From Lentilactobacillus kosonis (GTDB lineage: Bacteria; Bacillota; Bacilli; Lactobacillales; Lactobacillaceae): 64,000 bases of DNA. Shown piece after piece: positions 1 through 64,000 of this stretch. Location of the stretch: contig NZ_BEXA01000003.1 in the NCBI RefSeq assembly GCF_003864335.1, forward strand, positions 248,001 to 312,000. Direction: 5' to 3'. A program made the translations under genes and the position numbers. Numbering within the stretch: the stretch's first letter is position 1; the number at the start of each line of letters is the position of its first letter. The notes beneath the pieces were generated by a model. It searched no databases. It was not told the DNA's origin and saw nothing but the letters and a program-made list of their open reading frames with translations.

Positions 1-1
1 T

Positions 2-517
2 TGGATTAATTTATTGTTGAAGGCGTACGCTTTTATTGGATTGCTAAGTCATGACGGACTAGTTAATAATCTCTCCCAATTCTTAGGCCTCGGCGTTCAT
101 CGCATGCTATTTACCAACACCAGTTTCATTCTCGTAGCTGCTTATATTCAAATTCCATTCATGATTTTGCCAATCTATAATTCACTACTAGATATCAATG
201 ACTCGTATATTCGAGCTAGTCATGACTTAGGTGCAACCTCAGCGCAAACATTTATGAGAGTTATCTTTCCACTAACTAAACCGGGAATCCAGTCTGGAAT
301 TCAAATTGTCTTTATCCCTTCCCTATCGTTATTCATGCTTTCAAGATTAATTGGTGGTAACAAAATCATCACATTGGGGACTGCTGTGGAAGAGCATTTT
401 CTAACTACAATGAACTGGGGAATGGGTTCAACAATTGGTGTAGTCCTAATTATCTCGATGGCCATCGTAATGTTCTTCACCAGCAACCGTCGTAAACGAA
501 GGGGGCCACTCAAATGA
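2..517 (+). CDS. potB: Spermidine/putrescine ABC transporter permease PotB (5' end outside window)
   Basis: This is an inner permease subunit of the polyamine importer PotABCD. The reading frame is already open at the window edge, so the N-terminus is missing. What remains is the C-terminal two thirds: an LLKAYAFIGLL segment typical of PotB, hydrophobic helices, and the EAA-type loop (about positions 205-300, with D-L-G-A-T-S and the P-L-T-K-P-G-I end) that contacts the ATPase. It ends in a basic tail. Its stop overlaps the start of the next permease by four bases, so the two are translationally coupled. PotA is expected just upstream, outside the window. Confidence 0.9.
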   Translation, partial: WINLLLKAYAFIGLLSHDGLVNNLSQFLGLGVHRMLFTNTSFILVAAYIQIPFMILPIYNSLLDINDSYIRASHDLGATSAQTFMRVIFPLTKPGIQSGIQIVFIPSLSLFMLSRLIGGNKIITLGTAVEEHFLTTMNWGMGSTIGVVLIISMAIVMFFTSNRRKRRGPLK

Positions 518-1334
518 GTTCTAAAGCCTCTAAGTTTGGTAAAATTTACCTGATTATCATCTTTTTATTATTATACATTCCAATTATTTATCTAATTGTC
601 TACTCATTCTCTGCTGGGACAACCATGAATAATTACCACGGATTTACTCTTAAACATTACGCAGATTTATTTGCGGATAAACGAATGTTAGCTATTTTCT
701 TAAATACAATCTTAATCGCATTACTATCATCCTTAATCTCTACAATCATTGGTACGATTGGGGCCTTTAATATTAGTAACGCCAAGCGTCGGCGAACTAA
801 ACAAGTATTGCTATCATTAAACAGCATTTTATTAGTATCGCCTGATGTTATTATTGGCGCTAGTTTTCTGATTTTCTTCACAGCTTTAAGTATTCCACTC
901 GGATTTTGGTCGGTATTATTAAGTCATATTGCTTTTGAAATTCCAATTGTCTTATTAATGGTCCTACCCCGTCTTAACGAGATGAGCCCTTCACTGATCA
1001 ACGCGGCCAAAGATTGGGGGCTAGTCAAAGTCAGATCCTTGCGGATATTGTAATTCCCTTTATTCAACCAGGAATTATTTCTGGATTCTTTATGGCCATT
1101 ACCTATTCATTAGATGATTTCGCAGTCACCTTCTTTGTTACCGGAAACGGCTTTACCACCCTATCTGTGGAAATTTATTCTCGGGCTCGCCAAGGAATTG
1201 ACCTTGAAATTAATGCGCTGTCTGGAATTATGTTTATCTTTTCACTGATTCTAGTAGTTGCTTACTACTTCATTGAAAATCATAATCCAAGTGGGTCCTC
1301 TAAAAAGAAACGCCGATTGGAGGAAAGACGCTAA
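514..1334 (+). CDS. potC: Spermidine/putrescine ABC transporter permease PotC (frameshifted)
   Basis: Second permease of the polyamine importer. Multiple membrane segments are followed by the EAA loop and a C-terminal basic tail. The frame breaks inside the EAA loop at a run of five G (1016-1020): upstream reads A-A-K-D-W-G, and the continuation A-S-Q-S-Q-I-L-A-D-I lies in another frame. One extra G joins them into a 273-residue protein, the normal PotC length. I infer a lost G in the sequence rather than a dead gene. The stop overlaps the potD start as TAATG, so potB, potC and potD form one operon. Confidence 0.88.
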
Positions 1335-2404
1335 TGAAACGACTTTTAATAGTTATGACCGGTATCTTACTAATCTGTCTTGGTCTGGCATACGGAAGCA
1401 ACGAACTCCAAAAATCCTCTGGTGATACTGGTAATAAGGTACTTAACCTCTATAATTGGGGCGATTATATTGATCCAGCACTCATTACTAAATTTCAAAA
1501 AGAGACTGGCTACCACGTGAACGTCGAAACCTTTGATAGTAATGAAGCTATGTACACAAAAGTTCAACAGGGTGGCACCAATTATGACATCACAGTTCCT
1601 AGTGATTACATGGTTGGAAAGATGAAACAAAGTCATCTATTGTTGCCTTTAGACAAGTCAAAATTAACCGGATTGAATAACTATGGCGCGGCTTACCTCA
1701 ATAAGAGCTTTGATCCTGATAATAAGTATTCACTTCCATATTTCTGGGGAACACTCGGCATTATCTATAATGATCAGTACATCAAACCTGGATCCATTAA
1801 ACATTGGAGTCAACTCTGGAACCAAAAATATCGAAATCAAATTATGTTAATTGATTCTGCCAGAGACATCATGGGAATGGCGTTAATTTCTCAGGGCCAC
1901 TCAGTTAACACTACCAATAGTCAAGAATTACAAGCAGCTAAAAATCAATTAATCAAACTATCTCCAAATGTAAAAGCCATTGTCGCTGATGAAATTAAAA
2001 TGTACATGGCTGATGGTGAAGCTCCTTTAGCTGTTGACTGGTCCGGAGAAGCCGCTGAGATGATGAGTCAAAACTCTCACCTTCATTATGTTGTACCCAC
2101 CGAAGGCAGTAACATGTGGTTTGATAATCTAGTCATTCCTAAAACCGCTAAACACTTTACCGCAATTTACAAGTTCTTAAATTTTATGTCCAAACCCGAA
2201 AATGCTGCCCAAAACGCTGAATACATCGGCTATTCAACCCCAAATAACGCTGCATTCCGACTATTACCAAAGGCCATTCAAGATGATCAGCAATTTTATC
2301 CTAAACCCTCGGTACTAAGCCACCTGCAGGTTTATCAAAACCTAAGTCAACAAAAAGTAGAGCAGTACAATGATTTATACCTTGAGTTTAAAATGCATCA
2401 CTAA
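1334..2404 (+). CDS. potD: Spermidine/putrescine-binding protein PotD
   Basis: Extracellular polyamine-binding subunit of 356 residues, the usual length. It begins with a basic, hydrophobic leader (about residues 1-22). I do not see a clean lipobox, so it may be held by an N-terminal anchor rather than a lipid. The mature part opens with L-N-L-Y-N-W-G-D-Y-I, characteristic of PotD/PotF, followed by the Y-D-I-T-V-P-S-D-Y segment of the ligand cleft. It is last in the potBC-D order and shares one base with the potC stop codon. The assignment to polyamines rests on family similarity. Confidence 0.9.
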   Translation: MKRLLIVMTGILLICLGLAYGSNELQKSSGDTGNKVLNLYNWGDYIDPALITKFQKETGYHVNVETFDSNEAMYTKVQQGGTNYDITVPSDYMVGKMKQSHLLLPLDKSKLTGLNNYGAAYLNKSFDPDNKYSLPYFWGTLGIIYNDQYIKPGSIKHWSQLWNQKYRNQIMLIDSARDIMGMALISQGHSVNTTNSQELQAAKNQLIKLSPNVKAIVADEIKMYMADGEAPLAVDWSGEAAEMMSQNSHLHYVVPTEGSNMWFDNLVIPKTAKHFTAIYKFLNFMSKPENAAQNAEYIGYSTPNNAAFRLLPKAIQDDQQFYPKPSVLSHLQVYQNLSQQKVEQYNDLYLEFKMHH

Positions 2405-2452
2405 TTGGTCGAGTTAGCCATTTAGAGTTAAACTGTAATTGAGGTGAAGATT

Positions 2453-2785
2453 ATGGCAAATGAAAAAACTAATCAAGAAATTATTCTCGATATGGATGAA
2501 TTTTTAATTACCTATGCTGCAACCATCCTAAACCCAGATGATAATGTTTCACGGATTGTTTATGATGCCGCAAAGGATGATCTCAACCAGCTTGATGCTT
2601 TATTTAAAGATAACGGATTTGGTCGAACTAATAAATTTTATGATATTGGCATGGGGCATATCCGCGACATTAACTTGGATATTGCAGATGAAGAACTTGT
2701 CAAGCAAGCTGACAGTCTCGCTAAAGAGGCAATTACTTATTTAGGTAGCCATACCGACTTCTTTGAAAAATGGCGGACTGACTAA
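2453..2785 (+). CDS. Uncharacterised 110-residue acidic protein
   Basis: A small soluble protein that I do not recognise. It is acidic, lacks signal peptide or membrane segments, and looks mostly helical. The ATG at 2453 is chosen because GAGGTG (2441-2446) sits at normal spacing in front of it; an in-frame GTG at 2444 overlaps that ribosome binding site. It follows potD by 48 bases and is closed by a strong terminator, so it may be co-transcribed with the polyamine genes, but nothing in the protein suggests a transport role. Confidence 0.7.
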   Translation: MANEKTNQEIILDMDEFLITYAATILNPDDNVSRIVYDAAKDDLNQLDALFKDNGFGRTNKFYDIGMGHIRDINLDIADEELVKQADSLAKEAITYLGSHTDFFEKWRTD

Positions 2786-2799
2786 TTAAATTAGCTTAA

Positions 2800-2838
2800 T
2801 CAAACCAGCCGGTTTTAATAACCAGCTGGTTTTTTGTT
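2800..2838 (+). terminator. Rho-independent terminator after the pot cluster
   Basis: AACCAGC...GCTGGTT stem followed by a T run. It ends the potBCD and small-gene transcript. Confidence 0.8.
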
Positions 2839-2997
2839 GCTTTTTACATAGACATATTTTTTGACCCCCAACCTCGGAAACTACTAGCATAGAAATTGAA
2901 CACTGGCTTTAAGCTTGAATTAAGTTCTAGTTGTTAATGTATATCCATAATCAAAATTAACTATGCAACTCATTAATCCGAGGTGATAATCGTAGAT

Positions 2998-3996
2998 ATG
3001 AATAAAAAAACGCATTGAATGGATCGATATTGCAAAGGCCTTAGGAATCATTGCCGTTGTCTGGGGTCACGCACTGGAAAGTGGCACTACCAGCCAAATG
3101 ATTTATTGGTGGCACATGCCATTCTTCTTCATTCTGGCTGGTTTTTTCCTAAAACCAATTAAACTAACTCAATGGAAATCATTCTTCGCTAAAAAAATAA
3201 AACCCGATTTAATCATTTACTTCATGACTGGAATTATCATGATTCTGCTATTTGGATTAATTCATAACCAAGATCTTCAGTATTTAATCGATACATTACC
3301 AAAACTATTAATTGGTGGTCGAACTCTCAATGGCTATACTAGTACTTTCTGGTTCATTAACGTTTACCTACTATCAATTATCACCGTGACTGCCATAATC
3401 ACCTTTATTAAACCCAGATGGCTACAATTAGTTATTGTTACCACAGCAATTATCTTAGGATCTTCCTATGGTCAAATTCCTGTCCAAATCCAAGGATATA
3501 CTATGCTTCCTTGGAACTTAGATGGTCTACTATTAGCAGCATTTTACACTTACATTGGCTACTTGTTCTTCCATACAAATTGGCGATGGATTCAAATCCA
3601 ATCGTAATTAGCAGTCTAATCGCTGTAAGCATGTTAATAATTAGCTTAAGATTACTAACTGATTTCCGCTTTAAACTCTCCATGAAATCTCACCTCATTG
3701 AATCCTCGATTCCACAAATTAATGGACTATTAATAATAGTCATCCCACTCCTCCTGTCATTCACTATTATGGGAATAGCAGTGTTACTGACTAAACTTCC
3801 CCAAACCATAATCATGCCCTATATTGGTCAACACACCATGGTTATCATGTACCTGCATAAAGTTATTTTAGATTTATGTGACTTAGCTAGTATTGATAAT
3901 CTAGTTATTGAAATCATAATCGCGATTATCGTCCCGTTAATGATAGTATCAGCATTAAATGTTCGCCGCCAAAAAATCTATCTTCAAACCACATAA
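2998..3996 (+). CDS. Membrane acyltransferase, acyltransferase-3 / NolL-like family (two frameshifts)
   Basis: An integral membrane O-acyltransferase of the acyltransferase-3 (PF01757) type, expected to acylate a sugar or envelope glycan. The N-terminus R-I-E-W-I-D-I-A-K-A-L-G followed by V-V-W-G-H holds the conserved Arg and His of the family, then W-W-H-M-P-F-F-F and several helices. Two single-base shifts break it. One is an extra A in the seven-A run at 3004-3010, just after ATG 2998 (GAGGTGATAA upstream). The other is a missing base near 3585-3602. With both corrected it is 332 residues, family length. The acceptor substrate cannot be told from sequence. Confidence 0.75.
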
Positions 3997-4000
3997 AAAA

Positions 4001-4036
4001 GCAATGATAGCTAATTAGCTATCATTGCTTTTACTT
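4001..4036. terminator. Bidirectional terminator
   Basis: AAGCAATGATAGCTAATTAGCTATCATTGCTT, a perfect hairpin with A- and T-rich flanks between two convergent genes. Confidence 0.85.
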
Positions 4037-4045
4037 TATTATCAG

Positions 4046-6757
4046 TTATTTCATTCCTGTTACTTTACCAGTTTTTCGTGTGTAAGCCATTCGTAATAAC
4101 TTAACCATTTCAGTAACTACTAATACGATTAATCCAGCAAACGTTGGCACTAGCCAACCATAGAAGAAACTAATGTTAGCTGTATGGAAAATCGTTTGCA
4201 TAAACGGTACATATATTAGGAATAACTGCATAGCAATCAAAATCCCAATAATTATGAATGCAGCTTTATTTTCAAAGAAGTGCTTTGAAAATATTGGGTA
4301 TGAATTCTTGATATTAAACAAGTAGAAAATTTTACCAAAGATGATAATATTAACCGCCATTGTCGAGCCAAGAATTGGTGTTAAAATCCCTGCATCGACA
4401 TAGTGGTCAAACAAAAGAATCCCTAAGATAGCGATCAATATTGACACATAAGTGATTTCAATATTATCAAACCAGTTTAAAATTCCTCGTTTAACATCTC
4501 GCGGACCACGCCTCATAATGGAATCTTCAGCAGGTTCAAAGATAAAGGCGAATTGGATTGTCAACGCCGAAACCGTGTTGATCCAAAGTAATTGGGTTGG
4601 GTAAAGTGGCAATTCCTGCCCCATAATCATACTAATCAACACAACCAATCCTTCAGCAAAACTAGTTGGTAATAAGAATCGAATAGTCTTACGAATATTA
4701 TCAAACACGTGCCGGCCTTCAAATACCGCATCAACAATCGTCGTGAAGTCATCTTTTACTAAAACCATATCAGCTGCTTCTTTAGCAACTTCGGTGCCCT
4801 TCATTCCCATGGCAATACCAATATTAGCTTGCTTCAAGGCAGCCGCGTCGTTAACCCCGTCACCAGTCATGGCCACAATCTTTTTGTTAGCTTGTTGAGC
4901 TTTAACGATTCGCAACTTATTTTGTGGAGTCGTTCTAGCAAAGACGTTATATTGACCAATGTTTTGTTGCAGTTCTTCATCAGACATTTCATCTAATTCA
5001 GGGCCGGTAATTGCCGAAATACTTTCATCCAAATTAAGTCGACTAGCAATTGCACTGGCCGTATCTGGATGATCACCAGTAATCATGTTAACCCGGACCC
5101 CGGCCTGACGAAGATTTCGAATGGCTGGAATAACTTCTTCACGAGGTGGATCAATAATTCCGACCACCCCGGCTAGTTTTACGTCACCTGCAAGCATCTC
5201 TGCATTAATTTCGTCTCCAACCACGTTTTCGACTTGAGCTAAGGCGACAACCCGCAAGCCATCTTTGGTTAATTCATTAACTTTAGCATTCCAAGCAGTT
5301 TCGTTAAATGCTGTCTCATGAGCCTTGACCATATCAAAAATCGTACCCGGAGCACCCTTGAGCATCAGGATACGTTTGTTATTATAATTAACTAATCGAG
5401 CACTGTAACGATATGCCGAATCAAACGGCAATGTATCTACCTCATCAACTTGAGGTTCACGACCCTTTAATTTATGAAATAAAGTCGTCAACGCTCCATC
5501 GGTTGGTTCGCCGGTCAATATCCATTGACCATCATCTTTAACTAGCTCGGCATCAGTCGTGGTTCCAGCAATTGTAACCAGTTCGGCAAATTGCGGATCA
5601 ATTTGATAATCAACTTGGTTACCATTTAGTAAAACATCGCCTTTAACCCCTTGATCACCATCGACGAAGCCAATTCCGGTAACTTGATAATGTTCTGAGT
5701 CAGTAATAACGTCAGTAACCGTCATTTCATTTTTAGTTAACGTTCCGGTTTTATCAGTATTAACAATATCAACCGCGCCGAGGGTCTCAACTGCGGGTAA
5801 CGTTTTAACGATGGCCCCATGCTTGGTCATAGTTTGCACCCCGCGGGCTAAAACAACCGAAGTTGACGCTGGTAAGCCTTCAGGAATCGAACCCACCACC
5901 ATCGTGATAATCGCAATGGTTAAGGTTGGCAAACTATATATTTTGGTAATTAATCCCGCAATAAACAGTAGAATTGCTACTACGACAATAAAAATTGATA
6001 ATCCTAAGCCTAATTTATTTAAGTTTCGCATTAATGGGGTAACTTGCGCTTTAACTTCCGAAACGCTGGATTGAATCCCTCCAATTTCGGTGTCGTTCGC
6101 TGTCGCCACAACAATTCCTCGACCAGATCCTTGGGTGGCAGCTGTCGAAGCAAATGCCATATTTGAACGTTCTGCTAACGGAACCTCAGAACTATCAAGC
6201 GGGTCTTCAGTCTTATTAACTGAATTACTTTCACCAGTTAAGGTTGACTCTTGAATATTTAAATTATCGGCTTCTACTAACCTTAAATCGGCCGGAATTG
6301 CATCCCCAGCTTCAATGATAACTACGTCCCCAACGACTAATTCTCGCGCAGGCACTTCGATTTTATGACCATCGCGAATCACAATGTTTTGACTGACTAA
6401 TAGCTCTTGAATTTTAGTTAATGCATTATCGGCTTGGACTTCTTGGAAAAAGCCGATGAATGCATTTGCGATGATAACTACAGCAATAACCGCTGAATCA
6501 GAGTAGTGATGCATCAACAACGTAATCACCGCTGCAGCAATCAAGATATAAATAATACTGTTATTAAACTGTGATAAAAATTGGATGAATTTACTTTTCT
6601 TCTTAGCCTCCAATTCATTGTAACCATTTTTAGCTAAGCGTTGCTCAGCTTCCTGATCAGTTAGTCCTTCTTCTAAGTTCGAATCGAACTTTGTGGCCAA
6701 CTGTTCATTTGTGAGCTGCCATAAATTTTCCCCAGGAGGGTTTTGCTTGTCTTCCAT
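4046..6757 (-). CDS. P2-type cation-transporting ATPase (PacL-like), altered ion site
   Basis: A 903-residue cation pump of the P-type ATPase superfamily. Visible in order: cation ATPase N-terminal domain, T-L-T-G-E-S in the actuator domain, P-E-G-L-P-A in M4, the phosphorylated Asp in D-K-T-G-T-L-T (about residue 335), M-T-G-D-G-V-N-D-A hinge (about 635), and C-terminal helices. Against SERCA, M4 Glu and M5 Glu are kept, but M5 Asn-768 aligns with Ser and M6 Asp-800 with Ala (N-T-V-S-A-L), so Ca2+ specificity is doubtful. ATG 6757 is preferred over 6781 because AGGTGA precedes it. Single gene, convergent with the acyltransferase. Confidence 0.88.
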   Translation of the reverse strand: MEDKQNPPGENLWQLTNEQLATKFDSNLEEGLTDQEAEQRLAKNGYNELEAKKKSKFIQFLSQFNNSIIYILIAAAVITLLMHHYSDSAVIAVVIIANAFIGFFQEVQADNALTKIQELLVSQNIVIRDGHKIEVPARELVVGDVVIIEAGDAIPADLRLVEADNLNIQESTLTGESNSVNKTEDPLDSSEVPLAERSNMAFASTAATQGSGRGIVVATANDTEIGGIQSSVSEVKAQVTPLMRNLNKLGLGLSIFIVVVAILLFIAGLITKIYSLPTLTIAIITMVVGSIPEGLPASTSVVLARGVQTMTKHGAIVKTLPAVETLGAVDIVNTDKTGTLTKNEMTVTDVITDSEHYQVTGIGFVDGDQGVKGDVLLNGNQVDYQIDPQFAELVTIAGTTTDAELVKDDGQWILTGEPTDGALTTLFHKLKGREPQVDEVDTLPFDSAYRYSARLVNYNNKRILMLKGAPGTIFDMVKAHETAFNETAWNAKVNELTKDGLRVVALAQVENVVGDEINAEMLAGDVKLAGVVGIIDPPREEVIPAIRNLRQAGVRVNMITGDHPDTASAIASRLNLDESISAITGPELDEMSDEELQQNIGQYNVFARTTPQNKLRIVKAQQANKKIVAMTGDGVNDAAALKQANIGIAMGMKGTEVAKEAADMVLVKDDFTTIVDAVFEGRHVFDNIRKTIRFLLPTSFAEGLVVLISMIMGQELPLYPTQLLWINTVSALTIQFAFIFEPAEDSIMRRGPRDVKRGILNWFDNIEITYVSILIAILGILLFDHYVDAGILTPILGSTMAVNIIIFGKIFYLFNIKNSYPIFSKHFFENKAAFIIIGILIAMQLFLIYVPFMQTIFHTANISFFYGWLVPTFAGLIVLVVTEMVKLLRMAYTRKTGKVTGMK

Positions 6758-6858
6758 TGAATAAATCACCTGTCCAATCATTATTTGTTAACCCTAATTA
6801 TAGAGAATCAGGACCAGTTGGTAAACTTATTTATACTTAACCCTAATAATTTTCATAA

Positions 6859-6900
6859 TAAAAACGGCATACCAAAAAAACATTTTGGCACACCGCTATC
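6859..6900 (-). terminator. Terminator of the dap/lysA operon
   Basis: On the minus strand, a GCGGTGTGCCA...TGGTATGCCG stem with T run directly after asd. Confidence 0.7.
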
Positions 6901-6905
6901 TGTAA

Positions 6906-7985
6906 TTATTGTTGATATGCAGCCTCTGGTACTCGAACCAAATCACGCTTAACTAATTCTTCAGCGATTTGAACGGTATTCCAGGCAGCACCTTTGAGTA
7001 AGTTGTCAGAAACTACCCACATATTAAAGTTACCTTCATTTTCTAAATCTGGTCGAAGTCGACCAACATATGTCTCACGACTACCTTCGGCAGTAATTGA
7101 TTGAGGATAAACTTGGTGGCTAGGATCATCTTGAACCACCACTCCAGCAGCATTTGCCAAGGCATCTTGAATCTGACTGGCAGTGGCGTGTTTGTCAGCC
7201 ACTTCAAAGTAGACTGATTCACCATGACCAATTCTAATTGGGACTCTAACACAAGTTGCCGTAACCTTAATATCCTTAGCATCCATATCATTTAACATAA
7301 TTTTCTTAGTCTCATGAATCATCTTCCACTCTTCATGAGTATACCCATCATCTTCAAACACATCGATTTGAGGCAATAAATTAAATGCCATTTGATAGTG
7401 CTTCTTATCACCCTTAGTTGGCAAAATCTGTGGATCAGTTGGTTCACCATCAATCACTTGTTGGCTTTCATCCATTAGCTCGTTCAATGCTGATTGTCCC
7501 GCTCCAGAAACCGCTTGGTAAGTTGATACGATGACTTGATTCAAACCAAAACGTTGTCTAATTGGTTCAAGAGCAACCACCATCTGAATTGTTGAACAGT
7601 TAGGATTAGCAATAATCCCCTTGTGGTTAACTAATTCATCAGCATTAACTTCTGGCACGACCAACGGTACTTGAGGATCCATTCTAAATGCACTGGTATT
7701 ATCAACACAGACGGCACCCCGCTTAACCGCTTCAGGTAAAAGTCGCTTAGAAACTGAACCACCGGCTGAGGCTAATACTAGATCAACATTATCAAAACTT
7801 TGTGGCTTGGCTTCTTCAATTGTTACATCCGTCCCCCTGAATTGCAGAACTTTTCCAGCAGAACGAGCTGATGCCAAGAACTTAACCTTGCTGACCGGAA
7901 TCGTAGAATGCTCTAATTGAGAAATCAAACGGGTTCCCACTGCCCCAGTTGCTCCTAAAATTGCTACACTAAATCCTTCTGCCAT
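6906..7985 (-). CDS. asd: Aspartate-semialdehyde dehydrogenase
   Basis: Reduces aspartyl phosphate to aspartate semialdehyde with NADPH, the branch step toward lysine, DAP, threonine and methionine. It has 359 residues, normal length. The Rossmann motif G-A-T-G-A-V-G is at residues 10-16. The catalytic cysteine is in N-P-N-C-S-T (about 130-135), and the substrate-binding histidine lies in the R-I-G-H-G-E-S stretch. A good ribosome binding site (AAGGGG) precedes ATG 7985. It is the last gene of the riboswitch-controlled operon and starts 24 bases after patA. Confidence 0.96.
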
Positions 7986-8009
7986 CGTATTATCCCCTTT
8001 TCTGATTTT

Positions 8010-9186
8010 TTATCTTTGTAAATAATCTGCCATGCGATCCATTGCTAACTGAATGTCTTCATCGGAAGCTGCATATGATAATCGAATATATCCTTCTCCA
8101 CCATGACCAAATGCTGATCCTGGAGTTACGCCAACTCTAGCCTGTTCAGCAAGTTGAGTTGCGAATGCGACCGAATCCTGATTCTCCGTTACAGGAATTT
8201 TAACGAAGATATAAAATGCCCCTTCTGGATTAACAACTTCAAATCCCATTTGACTAAGCCGACCGGAAATATATCTTAGGCGCTTTTCATATGTCTGCTT
8301 CATTTCAGCAGGATCCTCCAAACCGTTGGTCAAGGCTTCCGCTGCAGCGTATTGGGCTGGATTTGATGGTGAGGTAATAACGAACGCGTGAGTCTTAGCA
8401 GCTTGCGTGACAATTTGCTCAGGAGCCGCAATGTACCCAATTCGGTATCCCGTCATTGCATGGGACTTTGACAGTCCGTTAACAACAATTGTTTGTCCTG
8501 GAATCATGGATGCAATCGACGTATGGTCAACCCCATAAGTTAACTCATTATAGATTTCATCCGCAATTACATACATTGAATGTTGCGAAATAATATTAGC
8601 TAGAGCTTGAAGTTGGTCACGTGTGTATTCAACTCCCGTTGGGTTAGATGGGTAATTTAAGATAATTGCTTTAACCTGATCACCATGTTCATCTAAGGCC
8701 GCCTGAAGCTTTTCTGGTGATAATACAAAACCGTCCTCTGAAGTATCAATCGTAATCAAATCTGCACCAGCTAAGCTAATAATTGGAAAATAAAGAGCAA
8801 ATGCCGGTGTTGGTACGATGACTTTATCACCAGGATTCAAAATTGTTGTTAGCGCGGTGTAGATTGCTTCGGTGGCCCCAATCGTGGTAATAATTTCTGT
8901 GTCAGGATTATATGTAACGGTAGTGACCTTCTTCAAATAATTACTAATTGCTGTTCTTAATTCACGAATTCCCTTTTGCGCCGAGTAATGTGATTCATTA
9001 TCATTAATGCTCTTAATGGCTGCTTGCTTAACGTGTTCTGGAACATCAAAATCTGGTTCACCAATTGTCAGCTTCACAATGCCATCGATGTCTGAAATTT
9101 TTGATCAAATTCCCGGATTCCTGAAGGGCCCACAGCTGCAACCTTTTGATTTACGATATGGCTTAACTTTTGATCTAATTTGGCAT
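8010..9186 (-). CDS. patA: N-acetyl-LL-diaminopimelate aminotransferase, PatA-type (two frameshifts)
   Basis: Fold-type I PLP aminotransferase that converts N-acetyl-2-amino-6-oxopimelate to N-acetyl-DAP. It shows K-L-T-I-G-E-P-D-F near the N-terminus, N-Y-P-S-N-P-T-G, the Y-x-x-x-D-E-I-Y cofactor region and the PLP lysine in N-G-L-S-K-S-H. An intact frame begins only at 9077, but upstream DNA encodes a typical PatA N-terminus (K-L-D-Q-K-L, then S-G-I-R-E-F-D-Q-K-F) in another frame. A missing T near 9101 and a missing A near 9180 restore 392 residues from ATG 9186, normal for the family. The operon position supports the DAP role over a general aminotransferase. Confidence 0.9.
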
Positions 9187-9201
9187 TTTATTCACCCACT
9201 T

Positions 9202-9978
9202 TTACAAAATATTCTCTAACCCGATCATCAATGTTTTCGCATCAATCACTGCTGGAATTGCTAGCTTAACTCCACTCATAAATGAAGAACGATCAAATGA
9301 ATCTTGCCTGAGTGTTAGTGCTTCACCAGGTCCACCAAATAGTACTTGTTCATGGGCAACATATCCCGGAAGCCTAACTGCGTGAACTGGGACCCCAGCC
9401 ACATCACTTCCTCGCGCTCCGGCAACGGTTTCGTTAGTCGCTGGTGTAACTGGATCCACTCCTCTAGCTGCAGCAATCATCTTTGCTGTGCTAATTGCAG
9501 TTCCTGATGGAGCATCTAACTTATCTTCGTGATGCATCTCGATGACCTCAGCATCTGGGAAGTATCTAGCTGCTTCCTGAGCAAATTTCATCAATAACAC
9601 CGCTGATAACCCAAAGTTTGGAGCAATCAATCCACCAACCTGTTTTTCGGCAGCCAACGTTATTAATTCAGCCACTTGATTATCAGGCACCCCTGATGTC
9701 CCAACCACTGGATGGATTCCATGTTCAATGGCAAACTTCACATTTTCATATGCCGAAGTTGGGACTGTGAAATCAACCCAAACATCAGCATCCGTTTCAA
9801 CTTCACTCAATTGTTCGAATATCTTAACATCTTCATTTAAATGATATTCAGTTCTGTCAATACCTTGCGAATTGGGACCCAACCCAGCCACTAATTGAAA
9901 GTTACCAGTCTGATTGATCATTTCCACTGTTTTCTGGCCCATTGATCCCATAAATCCAGCCACCAATACTTTAATCAT
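9202..9978 (-). CDS. dapB: 4-hydroxy-tetrahydrodipicolinate reductase
   Basis: NAD(P)H-dependent reductase that makes tetrahydrodipicolinate. It has 258 residues, typical for DapB. The dinucleotide motif is V-A-G-F-M-G-S-M-G at residues 6-14. The substrate-binding E-M-H-H-E-D-K-L-D-A-P-S-G-T-A block, with the catalytic His pair and Lys, is near 150. AAGGAG precedes ATG 9978. It lies between dapA (18 bases upstream) and patA (15 bases downstream) in the lysine operon. Confidence 0.96.
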   Translation of the reverse strand: MIKVLVAGFMGSMGQKTVEMINQTGNFQLVAGLGPNSQGIDRTEYHLNEDVKIFEQLSEVETDADVWVDFTVPTSAYENVKFAIEHGIHPVVGTSGVPDNQVAELITLAAEKQVGGLIAPNFGLSAVLLMKFAQEAARYFPDAEVIEMHHEDKLDAPSGTAISTAKMIAAARGVDPVTPATNETVAGARGSDVAGVPVHAVRLPGYVAHEQVLFGGPGEALTLRQDSFDRSSFMSGVKLAIPAVIDAKTLMIGLENIL

Positions 9979-9996
9979 TCCAATTACTCCTTACTT

Positions 9997-10880
9997 TTAA
10001 CTGATTAATGAAGTTTCGGCCATCGATAAATGCTGAGCCAATACCCTTTTTTCCTCATCATTTAATGGCAAAATTGGCAAGCGACAACTGCCAACTTGAT
10101 ATCCGGTCGCGTTCAATACCGCCTTAACTGGTGATGGCGATGGGTACATGAATAGTGCCTGCATCTTCGGTGCCAACTGTCTCATCAAGGTTCCAGCAGT
10201 TTCAAATCACCTTTGTCGAAGGCATCGTACATTTCACGCATTTCGCTACCGTAGATATGACTAGCAACCGAGATTACTCCATTTGCGCCGATCATTTTAG
10301 CTGATAATGCCTGAACATCTTCACCAGTATAAACATTGAAATCATCAGTATTTTCAACTAAATACTCTAGGTCCTCTATTGAAGTACACTGCTTAACTCC
10401 AGCAATATTAGCATTATGCGACAAAGTAACGACTGTATCAGTCGCCATTGTGACTCCCGTTCGACCAGGAATGTTATACATAATCAAAGGCACATTTGAA
10501 TTTTCGGCTACCACTTCAAAGTGAGCCATCATCCCGCGCTGATTTGGCTTGTTATAGTACGGAACGACAACTAACGCGTAATCAATGCCGGGGATTTCAC
10601 TAACTTCATGCGTGAAGTTAGTAGTTTCTTGAGTGCTATTACTACCTGTTCCGGCAATAACGGTTGCTCTACCAGCAACAATTTGGGCAAACCTAGTATA
10701 AAGTTCAACTTTTTCGTCGTGACTTAACGTAGGTGTTTCACCTGTCGTCCCACCAATTACAAATCCCTGACTACCAGTAGCAATCAAATGATTGGTTAAT
10801 TCTTCTAGAGCGTTAAAATCAATTTCACCATCTGCCCCAAATGGGGTTACAATCGCTGTCATAATATCTGCATTTATCAT
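9997..10880 (-). CDS. dapA: 4-hydroxy-tetrahydrodipicolinate synthase (frameshifted)
   Basis: Condenses pyruvate with aspartate semialdehyde, the committed step of DAP synthesis. N-terminal [16 protein letters not shown], the Y-N-I-P-G-R-T-G-V loop and the Schiff-base Lys region (G-V-K-Q-C-T) are visible. The frame breaks at K-G-D-L near 10198, where G-A-T-T-T-G would need one more T; the rest (M-R-Q-L-A-P-K-M...) follows in the other frame. Corrected length is 294 residues, exactly family length. AAGGGG stands before ATG 10880. The gene is expected to be essential, so a sequencing deletion is more likely than decay. Confidence 0.92.
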
Positions 10881-10898
10881 ATTCTGTCCCCTTATTTT

Positions 10899-12053
10899 CT
10901 AATGTGTCATCCGAAATTCTAAAAATCGATTAATGGAATTAATTCCTTTATTAATTGATGATTCATCAGGTGTTAGAGTCGCTGAGTGCAGCTGAGAGTT
11001 ATCATCGACTCCCAACCAAAACATCGTGCCCGGAAATTTTGATAATAGGTAACCAAAATCTTCACCCGTCATTGCCGGCGCAGTTTCAATAAATTCCGTC
11101 TCTGAATCTTGCTTGCAAAACTTGATTAGTCGTTCAGTTAATGCTGGATTATTTTCAACTGGTAAATAACCACCCTGATTAAATTCAATGTTGACTTCAC
11201 AATCATAACTACTAGCGATTCCGGTTGCGACTTGCTGCAACCGGTCAACGATTCGCTCAATCATTACTTGAGTTAATCCCCGAATGGTTCCTTCAAGACG
11301 AGCACTTCCAGCGATAACATTTCGAATCGTCCCTGCTTGCATCAGACCAAAGGTGATTACCCCACTCTCGATTGGATTGATACTGCGCGAGATAATCGTT
11401 TGAACTTGATTAATGAATTGAGATGCTGCAACTACCATGTCGTTTGCATCTTGTGGAAAAGCTGCATGACCGCTTTGGCCAATGAAATCAACATTTACTT
11501 CGGTGGTACCAGCGAATAAAGTTCCCATGCGACAACCAATGGCCCCAGCCGGTAAATCAGGATTGTCGTGTAAACCATAAAATTCGTCTGGCCGCCATTT
11601 GTCTTGAAATACTCCCTGCTCATAAGCAACCTTTCCACCATTTTTGCTTTCCTCGGCTGGTTGAAAGAAAAATACCAGGTTATCCCTAGGCTGGTACTCC
11701 AAAAAGTAATTCAATATTCCCAAAGCTACCGTCATATGAATATCATGACCACAAGCATGCATGATATGTGGATGTCGTGAGGTGTAAGGTAACCCAGTCT
11801 GCTCATCAACTGGTAGGGCATCAATGTCAGTACGATAACCAATAGTTCTTTGTGGATCTCGGCCTTCAATTCTAACTAAAACCGCGGTTGGCAACGCTGA
11901 TAGTTGATCACGAATTTCGGCATGATCAAGATTCATCTGACTAATTACTTCTATTAAATAGTCCCGAGTTTGTGTTTCATGCATTGCCAATTCTGGAATT
12001 TGATGAAGATGCCTTCTAATTTGAATTAATTCTGAAGTTGTTAATTGGGTCAT
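10899..12053 (-). CDS. dapL: N-acetyldiaminopimelate deacetylase (M20 family)
   Basis: Zinc amidohydrolase of the M20D family, 384 residues, that removes acetate from N-acetyl-LL-DAP. It shows the metal motif H-A-C-G-H-D near residue 95, P-A-E-E with the catalytic Glu near 130, and the dimerisation domain. B. subtilis YkuR/DapL is the nearest named relative I know. Other M20D members are hippurate or aminoacyl hydrolases. The position directly after dapH (the start lies four bases after its stop) and before dapA makes the DAP role the best reading. Confidence 0.92.
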   Translation of the reverse strand: MTQLTTSELIQIRRHLHQIPELAMHETQTRDYLIEVISQMNLDHAEIRDQLSALPTAVLVRIEGRDPQRTIGYRTDIDALPVDEQTGLPYTSRHPHIMHACGHDIHMTVALGILNYFLEYQPRDNLVFFFQPAEESKNGGKVAYEQGVFQDKWRPDEFYGLHDNPDLPAGAIGCRMGTLFAGTTEVNVDFIGQSGHAAFPQDANDMVVAASQFINQVQTIISRSINPIESGVITFGLMQAGTIRNVIAGSARLEGTIRGLTQVMIERIVDRLQQVATGIASSYDCEVNIEFNQGGYLPVENNPALTERLIKFCKQDSETEFIETAPAMTGEDFGYLLSKFPGTMFWLGVDDNSQLHSATLTPDESSINKGINSINRFLEFRMTH

Positions 12054-12057
12054 TTCA

Positions 12058-12767
12058 TCACAGCTTTCTTAAATCATCTTCCAGACTAGTTTTACTTTCA
12101 GTTTTTTCGTCAACGTCTTTGATTTTTCTTGCTGGAACCCCTGCAACCATTGTGTGGGGTGCAACATCTGAGGTGACAATTGATCCAGCCGCAACAACTG
12201 CTCCTTCACCAACGTGAACTCCTTCAATTACAACTGCGTTCGCACCAATCAGAACATTATCATCAACTTGAACTGGTTTTGCTGAGGCTGGTTCGATCAC
12301 ACCAGCTAAAACTGCGCCTGCACCAATGTGTGAGTGTTTACCAACAACGGCTCGGCCACCTAGAACCACACCCATATCAATCATCGAATCGGCTCCAATT
12401 TCAGCCCCAATGTTAATAGTTGCTCCCATCATAATTACAGCGTTATCGCCAATCGTGACTTTATCGCGAATAATGGCCCCGGGTTCAATTCGAGCATTAA
12501 TCTGCTTTAGATCAAGTAACGGAACAGCTGAATTTCTCGTATCATTTCGACAACGTAATCTTTAATCACATCCAAATGTTGTTGAATAAACGGTTCAACA
12601 TCTTGCCAGTCACCAAACAAAATCCCTGTATGATTTTCAAGAAATCCTTTGATTGATTCTGGTACGCTCAGGTCTGTTAGTGATCCCTTAATGAAGACCC
12701 TAACTGGCGTTTTCTTATCAGCGTTTCCGATATATTCAATAATCTCTTGAGCATTCATTTCTTCCAT
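12058..12767 (-). CDS. dapH: Tetrahydrodipicolinate N-acetyltransferase (frameshifted)
   Basis: Acetyl-CoA-dependent enzyme that opens the acetyl branch of DAP synthesis. It has an N-terminal alpha/beta domain ([10 protein letters not shown]), then a left-handed beta-helix of hexapeptide repeats ([18 protein letters not shown]) and a C-terminal helix. The frame breaks near 12548: V-V-E must be followed by [14 protein letters not shown], which needs one more A in the G-A-A-A-T run. Corrected length is 236 residues, standard for DapH. GAGGAG precedes ATG 12767. Confidence 0.92.
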
Positions 12768-12783
12768 AATATATAGCTCCTCG

Positions 12784-14087
12784 TTAAATAGTTAAGTCAT
12801 GACTGATTAAGTCATCATAAGTTTCTCGACTAATTACCAACTTAGCTTCACCATTCTCACAAAAGACGACAGCTGGCCGGGGATTGCGATTGTAGTTTGA
12901 CGCCATCGAATATCCATAAGCACCAGTGGCTAACATTACTAACACATCACCTGGTTTACTTGCTGGTAACGCTTGTTCTTTGATTAAAATATCGCCTGAT
13001 TCGCAATACTTTCCGGCAACCCTAACGGTTTCAGCGATTGGCGCTGTGGGATTGCTTGCTAAAACAGCTTCATAATCGGCCTGATAAAGAGCTGGGCGAA
13101 TGTTATCACCCATTCCCCCATCAACCGTTACATATGATCGAATTCCTTCAACGTCTTTTCGTGATCCGACCGTATATAAGTTATATCCAGCAGGGCCAAC
13201 AATTGAGCGTCCTGGTTCGATCCAAATGGCCGGTGTGATCAATCCCTTACTGCTAGTTTCTTGCTTAACCGTCTTGACGATTGCATCAACGAATTCTTCA
13301 GGGGCAATCGGATCATCATCTTCGGTATAGCGAATTCCGAATCCACCACCAACGTTCAAAACCTTTGCTTCATACCCGATTCGCTGATTCCAGTCAGCCA
13401 ATGTTTCAATCAGCTTTTTAGCCGCCATTTGAAAACCATTAACTTCAAAAATTTGTGAACCTATGTGGGCGTGGATTCCTAACATATTCATTGAATCAAT
13501 GGCTAGGACCTTTTCAAGGGCTTCGAATGCTTGGCCACTTTGAATATCAAAGCCAAACTTACTATCAACTTGACCAGTCTGGTCATACTCATGAGTGTGA
13601 GCTGAAATTCCTGGAGTAACTCGCAACATAACATTGATATGCTGATGCTGTTGTTGTAAAACTTCCTGCAACAATTCAATTTCATGAAATTATCTAAAAT
13701 GATAACGCCAACTTGGTGTTCAACTGCCATCTCTAACTCGGCAACTGATTTATTATTGCCATGAAAGCTAACATGATTCATTGGAAAACCAGCTTTAACT
13801 GCGGTATAAAGCTCACCACCTGAAACCACATCAATGTGGCCCCGTTCTTCATTAACTAATTGAAACATTGCGATACAAGCAAAGGCTTTGCTGGCATAAC
13901 TAACTGCATAATCCACCTGATTTTGTTCAAAGACTGATTGAAAATGGTGAATTTGATTACGAATCGCTGAGACATCATAAGCTACTAGCGGTGTCCCAAA
14001 CTGACTAGCTAGTTTTAGGGAATCTACACCGCCAATTTCTACATGACCTTGTTCATTTATTTGATATGCTTGCTCTTGTTCTGCCAT
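12784..14087 (-). CDS. lysA: Diaminopimelate decarboxylase (frameshifted)
   Basis: PLP enzyme of the alanine-racemase fold that converts meso-DAP to lysine. Seen: the Y-A-S-K-A-F PLP-lysine motif (about residue 65), S-G-G-E-L-Y, H-G-N-N-K, G-G-G-F-G-I, E-P-G-R-S-I, and C-E-S-G-D near the C-terminus. The frame breaks near 13690, where D-N-F must run into H-E-I-E-L-L-Q-E; one extra T in the A-A-T-T-T run does this and gives 434 residues. ATG 14087 is chosen because GAGGGT precedes it; an upstream in-frame TTG overlaps that site. First gene after the lysine riboswitch. Confidence 0.93.
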
Positions 14088-14111
14088 AATTACCCTCAAA
14101 TTTGGATTATC

Positions 14112-14180
14112 GGTTGTTCAGGGTACAAAAAAGATCTTTTGTCTACGCTACAGAACAAAAAGACCCAAGAATTTTATGCA
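14112..14180 (-). terminator. Terminator region of the lysine riboswitch leader
   Basis: On the minus strand downstream of the aptamer, AAGAAT...ATTCTT with a T-rich tail and a second ACAAAAGATCTTTTTTGT hairpin lie before lysA. They are the likely off-state terminators; which one is used cannot be decided by eye. Confidence 0.5.
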
Positions 14181-14197
14181 TTCTTTTATCATTATGT

Positions 14198-14372
14198 TGA
14201 TAGCGCCCCGTAGCCGACGTATCTGCTACGACAGTCCATAATTTATTAAACTATGGCCCAGCCTCCTAAGTCCCACTTGGCTTAGAGCTTCGGCAACCGT
14301 CCCTTTCACTAGTTTCTTGGCTAAAGTAGTAGCTCCACTAGTTACTGTTGTTGGTCGCAACCTCTATACTTT
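14198..14372 (-). ncRNA. Lysine riboswitch (L-box)
   Basis: The minus-strand transcript carries the L-box signatures in order: P1 5' side with AGAGGTTGCGACC, GTGAAAGG, GTTGCCGAAGC, CTGGGCC, GGACTGTC, and a closing GGGCGCTATC. The length of about 175 bases matches the Rfam Lysine family. It sits 110 bases before lysA and is followed by terminator-like hairpins, so lysine should stop transcription of lysA-dapH-dapL-dapA-dapB-patA-asd. The divergent aspartokinase-dapF pair does not carry this element. Confidence 0.93.
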
Positions 14373-14387
14373 TTAAATTATTAAAAT

Positions 14388-14414
14388 TCTATAATAAATC
14401 TCATAAAACGTCAA
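14388..14414 (-). promoter_or_regulatory. Candidate promoter of the lysA operon
   Basis: TTGACG (14414-14409) and TATAGA (14393-14388), 15 bases apart, lie just upstream of the riboswitch. The spacing is short, so confidence is modest. Confidence 0.4.
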
Positions 14415-14497
14415 TGGTAAATTTTTATTCAACCTTTTAAATTTTCTTTTATCTACTTAATGCAGCTAATATATCAGCGTTTTATTTAACATTTGAG

Positions 14498-14525
14498 TTG
14501 ATAATTAAATTAGAAATGCTAGAAT
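14498..14525 (+). promoter_or_regulatory. Candidate promoter of the aspartokinase-dapF operon
   Basis: TTGATA (14498-14503) and TAGAAT (14520-14525) with a 16-base spacer, about 58 bases before the aspartokinase start. The rest of 14415-14582 is AT-rich and I see nothing else in it. Confidence 0.45.
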
Positions 14526-14582
14526 TCTCCTTAACAATTTCAAATTTTTATCATAAATATGCATTAAGGGGAGTAAGGCCAT

Positions 14583-15955
14583 ATGAAAATCGTTAAATTC
14601 GGTGGCAGTTCACTTGCAGATGCCGCACATTTTCAAAAAGTTATTGATATTATTTCTAGCGATAATAATCGCCGGGTAGTTGTAACCTCGGCTCCTGGGA
14701 AACGATTTACTGGCGACATTAAAGTAACTGATTTATTAATTACATATGCCAATAAAGTAATGTCTGAGAAACCATATGCTGATATTCAAAACCAAATTTT
14801 TAATCGTTATGAGCAAATTGGCGATGCCTTTAATGTTTCTGCAGCAGTTTTAACCAGTATTCATGACAAACTATTAAGTTTACCAAACGCGTCTTATCCA
14901 AATAATGATTACTTAATGGCAGCTTTTAAGGCCCACGGTGAACGGTTAAATGCCGAACTATTTGCTGCCTGCTTGACCCAAAGCGGAATCCCAGCAAATT
15001 CATCGATCCAAGTGAAGCCGGCATTATTCTCACCGATGATCCTAACTGCGCTTCAATTGACGAAGCAACTTATCCAAACTTAGCCAAAATCACCATCAAT
15101 GATGATCGCTTAGTTTTTCCTGGATTCTTCGGCTTCACCAAAGGTGGTAACATTGTCACATTTGCTCGCGGTGGTTCAGATATCACCGGTTCAATTCTCG
15201 CTCGTGGACTACATGCAGACCTTTACGAAAATTTCACCGATGTTGATGCAATTTTTGCTGCCAATCCTAAAGTGATCGATAATCCAGTCCCAATCGGTAA
15301 GATGACCTTCCGCGAAATGCGCGAACTATCATATGCCGGATTTTCAGTTTTTAATGACGAAGCAATTATTCCAGCCATTCAAGGTCGCGTACCTATTAAC
15401 GTTAAAAATACCAACAATCCAGCGGCTGATGGGACATTAATTGTCCCGGAAGATGAGCTTGAAGTTAAATCACCAGTGACTGGCATAACCGCATCTAACC
15501 GATTTGCAGCGTTATATCTTCATCGCTATTTGCTTAATAAAGAAGCTGGTTTTACAAGAAAAATTTTAAATATTTTGTACAAATACAACGTTTCTTACGA
15601 GCACATGCCATCTGGGATTGACGATTTAACAATTATCTTCGATAACAGTCAGCTTGATGAGCAAACAATCAAACAAATGTGTGCTGATATCCGCGACACG
15701 GTACAGCCTGATGCTATGGAATGGATTGATGACTATGCAATCATTATGGTCGTTGGCGAAGGCATGCGGGCAAGAATTGGGACAATTGACAACATCATTA
15801 AGCCGCTTGCTGACAACAATATCGCTGTCCACATGATCAACCAAGGCGCTTCTCGCATTTCAATTATGATTGGAGTGCGGGAACATGATGCTGACGCAGC
15901 AATTCAAGAAATCTACAGTAATTTTTTTCTAACTAATTCGGAGGTACTAGTATGA
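14583..15955 (+). CDS. Aspartate kinase (frameshifted)
   Basis: Phosphorylates aspartate, the first step of the aspartate family pathway. K-I-V-K-F-G-G-S-S-L at residues 2-11 is the kinase signature. G-G-S-D-I-T-G-S-I, then F-T-D-V-D-A-I and two C-terminal ACT-type regulatory repeats (about 300-457) follow, so feedback control is likely. The frame breaks near 14998: P-A must be followed by K-F-I-D-P-S-E-A-G-I-I, which needs one more A in the G-C-A-A-A run. Corrected length is 457 residues. AAGGGGAG precedes ATG 14583. The stop overlaps the dapF start (ATGA). It could be lysC- or thrA-type; I leave the symbol blank. Confidence 0.92.
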
Positions 15956-16944
15956 TCCAAATTCAAAAAGTTCATGGCTCAATGAACACTTTCTTTCTTT
16001 TAGATCAAACTGAATTAATCCAGCCACTAACTCAAACTGAGTTAGTTAACCTCGCTAAACATATTACTGATAACAATCAAGGTTTACTTAATGGCTCAGA
16101 CGGTTTACTGGTTGTTGATCATTCGGACCATCCTAGCTGTATTGGTAGTATGCAAGTCATCAATACCGATGGTAGTATTGCTTCAATGTGTGGCAATGGA
16201 TTACGAACGGTTAGTCGGTACCTAGCCGAAAAATTTGGGCAAACTGAATTTCGGGTTGAAACTCAAGATGCCGATTTGCATGTTAGCCAAGAAGCAAACT
16301 TTGCCGAAGGTGTTCCAACTTTTAGCGTCGAAATTTCACCGGTGTCATTTAATCGTGAATCATTACCATTTAGTAATCTAAATACTGACACACTGATTAA
16401 TCAAGCTATCCCAGAAATCGATGACAATCTAACCTTTACAGCCATTGCCGTTCCCAATCCCCATCTAATTAGTTTTGTATCGGAAGACACGATGACTTCA
16501 AATTCACTAGCCAATATTGGTGCCACCCTTAATTCTAAAAATCCATACTTTTACGATGGGGTCAACGTTAGTTACGCCCAAATCATTGGGCATAATTCAT
16601 TGTTCGTCAGAACATTCGAACGTGGTGTTGGCTTCACTAATGCTTGCGGAACCGGCATGTCGGCGACTAGTTTGGCCTTTTGTTTAAACCACCCGGAAAT
16701 GGCAGATTACGAACAAACAATTACTGTCTTCAATCCTGGTGGCATGGTTAAAACACGCGTTCATCAACTCAAGAACAACAATTACTATATTGATTTAATT
16801 GGTAACGCCACGGTTACTCATCAGATATTAATTTCCGAACAAGACTTGCACACTAATCTACTCGATAACGTCCAAGCCCAGGAAACTGGTGAACAATTAG
16901 CTTATGATTCATTCATCACAAACATTAAAGCACCAATAAAATAA
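15952..16944 (+). CDS. dapF: Diaminopimelate epimerase
   Basis: Interconverts LL- and meso-DAP by a two-cysteine mechanism. Both catalytic cysteines are present: A-S-M-C-G-N-G-L-R in the N-terminal half and T-N-A-C-G-T-G in the C-terminal half. It has 330 residues, slightly longer than the 275-residue E. coli type because of a C-terminal extension, as seen in lactobacilli. It overlaps the aspartokinase stop by four bases, so the two are co-translated. With the divergent operon it completes the pathway to meso-DAP. Confidence 0.94.
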   Translation: MIQIQKVHGSMNTFFLLDQTELIQPLTQTELVNLAKHITDNNQGLLNGSDGLLVVDHSDHPSCIGSMQVINTDGSIASMCGNGLRTVSRYLAEKFGQTEFRVETQDADLHVSQEANFAEGVPTFSVEISPVSFNRESLPFSNLNTDTLINQAIPEIDDNLTFTAIAVPNPHLISFVSEDTMTSNSLANIGATLNSKNPYFYDGVNVSYAQIIGHNSLFVRTFERGVGFTNACGTGMSATSLAFCLNHPEMADYEQTITVFNPGGMVKTRVHQLKNNNYYIDLIGNATVTHQILISEQDLHTNLLDNVQAQETGEQLAYDSFITNIKAPIK

Positions 16945-16987
16945 AAAAAGACGGTCATTTCCATTTCGGAAATGACGTCTTTTTTAA
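16944..16987 (+). terminator. Terminator after dapF
   Basis: AAAAGACGTCATTTCC-type stem (AAAGACGGTCATTTCC...GGAAATGACGTCTTT) with T run. It also serves the convergent small gene. Confidence 0.85.
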
Positions 16988-17199
16988 TTACCGAATTCTT
17001 GATCAAAAACTTCTTTAATCATTTGATTTGCAAGGACCTTAGCAATTAATTCAATCAATTGATTTTGCATATATGTATTAGCATCAAAATCAACTTCGTG
17101 ATGATTTATGCCAATGATTTTCATTCCGTTTGTTTCAATAACGACATTATATCGCGCGTACACAGCAACAATCGCTGCCAATCTTGACTCGTTCATCAT
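16984..17199 (-). CDS. Uncharacterised 71-residue protein
   Basis: A small protein I do not recognise. It carries a hydrophobic N-terminal stretch (A-A-I-V-A-V-Y-A-R-Y-N-V-V-I) that reads as a beta strand region rather than a membrane helix, followed by an amphipathic C-terminal helix. ATG 17199 is chosen because AGGAGGTGG lies at good spacing before it. It is convergent with dapF and divergent from the nuclease-helicase gene, so no operon partner suggests a function. Confidence 0.6.
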   Translation of the reverse strand: MMNESRLAAIVAVYARYNVVIETNGMKIIGINHHEVDFDANTYMQNQLIELIAKVLANQMIKEVFDQEFGN

Positions 17200-17294
17200 A
17201 TTAGCCACCTCCTGTTTTTATAACTAATTAGTAATTATAATTATGCTGATTACAGTGCCACTTTAAGAAAAATGCTGCATTTTGTCTCTCTACA

Positions 17295-17301
17295 GTATAA
17301 T
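17295..17301 (+). promoter_or_regulatory. Candidate -10 element of the nuclease-helicase gene
   Basis: GTATAAT about 30 bases before the start codon; no convincing -35 box. Confidence 0.35.
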
Positions 17302-17330
17302 GAATGTTGACTAATTTTTGGGAGGATAAT

Positions 17331-19686
17331 ATGACCAACATTCAAATCGGTATTCGGACGCTCATTGAGTTTATTTTAAAACGTGGTGACTTAGTGCCAA
17401 CCAGTACTAGCGATAATTCAATGGCCGCCGGAAGTCGCATCCACCGAAAAATTCAAAAATCCCGTCCCCTAACTTATGCTGCCGAGGTCACTTTAAAAAC
17501 TAACTTTGAATACTTAGGAACTAATTATGAGATTTCTGGGCGAGCGGATGGTATTAATCGAACAGCCGATGAAGTCCTAATTGAAGAAATCAAAACCTCC
17601 GACGTTAAATTTTCTGAGTTAAATGACAATACATTAGATCTTTATTGGGCGCAAGCCAAAGTCTACGGTTATATTTTAATGACTACCGAGAACTTGGATC
17701 ATATAAGCCTGCAGCTAACCTATGTTCAAACTCCTGACGAGCAGATTACTACGACTAAAATTGAATACAGTAAATCAGCTGCCACCTCATTTTTTAACGA
17801 ACTAATTAATGAATATAAAAAATGGCTCAAACTGAGACACGATCTCAATGAAAGCCGTATTGCATCGGCCAAAGCCTTAAAATTTCCGTTTCCAGAATAC
17901 CGACCTGGTCAGTACGATATTTCTAAAGTCGTCTATAAAACCATCGTTAATAAAAAACATTTATTTCTTGAGGCACCCACCGGCACCGGAAAGACTGTTT
18001 CAACGCTCTTTCCAGCTGTTAAATCAATGGGTGAAGAGTTGATTAACCGGATTTTTTATTTCACTGCGAAGCAAAGTACTCGCAAAGTCTGTGAAGAAGC
18101 CATTGAACTGCTCACAGCCAAAGGATTATCCCTAAAGAGCATCACATTAACTGCCCGGGAACAAATCATTTTTCCTGAAGAACAGGATATTGTAGCCGAC
18201 CAAAATCCTTATATGATTGGCTATTATGACCGAATTAAACCGGCTATCTTAGACATTATTAACAATGAAGACCAGATAACCAAAGCTATTATTCAGAACT
18301 ACGCTAAGAAACATCAAGTTGACCCCTTTGAATTCTCATTAGATGTCAGTCTATTTGCGACGTGATTATTTGTGACTATAATTATCTATTCGATCCTCAA
18401 GTCCATTTACAAAGATTCTTTGCTGCCCCAGATGATACCAATTGTTTCTTGATCGATGAAGCTCATAATCTAGTATCTCGTGCTCGAGAAATGTACTCAG
18501 CAACCCTAAGTATGGCACCAATTTCCGAGCTGATTAGCCACTTAAAAGACGACGATGAGGAAGCAAATGCTAAACTCATTAAGCGTTTGCAATCATTAAA
18601 ACGGTCATTCATGAGGTACAGTAAAGCTTCCAGAGACCAAAATGAAACTAACTATTCACAAATCGAACCGCTGATAAATTTTAATAGCAAGGTTAGTAAG
18701 TTGATTGATACAATTCATGATTGGCTATCAGGAAAACAACCTAGTGAAACCGTTGACGAAATTGTGGCTTACTATTTGAACTGCCGCGCATATAACTTAA
18801 TCACACAATACTATGACGACACCTATCGAACCAGAATTATTTTAACCGATAGTGATATTTTATTTCGCCAGTTCTGTATTGATCCTGCTGAGCAAATCGC
18901 TGAGAGTCTAAATCTAGGTCGCGCTGCGATTTTATTTTCGGCAACCTTAAGCCCTTTAAATTATTATCGGCGGGTTCTTGGTGATGAAAATACAAGCATT
19001 CAATATGCCGCTGGCTCATCATTTCCACGCCAAAATTTCAACCTAATTATTGATAGTGGAATTAACACAACCTATAATAATCGACTAGCTAATATTCCTA
19101 AAATTTGTACTGATCTAAATACCATGATCACTGGTAAAACTGGGCACTATCTGGCCTTTTTTCCATCAATGACGTTTATGAATCAAGTGGCCGAAGCTTT
19201 TATGAATGACAATCCGCAAGTTAAAGTCCATATTCAATCATCTGGAATGACCCATGATCAACGAACTACTTTTTAGACCATTTTCGCACTAACGATCACC
19301 AAACAACCTTAGGATTTGCTGTTCTTGGGGGAATCTTTTCTGAAGGCATCGACTTGAAGCATGAACAACTAATTGGTGTGGCCATTGTTGGGGTTGGTCT
19401 GCCTATGATTAACGAAGAGTCCAACTTGGTAAAAGAATATTACGATACTGATCATCACAAAGGATTTATGTATGCCTATCAGCTACCTGGATTTAACAAC
19501 GTAACCCAAGCAGCGGGCCGGTTAATTCGCACTCAAACCGATAAGGGCATCATTATTTTAATGGATCAGCGATTTAATCAAAATCGTTATCGGCAAATTT
19601 TTCCCGATCATTGGTCACAGCCCCTAATTGTTAACAATAATCAGCAACTATCGACCACAATTCAAAGATTTTGGGATAACAATTGA
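17331..19686 (+). CDS. PD-(D/E)XK nuclease fused to XPD/DinG-type helicase (two frameshifts)
   Basis: A predicted DNA-repair nuclease-helicase. Residues 1-170 look like a PD-(D/E)XK domain: R-I-H (about 38), G-R-A-D (D about 73) and E-E-I-K (E about 86, K about 88). Then come Walker A E-A-P-T-G-T-G-K-T (about 215-222), D-E-A-H, F-S-A-T-L-S and Q-A-A-G-R-L-I-R of superfamily 2 XPD/DinG. The four cysteines that hold the Fe-S cluster in relatives are absent between T-A-R-E and G-Y-Y-D-R. A missing G near 18358 and a missing T at the five-T run 19272-19276 break the frame; corrected length is 785 residues. ATG 17331 follows GGGAGG. Confidence 0.82.
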
Positions 19687-19762
19687 TAATCACTAAGTTT
19701 TTAATTGTATAATGTAAGTATTCACTAACTGGTTTTATCGTGAATACTTAAGGGGGAGTTTT

Positions 19763-20614
19763 ATGAAAATTGGGATGTACGAGGGTAAGCCAGTCTTAAT
19801 CACTGTTCATAATGAACAACTTTGGGGAACCACCCTTGAAACTTATCAAGACCTCGATGAGATTCTTACAAATTGGGTTGATTTTCAGGAAACCTTTTTA
19901 GTAAATCTGACCGACGAAGATGTTCTAAGTAATGATCATGCCCGGTTATTAATGCCTGAAAAACTAGAACAACCTATCAAAAATTCTCGGCAATTACCAG
20001 CTATTGGCTTTAATTACCGGGATCATCTTCTAGAAATGAACACTAATTTACCTAAACAACCAAATGTTTTTAATAAATTTGTTAGTTCGCTAGCTGGCCC
20101 CAACAACCAAATCTCTTTAAACAGTGATTACGTCGATTGGGAATCTGAATTAGTAATCGTGGTTGGTCGAGGAGGCCGCAATATCTCACGTGAAGATGCT
20201 GAGGATGCAATTGCTGGCTTCATGGTCGGCCAAGATTTATCAGACCGTGAGCTTCAAAAGATAAATGGCGATAATACTCAATTCACTTTAGCAAAATCTG
20301 CTAAAAATTATTCACCAATTGGACCTTACTTAACCACGCTTGGATCAATCGCAGATTTAGAATCTCAACGACTAACCACAATGGTTAATGGTCAATTGAT
20401 GCAAGATGCCACGCTTGGACAAATGATTTTTGACTTTCAAACACTAGTTTCATATATTTCCTCGATTATCGAACTCTATCCAGGAGACCTAATCTTCACT
20501 GGTACGCCAAGTGGAACTGGAGTTGGTCACGAGCCTCAAGTGTTCTTACATCCTGGCGATATTGTTGAAAGTAACATTGAATCTTTAGGAACTATCACCA
20601 CAAAAGTAAATTAA
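19763..20614 (+). CDS. Fumarylacetoacetate hydrolase family protein
   Basis: A 283-residue protein with an N-terminal cap (1-75) and a C-terminal FAH domain. The entry motif I-G-F-N-Y-R-D-H and the metal ligands in W-E-S-E-L-V-I-V-V-G are visible, along with G-Q-D-L-S-D-R and T-G-T-P-S-G-T-G-V. Family members hydrolyse or decarboxylate acylpyruvates and oxaloacetate; the substrate here is not predictable. GGGGGAG precedes ATG 19763. A single-gene transcript closed by a bidirectional terminator. Confidence 0.88.
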   Translation: MKIGMYEGKPVLITVHNEQLWGTTLETYQDLDEILTNWVDFQETFLVNLTDEDVLSNDHARLLMPEKLEQPIKNSRQLPAIGFNYRDHLLEMNTNLPKQPNVFNKFVSSLAGPNNQISLNSDYVDWESELVIVVGRGGRNISREDAEDAIAGFMVGQDLSDRELQKINGDNTQFTLAKSAKNYSPIGPYLTTLGSIADLESQRLTTMVNGQLMQDATLGQMIFDFQTLVSYISSIIELYPGDLIFTGTPSGTGVGHEPQVFLHPGDIVESNIESLGTITTKVN

Positions 20615-20664
20615 AAGCACTCAGAAAAGATTAACCTTGTAATCTTTTCGAGTGCTTTTTTCTG
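20614..20664. terminator. Bidirectional terminator
   Basis: AAAGCACTC...GAGTGCTTT outer stem with inner AAAAGATTA...TAATCTTTT, between convergent genes. Confidence 0.85.
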
Positions 20665-20673
20665 TTTTAATCC

Positions 20674-21705
20674 TTATTCGGGACAAACACATACGCCTTC
20701 TGGAACCTCAAAGTCTTTTTGAACCATTGTTAACTTACCGGTTTCAGGATTGCGAGTATATAACGTGGCATTATCAGTATTTTGATTTACTAAAATTAAA
20801 AATGTCTCATCTTGGTTTAAATTAAAGTCCCGTGGAAAATCACCTTCGGAACTAATTAATTGAATTAATTCAGCATCACTATCAGTAACCTGGAAAACAG
20901 CTAATGAATTGTGTCCCCGATTCGAAACATATACATAGTTATCATCAGCCGAAATTCTGATTGCGGCCGCCCCATTATGAGCAGTCCAATCATCAGGAAT
21001 CGTCCGAACAATCTTTTGCACTGTAAATTCACCAGTTTCCCGGTTATAATGCAAAACAGCTAGTTTACTGCTAAGCTCACCTACCAAATAGGCAGTATCA
21101 GCATCATGAGCAAACACAATATGCCGAGGACCAAATCCTGGCTCAAGCGCCAATTCACTAACTTTTGCTAAGGATCCTTGATCATCAACATCATAGACAA
21201 ATACCCGATCTAATCCCAAATCACAAACGACTACCCGATTATCCGGGGTCAGATCCATAAAGTGCGGGTGCGGACCGTCTGCTTGTTCATTCTTTGGTCC
21301 CACCTGGCCACTATGAGTTACTCGATCAGCTAATTTAAGTAATCCATCAGATTGAATTGCATAGGTACTAATCTCTGCCGTATGATAATTGGCAGTATAT
21401 ACTAAGTGACGATTATCATCAACCGTAATATAGGCTGGATTAGTATCTTGATCAATCACCCGATCAACTGGGGTTAACGGAAGTGACATGCTGGCAGCAT
21501 CAAAAATTTGCACGCCACCACCATCATTTTCTTTATCAACCATATATAATTTACCGTTTTTAGATAAGGCAACATAGGTTGGATTTCCAGCCGGTCCCAC
21601 AAACTGCAAATTTTCAATTTGCTTAGCATCTGAATTTAAATCTAATTGATAAACTCCCTTGCTTGTTTTGTGCGTATATGTTCCAATATAAAATTGTTCA
21701 ATCAT
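20674..21705 (-). CDS. pgl: Lactonase, seven-bladed beta-propeller (6-phosphogluconolactonase type)
   Basis: A 343-residue cytosolic protein of the lactonase family (PF10282), likely hydrolysing 6-phosphogluconolactone in the oxidative pentose phosphate route. It begins with F-Y-I-G-T-Y-T-H and has the repeated blade pattern; D-G-P-H-P-H, G-P-R-H-I-V-F and the N-R-G-H-N-S-L segment are typical. AGGAGG precedes ATG 21705. Some members act on other lactones, so the substrate is inferred from the family. Confidence 0.85.
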   Translation of the reverse strand: MIEQFYIGTYTHKTSKGVYQLDLNSDAKQIENLQFVGPAGNPTYVALSKNGKLYMVDKENDGGGVQIFDAASMSLPLTPVDRVIDQDTNPAYITVDDNRHLVYTANYHTAEISTYAIQSDGLLKLADRVTHSGQVGPKNEQADGPHPHFMDLTPDNRVVVCDLGLDRVFVYDVDDQGSLAKVSELALEPGFGPRHIVFAHDADTAYLVGELSSKLAVLHYNRETGEFTVQKIVRTIPDDWTAHNGAAAIRISADDNYVYVSNRGHNSLAVFQVTDSDAELIQLISSEGDFPRDFNLNQDETFLILVNQNTDNATLYTRNPETGKLTMVQKDFEVPEGVCVCPE

Positions 21706-21794
21706 TAGTAATGGCCTCCTAAATTGTCTACGCTTTCATTATGCCATAACAAGCGCTGCTAATGAAATAATATTTGTAAATGAAGGTAAAAAAT

Positions 21795-22314
21795 ATGTCA
21801 AAAATTCGAAAAATACCATCCCGTTTTAACCGCTAATTACACCTTAGACTGGTTAACTCAAACTCCAGTAAAACAAATCTTTGATTTATATCAAGGCCCA
21901 ACCTTTGAAACCAGCCTAACAGTTGATCGACCCAAAGATATCTTGGAGACAGTTCATAACGTCAATCACACAATGCAAAAAGTGATGGGCGAACAAGAAT
22001 TGACTTGGGGCATTACAGATTCTGCAACCGGTGATTTTTTAGGTATTATTAAAGCATTTAACTTAAAAGCAGCTGATGGAACTGCTCAAATTTCATTTAT
22101 TACCAAAACTCACCAGCCAGAAACATTATTATTACAAGTTGTCCAGCGAACCGTAAAATTTATCATCGACCATTTTGAATCTGACCAAGTTTTAATTCAT
22201 CTCGAAGAGCTCGATGATAACGTCATTGAAGTCATTGAATCGCTAGGTTTCAAATCTAATGCTAACGCAAACTGGTCGTTTCAGTTAACCGCAGCGATCA
22301 GAGCTAACTTCTAA
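21795..22314 (+). CDS. GNAT-like acetyltransferase (frameshifted)
   Basis: A small protein resembling RimJ/RimL-type N-acetyltransferases: T-W-G-I-T-D-S-A-T-G-D-F-L-G-I-I in the middle and E-V-I-E-S-L-G-F near the C-terminus. The clear acetyl-CoA loop (Q-x-x-G-x-G/A) is not obvious, so activity is uncertain. The first 12 codons from ATG 21795 are in a different frame from the rest; removing one C from the C-C-C run at 21829-21831 joins them and gives 172 residues. If that correction is wrong, the gene starts near 21943. Confidence 0.6.
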
Positions 22315-22352
22315 TGCAATTTGTAACTAATTGATGTTTTGAGAAAAATAAT

Positions 22353-22367
22353 TTAGAATGATTCTTA
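22353..22367 (+). promoter_or_regulatory. PerR-type operator before the Fur-family gene
   Basis: TTAGAATGATTCTTA is a near-perfect inverted repeat close to the Bacillus Per box (TTATAATNATTATAA), 34 bases before the start codon. It suggests autoregulation. Confidence 0.6.
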
Positions 22368-22400
22368 GATAATAGGAATGATTTTTAGGGAGGTGGTCAG

Positions 22401-22868
22401 TTGACCAGTAAAACCTTGGGTGCAGCACTAAGCAGTTTAAAGGAATCTGGAGTGAGAATTACTCCCCAACGAGAAATTATCTTGGATTATTTAATCAAGG
22501 TGGACACCCACCCTACGGTTGAAATGATTCATGATGGTATCGATGCCAGATTGCCAAACTTAAGCGTAGCAACTATTTATAACACTTTAAAACTATTAGT
22601 AGACAAGGGATTAGTAATTGAATTACCTAATGATGACGGTGGTGTTAGATATGACTTCTTTGGCACACCTCACTACCATGCCATTTGTGAAAATTGTGGT
22701 AAAATTGTCGATATTTACTCTAATCAATATGCAGAAATTGTTCGTAGAATCAGAGCCGAAACTGCTGATCAAACCGGGTATACTGTAACCGGTACTCAGT
22801 TAGAAGTTACCGGACTATGTCCTGAGTGCCAGCAAAAGCTCCAAGCAACTTCAACAAATAACCATTAG
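22401..22868 (+). CDS. perR: Fur-family regulator, PerR-like
   Basis: A 155-residue metal-dependent repressor with an N-terminal winged helix (I-T-P-Q-R, L-S-V-A-T-I-Y-N-T-L) and a C-terminal dimer domain. The regulatory-metal residues of PerR are there: H-P-T, R-Y-D-F, H-Y-H and I-V-D-I. The structural zinc cysteines C-E-N-C and C-P-E-C are also present. PerR senses peroxide through Fe-catalysed His oxidation; a Fur or Zur role cannot be ruled out. The start is TTG 22401, set by GGGAGGTGG nine bases upstream. Monocistronic. Confidence 0.85.
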   Translation: MTSKTLGAALSSLKESGVRITPQREIILDYLIKVDTHPTVEMIHDGIDARLPNLSVATIYNTLKLLVDKGLVIELPNDDGGVRYDFFGTPHYHAICENCGKIVDIYSNQYAEIVRRIRAETADQTGYTVTGTQLEVTGLCPECQQKLQATSTNNH

Positions 22869-22952
22869 CTTTAATACTGTAGAACGATAACATTGTCATT
22901 ATTTGATAATGTTTGTCAACAACTCTTAATATGATTGACAACTAGCTTCACT

Positions 22953-22997
22953 AAGCCCATAGCTGCGCCATTTATCGCGCATTATGGGCTTTCTTTA
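22953..22997 (+). terminator. Terminator after perR
   Basis: AAGCCCATA...TATGGGCTT stem with inner GCGC/GCGC pair and T-rich tail. Confidence 0.75.
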
Positions 22998-23126
22998 TTC
23001 TTGATACTGAGCCTTGAATCATATATAGTATTGGCTGTTAAAACGAATTACAAGTTTATCTAATATATAAATTAAACTTTAAAAATATAAAAATCACAAT
23101 TATATAGTGAACAGGGAGCGTTCAAT

Positions 23127-24281
23127 TTGAAAAAGAAAATCTTTAAAACTATTTGTACACTATCATTTGCGGCCTTAGGGTTAATCGCATCTTCTGGTGC
23201 TCAATCTGCTCACGCTGAAAGTGTTAACAACTACATTGCAAACAACAATATTGGTCATGCAAAAATTACATCCGCCGTTTGGAGCGGTTTTCCCAAAAAC
23301 AGTTATCGTCACAGTGGCAGGCCTGAAGGAGTTGTTGTTCACGAGACCGCTAACCCTAGCTCAACGATCTATAACGAAATTGCCTATATGAAACGTAACT
23401 ATAACGCCGCTTTTGTTCATTCATTTGTTGATTCAAGCCGGATTATCAACATTGCAAATACTAAGTACTTAGCTTGGGGAGCTGGACCCATCGCTAACGC
23501 TAGATTTGTGCAATTCGAACAGGTTCGAGTTCATAGTAAAACCGCCTTTGCTAAAGAAATGGCCAACTCTGCCTACTATACCGCATACTTATTGAAACAG
23601 TACGGTTTAAAACCAAATGATGCTGCTTATGATGGCAAGGGAACGGTTTGGTCTCATGATGCCGTTTCAAGATACCTTGGTGGTACTGACCATACCGATC
23701 CCAAAGCTTATTTTGCCTCAGCTGGTAAAACATATTTTGGCACCTCATACACCTTTGCTCAGTTCTATCAATTAGTAAAGACTAATTACAATAATCTTAC
23801 TTCCAGCGCTCATACTGCCACTGATAGTTATGACAAAGTCAGCTACAAATCTGCCAATGATACTGCATCACTAAGTAAGAATTACAAATCATACCGGCTT
23901 TACAACCATGTAAAGAATTCTCGCGCCAACGTTAAGAGTTACTCATGGAACTCCGTTAGTGCCAAGAATGGCAAGAAGGTTTATATCGATAATATCGCTC
24001 GTAAAGATTCAGGTAAGTACGCTTGGTATCGCATTCGCTTTGCTAAAAGCAGCACCGCTAAGAAATACTGGGTCTACGAAAAGGCACTTAATGTAACTGC
24101 TGACAATACTGAAGACATTACGAATGAAGACGTAGCAACTGTTAGCCAATATACTAACAGCAACGTAACTAGTTCCGCTGTCTCAGACTCAAGTACCAGT
24201 GAGAGCGCTAATAGCTCTAGTGACAACTCAGCAAATGCTAGCGCCAATTCAACCAGCACCAGCATTGATTCCAGCAACTAA
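23127..24281 (+). CDS. Secreted N-acetylmuramoyl-L-alanine amidase
   Basis: A 384-residue exported cell-wall hydrolase. The signal peptide (residues 1-30) ends in A-H-A. An Amidase_2 domain (about 35-220) has the zinc histidines in V-V-V-H-E and in S-H-D-A-V-S-R-Y with H-T-D-P-K-A-Y. A GW/SH3-like wall-binding module (about 240-335) is followed by a low-complexity Ser/Asn/Ala tail (about 340-384). The start is TTG 23127 after GGGAG. Monocistronic. The autolysin role is inferred from domain order. Confidence 0.87.
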   Translation: MKKKIFKTICTLSFAALGLIASSGAQSAHAESVNNYIANNNIGHAKITSAVWSGFPKNSYRHSGRPEGVVVHETANPSSTIYNEIAYMKRNYNAAFVHSFVDSSRIINIANTKYLAWGAGPIANARFVQFEQVRVHSKTAFAKEMANSAYYTAYLLKQYGLKPNDAAYDGKGTVWSHDAVSRYLGGTDHTDPKAYFASAGKTYFGTSYTFAQFYQLVKTNYNNLTSSAHTATDSYDKVSYKSANDTASLSKNYKSYRLYNHVKNSRANVKSYSWNSVSAKNGKKVYIDNIARKDSGKYAWYRIRFAKSSTAKKYWVYEKALNVTADNTEDITNEDVATVSQYTNSNVTSSAVSDSSTSESANSSSDNSANASANSTSTSIDSSN

Positions 24282-24319
24282 TCAGTTGACAGTCAACTAA
24301 AAATTGCCTATTATTACTT

Positions 24320-24497
24320 TACTGAAAGACCAAGTAGCGCAATCCAGAGAAGAATTTGTTTGGTGCAAGAATTCTAAAGTCGCGAATCCTATCTTTCTTC
24401 AATTCATTTAAATAAATACTTAAAAAGTGTAAAGCTCTGCTTTGAATGAGAATGGTACCGCCCAATTGGGTGTCTCAATTTCAAGGCAGAGCTTTTT
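24320..24497 (+). ncRNA. T-box leader, proline-specific
   Basis: The T-box core AATGGTACCGC (24451-24461) lies inside a hairpin whose outer arms AAAGCTCTGC...GCAGAGCTTTTT form a terminator ending at 24497. Stem I shows AGAGAAG, GGTG and a specifier region GAATCCTA; CCT at 24388-24390 is a proline codon. Uncharged tRNA-Pro should pair with the T-box and allow transcription of proBA. T-box control of proBA is known in B. subtilis. Confidence 0.85.
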
Positions 24498-24514
24498 AGA
24501 AAATAGGTGATCAT

Positions 24515-25344
24515 GTGACAATCAATCGAAATATTAACGCACAACGAATTGTCGTCAAATTGGTACTAGTAGTTTGATTCACGCTAACGGGACGGTTAAT
24601 TTACAAACCTTCGATCAATTAGCGTATGTATTAAGCGAGCTAAATAATCAAGGTAAGGAACTAATTCTTGTTTCATCCGGAGCAATCGGTGTGGGTTTAA
24701 ATAAACTTAATCTTAAGAGTCGCCCCACCAAAATTGGTGCACAACAGGCACTTGCTGCCATCGGTCAATCAGAATTGATGACATTGTTTACCCAACGATT
24801 TAATCACTACTTAACCAATATTGCCCAAGTATTATTAACTCATGATGTTTTTGATTTTCCGCAAAGTAATGCATCAGTTATGAACACAATTAATTATTTA
24901 TTAAAAGACAATATCATTCCTATCGTAAATGAAAATGATACGGTTGCAACTGATGAATTAGATCACCGAACAACCTTCGGCGATAACGATCAGCTATCTG
25001 CAATCGTTGCTAGTCATATGGATGCCGACTTGCTAATTGTTCTTTCCGACGTTGATGGTTTCTATGATGATAACCCTAATAACAATCCCCATGCACACTT
25101 GATCAGTCAAATTGATGATATCGACGACAACACCTTTACCATTGCTGGAGGAACTGGTAGTCGCTTTGGGACTGGTGGCATGAAAACCAAATTAGCAGCT
25201 GCCAAGCGGATGATTGACGAAGATCGCAAAATGATTCTCGCTAACGGTCAAGATCCTCGAATAATTTTTGACATCCTAGCGGGTCAACCTATTGGAACTC
25301 TATTTACTAATAACAATCATCTAACCAAGGAGGTTCAATTATGA
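24515..25344 (+). CDS. proB: Glutamate 5-kinase (frameshifted)
   Basis: First enzyme of proline synthesis, phosphorylating glutamate. It has an amino-acid-kinase fold: S-S-G-A-I-G-V-G, N-E-N-D-T-V, F-G-D-N-D-Q-L-S-A and G-T-G-G-M-K-T-K. The first 20 codons from GTG 24515 (AGGTGAT upstream) read R-I-V-V-K and then shift; one extra A in the C-A-A-A run at about 24557 continues as I-G-T-S-S-L-I-H, the expected ATP-binding start. Corrected length is 276 residues; no PUA domain is present, as in lactobacilli. It overlaps proA by four bases. Confidence 0.92.
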
Positions 25345-26585
25345 CAGATGATCTAACTCAAATTGGGGCTAACGCTAAGCAAGCCGCATTTCAATTGGCC
25401 AACTTAGATACTGAAACCAAAAATCGGGTTTTAAATACGTTTGCTGACGAACTGCTTAGAAACACTAATAAAATTGTTGCCGCTAACCAAGCTGATCTAA
25501 AAAATGCAACTGACTTACCTGCTAAGTTTGTTGACAGATTAACCTTAACTACTGAAAGAATTGCTGACATGGCTGCGGGGTTACGCCAGGTTGCCGGTCT
25601 TGCTGATCCGATTGGTAACGTGGATACTGGCTTCACTAACAAAGCAGGATTAATGATCGAGCAACGCCGCGTTCCAATCGGAGTAATTGCCATGATTTTC
25701 GAGGCTCGGCCAAACGTTAGTGTCGATGCTTCAGCACTAACTTTCAAGAGCGGGAACGCTGTAATTTTGCGAGGTGGCAAAGAAGCTATTAATTCTAATA
25801 CTGCACTAGTTAACATCTTACGCAGTGTGTTAAAAGTCAACCAACTTAACGAGAATGCCATTCAGATTATTCAGGACACTAGTCACGAAATGGCTAATCA
25901 ATTGATGCACCTTAATCAATACGTTGATGTCCTAATTCCGCGCGGCGGGGCTGGGTTAATCAAAACGGTTGTTCAGAATGCTACCGTCCCGGTAATTGAA
26001 ACCGGAGCTGGTAACTGTCACATATACGTTGATCAGACTGCTGATGCACAAATGGCCACTAACATTATCGTCAACGCTAAGGTTCAACGACCAAGTGTTT
26101 GCAACGCTGCTGAGAAGTTGATCATTAATGCTAATGCCGCTGAAAAATTACTTCCAAAAATTGCTCAAGCTTTAGCAGATAATGGCGTTGAACTTCGTGG
26201 TGATGACCGCAGTCAACAAATCGTTAATTCAATTTTACCTGCTGCCGATGAAGACTGGTCAACTGAATACAATGATTTGATTATGGCCGTGAAAGTGGTT
26301 GATACACTTGATGAAGCAATCAATCACATCAATCAATATAGTACTGGCCATTCTGAAGCAATTATTACTAATGACTACGCCAACGCTAAAAAATTTCAGC
26401 AATTAATCGACTCTGCCTGTGTTTACGTCAATGCCTCCACACGCTTCACTGACGGCTTTGAATTTGGCTTTGGTGCGGAAATTGGAATTAGTACCCAAAA
26501 GCTTCACGCCCGGGGGCCAATGGGTCTTAACGAAATTACCACCACCAAGTATGTAATTTCTGGCAACGGTCAAATTCGCCAATAA
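25341..26585 (+). CDS. proA: Gamma-glutamyl phosphate reductase
   Basis: NADPH-dependent reductase that makes glutamate semialdehyde for proline. It has 414 residues, normal length, and an aldehyde-dehydrogenase fold. The catalytic cysteine is in R-P-S-V-C-N-A-A-E. I-F-E-A-R-P-N-V-S-V-D-A, I-P-R-G-G-A-G-L and the C-terminal A-R-G-P-M-G block are all family signatures. AGGAGG precedes ATG 25341, within the end of proB. proBA is controlled by the upstream T-box. Confidence 0.96.
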   Translation: MTDDLTQIGANAKQAAFQLANLDTETKNRVLNTFADELLRNTNKIVAANQADLKNATDLPAKFVDRLTLTTERIADMAAGLRQVAGLADPIGNVDTGFTNKAGLMIEQRRVPIGVIAMIFEARPNVSVDASALTFKSGNAVILRGGKEAINSNTALVNILRSVLKVNQLNENAIQIIQDTSHEMANQLMHLNQYVDVLIPRGGAGLIKTVVQNATVPVIETGAGNCHIYVDQTADAQMATNIIVNAKVQRPSVCNAAEKLIINANAAEKLLPKIAQALADNGVELRGDDRSQQIVNSILPAADEDWSTEYNDLIMAVKVVDTLDEAINHINQYSTGHSEAIITNDYANAKKFQQLIDSACVYVNASTRFTDGFEFGFGAEIGISTQKLHARGPMGLNEITTTKYVISGNGQIRQ

Positions 26586-26599
26586 TCATTTTTGATAAA

Positions 26600-26655
26600 A
26601 ATAAAACTAGGTAAACCCATATTTTGTAAAGCTGGGTTTACCTAGTTTTTTTATT
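26600..26655. terminator. Terminator after proBA
   Basis: AAACTAGGTAAACCCA...TGGGTTTACCTAGTTT stem with long T run; also faces the convergent YibE/F gene. Confidence 0.85.
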
Positions 26656-27439
26656 TATGGCTTGATTCAGCCTGACTACGTTTAACTGTCATAATCCACG
26701 TAGTAATAGGAATTGTGAGCACCACTCCTATTAACGACAACACAATCGCAATCAACTCGTTTGCAAATACCTTATCATTGATAATGGAGCCAAAGCTATA
26801 GCCTAAGCCATTTAACCAAATAAACAAAGCTAGCGAACTACCGAAAAATCCAAAAAATAATGTATTCACAGCTGTACCAATAATCTCCTTACCAATCTCA
26901 ATTCCGTCCTGAAATAACCATGCACTGGTGATTTTCGTGTGAACAGTTAATATTTCATCTAATCCAGAAGCGATTGCGATCGCTGCCTCCGCAATTGCCC
27001 CTAATGAAGTCAAAATTGCTGTACAAATCGCGATCTTAGTAAAATTAATTCCGATTAAAACCGACAATCCTTCAAGCTCTTCACTATCTTCCAATCCGAA
27101 GCCACCTACTTTGGCCCAATATTCAATTGGTACAATTGCCAAAACCAAAATGACAAGAATAATTAGCGCCCCGAGAAATGCTGAATTAGTGGCATTATCA
27201 CTTGCGTTGCTCCAGTAAATAGTAATCGCTAAGACCACAATGCTAGCCGTCACTGTCACGATAATAGGTGGAAATTGAAAGGCTATTAGAACAATCGTAA
27301 AGAATATAATGCCGAAGTTAACGACTAAACTTAAGAACGCCCCCATCCCGTTACTGCCACCAACAAATAGCATTAAACCTAATAAGATAATAAATAGTAA
27401 TGTAATGGTTCCCATTAGCGCCCACCTGCTTTCAGCCAC
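26651..27439 (-). CDS. YibE/F family membrane protein (second copy)
   Basis: A 262-residue protein with about seven membrane helices. The C-terminal half has the YibE/F pattern G-A-I-A-E-A-A-I-A-I-A-S-G-L-D-E and I-G-K-E-I-I-G-T-A-V-N-T-L-F-F. It overlaps the preceding YibE/F gene by 25 bases and is clearly in its operon. The pair probably forms one complex. The family has no firmly assigned function; some members are annotated as permease-like. Confidence 0.8.
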   Translation of the reverse strand: MAESRWALMGTITLLFIILLGLMLFVGGSNGMGAFLSLVVNFGIIFFTIVLIAFQFPPIIVTVTASIVVLAITIYWSNASDNATNSAFLGALIILVILVLAIVPIEYWAKVGGFGLEDSEELEGLSVLIGINFTKIAICTAILTSLGAIAEAAIAIASGLDEILTVHTKITSAWLFQDGIEIGKEIIGTAVNTLFFGFFGSSLALFIWLNGLGYSFGSIINDKVFANELIAIVLSLIGVVLTIPITTWIMTVKRSQAESSHK

Positions 27440-28539
27440 AAACTGGATAGAAAACTAGCAAAGATGACCGTTAATACAATTCCAATTGCACTAACTAGAC
27501 TCGAAAGCATTCCTAACGACATGTTCATTGAAAATGAGTAGCTCCACGAGTTACCATTTCTTAAATAAATTAGTGTCATCGGGAGTGTTTCAGCCATAAA
27601 CACAAAGAAAAGTACATTAATTAACGGTCCCATGATTGACCGACCAATTTGACGGCCAGAATTAAAAATTTGACGTTTTGATAGCGTTGGCTGCTCATTT
27701 TTTAACGTTGCAAGTGCGGCCACAATATCAACCGACTCATCCATCACAGCCCCCAAAACGCCAATTAAGACTTCAGCTACAAATAGTGGTCGCGGTAGCT
27801 GAGTCACATACTGCATTGACTCATAATAAACACCTCGTTCGTGCGTGATTCCAAATACTGCCATTAATAATATAATCGTCACAACGGTAGCCCCAACCAC
27901 AGCAGCTAATGATACCCACATTCGTTGATTCCAACCAACCACTAATATCAATGTTAATGTACAAAAAATCATTGCAAGAATACTAAAAATCAGAATTACG
28001 TTAGCTCCTCGAACATGACCATTTAATTGAATTGCTGTAATAAATAAAATTGTATTAATAATAATACTTGATATAACTGTAATCCCTTGCCACTTCAAAA
28101 AAACAAACAACAAACAAACTGCCAAGGTAATCAAAAACGCAATCGGGGTATCCCGTTTAACATCCTTAACAGTCGCCTGTAATTTTTTGTGATCATGAAT
28201 CGTCAAAAATACTTTCTGCCCTTTATGTAATTTCTGGTCCATCGCTCCAGAATCGGAGTATTCATTGCCAATCGTTAAATGTTCTCCGACATGTCGACCA
28301 TTAGTGATTACCCCGGAAATTTTTTGCTGGTGTTCATAATCCTGATTTTGAAATTCATCAGTTACTTTAGTTCCGCTCAGATTTTTGACCACTGTTATCT
28401 GCATAATCGGTTCAGAATAAAACTGATCATTATGATTAACCGCTATCACTACCCCGACACAAACCATGATAATCGCCATAATTTGTGCCCATTTAATCTT
28501 CTTAATTAACCGCATATCACGTCTTCTTTTCAGGTTCAT
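27415..28539 (-). CDS. YibE/F family membrane protein (first copy)
   Basis: A 374-residue protein with an N-terminal helix, an extracytoplasmic beta domain (about 35-125) and seven or so helices carrying G-A-V-M-D-E-S-V-D-I-V-A-A-L and G-R-Q-I-G-R-S-I-M-G-P-L-I-N, the core YibE/F signatures. The start is uncertain: neither ATG 28539 nor ATG 28515 has a strong ribosome binding site. Co-transcribed with the second YibE/F gene. Function not known. Confidence 0.82.
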   Translation of the reverse strand: MNLKRRRDMRLIKKIKWAQIMAIIMVCVGVVIAVNHNDQFYSEPIMQITVVKNLSGTKVTDEFQNQDYEHQQKISGVITNGRHVGEHLTIGNEYSDSGAMDQKLHKGQKVFLTIHDHKKLQATVKDVKRDTPIAFLITLAVCLLFVFLKWQGITVISSIIINTILFITAIQLNGHVRGANVILIFSILAMIFCTLTLILVVGWNQRMWVSLAAVVGATVVTIILLMAVFGITHERGVYYESMQYVTQLPRPLFVAEVLIGVLGAVMDESVDIVAALATLKNEQPTLSKRQIFNSGRQIGRSIMGPLINVLFFVFMAETLPMTLIYLRNGNSWSYSFSMNMSLGMLSSLVSAIGIVLTVIFASFLSSLWLKAGGR

Positions 28540-28631
28540 TTTATTGATATTGTATCATTATGTATCTTAACTAATTTTATTTTCCAACTACTATTAATAA
28601 AATCTCAACAGTCATTTTAAATTTTACGCAA

Positions 28632-28672
28632 TAAAAAAGGCCCTGCAAATCAACACCAGCAAGGTCAATTTC
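28632..28672 (-). terminator. Terminator after the universal stress protein gene
   Basis: On the minus strand, GACCTTGCTGG...CAGGGCC with a T6 tail. Confidence 0.6.
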
Positions 28673-28677
28673 GTAAC

Positions 28678-29103
28678 TTATTCAATCACTAATACATGGG
28701 TAACTGAATGGCGAACAACATACTCAGTTGTTGATCCTAATAAAGATCTCGAAATTCCATTTACTCCAGATTTACCAACTACGGTTAGCTGAGTGTTAAA
28801 TCGTTGGGGTAATTCCTTTGAAATCGCTTGCTTAGGCACTCCAATTACGAAGTGGGTTTCTGACTCAACTCCTTCATCAGATGCCAGCTGCTTGGCCTTA
28901 GCGAGGATTTCTTCTGCTCGTTTTTGAAAGGATTCCATGACGTCTTGTCCCAACGTGACCCCATATTGAACATATCGTTGGTCAGTCGCAACCGATACGA
29001 TCTCTAAGATTGATCCTAGCTTCTTAGCTAATTTTACGGCTTCTCGTAACGCTGCATTAGCGTTTTCACTACCATCAAGTGGAACTAAAATTCTATCATA
29101 CAT
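28678..29103 (-). CDS. Universal stress protein UspA family
   Basis: A 141-residue single-domain Usp protein: Y-D-R-I-L-V-P-L-D-G-S at the start and the ATP-binding G-x2-G-x9-G-S-T type motif near the end (V-V-G-K-S-G-V-N-G...L-L-G-S-T-T). Likely an ATP-binding stress protein. ATG 29103 is chosen because GGAGGG lies just upstream; an earlier TTG overlaps it. Monocistronic. Confidence 0.9.
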   Translation of the reverse strand: MYDRILVPLDGSENANAALREAVKLAKKLGSILEIVSVATDQRYVQYGVTLGQDVMESFQKRAEEILAKAKQLASDEGVESETHFVIGVPKQAISKELPQRFNTQLTVVGKSGVNGISRSLLGSTTEYVVRHSVTHVLVIE

Positions 29104-29179
29104 ACTAATCCCTCCAAGCAATTATTTAACTTTTATTTTATCATTAAGCATCTAACGCTGATAACAAAACAACTTCTTT

Positions 29180-29677
29180 TTACTCGTAATCTAACTTGGC
29201 AACCAACTGCTTATTCTGCTTAAACTCATTAATTCTTTCTGCCAATCGCAACTCATAATCTTGGCAAAGGTACTTTTCTTCTGCACTTTCCGGAATAACT
29301 TGAGGAACTTCGGTAACCGTCTTATCAGTAATTACCAAACTACAAAATGCCGTGAACGCCACCTGCTTGGCTGCAGTTACCTTATCTTGAGTAACAAATT
29401 TAGTAAACACCTCAACCGCTTTAGGGATGGCCCCTGTAACATAAGACACACACTTATAAATTTTCTGCTCACTGATTGGTTTAATAAAGTGAACTCGATC
29501 ATATGATGCCGTCACAAACGGTACGCCTGGCAGAAATTTAACCACCGAAATGCCAGCATTAGCGTCTAAAATTTCTAATGTGCGACCGCCAAATTGAATA
29601 TCATTATTGTTAAGATTACTTGGGAAAACGTAACCTTCATAAACCGTTCTTGTATCCTTACAATAAATTCGCTTCAT
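29180..29677 (-). CDS. Acyl-CoA thioesterase, hotdog fold (YciA-like)
   Basis: A 165-residue protein that matches cytosolic acyl-CoA hydrolases: F-G-G-R-T-L-E-I-L-D-A-N-A-G-I-S near residues 29-44, then V-T-A-S-Y-D-R-V-H-F-I-K-P-I, and the P-x-V-I-P-E-S-A-E-E-K tail typical of this subgroup. The central helix keeps Asp but in a D-A-N-A-G variant of the usual D-E-V-A-G. Substrate range unknown. A clear ribosome binding site (GGGGG) precedes ATG 29677. Confidence 0.78.
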   Translation of the reverse strand: MKRIYCKDTRTVYEGYVFPSNLNNNDIQFGGRTLEILDANAGISVVKFLPGVPFVTASYDRVHFIKPISEQKIYKCVSYVTGAIPKAVEVFTKFVTQDKVTAAKQVAFTAFCSLVITDKTVTEVPQVIPESAEEKYLCQDYELRLAERINEFKQNKQLVAKLDYE

Positions 29678-29810
29678 ATTTTAACCCCCAACTGATTGGA
29701 ATATACTTTATATAATACCTGAGAATTTAGCGAAATGAATGTTAAAAGCTTTGCTATCAGTTTTCAATGAACTATACTTGTTTCTAACGTTATATTTAGG
29801 AGGAATCAAA

Positions 29811-31742
29811 ATGGTTAACACCCCAAAAGAAGTAATTGACGAGTCCTTATTCAAGGATGATCTTTATCAAGCCGTTAATGGTAACTGGTTAAAGGATGCC
29901 ACGATTCCTGACGACCACGCATCTACTGGTGGCTTTATGGACTTAAATGACAATATCGAAAAAACTTTAATGGCCGATTTTGATAAGCTCCCTGAAACTG
30001 ACTTATCAACTTTCAATAAGCCATTCCAAGAATTTGCAAAATTATATCAACTTGCACAAAACTTCGATCAACGTGACAAAGATGGCGCTGATCCCATCAA
30101 ACCACTCCTCAATAAGATTGAAAATCTGAGAGACCTATCAGAGTTGACTAATCAATTAAAGGAATGGAACCTTAGTGGCTTACCATTACCTTTTAACTTT
30201 TCAGTGGATGCGGATATGAAGAATACTAAAATCAATGCTTTGTACGCTGGCACTCCTGGCTTGTTCTTGCCCGACAGAACTTACTATGAAAATAACAATC
30301 CCGCTTATGAACAACTAATGCCAGCTTTCACCAGCATGGTAACTTCATTATTAGTATTAACTGATTATAGTGGCAGTGAAGCCGACGAGATCATTGAATC
30401 CGCTAAGAAATTTGATGCGGCAATTGCCCCTAATGTTAAGTCTGCTGAGGAATCTGCTGATTATACCAAGATGTACAATCCAATGAAATTTAGTGACTTC
30501 GCTAAGTACAGTGAGCACATCAACTTTAAATCATATGCTGACGATTTATTTGGTGAAGCTCCCGAACAAATTATCGTTACTGATCCAAAGTATTTCGAAG
30601 CCTTTGACAAGCTTGTCAATCCTGATACCTTCAGTGATTTGAAAAATTGGATGTTAGTTAAATTTTTAACATCTGCGACTAGCTACCTATCAGAAGAGTT
30701 TCGTCAAACCGGATCAACTTATAGCCGAGCCCTTTCGGGTAAAAAAACTGCTTCTTCTCAAAAGAAATCTGCTTTTTACTTAGCATCTGGTGTTTTTGGT
30801 CAGACCGTGGGTGATTATTATGCTCACAAATACTTTGGCCCCAAAGCTAAAGCAGATGTTGAACAAATGGTCCGTAGTATGATTCAAGTTTATCAACAAC
30901 GTTTAGAGAACAACACTTGGTTAAGTAAAGCTACTAGTGAAAAAGCTGTCCTAAAGCTCAGTAAGCTTGAATTACATGTTGGTTATCCTGACAAAATTGA
31001 TCCACTTGAATATGAATATAAAGTTATTCCTCAAGGTGAAGGCGGCACATTATTCGCAAATGTAAATCAGTTCATCCGAATCACTAAAGAAGCTCGTTAT
31101 GCTGAATTAGGCAAGCCAGTTGACCGAACTCGCTGGGATATGAGTGCTAACACTGTTAACGCCTATTACGATCCATCTAAAAATATCATTGTCTTCCCAG
31201 CAGCAATTTTGCAAGCTCCATTCTATAGCTTAGAACAGTCAGCTAGTGAAAATTATGGTGGAATTGGGGCCGTGATTGCTCACGAAATCTCGCATGCCTT
31301 TGATAACAATGGCTCACAATTCGACGAATTGGGTAATCTAAATAACTGGTGGACAGATGAAGACCGAGAATCTTTTAATAAACTAGCAGATAAGATGATT
31401 GCTGAATTCGATGGTATCCCATTTGCTGGCTCCAAGGTAAATGGTAAGTTAACTGTGTCAGAAAATATTGCTGACGCTGGTGGCCTAAGTTGTGCAAATG
31501 AAGCCGCCAAAAATGAAGGCGATTATGACCTAAAAGCTTTCTTCATCAATTGGGCGCGCATTTGGCGTATGAAGTCTACTAAAGAATACATGCAACTCTT
31601 GCTTAACATTGATGTCCATGCTCCTAATGAGTTACGGGCAAATGTCCAGGTTAAGAATATCGATGACTTTTACACTGCATTTAATGTTGCTGAAGGCGAT
31701 AAAATGTATCTTCCCACAAATGAGCGGGTAAAAATTTGGTAA
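29811..31742 (+). CDS. pepO: M13-family oligoendopeptidase PepO
   Basis: A 643-residue zinc endopeptidase of the neprilysin family, cytosolic because no signal peptide is seen. The metal motif H-E-I-S-H (V-I-A-H-E-I-S-H-A-F-D) and the third ligand in E-N-I-A-D-A-G-G are intact. The C-terminal W-rich tail is family-like. It degrades peptides from casein or protein turnover in lactic acid bacteria. ATG 29811 follows AGGAGG; an upstream in-frame ATG has no such site. Monocistronic with its own terminator. Confidence 0.94.
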   Translation: MVNTPKEVIDESLFKDDLYQAVNGNWLKDATIPDDHASTGGFMDLNDNIEKTLMADFDKLPETDLSTFNKPFQEFAKLYQLAQNFDQRDKDGADPIKPLLNKIENLRDLSELTNQLKEWNLSGLPLPFNFSVDADMKNTKINALYAGTPGLFLPDRTYYENNNPAYEQLMPAFTSMVTSLLVLTDYSGSEADEIIESAKKFDAAIAPNVKSAEESADYTKMYNPMKFSDFAKYSEHINFKSYADDLFGEAPEQIIVTDPKYFEAFDKLVNPDTFSDLKNWMLVKFLTSATSYLSEEFRQTGSTYSRALSGKKTASSQKKSAFYLASGVFGQTVGDYYAHKYFGPKAKADVEQMVRSMIQVYQQRLENNTWLSKATSEKAVLKLSKLELHVGYPDKIDPLEYEYKVIPQGEGGTLFANVNQFIRITKEARYAELGKPVDRTRWDMSANTVNAYYDPSKNIIVFPAAILQAPFYSLEQSASENYGGIGAVIAHEISHAFDNNGSQFDELGNLNNWWTDEDRESFNKLADKMIAEFDGIPFAGSKVNGKLTVSENIADAGGLSCANEAAKNEGDYDLKAFFINWARIWRMKSTKEYMQLLLNIDVHAPNELRANVQVKNIDDFYTAFNVAEGDKMYLPTNERVKIW

Positions 31743-31772
31743 AAATTAAATTGAAATAACTAATTAAATAAA

Positions 31773-31826
31773 ATCAGGTAGTTAATCCATTCGTTATGGT
31801 TGAGATTAGCTACCTGATTTTTGATT
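31773..31826 (+). terminator. Terminator after pepO
   Basis: AAATCAGGTAGTTAAT...ATTAGCTACCTGATTT stem with T run. Confidence 0.8.
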
Positions 31827-31917
31827 ACAATTTAGGATTGTTCGTTAAAGATTGGTTAATTGCCTTGTATTATCATTGTTTTCGCATAACAATTGGAGGT
31901 GATATAGGGGGAGCAAA

Positions 31918-34900
31918 ATGAAAAAGCCAACTAGCGTAACATCAAACCATAAATCTTTAATTTATCTGTTTTATACGTTAATTTTTTTAGTTATTTGCGG
32001 ATTAACGTACTCATTACCATGGTTATCTGGCAAGTCATTAATTTGGAATATTGACGGAATTGCCCAACACTTTCCAATTCTTGCTCAATTTCAAGGTATT
32101 CTTCAAGGAACTGTTCATCAATCATTGGCCGGCTGGTCTTGGAATCTTGGAGCTGGTGGTGATCAACTAACCACTTTTGCTTATTATGTCGTCGGTGATC
32201 CGTTTAGCTATCTGATTGCATTATTTCCGGCTTCCAAACTAGAACTTGGTTTTCAACTATTAGTATTATTACGGCTATTCTGTGTTGGATTAGCATTTCT
32301 TACTTGGGCCAATCGTTTCTCTTTTAGTAACCATAGTAAATTAATTGGAACCCTAGTTTACACATTCTCCGGTTATAATTTCTACGTTTCGATGCATCAC
32401 CCATTTTTCTTACTACCCATGATTATTTTTCCACTGTTAGCAACAGGTATTGAAATTATGCTTAAACAACGTAACTGGATTCCATTTGCTATTTCCATCG
32501 GTCTGGCCTTAATTAGTAATTTTTACTTCGCTTATATTTTATCAATAGGAGCCCTAATTTACTTAATCACTCGAAGCATTCAATTAAAAGCCGAGTCTAA
32601 TCGCCAGCGGTTTGACTGGTTAATCATCTATCGAACTGGTCAAGCATTCATATCTGGATTGCTCCTCTCAGGAGTAGTCTTGGTCCCAACATTAGTTTCT
32701 GTCTTTCAATCGTCCAGATCCATGCATGAAGGTCAGTTTGCTAATGGCTTGCTTCTATATCCCTTAAGCTATTACCTTAGTATCCCTAATCAATTAATTA
32801 CGACTACGACCGTCAAAAGTTTTTGGTTAGTAGTTAACGTAAGTGGCATTGTCTTCTTAGCGATAATTTATATTTTAGTTCACTTCAAAACTTATAAATA
32901 TTTGGCTACTGTCTTAAGTGCCATTGGAATTGGCATGTTACTTCCTCAAGTAAGTGCAATCTTCAACGCTCTATCAACACCATCCAATCGCTGGTTACTA
33001 CTAGCTGTTTTGCCTTTATCACTTGCTACTATGATTTTTATTGATCAGATAGCTGAACTAACTAATCATGATCTGTTATGGCTAATTTGTTCCACCGTTG
33101 GTCTTATTATTATCGTCTGGATAACTAGGGGATTCACATTAAAGTTACCTGCTAATGACTTACTCAATTATGGTTGTCTACTATTACTTTTGCTTATTCT
33201 AGTAACTGCTAAAGCTACTAGCCTTACGCCAACAAAGTTGGTCACTGCTACCACCGGTATAATCTTAATAAGTCTTATTAACGGCGGTCAAGGATGGTTA
33301 AGCCCGAATAATAGTGTCAATACCACTGGTGAGGTCGCTACTGGCGCAGCCACTAAATGGTTACATAACTACTATGACGGCGCTGAAAAATCAGTAAAAA
33401 CTGATAATAGTTTTTATCGTACTACAACTGCTCGAAACTACTATCCTCATCCAACAGCCGGAAATAACATTCCCGGATTCTTAGGCACTCATGATCTAAA
33501 CTCCTATTATTCAATTCAAAATGGTCATCTTTATCAATTTAACCAAGCACTTGGAAATGCTCAATCAGTTGCCAATGGCCCAGTTGGTCAAGGAGATAAC
33601 CGTACTACTCTGCTCAATCTACTGGGAGTTAAATATTTGTTTGCCAAAACCGATATTTTAAACCATCCCCAGTCACTCCCCTATGGATTTAGCCTAATGA
33701 AAAATCATCAGGGCAAACCACTTGAATTCCATAACCGGGTTGTTCATGGTTTATCAAACGATTCTGGCACGGTGATTCTAAAATCCAATTTTGCACTTCC
33801 ACTAGCCTACCTTCAGGAACAAACAATTTCTAAAACATCATATGATCGATTGGACCCCATTCAAAAGGAGCAATCCTTACTTCAAGGAGTACAAGTTAAT
33901 CGTCCGGTCACAGGCATTAAGAATATCAAACCTTCAATCACAATTAAAAACGTCAAATATTCAACTAAACTTTATACCCAACACATTATCAACAGCGCTT
34001 CTAAGACCGTGCGTTATCGTCTCAAGCACTCGCCTAATGCAAATGAGCGTCAGATGGCCACTAAAAAGATGACACGAGCTAACCTAATACAGGCTGCTAA
34101 AGCCAACAATGTCCACCCTCGTAGTAAGAGGCTACAATCCATCATCCAGCAAAACAACCGGATAATTGATCTGAATCAATACCATAATCAGTCCGGTTTA
34201 CATCTAATGACTAGCGATGCTCAGGGACGCCAATTATCATATCAATTAAAAATTGATCAACCGCAACAATTCAAAAATTGCGAACTATATCTGGTCATAA
34301 ACGGCGTTAATATCACTCCTGATACAATTCATGATCAGCTCAACAAGCTAACCAACCGCGCAACGATAAGTGGCCAACCCGTGTCCCGGCTACAAAAGCT
34401 TGATCAATTTAGAAATGCCATTCGATATCCTGACTTAGGAGCATATACACTGTCAGCACAAACCAAAAGCAGCTTTAACTTCTACCGGCAACTGCCTACA
34501 AGTAATCTGTCGGATTATTCAAAACGCCAGAATATCGTATTAAATTTAGGATATTCCGCCAAATCACGGGGAGGAGTAGTTATCAGATTTACTGAGGTTA
34601 ATGCTCTCCACCTTAAGAAGGTTAAGCTAGTTGCTGTCCCATTCAACACGAACAAATATCAACAACACATTACCAAATTACAGCAACAGGGATTGCAACA
34701 ATTAAGTGTTAAAAACGATAGAATTACTGGACTAACTAATAATTCAAACCAAAAAGCTATCCTGACTACTTCCATTCCTTACAGCAGCGGTTGGCAATTA
34801 AAGATCGATGGCAAGAAAACCCCAACTCACCTGGTCAATCAAGGCTTTATTGGTGCAACAATCCCCAAGGGAAGACATCAAATTATCATAAACTATGTCA

Positions 34901-35010
34901 CCCCTGGGCTAAAAATTGGCCAGTTACTTTCAATTGTAGGTATTATTTGGCTAGTTGGTTTCACGATTATTAGATTCATCTACAAACCTAAGAATGAAAT
35001 TCAAAGCTAG
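31918..35010 (+). CDS. YfhO family membrane glycosyltransferase-like protein
   Basis: A 1030-residue membrane protein. About 13 helices fill residues 20-430, then a large extracytoplasmic domain (about 450-985), and a last helix near the C-terminus. W-N-I-D-G-I-A-Q-H-F-P in the first loop carries the Asp expected of GT-C enzymes. YfhO in B. subtilis acts in lipoteichoic acid glycosylation; that role here is inference. GGGGGAG precedes ATG 31918. Monocistronic. Confidence 0.85.
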   Translation: MKKPTSVTSNHKSLIYLFYTLIFLVICGLTYSLPWLSGKSLIWNIDGIAQHFPILAQFQGILQGTVHQSLAGWSWNLGAGGDQLTTFAYYVVGDPFSYLIALFPASKLELGFQLLVLLRLFCVGLAFLTWANRFSFSNHSKLIGTLVYTFSGYNFYVSMHHPFFLLPMIIFPLLATGIEIMLKQRNWIPFAISIGLALISNFYFAYILSIGALIYLITRSIQLKAESNRQRFDWLIIYRTGQAFISGLLLSGVVLVPTLVSVFQSSRSMHEGQFANGLLLYPLSYYLSIPNQLITTTTVKSFWLVVNVSGIVFLAIIYILVHFKTYKYLATVLSAIGIGMLLPQVSAIFNALSTPSNRWLLLAVLPLSLATMIFIDQIAELTNHDLLWLICSTVGLIIIVWITRGFTLKLPANDLLNYGCLLLLLLILVTAKATSLTPTKLVTATTGIILISLINGGQGWLSPNNSVNTTGEVATGAATKWLHNYYDGAEKSVKTDNSFYRTTTARNYYPHPTAGNNIPGFLGTHDLNSYYSIQNGHLYQFNQALGNAQSVANGPVGQGDNRTTLLNLLGVKYLFAKTDILNHPQSLPYGFSLMKNHQGKPLEFHNRVVHGLSNDSGTVILKSNFALPLAYLQEQTISKTSYDRLDPIQKEQSLLQGVQVNRPVTGIKNIKPSITIKNVKYSTKLYTQHIINSASKTVRYRLKHSPNANERQMATKKMTRANLIQAAKANNVHPRSKRLQSIIQQNNRIIDLNQYHNQSGLHLMTSDAQGRQLSYQLKIDQPQQFKNCELYLVINGVNITPDTIHDQLNKLTNRATISGQPVSRLQKLDQFRNAIRYPDLGAYTLSAQTKSSFNFYRQLPTSNLSDYSKRQNIVLNLGYSAKSRGGVVIRFTEVNALHLKKVKLVAVPFNTNKYQQHITKLQQQGLQQLSVKNDRITGLTNNSNQKAILTTSIPYSSGWQLKIDGKKTPTHLVNQGFIGATIPKGRHQIIINYVTPGLKIGQLLSIVGIIWLVGFTIIRFIYKPKNEIQS

Positions 35011-35016
35011 CAAAAA

Positions 35017-35060
35017 AAGTGTCCGACTTCTTTAATTAGAAGTTGGACACCTTTTTTGCT
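35017..35060. terminator. Bidirectional terminator
   Basis: AAAGTGTCCGACTTCT...AGAAGTTGGACACCTTTTTT between convergent genes. Confidence 0.85.
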
Positions 35061-35061
35061 T

Positions 35062-35966
35062 TTATTTAAGAGCGCTAAACATCCTTAGCGCCAATTGAGC
35101 TCTTGTAACATCTGTATAGGTCAATGGGTTAAAACCATTGGTATTTGCCTTTAATTTATCATAGTCGAAGATTTGAGGAGTTGAACTAGCATAATACATG
35201 GCATCATTTTTATTTGGTGAATGATTTAAACCTAACGCATGACCAAATTCATGCGCCAATGTACTAGCATAATCTAAAGTTCTAGCTTTATATCCTAATT
35301 TACTAGTAGTAATATCATTCTTCTCAGCCGTTAATTGGGATTGAACTCCCGTAACTTGTTGTTGACGATAAGCATTGAATTTTTGAGTATAATCAGGATC
35401 ACTATGATCCAATGTAGCAGCATAATTGTCAATATTGGTATTAGCCTGACTAACTAGTTTAGCCATACTATTCCCCATAATTTCATTAGCTAATGTTTTG
35501 GGAGCCGCTACATAAAAAGAATAACGAACTTGCATTTTTTTATCGCTTGGTGACCACCAAGCGTCACTTTCATCAGCTAGCGTAGCCTTTTGCTTTGACA
35601 CAGAAAAAGTTAACGTATGGTTGCTCTTAGTTCCGTACGTCAATGCTTTCCGGCCCAACTTTGATTCCAATAGTTCATCGCTAAATTCAAACTTTGTTTG
35701 AGATACTTATTACTGGTCTTAACATAGACACTTGCCGTCTTTTTTGAAGTTAACGCCGTCTGTGAAGCAAGATCCAATCGATATTTTTTAACAATTGCTT
35801 TACGATGATCACGATAATACTTATTACTTTTGTTTAATAATGATTTAGTTGGGGTAACGCTTGTCGTACTTGAGGCTGAAGCAGTGACACCAACCATTGG
35901 CACAATACCAAATACCCCAATAATTCCAGCAACTAAAATGCGGTTAACGTGTAATTTTTTAAACAT
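35062..35966 (-). CDS. Secreted matrixin-type zinc protease (frameshifted)
   Basis: An exported M10-like metalloprotease. It has a signal peptide (residues 1-31, ending A-S-A) and a presumed propeptide to about 105. The catalytic domain ends in H-E-F-G-H-A-L-G-L-N-H and a following Met-turn (D-A-M-Y-Y-A-S). The frame breaks near 35656, where W-N-Q must be followed by K-L-G-R-K-A-L; one extra A in the C-A-A-A run gives 301 residues. Matrixin homologues in lactobacilli are little studied and the substrate is unknown. Confidence 0.82.
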
Positions 35967-36061
35967 TAGTCTCCCCCATAGGTTTCAAATTTAGCTTTAT
36001 GGTACAAGTCATTCGCCGAGATATCAAGTAATTTGCTAAATACTTATAATTTACTTTAAGC

Positions 36062-36105
36062 AAAAAACCTGAAGCGAAGATGGCTCTCCGTTTCAGGATT
36101 CAAAT
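36062..36105 (-). terminator. Terminator after the PEPCK/HPr-kinase-like gene
   Basis: Minus strand CCTGAAACGGAGAG...CGCTTCAGG with T6. Confidence 0.75.
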
Positions 36106-36110
36106 ACTAA

Positions 36111-37811
36111 TTAGCTGTTCATTAAAATATTTAATAATTCTTGTGCGGACTCATTTAAACTTGATTTTTTCTTGTCGTAACCAAGATGCGTATAAATTTC
36201 ACCAATAAATGTGCCCTTCTTAAATAATGCAGGGAACACCTCATCGATAATTTCTTGAGTTTCAGCTTGCTTTTGAACTGGACCAAATGGGTTTGCAAAG
36301 AATGTTGTGCTCATGCCCACTTCATCGGTAGTCCCTAATGCTTTTCGCTTTCCAGCAACAAAGACTGACTTGGCTTCTTGCTCATCTTCAAATTGATGAA
36401 CTCCAATTTCCTTATCATAGTTGTTAGCATATAACCACATATCAACATGGTGATGTTGAATAATATTTTGATATGTGTTTGCTGGAATAATACAACGAGC
36501 ATTTGAAAGTTCAGGATTCATATAAATTCCACGATCCATGTTGCTAAAGGCAACTTCAGAACTTAAATCATCTAATCGAACAAAGGCCCCAGTTTCAGTT
36601 CCTTGAGCATAGATGGCTTGATCATCCCCAGTTAATGTAAAACTTCCCATATCATCAAAGATTGTTTCAATATTTTCAATCTTGTCATCAGCGATTTCTT
36701 GAAGAGCTTCAATTGATTCAGACTTACCGGCGCCACTATCGCCAAAGAAGACAACTGACTTAGTCTTACCATTTGAGAAGGTAATTTTAACCATTGATCC
36801 ATGAATTGGTAACTTATGCTTACTGATCATGCTTAAGTTGTGTAAGGTTAAAACCATTTTCTTCATGTAACCAAAATAAGTAGTTTTATCATTATATGGA
36901 ACTTGACCAACGTAAATATCATTTTCTTCATCCAAGAAATAATGACAGTTATCATCAGTATCTGAAGCAGATCCTTCACTACCAAATAGTAAGATAATGT
37001 CAGGCTTACGATCTTTAACATCTGCTTCATTAGCTAATTCAAATAGATTTCCCAATGCCAATCCATTGGCAAAATAGTCTCGGTCAAAGTAAATATAGGC
37101 TAAGCTCTCACCAACCCACGCTGGATAACAGTACCAGCTATCACGGCCACCTTTGAAGTTTTCAATGGGGTTTTGTTTAGTCTCTGAGAAAACCCCTTCC
37201 CGCTTATTACTCTTAGTATGGACCATCATTGGTGGACGCACCATCAATGTATCAATGAATCGAATGCTTGCTAATGAAGCATATTTTGCTGGGACATCCC
37301 ATTTCACTGATTGGGTAATAATACATGCATTAGTTCCGGCGTTAACTTGGCGATACATATGATTACTATGACCTTGAAGCCGTTCCTCAACACCTCGGTA
37401 TAAGTTCAAAACTAATTCATTAAAGCGGTTATCAACGTTCATGAATGTCGTTGCCACAATGTCATTTTCGTGTTTGTTAATTGTCGCAATTCGAAGGAGT
37501 GATCGATAGTATGTGTACAAATCTTCAATACTATTCAAGATGTCTTCTGATTCGAACTTAAGTTCATCCATGCGATTCATTAAAATATCCTTAATCACAT
37601 CAACATACTCTTCAACTGAAGCATCATTTAGCGCTGAAGGGGTCTTTTGGAAGCTAGCGTCTGCCAAATAAACCTTGATTACATTAGCTAATTCTTGACT
37701 ATTAGCTAACTGAAACACGTCTTTAATGTATTTGCTACTGTAATTCAACACTGCAACCCCACGGTCTGAGTTGATGTATAACGGCGCTGTATCAATTTTT
37801 TCTTGTACCAT
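36111..37811 (-). CDS. PEPCK / HPr-kinase-fold P-loop protein
   Basis: A 566-residue soluble protein, often labelled phosphoenolpyruvate carboxykinase in lactobacilli. The only strong motif is F-F-G-D-S-G-A-G-K-S-E-S (about residues 350-361), closer to the HPr kinase P-loop (G-D-S-G-x-G-K-S-E) than to the PEPCK loop (G-x-S-G-T-G-K-T-T), followed by D-D-M-G. The first 300 residues are helical and match nothing I know. ATG 37811 is preferred over 37835 because GAGGGAG lies between them. The upstream region 37812-38097 is AT-rich, with a seven-C run at about 37922-37928 and no other feature I can name. Confidence 0.65.
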   Translation of the reverse strand: MVQEKIDTAPLYINSDRGVAVLNYSSKYIKDVFQLANSQELANVIKVYLADASFQKTPSALNDASVEEYVDVIKDILMNRMDELKFESEDILNSIEDLYTYYRSLLRIATINKHENDIVATTFMNVDNRFNELVLNLYRGVEERLQGHSNHMYRQVNAGTNACIITQSVKWDVPAKYASLASIRFIDTLMVRPPMMVHTKSNKREGVFSETKQNPIENFKGGRDSWYCYPAWVGESLAYIYFDRDYFANGLALGNLFELANEADVKDRKPDIILLFGSEGSASDTDDNCHYFLDEENDIYVGQVPYNDKTTYFGYMKKMVLTLHNLSMISKHKLPIHGSMVKITFSNGKTKSVVFFGDSGAGKSESIEALQEIADDKIENIETIFDDMGSFTLTGDDQAIYAQGTETGAFVRLDDLSSEVAFSNMDRGIYMNPELSNARCIIPANTYQNIIQHHHVDMWLYANNYDKEIGVHQFEDEQEAKSVFVAGKRKALGTTDEVGMSTTFFANPFGPVQKQAETQEIIDEVFPALFKKGTFIGEIYTHLGYDKKKSSLNESAQELLNILMNS

Positions 37812-38097
37812 AGATTTAAAATCTCCCTCTGACATAAATTTGAATTATTAACATTGTAGACTATTTTGAGGTTTTTTTTAAGCAAATTTTCATTTTTTTG
37901 TTTATTCTTTACGAATAATTTCCCCCCCAACAAGAAAATTTGTATGGCTTAGTTAGCTCGATGCTTAAGGATATCTAGCCCATCAAATTAGCATTTAATA
38001 GTTACACTAACCAGTACTACCTAAAAACCATTCTAATCTAATGTAAAAATTTATAGTTTAAGCTATAATGATACAAGTAAGATGTGAGGTGATCGAC

Positions 38098-38268
38098 GTG
38101 AAACTAAGTGAATATCTCCATAGTCAATTAACATTCTTAAATGAACAGTTAGATGACGCGAAGCAAAATAATAATGAACCAATGCAGTATCTGGTTGACT
38201 CAAAAATGTCGGAAGTTAAGTTGATCCTAGAAGCCTTGCAAAAGGGAATTATCAATGAAGTAAATTAG
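38098..38268 (+). CDS. Uncharacterised 56-residue protein
   Basis: A short, charged, mostly helical protein (V-K-L-S-E-Y-L-H-S-Q-L-T-F-L-N-E-Q), possibly forming a coiled-coil dimer. GTG 38098 is chosen because GAGGTGATC precedes it; an ATG at 38068 has no ribosome binding site. It lies about 100 bases before the methionine aminopeptidase gene. I do not recognise the family. Confidence 0.6.
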   Translation: MKLSEYLHSQLTFLNEQLDDAKQNNNEPMQYLVDSKMSEVKLILEALQKGIINEVN

Positions 38269-38371
38269 ATACCTTTACTTGACATATTTTAATTATCAAA
38301 TATGCTTAGTTGCGATAATTTAGTTACTTCAGAATTTAATTTTAATAAAGATGAAAAAGGAAGTATATTAA

Positions 38372-39166
38372 TTGATTACATTAAAATCACCACGAGAAAT
38401 TGAAAAAATGGCCGCATCAGGCGCAGTACTTGCCGGCGTGCACAAAGGTGTTCGCGAAATGATCAAACCCGGTCTTGATACTTGGGAAATTGAAGACTTC
38501 GCCAGAAAGTATATTGCTGATCACGGTGCTACCCCTTCTGAATTAGGATTTGAAGGATACAAATACGCTACGTGTATTTCAATCAATGATGAAGTTGCTC
38601 ACGGGATTCCTCGTAAGGGACTTAAATTAAAGAGCGGTGACATTGTTAAAGTTGATTTAACAGTTAACCTTGATGGTTTTGAAAGTGACTCTTGCTGGTC
38701 TTATGCCGTTGGTGACGTTAGCGACGAAGTTAAAAAGTTAATGGATGTCACTCAAAAGTCTTTGTATAAGGGCATTGATAAGGCAGTTATTGGTAACCGG
38801 CTGGGTGATATTGGTGCGGCAATCCAAACCTATGTGGAAGATGAAAATGGTTTCGGTGACGTTCGTGACTTAATTGGTCATGGAATCCAACCAACCATGC
38901 ATGAAGAACCAAACGTTCCTGCTTATGGTAAAGAAGGTCACGGGCTTCGACTTAAAGAAGGTATGACTATTACTATTGAACCAATGGTTAACACTGGCAC
39001 ATGGGAAATCAAAGATCGACTTGATGAAAAAGATGATTGGACATACTATGTATCTGCTGATGGAACGCCATCATCTCAATATGAACATACAATTGCCATT
39101 ACTAAAGATGGTCCTAAGATTTTAACATCCCAAGGATTAGATATTGATAAGAAATATCAACTTTAG
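38372..39166 (+). CDS. map: Methionine aminopeptidase type I
   Basis: Removes N-terminal Met from nascent proteins. It has 264 residues, typical for the type I enzyme. All five metal ligands are visible: the Asp pair in V-D-L-T-V-N-L-D-G, His in G-H-G-I-Q, Glu in T-I-E-P-M-V and Glu in Y-E-H-T-I-A-I-T. The start is TTG 38372 after AAAGGAAG. Monocistronic here, not linked to the ribosomal protein cluster. Confidence 0.95.
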   Translation: MITLKSPREIEKMAASGAVLAGVHKGVREMIKPGLDTWEIEDFARKYIADHGATPSELGFEGYKYATCISINDEVAHGIPRKGLKLKSGDIVKVDLTVNLDGFESDSCWSYAVGDVSDEVKKLMDVTQKSLYKGIDKAVIGNRLGDIGAAIQTYVEDENGFGDVRDLIGHGIQPTMHEEPNVPAYGKEGHGLRLKEGMTITIEPMVNTGTWEIKDRLDEKDDWTYYVSADGTPSSQYEHTIAITKDGPKILTSQGLDIDKKYQL

Positions 39167-39178
39167 TACTAACAATTA

Positions 39179-39214
39179 AACGGACACGAATATAATTCGT
39201 GTCCGTTTTTTGCA
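39179..39214 (+). terminator. Terminator after map
   Basis: AAACGGACACGAATATAATTCGTGTCCGTTTTTT, perfect stem with T run. Confidence 0.9.
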
Positions 39215-39309
39215 AATCAAAGCATTAGGCATTAACATTAGTTTAACGGTTACCATGGTCGCCTCATGGAGGACGGCCACTTACATAATAATCCTAGGGG
39301 GAATCAATT

Positions 39310-39811
39310 ATGAACAACAAAAACTTTAAATTTCCAGACACATCAGCCTATAATTTTGTTATTAACGGGCTTAAAGAGAAAGGCATTTCTCTAGAAGATA
39401 TTGCTGATATGGCCTATGACTTACAGTCCGTGTTCTTTGATAATCTCACAAAGGAAGAAATGATGAAAAATACAATCAAACGTGATGCATAAACGTGAAG
39501 TTCTCAATAATGCAATGGTTGGTTTGGAATTAGATCGATTAGCATCCCAAGGCCTCCTGAAAGAGCCTCTCGAAAGCATCGTCATGAATGACTCCGGCGT
39601 TTTCGGGGTTGACGAAGGAATTGCCCTCAACATTGCCAATATTTACGGAACCATTGGGGTCACTAACTATGGATATATCGACCGTGATAAAACCGGTAAG
39701 ATCAAAGCTTTAGATGAAGGTAAAGACGACATTTCGAATACTTTTATCGATGATATTGTCGGGGCCATCGTCAGCGCGGTTTCAGCTAAAACCGCTCACG
39801 AACACAACTAA
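39310..39811 (+). CDS. Phosphatidylglycerophosphatase A-like protein (YutG family, frameshifted)
   Basis: A soluble protein of the PgpA family (PF04608) as in B. subtilis YutG. The segment V-F-G-V-D-E-G-I-A-L-N-I-A-N-I-Y-G-T-I-G-(V-T-N-Y-G-Y) is the best family marker. The frame breaks near 39478-39481: removing one A from the C-A-A-A run turns T-I-K-R-D-A-stop into T-I-N-V-M-H-K-R-E-V and gives 166 residues, family length. Unlike Gram-negative PgpA it has no membrane segments, so a phospholipid phosphatase role is uncertain. GGGGGAATC precedes ATG 39310. Confidence 0.75.
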
Positions 39812-39836
39812 TAACGCCAACCAAAATCAGCAATAT

Positions 39837-40430
39837 TTACTGCTGATTTTTTATTCCAGATACAAAAGGATTATGGCGAACATAATATCTCAATGGCTTA
39901 TCTGTCCATTCGCCATCAGATACACCAATTCTGCCTGATGAACTAATTTGCCTAGGCATTAATCGGTTATTAACCTCAATGTTCAACTTACCGTCACCAA
40001 TAATTTCAAAATTCATGGTTTTGTCAGCAATTCCTAAAGCGCTCATTAACTTACCAGGACCATTCGTTAGCTCAACCCCAAATTTAGGGCGGTTACGGTA
40101 CATAATTTCTTGACCGATTGTTGGCTGAATCGCCCTAATCAATATCCCCTGAGGAACATCTCGTTCCTGAGTGGCAACATCCAATAAATAGCGACCATGG
40201 ATCGAATATATATAAACCGTTCCTGCTGGCCCGTACAACGGTTCATTCGATGACGTACGCCGACCTTGAAATGCATGAGCTGCAGAATCAAGCTCACCCA
40301 TATATGCTTCGGTTTCTACAATTCTTCCACCAACCATCCCAATTGGAGATTCATATGTCAAAAGCATTCCTAACATTTGTTGGGCAATTTGATCGGTTGT
40401 ATCACTATCATAAAAGTTATGAATACTCAT
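39837..40430 (-). CDS. 3-methyladenine DNA glycosylase (Mpg/AAG family)
   Basis: Excises alkylated purines in base excision repair. It has 197 residues. Seen: the catalytic Glu in I-V-E-T-E-A-Y, D-x-A-A-H-A-F-Q-G-R-R-T, G-T-V-Y-I-Y-S-I-H-G and L-I-R-A-I-Q-P. ATG 40430 is chosen because AAAGGAAT lies before it. It is divergent from the DUF488 gene, and the two starts are only about 40 bases apart, so the promoters overlap. Confidence 0.93.
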   Translation of the reverse strand: MSIHNFYDSDTTDQIAQQMLGMLLTYESPIGMVGGRIVETEAYMGELDSAAHAFQGRRTSSNEPLYGPAGTVYIYSIHGRYLLDVATQERDVPQGILIRAIQPTIGQEIMYRNRPKFGVELTNGPGKLMSALGIADKTMNFEIIGDGKLNIEVNNRLMPRQISSSGRIGVSDGEWTDKPLRYYVRHNPFVSGIKNQQ

Positions 40431-40467
40431 AATGTTATTCCTTTCTGCCAAAATGGAGGTAAAATCT

Positions 40468-40830
40468 ATGGAAATAAAAATTGAACGTATCTACGAACAT
40501 CAACCAACTCCTGGTTATCGAGTTCTCGTTGACCGATTGTGGCCTCGGGGAATTTCTAAGATTACTGCTAAGTTAGACGATTGGGCCAAAGAAATTGCGC
40601 CATCAAAAGAACTGCGAACTTGGTTCAATCATGATCCAGAAAAATTTGCCAAATTCAGCGATCGCTACATAACCGAGCTAACAGAAAATGAAAAAACCAG
40701 TGATTTTATTTCACTAGTTTCGGAACATCTTAAAAATCAAAATGTAATATTTTTATACGGAGCCAAAGACGTTGAACATAATCAGGCTGTAGTCTTAAAA
40801 CGCTTTGTTGAAAATCAATTAAACGCCTGA
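40468..40830 (+). CDS. DUF488 family protein
   Basis: A 120-residue soluble protein with the family opening R-V-L-V-D-R-L-W-P-R-G-I-S-K and the W-x-K-E-I-A-P-S-x-E-L-R-x-W-F motif. DUF488 has no established function; some members are associated with DNA-related or heme proteins. ATG 40468 follows TGGAGG. Its end overlaps the convergent phosphoglucomutase-like gene by 16 bases. Confidence 0.88.
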   Translation: MEIKIERIYEHQPTPGYRVLVDRLWPRGISKITAKLDDWAKEIAPSKELRTWFNHDPEKFAKFSDRYITELTENEKTSDFISLVSEHLKNQNVIFLYGAKDVEHNQAVVLKRFVENQLNA

Positions 40831-41486
40831 CGAATATTTTGAATCGTTAAGTCATTAGTTGTTGGAACAATAATATCTGCTTCATGCAGAATCTGCTTAT
40901 CACCCACACCAATTGATACCATCTTGGCCGCGTTAATTGATTGAATTCCTATGGCACCATCATCGATTCCGACACATTCATCCACCGTTAAGTTCAACAT
41001 CTCGGCTGCCTTTAAAAAAACATCTGGTGCTGGTTTATTATGAGCCAATTTGGTTACATCAACGATTTGCTTAAAATAATTTGTTAAACCCAATTTTTCA
41101 ATCTCCAGCGGCGCATTTTGTGATGCCGAAGCAATAATCATTTTATATCCGTTAGCATTTAAGTCTGCTAATAGTTTCCTAATTCCTGGAAGCACATCAT
41201 CCGGATTCATTTTTTGTAGATATTTTAAGTAGCGCTTGTTCTTACGTTCAGCAATTGCCTGCTTTTCCTCAGCCGTGTACTTATGTTGAATTCCTCCAGC
41301 CTGCAAAATATATTCTAATGAGTCAATTCGATCACGACCCTTAAGCTGCTCTTGAATATCAGCTGTCCAATTGACCCCAAGTAATTCAGCGGTTTCTTGC
41401 CAAGCCATTGCATGGTACATCCATGAATCAGTAATTACACCATGTAAATCAAAACACCAGCCTCGAATATTTTTAAATTTATGCAT
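40815..41486 (-). CDS. Beta-phosphoglucomutase-like HAD protein with His at the acid/base position
   Basis: A 223-residue HAD-family protein whose cap and core closely follow beta-phosphoglucomutase (A-M-A-W-Q-E-T-A-E-L-L-G, Q-L-K-G-R-D-R-I-D-S-L, and the H-N-K-P-A-P-D-V-F and G-I-D-D-G-A-I-G-I blocks). The nucleophile Asp is in C-F-D-L-H-G-V-I-T-D, but the second Asp (acid/base, Asp10 in L. lactis) reads His (codon CAT). That would be expected to impair the mutase reaction, unless it is a single-base sequence error. GGGGGAT precedes ATG 41486. Confidence 0.85.
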   Translation of the reverse strand: MHKFKNIRGWCFDLHGVITDSWMYHAMAWQETAELLGVNWTADIQEQLKGRDRIDSLEYILQAGGIQHKYTAEEKQAIAERKNKRYLKYLQKMNPDDVLPGIRKLLADLNANGYKMIIASASQNAPLEIEKLGLTNYFKQIVDVTKLAHNKPAPDVFLKAAEMLNLTVDECVGIDDGAIGIQSINAAKMVSIGVGDKQILHEADIIVPTTNDLTIQNIRQAFN

Positions 41487-41562
41487 GCTAGTATCCCCCT
41501 AAGCACTTTTGTCTTTATGATACACCATTACCCAACAATCTTATTAATTTCAAGATTTAAAA

Positions 41563-41603
41563 AATAGGCCAGTCAAAACATTTGTTTTGACTGGCCTATT
41601 AAA
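41563..41603. terminator. Terminator
   Basis: AATAGGCCAGTCAAAACA...TGTTTTGACTGGCCTATT, a long perfect stem after the VOC protein gene (minus strand). Confidence 0.85.
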
Positions 41604-41610
41604 CTAAAAT

Positions 41611-42054
41611 TTAGTCGTTACGTACAGCATTAAAAATCCAAGTAATTCCGTACTTATCAACAAATTGTCCATAACGATTACCACTGGACTTTTTTTCAAA
41701 TGTAACGATTACCTTAACCTCTTCAGAATCAACTGCTCGTTTATAGAGATTCTCCATTTCAGCAACTGCGTCCGAATCGTCCAAGTTAACTTTGAACATC
41801 AACGAAATCAAGGAAGAAACTACTGGTTTACCAAGAAAACTGTCAGCACACCAGATTTCCTTGTCCAAGATTTTAAAATGTCCACTCATTGTCATATTTT
41901 CAAGATCAACATCATCATTAAATGCCATTTCGGCTGCTTGCTTAGCGGTTGGTGATTCCCGAAAAATATCGGTAGCGCCAAACACATGCTTATAATATTC
42001 AAGGGCAGCTTTAGTGTCCTCGAATGTAAGATATGGGATTAATTCTTGATTCAT
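41611..42054 (-). CDS. VOC-fold protein, PhnB / glyoxalase-like
   Basis: A 147-residue member of the vicinal-oxygen-chelate superfamily, PhnB/YjdN subgroup: I-P-Y-L-T-F-E-D-T at the start, A-L-E-Y-Y-K-H-V-F-G-A, M-T-M-S-G-H-F, and G-N-R-Y-G-Q-F-V-D-K-Y-G-I-T-W near the end. Annotated elsewhere as 3-demethylubiquinone methyltransferase-like, which is misleading in an organism without ubiquinone. Activity unknown. Confidence 0.85.
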   Translation of the reverse strand: MNQELIPYLTFEDTKAALEYYKHVFGATDIFRESPTAKQAAEMAFNDDVDLENMTMSGHFKILDKEIWCADSFLGKPVVSSLISLMFKVNLDDSDAVAEMENLYKRAVDSEEVKVIVTFEKKSSGNRYGQFVDKYGITWIFNAVRND

Positions 42055-42174
42055 TCACTCAACAGCCCTTACATTTGTTTTAGTACAGCCATAAGAATAC
42101 CCTAAAACCAAGAGGTCGTCAATTTTAGGTGAATCAAACGGCGTCATCATAAAGTTTTAAAGGAGGAAATTATT

Positions 42175-42738
42175 TTGCAATTAGCTATCACAATTTTTAT
42201 TTTAAACGCTCTCTATATTGCCATTAATACTTTCAGAACCATGTTAGTGGTCAAGGGTCATCGATTCCTAGCACCATTAGTTGCTGTGGTCGAAGAATCC
42301 ATCTACGTTATGGCCTTGGCAATCGCCCTCCAGCATATCGATAGTCCTTTAAATATCGCAGCTTATGCCATTGGGTTTGGGGTCGGAATTTACATTGGTA
42401 TCGTGATTGAAGACCGGATTGCCTTAGGTTACGTTAACTTTGAAGTCACAGTTCAAATTGATCCTGAAAATCCCATTCATAATAAGAATGAAGACCTGCC
42501 AGAAATGCTTCGGGATTTAGGATACGGCGTAACCGTCTCTCACGCTGAAGGTCGTTTTGGACCCCGATTGGTTTTAAGCATCTTAGCTCCCAGAAAGGCT
42601 GACCGACGCTTAATGGAACAAATCAGAGAAATCTCACCGGATGCTTTCATCATGGTTCAAGAACCAGTTCAACTCTCAGGTGGCTTTTGGAGTAAAGAAG
42701 TTGATCGCAGATATCATAAAGCTAACGGCAATCACTAA
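42175..42738 (+). CDS. DUF2179 / UPF0316 membrane protein
   Basis: A 187-residue protein with three N-terminal helices (about 1-80) and a soluble C-terminal DUF2179 domain (about 95-175, with H-A-E-G-R-F-G-P-R). In other Firmicutes such proteins are unlinked to known pathways. The start is TTG 42175, set by AAAGGAGG. Its end overlaps the RNase H end by four bases on the opposite strand. Confidence 0.85.
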   Translation: MQLAITIFILNALYIAINTFRTMLVVKGHRFLAPLVAVVEESIYVMALAIALQHIDSPLNIAAYAIGFGVGIYIGIVIEDRIALGYVNFEVTVQIDPENPIHNKNEDLPEMLRDLGYGVTVSHAEGRFGPRLVLSILAPRKADRRLMEQIREISPDAFIMVQEPVQLSGGFWSKEVDRRYHKANGNH

Positions 42739-43592
42739 TCATCAAATAGTCCCAGTTGACGCAAATTTTCCTTAATTGCATCAACCGAGGCTTTTATTTT
42801 AGGGTTATCGTCCCGATTACCTTGTAATTTTTCGGCGGCACTTGACTGCTTCATATTTTCGCCAAGATGCTTTTTTCGGGAACTATTAATTGTTCTGCAG
42901 CTACACTTTTTTTCGGTTGCTTACCTGCTACCATCTCATCCATGGTTTGATTCAATAATTCATCAACGAAAACATTTCCACTATTGTCGGCATGTCCTTT
43001 TGTCCATGAATAAACAATATCAGTAAACTTAGGTAGTAAATGATCAATATCTTGCCATAACTCTCGGTTTTTCAATTCACCCTGACTTCTTTGATATCCC
43101 CCGTTTCCGCCAACCAGCCAACCAACCCTTGGTAATGGCATCAATAACGTACTTTGAATCAGCGATAATATGGACGCGCTCATGATTTAAGTTATTATCA
43201 AGTAAATACTGAAGGGCGTTGCGAAGACCCATGATTTCCATTCGGTTATTAGTAGCTCCAAACTCACCACCTGTACCTGGAATCTTTTGACCATCCTTAA
43301 TAATCAAAAATGCCCAAGCGGCAGGATCACTTTGCTTCACATGCCCTCCAGCCACGTTACCGTGATTCCGCGAACCCCCATCTGTATATACGATAATTTC
43401 ATCTGTTTTTGGTGCTGACTCGGTTAAATTACCAAAACCGCTCTTACCATTAATAAAATCTTCTGCTTCGGCTTTAGTTGGAAAGCTTTTGAAAATTGCT
43501 CCTGGAAATTTTGAAATTTGTTTTTGGGCTTCCGGCCAGGTTTTATAAATCCCGGGATTTCGTCCCTGCTTAACAGCATAAAATTTAATAAT
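42735..43592 (-). CDS. rnhA: Ribonuclease HI with N-terminal viroplasmin-like domain (two frameshifts)
   Basis: Degrades RNA in RNA-DNA hybrids. It has an N-terminal caulimovirus-VP-like hybrid-binding domain (F-Y-A-V-K-Q-G-R-N-P-G-I-Y) and an RNase HI domain with Y-T-D-G-G-S-R, E-I-M-G-L, A-D-S-K-Y-V and G-H-A-D-N. Removing one G from the five-G run near 43105 joins the two main parts. Adding one A to the six-A run near 42868 extends the tail past an early stop at 42851 to 42735. Corrected length is about 285 residues. No ATG fits: GGAGG lies just before ATT codons at 43592 and 43589; a TTG at 43625 is the alternative. Confidence 0.82.
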
Positions 43593-43710
43593 TCTTACCT
43601 CCAAATTATCTATATTAGATTTCAATTTATTAACAATTATTTATATTTTTTCATTATTCTTTTCAATTAGATAAATCTATGCGAAAATATTAGCAAAGGG
43701 GGCAATCGCA

Positions 43711-44142
43711 ATGACCCAATTAAACGCAACACTTATTAGTGTTGAAGAAGCTAAGGCACTACTTAAGGATCGCTCAGACCAGATCAACGAGCGATTCCCA
43801 CAATTAAAACGTCAAGGTAAGTATATACTACCTGATTATCGCTTGACCAGAAAACGTGAAGCTTTTAAGATTCGCAAGCACACTTTTTTGGCCAGACATG
43901 CCCGTTCATACGTTGCATTTGACTCAGAAAACGGACAGACACTCTGGATGCATAACTTTTCTAGTTTAACCGAAGCACTTTTCTGGCTCGATACAGGTCT
44001 TAAGCCTGGTGATACAGATTCAAGTTCTTCGTATAAGCAATGGAAGATTAAGCACGAAGACGATATCTTGCAGTTAAAAGATATTTTAAGAAGTAGGTCT
44101 AAAAAGAACAAGACGTTAGCTACTAATGCCAATAAAAAGTAG
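43711..44142 (+). CDS. Uncharacterised 143-residue basic protein
   Basis: A soluble, strongly basic protein (many K/R, R-K-R-E-A-F-K-I-R-K-H centrally, lysine-rich tail). It may bind nucleic acid, but I do not recognise a domain. AAGGGGGC precedes ATG 43711. It is divergent from rnhA and followed at once by a terminator, so it is monocistronic. Confidence 0.7.
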   Translation: MTQLNATLISVEEAKALLKDRSDQINERFPQLKRQGKYILPDYRLTRKREAFKIRKHTFLARHARSYVAFDSENGQTLWMHNFSSLTEALFWLDTGLKPGDTDSSSSYKQWKIKHEDDILQLKDILRSRSKKNKTLATNANKK

Positions 44143-44147
44143 TTAAT

Positions 44148-44192
44148 TTACCACGATGACAGGAGTTTACCTGCTCATCGTGGTTTTTTTAT
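44148..44192 (+). terminator. Terminator
   Basis: ACCACGATGA...TCATCGTGGT followed by seven T. Confidence 0.85.
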
Positions 44193-44266
44193 TACTAAAG
44201 ACATCAACTAACTTATCATTATCATTGATTGACTTTCTGATTTACAATTATGATGAGGTGATTTAT

Positions 44267-45127
44267 ATGGACGAACAATGGCTTAAAGAACTTCCCCTTA
44301 CAGAAATCATTTCTGTAACCCCAGTGGGTGGCGGTGACGTTAACCAAGCATATAAGTTAACCACATCAGATGACACCTACTTCTTATTAGTACAACCAAA
44401 TCACGACGCCGATTTCTACGCTGGCGAAATTGCAGGTTTGGAAGAATTTGCAACGGCAAATATTTTAGCTCCTAGAGTAATCGCCAATGGAGAAATTCAT
44501 GGTGACGCTTATCTACTAATCACTTATCTATCTAACGGAATTGGCAACCAAGCCGATTTAGGCAGATTAGTAGCTAAGTTACATCGTCATCATAACCCAG
44601 ATGGAACTTTTGGATTCGATACGGATTATGAAGGTACCGCCATCACTTTTGATAATTCTTGGACTGAATCATGGAGCGATTTGTTCATTAACCGCCGACT
44701 GGATAAGTTAAAAGATGAAATTATCAAACAGCACCTATGGTCCGCGGCTGAACTTGCTGAGTTTAACCATGTTCGCCAAATCATTATTAACCAATTAACG
44801 GATCATAAAAGCGAACCGTCTCTTCTTCATGGCGATCTTTGGGGTGGCAACTATCTATTTACTGACATTGGCCAACCCGCCCTTATTGATCCAGCTGCCA
44901 TATATGGCGATCGCGAATTTGATTTAGGCGTGACCACTGTTTTCGGTGGTTTCGATAGTGACTTTTATAAAGCATATAATAAAGCCTATCCTCTCAGTGA
45001 AGGGGCCGATCAAAGAATGAAATTCTATCGACTATATTATTTGATGGTTCATTTAGTAAAGTTCGGTGATATGTATGCCAATAGTGTACAATCCGAAATG
45101 AACCAAATCGTTAGAAATCTTGGCTAA
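44267..45127 (+). CDS. Fructosamine kinase / aminoglycoside phosphotransferase family protein
   Basis: A 286-residue kinase-like protein of the FN3K family. I-S-V-T-P-V-G-G-G-D-V-N-Q-A-Y is the nucleotide loop, L-H-G-D-L-W-G-G-N the catalytic Asp motif, and L-I-D-P-A-A-I-Y-G-D-R-E-F-D-L the metal motif with its following Asp. Expected to phosphorylate a ketosamine; the exact substrate is unknown. ATG 44267 follows GAGGTGA; upstream in-frame ATG 44156 lies in the preceding terminator. Confidence 0.87.
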   Translation: MDEQWLKELPLTEIISVTPVGGGDVNQAYKLTTSDDTYFLLVQPNHDADFYAGEIAGLEEFATANILAPRVIANGEIHGDAYLLITYLSNGIGNQADLGRLVAKLHRHHNPDGTFGFDTDYEGTAITFDNSWTESWSDLFINRRLDKLKDEIIKQHLWSAAELAEFNHVRQIIINQLTDHKSEPSLLHGDLWGGNYLFTDIGQPALIDPAAIYGDREFDLGVTTVFGGFDSDFYKAYNKAYPLSEGADQRMKFYRLYYLMVHLVKFGDMYANSVQSEMNQIVRNLG

Positions 45128-45136
45128 CCTTTAAAA

Positions 45137-45184
45137 ACAAATAACGCGATGTACCCTTAGTTGAGGATACATCGCGTTATTTTT
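45137..45184. terminator. Bidirectional terminator
   Basis: AAATAACGCGATGTA...TACATCGCGTTATTTTT between convergent genes. Confidence 0.85.
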
Positions 45185-45186
45185 AA

Positions 45187-46222
45187 TTAAAAGAATAATT
45201 TAACAACAATAATAGCAAAGATTAACAATATCACTGATGAAATGATGGCTGCAAGAAAAACATTTCTCCCCCGTTGCCAAATCACCCGGAAGTTAACACT
45301 AATTCCCAAAGCTGCCATTGCCATCCCTAAGAAAAGATAAGCCGCTTTAACTAACAACTGAATTAAGTGACTGCCTAGTGGTACAAATGTCCCAATAATG
45401 CTAGCAAGAATAAATCCGGCCATAAACCAAGGAATTGGTAACTTGGCCTTTGGTTCCTCACCACTACGATCCTTATTGGTACTTCGTTGGTACCATGCAC
45501 CGATAATCAGTGCCGCTGGCGCTAACATCAATACTCGTGAAAGTTTAGTAACAATCGCTGCATCCATACTTACTGGCCCACCGGCACTACCAGCTGCAAC
45601 CGCATGAGCAATTTCATGCAATGATGCTCCCGCCATAACCCCGAATTGAGTGGCGGTTAAATGTAGCAATGGTTTTAAACTAATATCAACCAAGGTAAAG
45701 ATTGTTCCTAAAATGGCAACCACTGCAACAGCTAACACTTCATTTTCTCGTTGGTGTTCAGCTTGTTCTTCTGGAACTTTAATTTGGGGAGAAATTCCCA
45801 TTACGGCTGCCGCCCCACAAATTCCAGTTCCACCAGCTGCCAGAATCGCTAATTCTTTTTCAACATTTAATTTGCGGGCAATTGTATATGTTAATAAAAT
45901 TGTTCCAGTAACCACCACCATGGCCAATAAAATGGTTTTAACCCCCCGCACGGGCCAGATCAAGCAAATTAAGTTTAAATCCTAATAAAATAATTCCTAA
46001 TCGCAAAAATTTATTGGAAATAAATCCGATTCCAAACTTCGCCTGTTTCACTGGTCCTTTGAATACTTGAAAAACCATTCCCATTAATAGTGAAATTACC
46101 AATGCGCCAACCAAATTAAGATATGGTAATCCGGCTAAAAACGTTCCAATCAAGGCACAGATTAGCGTTAAAATAGCCGCTAATCCAAAGCTTTTTATTT
46201 CAGTCACACTATAATTTTTCAT
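45187..46222 (-). CDS. YeiH family putative exporter (UPF0324, frameshifted)
   Basis: A membrane protein of about ten helices, UPF0324/YeiH family, sometimes called a sulfate exporter. The family signatures F-L-R-L-G-I-I-L-L-G-F-K-L, A-A-G-G-T-G-I-C-G-A-A-A-V and G-A-S-L-H-E-I-A-H-A-V-A-A-G are present. The frame breaks in the six-G run near 45947-45952; one G fewer joins L-A-R-A-G to V-K-T-I-L and gives 344 residues. The adjacent divergent LysR gene mirrors the yeiE-yeiH arrangement. Transported substrate not established. Confidence 0.85.
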
Positions 46223-46296
46223 TTTATCTCCTCCATCACAGTAACTAGCTTATCAAAGACGTTGTATAAATGAAAATTATTAAGTATGATAATGAT

Positions 46297-46311
46297 ATAA
46301 GCATAACTTAT
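46297..46311. promoter_or_regulatory. LysR-type operator between yeiH and its regulator
   Basis: ATAAGCATAACTTAT, an inverted repeat containing the T-N11-A pattern, lies 12 bases before the LysR start and 75 bases from the yeiH start. Confidence 0.5.
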
Positions 46312-46323
46312 GGGGATGACTAA

Positions 46324-47207
46324 ATGTTAGATAATAAATTTATTACGTTTCTTGTGTTATACCAAACTAAATCCTTTACAAATACCGCCAAGCAATTGTT
46401 TATTACCCAACCTGCCGTTTCCCAACAGATTCAGGCATTACAACAGGAACTAGCAGTCAAGTTAGTAGAGTATCAGCATTCTCAACTAACATTTACCTCA
46501 GAAGGTATTAAATTGGCTAAACTAATTGAACGAATCAGCACGCAAACTCAACAAGGATTAGCCAATATTACTAATCCGGAAAAAAGTCAGAGTATTTCTT
46601 TTGGCACCACCCTTTCATTCAATGAAATGATTGAACCACAATTTATTCAACAACTTGCTAATGATTACTCAAAAATCAACTGTGTCATCAAAAACACCGC
46701 GACCATTGTGGAACAACTAATCAGTGGTGAAATTGAATTTGGATTAATTGAAGGTAACTTTGATCGCCAAATTTCGCAAACATCTTGATCAGTCAGGATA
46801 GGTTTGTCGGAGTTTGCAACCAAAACCATCCCTTTAGTGGTCGCCAAATTTCAATCGATGAACTTTTAACGAACCAGTTATTGATACGTGAACCAGGTTC
46901 AGGTAGCCGATTTATCTTTGAAAATTGGTTGGCTGGTATGAATTACGACCTAAGTGATTTTGATCAAATCATTTCAGTTGGAGATATCTTTACTATCCAG
47001 CAGCTGCTAAGCCAGAATCTGGGGGTAAGTTTTATGTATCAATCAGCTGCTCGCTCATTACCGGCTTCATTTAACCTTGCTACATTTAGTCTGATCAACT
47101 TTAATATCAGTCATGAACTTAACATGGTCTATCTTCCTGGAACCCCCAAGGAAAATCTATTCGCTAGCATGGCTAAACTCATCTCACAAATTTTATCCGA
47201 ACAATAA
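46324..47207 (+). CDS. LysR-family regulator (frameshifted)
   Basis: Has an N-terminal winged helix (F-T-N-T-A-K-Q-L-F-I-T-Q-P-A-V-S-Q-Q-I-Q-A-L) and a C-terminal co-inducer domain. The frame breaks near 46773: R-Q-I-S must be followed by A-N-I-L-I-S-Q-D-R, needing one more G after T-T-T-C-G. Corrected length is 294 residues, standard for LysR. It is divergent from yeiH, a layout shared with yeiE/yeiH in enterobacteria, so it probably controls that exporter and itself. Confidence 0.87.
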
Positions 47208-47250
47208 AAAACGAGTGAAGCTTTAATTAATCGCTTCACCCGTGTCCATA
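47207..47250. terminator. Bidirectional terminator
   Basis: AAAAACGAGTGAAGC...GCTTCACCCGT hairpin between convergent genes. Confidence 0.65.
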
Positions 47251-47265
47251 TTTTTATTAAATTAA

Positions 47266-48505
47266 TTAAGCATTAAAGTTATTCTCTACCTGTTTAGGGG
47301 ATGTCTTAACTAAAATCTCACCGTTATGAATTGAGTATAAAATTTCTGAACGCTCATTAAGAGCATTATAGAAATTATCATTGTTCATAATAATACAGTT
47401 AGCTGGTTTACCAACTTCAATTCCATAATGGTCAGCCACATGCATTGCCTTAGCACCATTAAGGGTAATAAATTGATACGAATCTAAAATATCGTTATAA
47501 CCCATTAAATGTCCCACATGTAATCCCATATGCAAGGCATCAAGCATATTTCCATTTCCCATTGGGTACCATGGATCTTTAATATCATCTTCACCAAAGG
47601 CAACATTGATACCATCAGCATGAAGTTCCTTAACCCGCGTCATGCCTCGTCGTTTAGGATAAGTATCAAAGCGGCCACCCAAATTAGTGTTAACCAATGG
47701 GTTAGCAATAAAGTTGATGCCTGACATCTTTAACAATCTAAATAGTTTGTAGGCATAAGCATCATTATATGAACCCATTGCAGTAGTATGACTAGCCGTT
47801 ACTTTATCACCCATGCCACTTTCCAATGCTAATGTAGCTAGGGTTTCAAGACTCCGTGATTGTGGATCGTCGATTTCATCACAGTGGACATCCACTAATT
47901 TATTTTTTGTTCAGCTAACTTCATTAAAAATTTTAGTGACTCAACCCCGTATTCACGAGTGAATTCAAAATGCGGAATCCCCCCCATTGCATCGGCCCCT
48001 AAGTCAGCAGCCTCGGTCATTAGCTCCTTACCATTTGGGAATGACAAGATACCTTCTTGAGGAAAAGCAACTAATTGTAACTCAACTTGATCCTTAACCT
48101 CTTCACGAACTTCAATCAACGCCTTTAATGCAGTTAGATTAGGGTCAGTAACGTCAACGTGGCTCCGAACGAATTGAATTCCGTTTGCGACCTGAATCTT
48201 AATTGCTTGCTTAGCCCGTGTCTTAACATCTTCTTTAGTTAACGTCTTTTTTCGTTCACTCCAAATCCGAATTCCATCAAATAATGTTCCGGTCTGATTC
48301 CATTCAGGATCACCAGCGGTCATTGTGGCGTCCAAATGAACATGTGGATCAACGAATGGTGGCAAAGTAGTTTATCAGTTGCATCAATCACTTGCTCACC
48401 ATCACGACTTTCAAGCTTTGGCGCAATTTCAGCAAACTTACCGTCTTCAATTCGAACATCTTGACGGGCCTCTGCATTTTGAATATGAACATTTTTAATT
48501 AACAT
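47266..48505 (-). CDS. codA: Cytosine deaminase (two frameshifts)
   Basis: Amidohydrolase that converts cytosine to uracil and ammonia in pyrimidine salvage. Metal ligands are visible: H-V-H-L-D-A-T (first two His), the later V-H-C-D-E-I-D-D motif with the catalytic Glu, S-H-T-T-A-M, and G-E-D-D-I-K-D-P-W. Missing T near 48367 ([10 protein letters not shown]) and missing A in the six-A run near 47907 ([10 protein letters not shown]) split it. Corrected length is 413 residues, near the E. coli CodA size. No codB permease is adjacent. GGGGGAT precedes ATG 48505. Confidence 0.9.
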
Positions 48506-48540
48506 CTAAATATCCCCCGAACTCATAGTCTCAGTAAATT

Positions 48541-48572
48541 ATATCTCAAAACAGGTTTGCTGTTGGAGATAT
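48541..48572. repeat. Imperfect palindrome between codA and ktrB
   Basis: ATATCTCAAAACAG and CTGTTGGAGATAT flank a 5-base loop, 36 bases upstream of codA and about 50 upstream of ktrB. It could be an operator or a leader hairpin; I cannot assign a regulator. Confidence 0.4.
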
Positions 48573-48622
48573 TTGCAATTCAGTGTGATAATAATCATAA
48601 AACTTACTAAGAGGTGCCTAAA

Positions 48623-49962
48623 TTGATACAAGTAAACAAGCACTTTTCATTACCTAGAATCCTTACTTTAGGTTTTATTATTATCATCGTTATTGGGACG
48701 TTATTATTATCTTTACCAATCGCCACTAATTCCGGTCACTCAACAGGCTATTTAAATGAACTATTTACCGCTACCTCTGCTACCTGTATTACTGGAATGA
48801 CGGTCGTTAACACGGCTCTTCACTGGAGTATATTTGGCAAAATCGTAATTTTAATTTTAGTTGAAATTGGCGGCTTAGGCTTCATGACGTTTGCCGTTCT
48901 TTTATTTTCTTTTTTAAGAAGGAAAGTTGACCTAACCACATCTTTACTTGCTAAAGAATCATTAAGCATCCAGTCCACTGATAAAGTATATCGGGTTGTT
49001 AAACTAGTTATCTATTTTTCGTTACTCATTCAAGGATTAGGTACGGCACTATTATTTATTGACTTCGGTCAACGTTATGGCTTTTGGAAGGGCATTGGCT
49101 ATAGTATTTTTCATTCAATCAGTGCTTTTTGTAACGCCGGGTTTGACCTTTATGCCAATTCACTAACTAAATTTGCGGGTGATTCGTATTTATTGTTAGT
49201 TTTATCCGGACTAATCATCACTGGTTCATTAGGTTTTTTAGTTTGGGAAGACTTACTACTGTTCCGGCAAATCATCGGTTATCCCTTCATACCAAACTTG
49301 CACTGGTAACTTACTTAGGCCTAATTGGTATTAGTTTTATTGTTTATCTAATTACCGAACAAAATTTTAATAATCAGACTCAATTAACCGATTTTCAGCG
49401 GTTGGTTGACACCTTTTTTATCTCGGTTTCACCTCGAACAGCCGGCTTTTACGTATTTAACTACAACAATTTCTCTGACGCCGGGGTTTTGTTTACAATC
49501 ATCTTAATGTTTATTGGTGGAACTCCCGGATCCACTGCTGGGGGAATCAAAACGACGACCGTGGGCATCTTGTTAATCAAGGTTTGGTCAATTCTTCGGG
49601 GGAAACGAGATGCCACATTTATGGGCCGGCGCTTCTCCGATGACAATGTTAATCGATCATTAACTTTAGGATTCCTAGTCGCTGTTACCCTTGGCATTGC
49701 TGCCCTAATATTATTGACTACCGAATCAATTCCTAAATATATGGGCTTTGAATACATTATCTTTGACGTTGTTTCTGCATTTGGAACTACCGGCTTAACG
49801 CTAGGACTAACTCCTCACCTAACTGTTATTGGAAAATTAATTTTCTGTATTTTAATGTTCATGGGCCGAGTTGGTATCTTTACCGTTATGTACTCTGTCT
49901 TAACAACTCACCATCCAGATGATGAATTCAGATATCCAGAAGAAAATATCATGATTGGTTAA
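48623..49962 (+). CDS. ktrB: K+ uptake protein KtrB (frameshifted)
   Basis: Membrane pore subunit of a Trk/Ktr potassium (or sodium-coupled) uptake system. The four pore loops of the family are visible: S-A-T-C-I-T-G, S-A-F-C-N-A-G-F, S-P-R-T-A-G-F and F-G-T-T-G-L-T. The frame breaks at about 49269, where F-R-Q should continue N-H-R-L-S-L-H-T-K; one extra A in the C-A-A-A run gives 446 residues. The start is taken as TTG 48623 behind AGAGGTG. ktrA follows 13 bases later. The five-residue C-terminus (E-E-N-I-M-I-G) is family-like. Confidence 0.92.
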
Positions 49963-49975
49963 AGGAGCGTTTAAT

Positions 49976-50644
49976 ATGAAACAAAATTTTGCTGTAATCG
50001 GCTTAGGCCTATTTGGTGGTAGTATCGTTGACACTTTGTGTGCTCACGGCCAAGAAATCTTAGTCATCGATAAAAAAGAAGAACTCGTTAATCAATATCG
50101 GGATGTCGTTACCGCAGCAGTCGTGGCTGATGCTCAAAACGAAACTGCCATGAAACAACTCGATATTGGTAACTTTGATAATGTCTTCATTTCAATTGCC
50201 ACGGATGTCGAGGCCAGTGTAATGGCCACTATGATTTGTAAGGACCTAGGAGTAAAGCATCTAGTCTGCAAAGCTGAAAACCAGCGGCACGCCCGTGTGT
50301 TACAGCGGCTTGGCGCTGATGAGGTTATCCAACCCGAGCGGGACATGGGTAAACGGACGGCCATTCATGCGATGGATCCTAAAATTATTGGTGATTTAAA
50401 ACTTTCAGGAACCCTCTCCGTAGCCGAACTGCAATTATCTAATAAAAAATTTACTGATCAGACGCTGGAAGAGCTTAATCTAACGCATAACTTTAAAGTA
50501 ACTATCATTGCCGTTTCTCGAGCTGATCAAAGCGAAACATTCATCGCTGAACCAACGACAACTCTTAGAGACAATGACATTATTACCATCATCGGTAATC
50601 AGGAAGATGTCGAAAAATTCGAAATGCTGGCAACCGCTGATTAA
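49976..50644 (+). CDS. ktrA: K+ uptake regulatory subunit KtrA (RCK domains)
   Basis: Cytosolic gating subunit. The RCK-N Rossmann domain has V-I-G-L-G-L-F-G-G-S (residues 6-15) and the acidic V-I-D-K end of beta-2. The RCK-C domain is about 140-222 and is the expected c-di-AMP site in Firmicutes. It has 222 residues, typical for KtrA. ATG 49976 follows AAAGGAG. Operon with ktrB. No ydaO-type c-di-AMP riboswitch is seen upstream. Confidence 0.93.
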   Translation: MKQNFAVIGLGLFGGSIVDTLCAHGQEILVIDKKEELVNQYRDVVTAAVVADAQNETAMKQLDIGNFDNVFISIATDVEASVMATMICKDLGVKHLVCKAENQRHARVLQRLGADEVIQPERDMGKRTAIHAMDPKIIGDLKLSGTLSVAELQLSNKKFTDQTLEELNLTHNFKVTIIAVSRADQSETFIAEPTTTLRDNDIITIIGNQEDVEKFEMLATAD

Positions 50645-50655
50645 TAATTAATGCA

Positions 50656-50690
50656 CAAAAAAGCCTTCGCCGATTGGCGAAGCTTTTAAA
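50656..50690 (+). terminator. Terminator after ktrBA
   Basis: AAAGCCTTCGCC...GGCGAAGCTTTT hairpin. Confidence 0.8.
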
Positions 50691-50704
50691 ACACAAGCAC
50701 GTAA

Positions 50705-50827
50705 TTACTTAGCTGGTTTTGACTTCAAAAACTTTTGAAGATCAGCAATTTGTTGGTTACGTTTTGCGTCATTTTTCTTGTTGATTGGACGACGTCCTTG
50801 AACGCCATTTGGATGACATTTACGCAT
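50705..50827 (-). CDS. Uncharacterised 40-residue basic protein
   Basis: A short reading frame on the minus strand with a strong ribosome binding site (AAGGAG, nine bases before ATG 50827). The product begins M-R-K-C-H-P-N-G and is very rich in Lys/Arg/Gln with an amphipathic C-terminal half. The composition suggests an RNA- or ribosome-associated role, but I know no named family. It stands alone between ktrA and the kinase gene. The good translation signal and skewed composition argue that it is real. Confidence 0.6.
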   Translation of the reverse strand: MRKCHPNGVQGRRPINKKNDAKRNQQIADLQKFLKSKPAK

Positions 50828-50978
50828 TGTAGAATTCTCCTTATAAGCTTTAATAATTCTCTTAACTTCAATAGACTTTTATATTGTACTACAATCCATA
50901 TCAGAAAATCAAACTAACATTAAAAAGTCAAACTATGGTAACATTTACAACCAAATAAGCTAATTGAGGTGATCAATA

Positions 50979-51785
50979 ATGGTAGAACAATATCCCCAAG
51001 TCCTAACGATAGCGGGATCTGATAGTGACGGCAGTGCCGGCATGCAAGCTGATCTACACACATTTTTTAGAAGAAAAGTTTATGGCGCGTCAGTTATGAC
51101 GGCCTGTGTTGCTGGTAATAGTTATGGAATTCATGACGCAGTAAATTTACCATCAAGTTTTATTAATAGTGAATTTAAAGCCCTCGCAGATGACTATCAA
51201 ATTCGAGCTAGCAAGACCGGAATGTTATCTGACTCTGAATTAATTATGACAGTAGTTGAAAATTATACCAAATACGATTTTGGACCACTAGTTGTTGATC
51301 CCGTAATCACCACCAAGCACGGTAATGTGTTATTGGAAGAAAGTGCTTATCAAACACTCCGGGACGAATTAATTCCCTTAGCAACTGTCATTACCCCTAA
51401 CTTTTTTGAAGCCCAAAAATTAGCCGAAATGACGATTACAACTGAAGATGACACAAAGTTAGCCGCCCAAAAATTACAGCAGCTGGGGGCTAAAAATATC
51501 GTTTTAAAGGGCCGACACGATAACGCTGTCCAATCTGAAGTTTCTGATTACGTTCTCCTGGAATCAGGTGAAGGATTCTTTTTAAATGATAAATTTCACC
51601 AAACTGACCGGGTCAATGGTACGGGTGACAGCCTTTCTGCATGTATTGCAGCCGAAATTGCCAAGGGAACTAGCGTCAAAGAAGCGATTAACATTGCCAA
51701 AACCTTTGTTAATGAGGCCATAGAGGCTGAAATCAATGTTGGTCACAAGTTTGGACCAATTAATCATTGGGCCCCTAAAGAATAA
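50979..51785 (+). CDS. Pyridoxine kinase / hydroxymethylpyrimidine kinase (ThiD-PdxK family)
   Basis: A 268-residue ribokinase-superfamily enzyme: T-I-A-G-S-D-S-D-G-S-A-G-M-Q-A-D at residues 10-25, and the catalytic block V-N-G-T-G-D-S-L-S-A near 210, with D-P-V-I-T-T-K-H-G in the middle. The family includes ThiD (HMP phosphate kinase) and pyridoxine kinases such as PdxK of B. subtilis. No thiamine genes are adjacent, so vitamin B6 salvage is as likely. GAGGTGA precedes ATG 50979. Confidence 0.85.
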   Translation: MVEQYPQVLTIAGSDSDGSAGMQADLHTFFRRKVYGASVMTACVAGNSYGIHDAVNLPSSFINSEFKALADDYQIRASKTGMLSDSELIMTVVENYTKYDFGPLVVDPVITTKHGNVLLEESAYQTLRDELIPLATVITPNFFEAQKLAEMTITTEDDTKLAAQKLQQLGAKNIVLKGRHDNAVQSEVSDYVLLESGEGFFLNDKFHQTDRVNGTGDSLSACIAAEIAKGTSVKEAINIAKTFVNEAIEAEINVGHKFGPINHWAPKE

Positions 51786-51788
51786 TTA

Positions 51789-51968
51789 TCACCACTTATC
51801 TGGATTCCAAATTCGCCCATCTAATTCACCTTCATGCTGCTCAATTCGTTTCGACTGCTCGATTACTAGCTCCTTGGTAGCAACAAACAGAGCCCGTTCA
51901 ATAAATGACGTGGAATCTTTGGCTTGCTGATCTAACTGTGCTAACAACCATTTTTGCTCGTCATCCAT
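51789..51968 (-). CDS. Uncharacterised 59-residue protein coupled to the oxidoreductase
   Basis: A small charged protein (M-D-D-E-Q-K-W-L-L-A-Q-L) with two predicted helices and a W-N-P-D-K-W end. Its ribosome binding site GAGGAGG lies inside the last codons of the upstream oxidoreductase gene, and its ATG comes three bases after that stop, so translation is coupled. I do not recognise the family. Confidence 0.65.
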   Translation of the reverse strand: MDDEQKWLLAQLDQQAKDSTSFIERALFVATKELVIEQSKRIEQHEGELDGRIWNPDKW

Positions 51969-51970
51969 AG

Positions 51971-52659
51971 CTATTCCTCCTCATCACGAATTAATTTAAT
52001 ATTTTCTCGTAAGTCATCAATCCGATCTTTTCTATTGCTAATAGAATCGATAATTAGATTGATGGCTGTTTTATTTTCTCGCTGTGCCATAATCATTTTT
52101 AGTTGACCAGTAAGCCACTCAGTTCTGCCCGTTAAAGAAATGGTTGATCAGCGTTTAAATATGCTGCATAATCTCCGACCAGCTGTAACTTCTGCCGTTC
52201 ATCCATGTAACTAAACTGTTCAATTGGGAATACTGGTAAAAACTTCATGCCCGCTTTATTGGCAAATGCGGCATATGGCGCCATCAATTCTGAAATTGTA
52301 AATTGCTCACTGCCGCCTAGTTGAAATTGACTTAGCGCATCACCGAGTGTTACAACGATTCCCAGTTCCTTACCACTTAGAGCCCGTTCACTCTCAATGT
52401 ACTTTCTAGTAAACACAGTTTGCATATAGCGATTTAAGCTATCTGGTGATTGATACCAATACATTGGAAACTGGAAAACGATTCGATCAGCTGAGCGTAA
52501 CCGTAATTGTTCTTGCTCAATATCGATTTTGTCAGTTGGATACGTTAAGTCAATCGATTCATAAAAAACATTTGAAAAAAATTTTCCGGTCGTCTCAAGA
52601 AACTTCTGCGTGCCAGACCCCTTGATTTCAGGGTGTGAAACTAGTATTTGAGTATTCAT
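51971..52659 (-). CDS. NAD(P)H-dependent flavodoxin-fold oxidoreductase (frameshifted near the end)
   Basis: A quinone-reductase or MdaB/YwrO-like protein: T-Q-I-L-V-S-H-P-E at the start, R-I-V-F-Q-F-P-M-Y-W-Y and G-K-E-L-G-I-V-V-T-L-G-D-A in the flavodoxin domain. A stop at 52132 follows D-Q-P-F-L, but one more T in the T-T-T run near 52140 continues as S-L-T-G-R-T-E-W-L-T-G-Q-L-K-M and a charged helical tail to 51971, giving 229 residues and running into the coupled small gene. ATG 52659 follows GAGG. Confidence 0.78.
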
Positions 52660-52745
52660 ATTCTTTGCCTCACTAAATGTATGGGTTTTCATTGGTCTAG
52701 ATTTGTTGTAAAATAATTTCATAAGCTACGAAGGAGGTTTGTCCA

Positions 52746-53162
52746 ATGGCAAGTTATTCTGTACACACAGCCTACCAAAACATTGGTGCCAAAACTACTA
52801 CAATAGCTGGCAATCATGAGTTCATATCTGATCGACCTGTTAAAGTACATGGAACAGATGCAGGACCAACCCCAGTTGAATATCTACTTGGTTCAATTGG
52901 GGCTTGTCTAGGCGCAACTGCCAGTTACTTAGCTCGCAGAATGGAAAAGCTTGAAATTAAAAAATTCACCGTTGACGTTAATGGCAACGTCCAAGTTTTC
53001 CCAGATAAATCATCAAAGATATCTACAATCAACATTATAATTGATTGCAAAACAAATTTAAGTGACAGTGATCAACAAAAATTTGTCGAAGAAGTCATCC
53101 ACCGATGCACAATTCATAAAACATTAGAGGATGCTACCGAGATGACAATTGAAATTAGATAA
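52746..53162 (+). CDS. OsmC family peroxiredoxin-like protein
   Basis: A 138-residue OsmC/Ohr-family protein with both redox cysteines: G-A-C-L-G-A (about residue 57) and H-R-C-T-I-H-K-T-L near 120. Also T-P-V-E-Y-L-L-G-S. Likely reduces organic hydroperoxides. AAGGAGG precedes ATG 52746. Divergent from the oxidoreductase; the membrane-protein gene starts about 20 bases downstream and may be co-transcribed. Confidence 0.9.
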   Translation: MASYSVHTAYQNIGAKTTTIAGNHEFISDRPVKVHGTDAGPTPVEYLLGSIGACLGATASYLARRMEKLEIKKFTVDVNGNVQVFPDKSSKISTINIIIDCKTNLSDSDQQKFVEEVIHRCTIHKTLEDATEMTIEIR

Positions 53163-53182
53163 TATATAGGATGGTAAGAGCG

Positions 53183-53864
53183 ATGGACGGAAGAGTAGAA
53201 GCAAAAATGCAAACGGTTACACGAAAAAGAAAAAACGATTATTTTAACCAACAAAACAATTATGTCGTTTGTGGGAATTTTAATTATTTCGATCGGTGAA
53301 GCCTTTCTAAAAGCAGCCAACTTAGGGATGGATCCATTTACGGGATTAAACCTTGGCGCTAGCAAGTTATTAGGAATGGGATTAGGAAATTTCCAACTAA
53401 TCATGAACTTAGCTTTGTTCGTATTTGTGGTATTTGCTAACTTCCGCATGATTGGAATTGGAACCGTGCTTAACATGGTATTAGTTGGTTATGAAATCCA
53501 ATTTTTCTCAGGCATTTATACTACTTTGTTTGGGACTGTGACTTCTCTACCAATGCAGCTGATCAATGCCATTATTGGATTACTTATCTTCTCTTTTGGT
53601 GCATCAATGTACATGTCAGCTAATCTAGGAATGGCTCCTTATGATGGAATTGCGCCAATTATTACTAATTGGACTAAGATTCGTTACCGAGTTATCAGAG
53701 TTATTCAAGATGTTGCTTTTATGGTTGCAGCTTATCTAGTTGGTGGTCCAATAGGATTCGTCACAATTATTATCGCCTTCTTCACCGGTCCTTTAATCGA
53801 ATTCTGGAGCGACCAGGTTAATAGCAAATTACTTAACCGAATTCAAAGCTATCATCAAAAATAA
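53183..53864 (+). CDS. YczE/YyaS/YitT family membrane protein (frameshifted near the start)
   Basis: A membrane protein of five or six helices with the family pattern G-E-A-F-L-K-A-A-N-L-G-M-D-P-F-T-G and, in the second half, A-N-L-G-M-A-P-Y-D-G-I. Function not established. An uninterrupted frame begins at ATG 53262, inside the first helix. Upstream, removing one A from the five-A run near 53205 links ATG 53183 through V-E-A-K-C-K-R-L-H-E-K-E to the first helix and gives 226 residues. Confidence 0.75.
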
Positions 53865-53870
53865 TAATAA

Positions 53871-53905
53871 AAAAGCCATTCAATAACTGAATGGCTTTTT
53901 TATGC
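53871..53905. terminator. Bidirectional terminator
   Basis: AAAAAAGCCATTCAATAACTGAATGGCTTTTTT. Confidence 0.9.
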
Positions 53906-53926
53906 GTTAAATTGGTCCCCACTTGC

Positions 53927-54319
53927 TTATAATCCTGGAATAGGCTCAATCAGCAACGGCTTATTTTGATTACCATAATAGGTAACGTGTTTAGAAATCA
54001 AATTGGTTTGCCACACTGGTACTCCAGCTTCGCCGGCTAATTCACAAAAATGTTCAAAATCAAATTCTCCTGCTTGAGCACCGTGCACGGCAGCCTTGAT
54101 TTTTTCAATACTACTAATTTTCGCTACCGGTTTAGGGACGCCGCTCATGGCTAAATCAACATGCGTATTCAAGTCAAAGTAGCGGTAAATGCCTTCGGCA
54201 ACTAAATAATCGTAGCGGATAACACCTAATGTTTTGAATTTTTGCATTAATTCAGCAAAACCACCAGCATTGGTTTCACTATTAACTGCTGCTTCGATAT
54301 CGTAATAATTTAATGCCAT
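53927..54319 (-). CDS. DUF1398 family protein
   Basis: A 130-residue soluble protein. G-V-I-R-Y-D-Y-L-V-A-E-G (about 32-43) and the C-terminal G-V-x-x-W-Q-T-N-L-I-S-K-H-V-T-Y-Y match DUF1398, sometimes called phage envelope-like. No function is established. GGAGCTG precedes ATG 54319. The stretch 54320-54645 beyond it is AT-rich, and I see no gene there. Confidence 0.85.
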   Translation of the reverse strand: MALNYYDIEAAVNSETNAGGFAELMQKFKTLGVIRYDYLVAEGIYRYFDLNTHVDLAMSGVPKPVAKISSIEKIKAAVHGAQAGEFDFEHFCELAGEAGVPVWQTNLISKHVTYYGNQNKPLLIEPIPGL

Positions 54320-54645
54320 TTTATCAGCTCCTATTTGGTTTAATTATAATATCCCCAGATTTCAAAGTAATTGTAATTGACTGACAATTAAATTTGAATT
54401 AATATCAAACTCTACCAGTATAAAAAAGTAAAAATAAAATATAGAAAAAATTTTAATTGTTTGCTGCTTACTTAATTTCTATGTCAAAATAAAATTATTA
54501 ATCAATTTTGGATAAACACTGTTAAATCAGCATTCGCACTCAGAAATATCTTTGATTTTATGTGGGTTATGATTAGTTATTAGTTATTTCCGTGGAACAA
54601 TAAGAAACTATTTAACCAGTTTAGAAATATATGTGGTTCTTTTGA

Positions 54646-54676
54646 TTGACATAGTTGTCCCCTATTGGTATATTAT
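54646..54676 (+). promoter_or_regulatory. Promoter of the cold-shock gene
   Basis: TTGACA (54646-54651), then a 17-base spacer and TATATT (54669-54674; TATTAT two bases on). The transcript would carry a 5' UTR of about 125 bases, as is usual for csp genes. Confidence 0.7.
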
Positions 54677-54808
54677 AGCTAATGTGATTTAGGTTCGAGT
54701 TTTTAAGGTCTTGTTTTATTTTTATGAAATAACTTCCTTGGAATTACGTACAACTAGATACATTAAACAATTTTTTTATCGCGCAACTGCGCAAGGAGGT
54801 TTCATATT

Positions 54809-55012
54809 ATGAAACAAGGTACTGTTAAATGGTTTAACGCTGACAAAGGTTACGGATTCATTACTACTGACGACGGTGACGTATTCGTTCACTTCTCAGC
54901 TATCCAAAAAGACGGCTTCAAGTCATTAGACGAAGGCCAAAAAGTTACTCTTGACGTTGAAGACAGCGACCGTGGACCACAAGCTGCTAACGTTAACGTT
55001 GTTGAAGACTAA
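54809..55012 (+). CDS. Cold-shock protein CspA family
   Basis: A 67-residue single-stranded nucleic-acid-binding protein (RNA chaperone). RNP1 (K-G-Y-G-F-I) and RNP2 (V-F-V-H-F) are intact, with the T-V-K-W-F-N start. Codon use is strongly biased, suggesting high expression. CAAGGAGGT precedes ATG 54809. The long leader from 54680 is the expected site of temperature-dependent control. Confidence 0.96.
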
Positions 55013-55030
55013 TAATTCAACACCATCTAA

Positions 55031-55054
55031 ACCAGTGATTATTCACTGGTTTTT
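55031..55054 (+). terminator. Terminator after the cold-shock gene
   Basis: AACCAGTGATTATTCACTGGTTTTTT. Confidence 0.85.
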
Positions 55055-55079
55055 TGTACATAAAATTAGCTACAATAAT

Positions 55080-55117
55080 TAAGGGCTCATTTGCTAAATT
55101 GCAAATGGGCCCTTTTT
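55080..55117. terminator. Second hairpin terminator
   Basis: AAGGGCTCATTTGC...GCAAATGGGCCCTTTTT, between cold-shock and ketopantoate reductase genes. Confidence 0.75.
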
Positions 55118-55193
55118 ATATGTGAATAACTATATGAATATTCTATGTTTATGTTTTGTATCTATAACCTATGTTTGAGCTATGTTTTTCTGA

Positions 55194-56177
55194 CTATTTT
55201 GTGGCAACTACTGACTTAATATAGCTATCAACATCAAACGTTCCGGCAAATTCTGATAGATGTACCAGGTTTCGCAAAAAGTCATGAGTTTTCGCTTCGT
55301 AGTGATATTGGGTTCCTAAATCATAAATATAACCATTGATGTAATCGACCTCAGTTGGTCGTTGTTTCGAAATATCTTGGTACATTGATGGGAAATGTAG
55401 TGGATTGGTCACCTCACTAACATATTGAATGGTTTGCCATTCTTCTTCTCGCGTGTTTAAAAGGGTGATTCCTGCTCGCTCACACACGTCAAAAGCTTCA
55501 TCGATTAATTGCACCCCTAACTTGCTAGCGACGTCAGATTGGATGAATTCGCCCATTCTGATCTTAAACATGGTACATAAGGTATTAATTACAGAGTTAA
55601 AAACCACTTTAGCCATTAAGGTTCCTAAAAAATTAGTCGTTAAATTAGGATTTAAATTAGCTTGTTGAAATTCATTAACGATTTTATGAGTCATCTCATC
55701 AGGAATCTCGGTTTGATTAGCAATGTTCATTGAACCTGCGCCTGATTTACCAATAAAGTCAACATCCCCAGCTTGATTTAACACCGTTCCAATTAAGGCT
55801 GTTCCACCAAGGACTTTTTCTTTATCAAAATACTGATTGATTTTCTCAATATGGCCCATCCCGTTCATACAGCTCACAACATACTGGCGATCATTGAAGA
55901 ATCGTGAACATCGTTGCAACATTTCTGCTAAACCGTATTGTTTAGTAAAAATGATCAACACATCAGGATCACCTTCATAGTCTTCCGGAAAGTAGATATT
56001 AACCGGAACTAATCGCTTATTTTGGCCATCACGTGATACATACACCCCATTTTGCTCATGAATCGTGTTGACTTGCGGTTCCCAAGTATCAACGAAATCA
56101 ACATCATAGCCGGCATCTTGAAGTAACACGCCGTAGCGTAACCCCATTGCGCCTGCTCCTAACACAGCATACTTCAT
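55194..56177 (-). CDS. 2-dehydropantoate 2-reductase (ketopantoate reductase family)
   Basis: A 327-residue NADPH-dependent reductase of the PanE/ApbA family. The N-terminal Rossmann motif is V-L-G-A-G-A-M-G (residues 4-11). T-K-Q-Y and C-M-N-G-M-G-H follow, and the catalytic Lys lies in the T-L-M-A-K-V-V-F-N-S block. No other pantothenate genes are near, so a related 2-hydroxyacid reaction is possible. AAGGGGCGG precedes ATG 56177. Monocistronic. Confidence 0.85.
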   Translation of the reverse strand: MKYAVLGAGAMGLRYGVLLQDAGYDVDFVDTWEPQVNTIHEQNGVYVSRDGQNKRLVPVNIYFPEDYEGDPDVLIIFTKQYGLAEMLQRCSRFFNDRQYVVSCMNGMGHIEKINQYFDKEKVLGGTALIGTVLNQAGDVDFIGKSGAGSMNIANQTEIPDEMTHKIVNEFQQANLNPNLTTNFLGTLMAKVVFNSVINTLCTMFKIRMGEFIQSDVASKLGVQLIDEAFDVCERAGITLLNTREEEWQTIQYVSEVTNPLHFPSMYQDISKQRPTEVDYINGYIYDLGTQYHYEAKTHDFLRNLVHLSEFAGTFDVDSYIKSVVATK

Positions 56178-56317
56178 ATTTCTAATCCGCCCCTTCTAAT
56201 TACAGCTGCTCCTTACGGCGGGCAGCTTAAAAATAATTAATAGTGTTATTATGAGATTTACATTAGATAATGTCAATGTATTATTAGACTATGATGTGAA
56301 AGTAATCTAATTGTAGA

Positions 56318-56346
56318 TAAAAAAGCACTGAATATATCAGTGCTTA
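56318..56346 (-). terminator. Terminator after the lipoate ligase gene
   Basis: Minus strand AAGCACTGATATATTCAGTGCTTTTTT. Confidence 0.85.
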
Positions 56347-57357
56347 ATCATTTAAAAATTGATTTAAAAAATTTGTTAGTTGGCTAAAGTCAATATTTCT
56401 TAATTTACCATTCTTAATTGCTCTTTCAATAATATCTAAGGTTGGCGACTTACCAATCAAAGTAGTTTCCACCTGCTTTAAATCACCATCAACCTCAAAA
56501 CTAGGGTTAAACTTCAGATGAACCACTTGGCCATCCCTTACCGTATAATTGATTCCTAAACGGCCTGCTGTAAAATCTTGGGCCACATAGTGATAATATC
56601 CAGGATTTCGACCATAATTCCATTCATCCGTCCCGTATGTTTCTAACATCCGTTGGTCAATAATCTGCCAGTCTTTATCGGTCATGTGGTAAACTTCGAT
56701 GTCGTCCAAGTTATCGACTTCAAAGATCTCCTTCAATAGATATTCTCGAAGGTCATCAATACTCATTGACTCCGGTAAGAATTCCTTCAAGTTAATCACT
56801 GGGCTCCGTCTTGAGGCAACGCCTAATCGCTTAGCTTTTTCTGACTCATCTTCAGTCAGACTATGATGCGCATTATCAAGATTCAAATCATACATAATCG
56901 TCCGCCGCGGCCAAACTCGTGCCATTCTTAAACATTGTCATCCCAGAAAACTTCTTATCTCGGAAAATCAAATCACTGCTGTTTTCCTTCATTTTGACAT
57001 CAATTCCTAGCTTTTGTAACGCAGCTAACACCGATTTCGCAAAGTAAGCATAGTTACCAAATTCAGTGTCGTCATCGACCAAGATATTTTCAAATATCAG
57101 GTTCCCCATATCGTGATATACTGCACCACCGCCAGAAGTTCGGCGAACTAATTGGATATCGTGTTGGCGGATATAATCGACGTTAACTTCCGCCCAGACG
57201 TTTTGGTTTTTGCCAATAATTACCGATGGTTGATTAATGTACATCATGAATCCGTGTCCCGGTAATTTTTGTCATTAACAAAGTAATTATCTAACGATTG
57301 GTTAACCCGAGCATCAAGTATTTGCTGGCCATTTCTTCGCGTATCAATTAAATACAT
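56344..57357 (-). CDS. lplA: Lipoate-protein ligase (two frameshifts)
   Basis: Attaches lipoate to lysines of carrier proteins. The adenylation core has V-R-R-T-S-G-G-G-A-V-Y-H-D and the Lys motif K-K-F-S-G-M-T-M. The C-terminal accessory domain is about residues 250-337. A missing T near 57246 separates the first 37 residues (M-Y-L-I-D-T-R-R) from F-M-M-Y-I-N-Q-P. An extra G near 56910 separates S-L-A-A-A from R-T-I-M-Y-D-L-N. Corrected length is 337 residues. AAAGGGG precedes ATG 57357. Divergent from the GcvH-like gene. Confidence 0.9.
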
Positions 57358-57436
57358 AAGTTGCCACCCCTTTAATTAAATCATGTCTTCATTATACGTT
57401 ATAATCAAAGTAAATCTAATAATGAGGTGAATGACT

Positions 57437-57807
57437 ATGGCTCAAAATCATTATGGGAACGAATTAAACAAATATTTACAGGGCATTCAGAATCCCCAAC
57501 CCCACAGGTTAAAGATGGAATTTTATATTCCAAACAATCCGATGGCACCTACTTGCTCAGTATTGATAGATCAGTATTTGAACAACTGGGTCAGATTACA
57601 TTCGCGGACTTCCCAACCGATCAGGCCGAAGTCGTTGTCGATGATGACCTCTTAGATATTGAAGGCGATAAATCCGTTGAAACCTTAAAGTCCCCAATTG
57701 CTGGTAAGGTTATTAAGCGAAATTTCGATCTTGGTCAAGATATCGACAAGTTAAACCAAGCCGATCCTCAGAAAAACTGGATTATGGTTATTGAACCTGC
57801 TAATTAA
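57437..57807 (+). CDS. GcvH-like lipoyl-carrier protein (probable frameshift at the start)
   Basis: A small protein with a lipoyl/biotinyl-type domain. I-T-F-A-D-F-P, then E-G-D-K-S-V-E-T-L-K-S-P-I-A-G-K-V matches GcvH, placing the modifiable Lys at codon 57670-57672. The best start is ATG 57437 (GAGGTG at ideal spacing), read M-A-Q-K-S-L-W-E-R with one extra A at about 57447; without it, only GTG 57427 inside the ribosome binding site opens the frame. Corrected length is 123 residues. No gcvT or gcvP is seen. It is divergent from lplA, its likely modifying enzyme. Confidence 0.75.
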
Positions 57808-57871
57808 TAATGCACTTACTTAACATTCCGATTAGTCGAACTATAATAGAAGTTGTGAGGAGGTAAGTATT

Positions 57872-58090
57872 ATGGCAGAAATCGTAAAAGAGTCTCCATT
57901 CTTGAATTTACAAATGAGTGAAGGATTTGATTGGAGCGATAGCACGGTGCCAGTTCGTGATGCTCTATGGAATTACTACATGGAAAATAACGGACACGAT
58001 ACTAACGCCACCGAAAAGGACATGGAAAAGTACCTTACAATGTCCGAAGATGACATTAAGTCTGACGTCGAAAAACTATTACACAAATAA
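57872..58090 (+). CDS. Uncharacterised 72-residue acidic protein
   Basis: A small soluble acidic protein (M-A-E-I-V-K-E-S-P-F-L-N-L-Q) ending in a helix D-D-I-K-S-D-V-E-K-L-L. I do not recognise it. GAGGAGG precedes ATG 57872. It lies 64 bases after the GcvH-like gene and before a strong terminator, so both may share a transcript, but -10-like CTATAATAG at 57840-57848 could give it its own promoter. Confidence 0.7.
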   Translation: MAEIVKESPFLNLQMSEGFDWSDSTVPVRDALWNYYMENNGHDTNATEKDMEKYLTMSEDDIKSDVEKLLHK

Positions 58091-58103
58091 CTCTAATAGC
58101 AAA

Positions 58104-58137
58104 AATGACCAGCTAAATTATTAGCTGGTCATTTTTT
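58104..58137. terminator. Bidirectional terminator
   Basis: AAAATGACCAGCTAAATTATTAGCTGGTCATTTTTT. Confidence 0.9.
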
Positions 58138-58903
58138 AGTTTTCAAACAAGGCCATTAATTCTCCTTTGGACAAGTTCTTCTTCTCTTCACTACTCAAGT
58201 CAACTTTAATTTGGCCATCCTGAACCATGATCAATCGATTCCCATAGGTTAGGGCATCATCAACCTTATGAGTGATCATTAATGATGTTAATTGCTGTTC
58301 ATTAACCACTTGATTGGTTAATTCCATGACCTCTGCGCTCGTCTTAGGATCAAGAGCAGCGGTATGTTCATCTAACAGTAATAACGATGGTGAGCTAATC
58401 GTAGCCATTAATAATGATAAAGCTTGGCGTTGACCACCTGACAAATACTTAACCGGTGTATCTAATCGGTTCGCAAGACCCATTTTAAGAGTCGTAAGTT
58501 TCTGTTTAAATGCTTGGCGTTTCTTTTGCGAATTGAAGAATCGTAAATTAACGTGACCATTAACCTTCTCAGCAACCGCCATGTTTTCATATACGGTAAG
58601 GTCGCCAGCAGTTCCTAGCTTAGCATCTTGGAACACCCGAGAAATCCATTTCGATCTTGAAGAAATGGATTTATTGGTAATATCATTTCCCATAATTTGC
58701 ATCGTGCCGGCATCTGCTTTTAAATTACCAGCGATTACATTCAACAACGTTGATTTACCTGCCCCATTATTGCCAATCACTGAAATAAAATCACCAGGGT
58801 GAATATCTAAACTAACATCTTTAAGAATATGACGTTGATTTTCTGTTCCTGGAAAGAAAATTTTATGAACGTGTTGCATTTCTAATACTGAAGGACTATT
58901 CAT
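58136..58903 (-). CDS. ABC importer ATP-binding protein (COG1101 type)
   Basis: A 255-residue ATPase with Walker A G-N-N-G-A-G-K-S-T (about 40-48), the signature L-S-G-G-Q-R-Q-A-L-S near 155, Walker B L-L-L-L-D-E-H-T-A, and the switch His in M-I-T-H-K. It serves with the next two genes as a three-part importer; homologues are sometimes named TrpZ. GGGGTGAAG precedes ATG 58903, which overlaps the end of the permease gene by eight bases. Regulated by the leader at 60836-61129. Confidence 0.92.
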   Translation of the reverse strand: MNSPSVLEMQHVHKIFFPGTENQRHILKDVSLDIHPGDFISVIGNNGAGKSTLLNVIAGNLKADAGTMQIMGNDITNKSISSRSKWISRVFQDAKLGTAGDLTVYENMAVAEKVNGHVNLRFFNSQKKRQAFKQKLTTLKMGLANRLDTPVKYLSGGQRQALSLLMATISSPSLLLLDEHTAALDPKTSAEVMELTNQVVNEQQLTSLMITHKVDDALTYGNRLIMVQDGQIKVDLSSEEKKNLSKGELMALFEN

Positions 58904-59813
58904 CTGTCTTCACCCCTGAATTTAAATTAAGCTTTTGCAAATACCGTTTCAGTTGTTGTCGTGAACGATACTGGTTTTGAATCATCGGTAATACAATTAC
59001 AATGACTAAGATAATGGCCGACAGAATTTTCAAGTCGTCTGGAGAAACACCAACATTCATTGCTAAGGTTAACAGCACTCGATAAACAATTGCTCCTAAT
59101 ACCATCGCTATTAATCGCCAAACCATCTTCTTAGCCGGTAGAATAATTTCACCAACCAATACCGACGCTAAACCAATGACAATGGTGCCAATTCCCATTC
59201 CAATATCAGCAAACCCATTGCTTTGGGCGATCAACGAACCTGATACGGCAATTAATCCGTTCGAAATTGCGTAACCCAAGACAATCGTCCGATTAGTCTT
59301 GATGCCATTAGCGGCACTCATCGTAGTGTTATTTCCAGTTGCCCGAAGCGCTAACCCACTTTGAGTCTTGAAGAACATTACCAATAAAGCAACGACGATG
59401 GTACAAATAATTACTCCAATTACGATGGTTTGCACCGTCACATCCCAAGTCTCGGGCAGATAATTTGTTAGGACTTTTTGATCCAATAATGGGATATTTG
59501 CCTTACCCATGATGTGCATGTTAACGGAGTACAATCCCGTCATTGTTAAAATCCCAGCTAGTAGTGATGGAATGTGCAATTGGGTATCTAATAACCCAGT
59601 TACCATCCCAGCAAGAAATCCTGCCCCAAAGCCACATAGCATCGCCACCACTGCTGATTGCCCTGACAACATTAATTTAATGGTGACGGCAGCCCCCAGT
59701 GGAAAACTTCCTTCAGTTGTTAAATCAGGAATATCCAAAATCCGAAATGTAATAAATACCCCAATTGTTAAGCACGCCCACATTAGGCCTTGGCCAATCC
59801 CATCAATTATCAT
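58896..59813 (-). CDS. ABC importer permease (COG4120 type)
   Basis: A 305-residue membrane permease of the branched-chain-like (livH-type) class with eight or nine helices. F-I-T-F-R-I-L-D-I-P-D-L-T-T-E-G-S-F-P-L-G-A-A is the family N-terminal mark, and L-R-A-T-G-N-N-T-T-M-S-A-A-N-G is the ATPase-contact loop. AAGGAAGG precedes ATG 59813. Middle gene of the operon. Confidence 0.9.
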   Translation of the reverse strand: MIIDGIGQGLMWACLTIGVFITFRILDIPDLTTEGSFPLGAAVTIKLMLSGQSAVVAMLCGFGAGFLAGMVTGLLDTQLHIPSLLAGILTMTGLYSVNMHIMGKANIPLLDQKVLTNYLPETWDVTVQTIVIGVIICTIVVALLVMFFKTQSGLALRATGNNTTMSAANGIKTNRTIVLGYAISNGLIAVSGSLIAQSNGFADIGMGIGTIVIGLASVLVGEIILPAKKMVWRLIAMVLGAIVYRVLLTLAMNVGVSPDDLKILSAIILVIVIVLPMIQNQYRSRQQLKRYLQKLNLNSGVKTDE

Positions 59814-59842
59814 TTAAACTACCTTCCTTTTACTTATGATTT

Positions 59843-60808
59843 CTAAGGTTCTTGAATCTTGGCTGGATCGATTCCCAACGCTTTGGCTCGGTCATTATTT
59901 ACATATAACCGAAGGGTTTTTGAAGTCTCAACTGGCATGTCTTTGGGATTCTTTTTATCTAAAATTACTTTAGCGGCCATCTTAGCCGTTTGCTTTCCTA
60001 AGTCACGATAGTTGATTCCATATGTGGCGGTTCCACCATCTTGAGCCATTTCGATTGAGCCCGTTACAACTGGCAATTTTTTCTCATTGGCAACCTTGCC
60101 GATAATCTTCATTGAACTAGCCATTAAGTTATCAGTTGGTAAGTAAAGCCCTGAAATCTTGTTGCTCATGACGCTCAGTGCTGATTGAACATCATTGGAT
60201 GAATTGACACTGATTATTTTTAGCTTAATGTTATTTTTCTTAGCGTATTGTTTAGCAATAGATACTTGTAACCCAGAGTTTTCTTCGGATGAGTTATACA
60301 TAACTCCGATTGGTTTGTTGTTCTTAGTTAGGCTCTTTAATAACTTCAATTGTTTCCCAACTGGCCCAAGATCCATTGTTCCAGAAACGTTTGTGTCAGG
60401 TTTATTAGTACTCTTAACCAACCCTGCCGACTTTAGATCAGTTACGGCTGTCGTCAGAATTGGGGTTGTCTTAGTTTGCTTAGCAACGGTTTGAGCTGAT
60501 GGCGTTGCGATTGCTAAAATCATGTCTGGTTTCTTTTGCACGATTTGGCGACTCATGGTATTCAAGTTGGCCTGATCACCCTGGGCATTTTGATAGTTAT
60601 AATCAACTTTCCATTTAGGATGCTTGGCCTTAATCTCTTTAGTTAGCTCACTTTCAAATCCCTTCCTAGCAGCATCAAGCGAACCGTGTTGCACAATTTG
60701 AAGTACCCCTACGTTAACTGTCTTGTCCTTAGATGCTGATGAAGAACAGCCTGCTAGTGTTAGTGCAATGATTGGTAAAGCGATAATTCCCAATAATGAT
60801 TTTTTCAT
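59843..60808 (-). CDS. ABC importer substrate-binding lipoprotein (COG2984 type)
   Basis: A 321-residue lipoprotein with leader and lipobox L-A-G-C-S (Cys about 21), then a periplasmic-binding fold: N-V-G-V-L-Q-I-V-Q-H-G-S-L-D-A-A-R-K-G-F is the family opening. Homologues (TrpX-like) are linked to tryptophan or other aromatic substrates. The Phe-rich leader upstream makes phenylalanine, or aromatic amino acids in general, the best guess here. ATG 60808 follows GGGAGG; an upstream TTG is part of that site. First gene of the transporter operon. Confidence 0.9.
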   Translation of the reverse strand: MKKSLLGIIALPIIALTLAGCSSSASKDKTVNVGVLQIVQHGSLDAARKGFESELTKEIKAKHPKWKVDYNYQNAQGDQANLNTMSRQIVQKKPDMILAIATPSAQTVAKQTKTTPILTTAVTDLKSAGLVKSTNKPDTNVSGTMDLGPVGKQLKLLKSLTKNNKPIGVMYNSSEENSGLQVSIAKQYAKKNNIKLKIISVNSSNDVQSALSVMSNKISGLYLPTDNLMASSMKIIGKVANEKKLPVVTGSIEMAQDGGTATYGINYRDLGKQTAKMAAKVILDKKNPKDMPVETSKTLRLYVNNDRAKALGIDPAKIQEP

Positions 60809-60835
60809 GATAATTCCTCCCAATTTTTAAGAAAC

Positions 60836-60868
60836 AAAAAAACCAGCTAGACAAAGTTCATCTAGCTG
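60836..60868 (-). terminator. Attenuator terminator of the ABC importer leader (segments 6:7)
   Basis: Minus strand CAGCTAGAT, loop GAACTTTG, TCTAGCTG, then seven T (60842-60836), 28 bases before the start codon of the binding-protein gene. Its 5' arm can instead pair with segment 5 (60887-60897). Confidence 0.9.
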
Positions 60869-61006
60869 TACGGGCCCGTTATTGTCCCAGCTAGATCAAT
60901 CTCGTATCTAACTGGCAGTTTTATTTCATGTATAAAAACCTTAGCCATTTGATTAGATACGAACGCAATGCGTGAGCGTCCGTATCCAAAGCATCGAATA
61001 CAAACG
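60836..61006 (-). promoter_or_regulatory. Seven-segment attenuator RNA
   Basis: Segments on the minus strand are: 1 (60996-61007), 2 (60976-60987), 3 (60953-60966), 4 (60901-60915), 5 (60887-60897), 6 (60858-60868), 7 (60843-60851). By eye each neighbour can pair: 1:2 twelve pairs with G-U, 2:3 about eleven, 3:4 eleven, 4:5 ten, 5:6 nine, 6:7 eight. So 1:2, 3:4 and 5:6 form one fold (terminator off), and 2:3, 4:5 and 6:7 the other (terminator on). Confidence 0.78.
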
Positions 61007-61069
61007 CTATCTAAAGAAAAAGCTAAAGGCAAATTCATTATTCAATTGTGTGTATTTAAGTTTTTGCAT
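61007..61069 (-). CDS. Phe-rich leader peptide of the ABC importer attenuator
   Basis: A 20-codon ORF, MQKLKYTQLNNEFAFSFFFR then TAG. GGAGG (61083-61079) lies nine bases before its ATG. Five of the last eight residues are Phe (TTT, TTT, TTT, TTC, TTT), the design of classic attenuator leaders such as E. coli PheL. The stop codon touches RNA segment 1, so a ribosome that finishes would mask segment 1, force 2:3, 4:5 and the terminator. A ribosome stalled at the early Phe codons would leave 1:2 free and allow read-through. The function is inferred. Confidence 0.75.
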   Translation of the reverse strand: MQKLKYTQLNNEFAFSFFFR

Positions 61070-61100
61070 AGTTGCAAACCTCCACAAATGATTAAAACTA

Positions 61101-61129
61101 ATTTAACATTAAATGAGAAAAGTTGTCAA
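61101..61129 (-). promoter_or_regulatory. Promoter of the ABC importer leader
   Basis: TTGACA (61129-61124), 17-base spacer, TTAAAT (61106-61101). Transcription would start near 61094, about 25 bases before the leader-peptide ATG. Confidence 0.7.
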
Positions 61130-61137
61130 CAAATTTT

Positions 61138-61446
61138 TTACAGCTTACGTTGGGCTTCATCAACTGACTGCTCATCAATGAACTCACTAGTGAATCGCTG
61201 TAACGGCGTAAAATCATGCCGATCTTTGAACTTAACTGGAACGGCTTTAACCACGGCCACTAACATATTATTTTCGGTAATAAAAATTTGCCCGATGCCT
61301 TTGGGCTTACCTTTAGTATGCTTACCAGTTCGCCAACTATGTAATTTAAACTCACCAGTATCGTCTTTTTTAATGATATACTTTCCTGATTCATCAGTTG
61401 TTACCGGCACGCCAATGTATTGGAATACTTCATATTGCCCTTTCAA
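61138..61446 (-). CDS. Uncharacterised 102-residue protein
   Basis: A small soluble basic protein (Y-E-V-F-Q-Y-I-G-V-P-V-T near the start, S-W-R-T-G-K-H-T-K-G-K-P-K-G in the middle) with a beta-rich look. I do not recognise it. The start is TTG 61446 after GAGGTG. It ends nine bases before the leader promoter of the importer and shares its direction, but has no visible terminator, so read-through into the attenuator is possible. Confidence 0.65.
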   Translation of the reverse strand: MKGQYEVFQYIGVPVTTDESGKYIIKKDDTGEFKLHSWRTGKHTKGKPKGIGQIFITENNMLVAVVKAVPVKFKDRHDFTPLQRFTSEFIDEQSVDEAQRKL

Positions 61447-61568
61447 ATAAGCACCTCACTTCTAAAATATGAATTGTTTATGAATAACTAAGAATTATTA
61501 GTGAACTTTACAACCTCACCACTAATTAATAATATAATTTTACTTGAAATAATTAAAGAGGTGATATT

Positions 61569-62408
61569 ATGACTAATGTTAAAATCGTAACCGATTCTGC
61601 CGCATCCCTGTCCCCATCAACTATCCAAAATTCGCACATTACGATTATTGATTTACCCGTATTCATCAATGGCAAATTTTACGGTTCGGTTAATAATATC
61701 TCTAGCGACAAATTCCTCCATCTCTTAGCTAACTGTAGTTCTCAGCCAGTCATTGGTCCCGCTAACGTAAATGATTTAACTAAACTATATGATAAATTAG
61801 GTAGTGATGGTAGCCAAATCATTTCAATCCATTTAAGCAGTGCATTATCACCAACCTTCAAAACAGCCCAATCAGCTGCACAGGCATCCGTCAGCGATGT
61901 ACTGGTTATCGATAGCAAAGCCACTTCCAGTGGCCTAGCGTACCAAGTAACTAAGATTGCTGAGCACATTCAGTCTGGATATCCAGTTGAGCTAATCGCG
62001 CAAGGATTAACTAATTTGCGCTGTAAAACTAAAACTTATTTTTCTGTAGCCAATAGTGATCAACTGATCAACCGTCAATTAATCAGTCGTTTTCGCGGTG
62101 CCATTGAACGAAAATTAAAAACTTCATATATCTACCAATTTACTAATAACAATTTCAATTTAATGATGCGCAGTCGATCATGTCAATCCATTGAAAACTT
62201 TTGGCATAACCAAATTCAAAAAATGCATAATGAAAACATCGTTAAATTAACTGTTCTTCATGCTGGTGAAACTCAGTGGGCTAATCTTATACAGGAAGTG
62301 TTAGCTAATGAGTTTCCATTTATTACAATTGAATCCAGAATTACCAAACCTGAGATGGCCAGTTATATGGGATTAGAATCAACTGGCATAACCTACTTAC
62401 TTGGATAA
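61569..62408 (+). CDS. DegV family protein (fatty-acid binding)
   Basis: A 279-residue protein: K-I-V-T-D-S-A-A-S-L at residues 5-14 is the DegV mark, with the S-I-H-L-S-S-A-L-S-P-T and V-I-D-S-K-A-T-S-S-G fatty-acid contacts. DegV/FakB proteins present fatty acids to FakA kinase for phospholipid synthesis. GAGGTGA precedes ATG 61569. Monocistronic. Confidence 0.9.
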   Translation: MTNVKIVTDSAASLSPSTIQNSHITIIDLPVFINGKFYGSVNNISSDKFLHLLANCSSQPVIGPANVNDLTKLYDKLGSDGSQIISIHLSSALSPTFKTAQSAAQASVSDVLVIDSKATSSGLAYQVTKIAEHIQSGYPVELIAQGLTNLRCKTKTYFSVANSDQLINRQLISRFRGAIERKLKTSYIYQFTNNNFNLMMRSRSCQSIENFWHNQIQKMHNENIVKLTVLHAGETQWANLIQEVLANEFPFITIESRITKPEMASYMGLESTGITYLLG

Positions 62409-62409
62409 T

Positions 62410-62456
62410 AAAAAGACTCCCACATCGAGTGCATCGATGTGGGAGTCTTTTTAGAA
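62410..62456. terminator. Bidirectional terminator
   Basis: AAAAAGACTCCCACATCGA...TCGATGTGGGAGTCTTTTT. Confidence 0.9.
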
Positions 62457-62461
62457 GTTGC

Positions 62462-64000
62462 TTATTCTTCGGAACTCTTCTTTGCATGCTTTTTCTTAAA
62501 GCTAAACAAATTACCAAAGTAATTATCATACGTTAACTTGTTTAGTCCTGGCAAAGTAACTGGAATTGCAATTCCAATAATCACGATCCCAAAAACTAAG
62601 CCAACTGCGAGTTGAATCATTGTTAATACTCCCGTTACCGCTAGCGAAGCACTACCTATGATTCCAACCAACATTGCCAGCATAATTGTTGTCCCAATTT
62701 TGCCAACGCCAGTAACCATTTGATCACTGGTAGCTGGTTGCTTTGCCTGACGATTAATGATGAATACCGCTAAGGCATAGTTCATCACTAAAGCAAACAA
62801 GAGAATAAATAAAATAACTGGTGTAACTGAAGTTAATTGGTTCTGATCCAAAAAGCTATGACTAAACCACTTAGTAAAGCCAAGTGACATGAAGTACGTG
62901 ATCAAGCCAATAATCCCAATGTAGGTTGCCTGCAAAATTGAGCCCGAGACAAGCATTGATAATCCGATCAATACCGCTGCAAAGATGATTGCCATCTTCA
63001 CAAAATTGTCCTTTGAAATGGTCTTAGCATTTTGTAATGTTGCTGGCACGCCACCAACAACTACCTTGGCGTCCTTCAAAGTTGTACCGGCAAAATTATT
63101 CTCCATTTGAGAACTAATTTGAGCAACATAATTAAGAGCAGATTTACCATTTAGATCATTCTTCAAGATCACCGTAATTTTCGCGGTCTTCTTATCATCT
63201 GATAGATACTGCTTAATTGATTGACGGAACGTGCTACTCTTCAAACATCCTCTGGAATGTAGAACGTTTGACCTGCAGGCGACTTTGCCATTTCATTAAG
63301 GAAATCTCGTGATTGTTTAACTTCCTTAGTTGAACTTCTAACTTGGGTCCCATATCCTTGAATCTTAGCCTGAATTGCAGCCAGTTCCATTCGGAATTGA
63401 GAAACTGTTTGACTTGCACTATCGGTTTGGCTAGTAATACGATTCAATGCATTGTTGACCCTATCTTGTTGGGTTTGATCAGCCATAGCTCGTTTCAAAG
63501 CCTCGCGAACAACAGAACGTTGGAATCGGTTCATCCGTTTATGATCAGTTTGTTGCAACTCACTTTGGACTTGAGCAACAATTTCTGAAGGTGTTTCTGT
63601 TACATTGTTCATTTCGTTATATTCTTGAATTTTGCTAACTCGATCTGCAATTGATGTCACTGATCGATCAGTTCTAGTCAACGGTCGACTATTTATCTTA
63701 GTAGACTTCAGCCCCTTAGCAACTCGATTCAATGAACTCATGTTACTATCTAAACTACCAGTCACGATCTGTAATTGCTCTTGCATATAAAGCTGTTGTA
63801 ATGGCTCACCTTCTGGTTGCGTAACTGAATTAATTGCACTAACTAACTTATTAGCAGTTAATTGATTGGTTACCCGATCAATTTCTCGTAAATCGGCATC
63901 ATTGTCTAATGTATGATTAGCTTTAATATAAACAGTTACTGGTTCTGCAACGCCTTCAGGAAAGTGAGTCTTAATCACTTTGTACCCAGCCTTAGCTGAT
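62462..64000 (-). CDS. RND/MmpL family membrane protein (frameshifted, 5' end outside window)
   Basis: C-terminal half of a large MmpL/YdfJ-like transporter. The extracytoplasmic domain (about 63240-64000; G-Y-K-V-I-K-T-H-F-P-E-G and V-T-V-Y-I-K, then coiled helices) is followed by five or six helices (62480-63020) and a basic tail. The frame breaks at 63243: D-V needs one more T to read L-K-S-S-T-F-R. Such proteins export lipids or peptides; no substrate is suggested. The N-terminal helices lie beyond the window. Confidence 0.8.

Follow-up and report, generated by a model that had tools for sequence, protein, structure and literature searches.

Enterobacteria control pheA, pheST, trp, and his by leader-peptide transcription attenuators. 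The element that we describe here lies in a window of 64,000 nucleotides from Lentilactobacillus kosonis, and it resembles those attenuators in three ways: a short open reading frame (ORF) has many codons for the amino acid to be sensed, the hairpins exclude one another, and an intrinsic terminator precedes the first gene. It differs from them in having seven pairing segments and in using the control codons as a further pairing segment. Also, it is found in Lactobacillales, where the control codons on a single scaffold differ with the pathway that follows.

Leader peptides in place of T boxes are described for other Firmicutes as well: histidine leader peptides in bacilli, before hisS or hisZ (PMC2965389), and a leucine-rich attenuator peptide in Staphylococcus aureus (PMC5794164). 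As far as excerpts of these two papers show, those leaders involve other amino acids, taxa, and genes than the element in the window. In Streptococcus suis, trpXYZ encodes a paralogous importer that is likewise controlled by attenuation (excerpt of PMC9382623), but by a tRNA-binding riboswitch for tryptophan (a T box), whereas the window's element does not match the T-box model and its leader lacks Trp codons.

The first-pass annotation of this DNA had proposed a phenylalanine leader-peptide attenuator upstream of an ABC importer, and our analysis supports this interpretation overall. Very probably, the element attenuates transcription by means of a translating ribosome: it would respond to the level of charged tRNA-Phe, and the importer under its control would carry phenylalanine (perhaps also tyrosine).

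The leader locus and its importer

All of the features are on the minus strand, in the order promoter-like site, GGAGG, leader ORF, segments 1 to 7, terminator, and importer genes (Table 1). The leader is a short translatable ORF that is rich in codons for the amino acid that would be sensed. As first described, it follows a GGAGG site and has 20 codons, and five Phe codons fall within the final eight. Segment 1 does begin with the stop codon's final base (61007), and every helix step from 1:2 to 6:7 can be drawn in the window sequence. A terminator scan found a single terminator, which consists of 6:7 and the T run that follows it (11 pairs, 60868-60844; mean of 0.2 in shuffles), and 27 bases separate the T run from the ATG of the binding-protein gene at 60808. 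The promoter fared less well: the proposed hexamers are there and match the consensus at 10 of 12 positions, but the scan found 2 sites where 1.5 were expected, so this candidate is not significant by itself.

The predicted fold of 61070-60836 has an energy of -70.9 kcal/mol, compared to -46.5 ± 3.9 for shuffled sequences (z = -6.25; 0 of 200 were as stable). Given this stability, and because the same Phe run is found in homologous leaders from other genera, the leader is not a chance feature. In the minimum-energy fold, the Phe codons (segment 0) pair with a stretch that overlaps segment 3.

TABLE 1 Coordinates of the leader features and the importer genes within the window
Feature	Position	Strand	Remark
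Candidate promoter, TTGACA-18-TAAATT, TG before second hexamer	61100..61129	minus	Consensus match only, 10/12
Leader Shine-Dalgarno site, GGAGG	61079..61083	minus	Sequence
Leader ORF MQKLKYTQLNNEFAFSFFFR, 20 codons, five Phe control codons	61007..61069	minus	ATG at 61069; stop ends at 61007
Segment 0 (CCUUUAGCUUUUUCUUUAGAUA), control codons	61008..61029	minus	Pairs with segment 3 and with GGCUAAGG behind segment 3
Segment 1 (GCGUUUGUAUUC)	60996..61007	minus	
Segment 2 (GGAUACGGACGC)	60976..60987	minus	
Segment 3 (GCGUUCGUAUCUAA)	60953..60966	minus	Possible partners: segment 0, 2, or 4
3' partner of segment 0 (GUAUCUAAUCAAAUGGCUAAGG)	60939..60960	minus	Overlaps segment 3
Segment 4 (CCAGUUAGAUACGAG)	60901..60915	minus	
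Segment 5 (AUCUAGCUGG)	60887..60896	minus	
Segment 6 (CAGCUAGAU)	60860..60868	minus	
Segment 7, 3' arm of terminator stem	60844..60854	minus	
Terminator run of seven T	60836..60842	minus	Sequence
Substrate-binding lipoprotein, TrpX family (COG2984-like)	59843..60808	minus	Non-Trp type (S251, Y267)
Importer permease (BPD_transp_2)	58896..59813	minus	
Importer ATPase (ABC_tran)	58136..58903	minus	

Three other observations concern the window. The loop that joins segments 5 and 6 has a self-complementary GGGCCC (60872-60877; columns 145-150 of alignment A3, below), which is present in 19 of 21 Phe-type leaders and perhaps reflects a loop-loop contact. Elsewhere, Rfam matches a lysine riboswitch (14374-14193) and a cspA thermoregulator (54700-55057). 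On the minus strand, the overlapping ORFs at 62462-63244 and 63241-63999 may represent one large membrane protein with a frameshift.

The importer had been predicted to carry phenylalanine or a related aromatic compound, and the residues of its binding pocket, along with the other genes that bear the element, support this. The binding protein scores 298.8 bits against the equivalog for Trp-binding TrpX (NF041285), which is below the cutoff of 390. The best match among solved structures is CD0873 from Clostridioides difficile, which binds tyrosine according to an excerpt of PMC6816091; the same excerpt relates two pocket positions to the ligand, with Ala and Tyr for phenylalanine, Glu and Tyr for tyrosine, and Ala and Gln for tryptophan. 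The protein in the window has Ser251 and Tyr267, that is, Tyr where the tryptophan binders have Gln. We compared 81 leader-linked proteins at this position; 80 could be aligned, and the Gln that marks tryptophan is absent from all of them. The pairs are SY (66 proteins), AY (6), AF (3), DY (2), and SF, TY, and -Y (1 each), and one protein did not align. All 10 of the Trp-type paralogues that we examined (30 were fetched), including one from the window's genome, have Val and Gln. Also, loss of a related importer in C. difficile is accompanied by lower uptake of both tyrosine and phenylalanine (excerpt of PMC5951980). Because of the sub-cutoff score, the relation to CD0873, the pocket without Gln, and the uptake results from C. 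difficile, phenylalanine, possibly with tyrosine, is the likely cargo.

We also compared the Phe or Tyr content of the leaders with the pocket Glu that marks tyrosine in CD0873, and we rejected this marker: Glu is found in none of 79 aligned leader-linked proteins, and two (L059 and L266) have Asp instead. At two loci (L181 and L196), the Rfam trpB motif (RF04312) is upstream of Trp-type binding-protein paralogues.

Distribution, control codons, and downstream genes

A blastn search with the leader against 301 genomes of the family gave 35 strong matches, including the window (E ≤ 2.7e-23). All 35 precede a TrpX-family gene, and 34 encode a peptide that ends in FAFSFFFR (the exception, L028, has FNFSFFFR). 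A TrpX-family gene is downstream in 37 of the 40 loci that we read after the search; of the other three, L046 is cut short, and L047 and L048, which we dropped, are chance matches that by eye lie antisense within an ABC ATPase-like gene. Leaders from two other genera have FYFSYFR or YYFSYFR, with Tyr in place of Phe. When we scanned named genomes with a DNA pattern, at least 118 stretches matched; since the pattern fixed much of the motif, this shows where the motif occurs and not how it varies. The 80 matches listed include Levilactobacillus, Companilactobacillus, Lactiplantibacillus, Pediococcus, Lactobacillus, Lentilactobacillus, Streptococcus, Vagococcus, and Atopobacter, along with three clostridial records. 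At a locus in one genome of the same genus as the window, 800 bases are identical to Lentilactobacillus kribbianus, which points to Lentilactobacillus as the probable genus of the window.

A covariance model of segments 0 to 3 (R1) found the element in 181 of 295 sampled Lactobacillales genomes (54 of 74 genera), and a broader model (R2) found it in 72 of 201 genomes from the window's own family and in 51 of 76 genomes from a second family; these models were built from aromatic leaders first, which favors finding aromatic ones. In a sample of the phylum, R1 matched 2 of 249 genomes, both of them Lactobacillales. The other 247 genomes had no R1 match, and those listed belong to other orders.

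The control codons are conserved. An in-frame ATG with a Shine-Dalgarno-like site is present in 98 of 106 homologues. Across the 104 distinct sequences among the 106, codon -2, which lies outside all of the helices, is Tyr in 64, Phe in 39, and Asn in 1 (Tyr or Phe in 103 of 104). Codon -6 is Phe in 61, Tyr in 39, and another residue or a gap in 4. At codon -5, 78 sequences have Tyr or Phe, 20 have Ala, and 6 have something else; the Ala is a feature of the Phe-type clade, whose leaders include an additional Phe codon (22 rows). A Ser (103 of 104) and an Arg (104 of 104) are also constant, and both codons are paired in helix 0:3. In the weaker relatives that R2 found, the Ser and Arg positions change too (GYYG, FRFF), which argues that the peptide itself is not what is kept. 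The peptides of these relatives vary while staying aromatic or branched-chain (YYYGYYG, AYYYFRFFR, FFFDFFG, NIIISIIIR).

Several loci have unusual copies. Six (L046, L068, L077, L086, L094, and L261) contain two copies of the element at a distance of about 1.3 to 1.4 kb, and each copy precedes a separate binding-protein gene if the locus extends that far. One of the two leaders has Tyr but no Phe in the run at four of these loci (RYYYSYYR, RYYLSYYR). One copy (L077:1359-1424, minus strand) keeps 0:3 and has no segments 1 and 2; unless it is an assembly error, it is a natural deletion of the stop-codon sensor. The stop is three codons later in 12 of 106 leaders (L223, L240, and L254 to L263, with RxCL and the like), and L223 has altered bases, AGACGG opposite GUGUCU. 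The pneumococcal copy has a match to Rfam's Srn266 upstream on its own strand (L095:1836-1766, minus strand).

For the genes downstream of the 106 matches, a simple classifier gave 81 substrate-binding proteins (SBP), 13 aroE, 1 aroC, 7 others, and none for 4. Pfam identified two of the others as aroE, two as sodium:neurotransmitter symporters, one as TrpX-family, and one as an SBP_bac_3 protein, which is a TrpX-like start on a short contig (L125). One of the aroE copies heads a complete operon (aroE, DAHP synthase, aroB, aroC, tyrA, aroA, aroK, and pheA); no trp genes were found among the nine ORFs tested in this operon. When we read seven genomes with three to five copies each, the element was also found before pheA and before an aminotransferase (YWFSYFR). 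R2 added more targets: aminotransferases, a transketolase, and an MFS protein that is fused to a chorismate mutase domain (L344). Three other MFS-type genes with aromatic leaders (L350, L370, and L371) only resemble L344.

In one family, the same scaffold has branched-chain codons. NLLISVIR precedes acetolactate synthase, NIISIIR precedes threonine ammonia-lyase, TIISIIR precedes a branched-chain aminotransferase, and NIISIIIR precedes a binding protein of the branched-chain type. One example of each enzyme passed the NCBIfam equivalog cutoff; the binding protein matches below the cutoff.

To compare codons with genes, we called a leader aromatic-rich if its last nine residues include more Phe, Tyr, and Trp than Ile, Leu, and Val. 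We started from 198 aligned matches and dropped 10 that were identical or had no leader ORF, which left 188. Aromatic-rich leaders precede 153 of 153 aromatic-class genes and 0 of 15 branched-chain-class genes (Fisher P = 1e-21, which overstates the case because the rows are related by descent, and all 15 branched-chain rows are from one family). These counts leave out 10 matches with no classified gene and 10 of doubtful class (5 of the SBP_bac_3 type, 2 CitMHS, 2 2-hydroxyacid dehydrogenases, and 1 permease). Classes were assigned by local alignment to reference proteins, which were checked with Pfam, and some are aromatic by our own reading: 110 of the TrpX family, 10 class I/II aminotransferases, 10 of the MFS type, 2 symporters, and 1 transketolase. 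In one row (L275), the count used the wrong frame (HTIIIKYYY); the other frame gives NIIISIIR. The cleanest part of the comparison is aroE, aroC, and pheA (20 of 20 aromatic-rich) versus ilvA, ilvB, and ilvE (0 of 9), because the cargo of the TrpX family is itself in question. As in known attenuators, the control codons match the pathway of the downstream genes.

Helix pairing and ribosome position

We examined covariation in two alignments of the homologues, A2 (106 matches, 104 distinct) and A5 (104 matches, with the branched-chain copies added). For helices 0:3 and 1:2 together, both sides change in 15 of 25 pairs in A2 (shuffles, 5.1 ± 1.3; slid helices, at most 6) and in 19 of 25 pairs in A5 (shuffles, 7.7 ± 1.6; slid helices, at most 8), although both alignments were fitted to the model structure, so these counts lean upward. 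Helix 0a, the outer part of segment 0, covaries in all 7 of its pairs in A5. In a free MAFFT alignment (A1), 10 of 13 segment-0 pairs are invariant and hence uninformative.

Another free MAFFT alignment (A3) contains 21 of the 23 distinct Phe-type leaders, all but L039 and L028 (the latter is truncated at an early T run). The terminator state (2:3, 4:5, and 6:7) is 99.5% paired in A3 and the antiterminator state (1:2, 3:4, and 5:6) is 98.2% paired, among homologues that are not independent of one another. For both states, the covariation scores are above all 500 shuffles and all slides; the numbers of doubly changed pairs in A3 (3 and 3) do not exceed those in shuffles (2.6 and 2.7). Along the chain, one variable position (columns 59, 103, 125, 166, and 187) pairs in 21 of 21 leaders for 3:4, 20 of 21 for 4:5, 21 of 21 for 6:7, and only 15 of 21 for 5:6. 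Mutually exclusive terminator and antiterminator helices thus precede the structural gene, and the terminator is present in 101 of 106 homologues. The Phe run and the pairing partners had been expected to be conserved if the attenuator is real, and both the codons and the helices are.

We propose that the element has three states. (a) With no ribosome, the codons of segment 0 would pair with segment 3 around hairpin 1:2, and segment 4 would be free; 4:5 and the terminator 6:7 would then form, so the importer would be off. (b) If phenylalanine is plentiful, the ribosome would reach the stop and mask segments 0 and 1, so that 2:3, 4:5, and 6:7 form, and the importer would again be off. (c) If phenylalanine is short, the ribosome would stall in the Phe run, masking segment 0 and leaving segment 1 free; 1:2, then 3:4, and then 5:6 would form, and the importer would be transcribed. 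Elsewhere, the scaffold appears to be recoded, with Phe, Tyr, or both before aromatic genes and Ile, Leu, or Val before branched-chain genes. The seven-segment scheme that was first put forward agrees with (b) and (c) and is supported, but it missed the pairing of segment 0 with segment 3. Because of this pairing, an untranslated leader may terminate, where the seven-segment scheme predicts read-through.

We folded the leaders with the ribosome modeled as a mask that ends 12 bases downstream of the A-site codon's first base. When the RNA ended before segment 4, 0:3 dominated if there was no ribosome (mean 0.73; 0.90 in the window). With the A site in the run, 0:3 fell to 0.06 or less and 2:3 took over (mean 0.73 to 0.75). 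At this length, segment 3 was paired in all states, because 2:3 replaces 0:3. Since a stalled ribosome gives 2:3 at this stage, and not 1:2, segment 3 must be handed over as segment 4 emerges.

With segment 4 included, the probability of 3:4 depends on the position of the ribosome across 105 homologues. It is 0.10 with no ribosome, 0.34 to 0.38 when codons -6 to -3 occupy the A site, 0.25 at -2, 0.10 at -1 (the last aromatic codon), and 0.01 at the stop (stalled versus stop, P = 3.8e-18; stalled versus none, P = 7.1e-17; 105 homologues). In this model, the response is bell-shaped, as required for attenuation by ribosome stalling, and a leader without translation is off on average. The fall at the end of the run agrees with an earlier suggestion that stalling at the last Phe codons might cover segment 1. 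If ten more bases are folded, the probability of 3:4 drops to 0.08 to 0.11 at -6 to -3, with 0.16 at -7, 0.03 without a ribosome, and 0.00 at the stop. Segment 6 is predicted to be paired before segment 7 exists at 0.64 to 0.66 for A sites -6 to -3, 0.53 with no ribosome, and 0.51 at the stop (mean of 101).

These homologue folds agree with the proposed link between ribosome position and helices, whereas folds of the window and full-length equilibrium folds do not separate all of the states. In the window, segment 6 is predicted to be paired before segment 7 in every state (0.79 to 0.92). The window's 3:4 is at 0.72 with the ribosome stalled at codons 11 to 18, which is about the same as with no ribosome, and at 0.05 at the stop. 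Without a ribosome, the window folded up to segment 6 takes the read-through form (1:2 at 1.00, 3:4 at 0.71, 5:6 at 0.89, and 0:3 at 0.00), which fits the seven-segment scheme better than our addition of 0:3. In the window, 0:3 is stable only until segment 4 has been made; state (a) thus relies on the order of folding. In full-length equilibrium folds, there is no switch, and segment 7 is paired in all states (mean 0.96 to 0.97). Because the terminator is favored in every full-length state, and because the window's ribosome-free fold resembles read-through, the switching must be kinetic. The untranslated off state, which rests on the order of folding and on the homologues, is the least secure part of the proposed mechanism.

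Other explanations and significance

Some peptides, such as TnaC and SecM, stall the ribosome by their own sequence. If the C-terminal FAFSFFFR did so, perhaps with free phenylalanine as a ligand, then the RNA would read that stall. The nearly invariant peptide ends in the window's clade, and the constant Ser and Arg in the wider set, are what this would predict, but the pairing of the Ser and Arg codons in helix 0:3 explains their constancy, the peptide varies in the weaker relatives, and a common motif of the kind that marks arrest peptides was not seen. We consider arrest by the nascent peptide to be unlikely. It is more improbable still that phenylalanine or tRNA-Phe binds the RNA directly, as a riboswitch or T box, and that the ORF is incidental; we give this hardly any credence. 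T boxes are common in the window's genome (28 matches, 11 of them over the cutoff), and the related TrpX importer of S. suis has one, as mentioned above. However, the T-box model (RF00230) has no match in the window at the gathering score and none up to E = 5 within 60780-61180, the ORF usually has an in-frame ATG and a Shine-Dalgarno-like site, and its codons track the downstream genes.

The element is the same as RF02863 in Rfam ("Enterococcus sRNA 2410"); unlike our reading, Rfam classifies it as a small RNA gene and assigns no leader peptide to it. Judging by its name and length, this family appears to derive from sRNA_2410 of Enterococcus faecium, a 195-nt RNA that, according to an excerpt of PMC5593968, was seen as two transcripts by RNA-seq and Northern blot. 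In one set of 12 loci, RF02863 scores over its threshold at the leader in 9; in another set of 12, it does so in 2 (L118 and L122). The copy in the window scores 28.9 bits, below the gathering threshold of 61, and copies at L095, L058, L296, L344, and L277 are also below it; at gathering scores, Rfam has no match for the element in the window. A looser scan gave RF02863 along with a weak match to RF04312 (trpB; 22.1 bits versus 59). The two sRNA_2410 transcripts would fit an RNA of about 195 nt that acts mainly in trans, as the Rfam name implies. Yet the element lies in cis to amino acid genes with matched codons in 168 of 168 class-counted matches (188 in total, with 20 left out), and because it ends in a terminator, attenuation would itself yield a short RNA. 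Also, RF02863 begins inside the leader's codon run: at L216, it starts at 1518, R1 starts at 1501, and the paired codons start at 1516. A main role in trans therefore seems very unlikely. In our searches of open-access papers, including excerpts of PMC2494555, PMC3166299, and PMC4833913, we found no description of the element as an attenuator.

We return to the reading as an attenuator that senses aminoacyl-tRNA. Looking beyond the window, it is probable that the element is an order-wide attenuator that can be recoded, with its codons within an RNA helix and with three states (off if untranslated, on if the ribosome stalls, and off if translation is completed). The amino acid sensed (Phe, Tyr, Phe plus Tyr, Ile, or Leu/Val) would evolve by codon swaps, together with compensating changes in the pairing strand. 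The element would then be the aromatic amino acid regulon of many Lactobacillales, partly filed as a small RNA.

For lactic acid bacteria, the supply of aromatic amino acids matters for growth and for the formation of flavors. For the large importer family that is now named after tryptophan, our results suggest both how supply may be sensed and what is carried, and they offer an explanation for a small RNA in Rfam. The natural codon swaps are ready-made tests of how an RNA reads the position of a ribosome. More broadly, attenuation by leader peptides may be common in an order that was thought to rely on T boxes.
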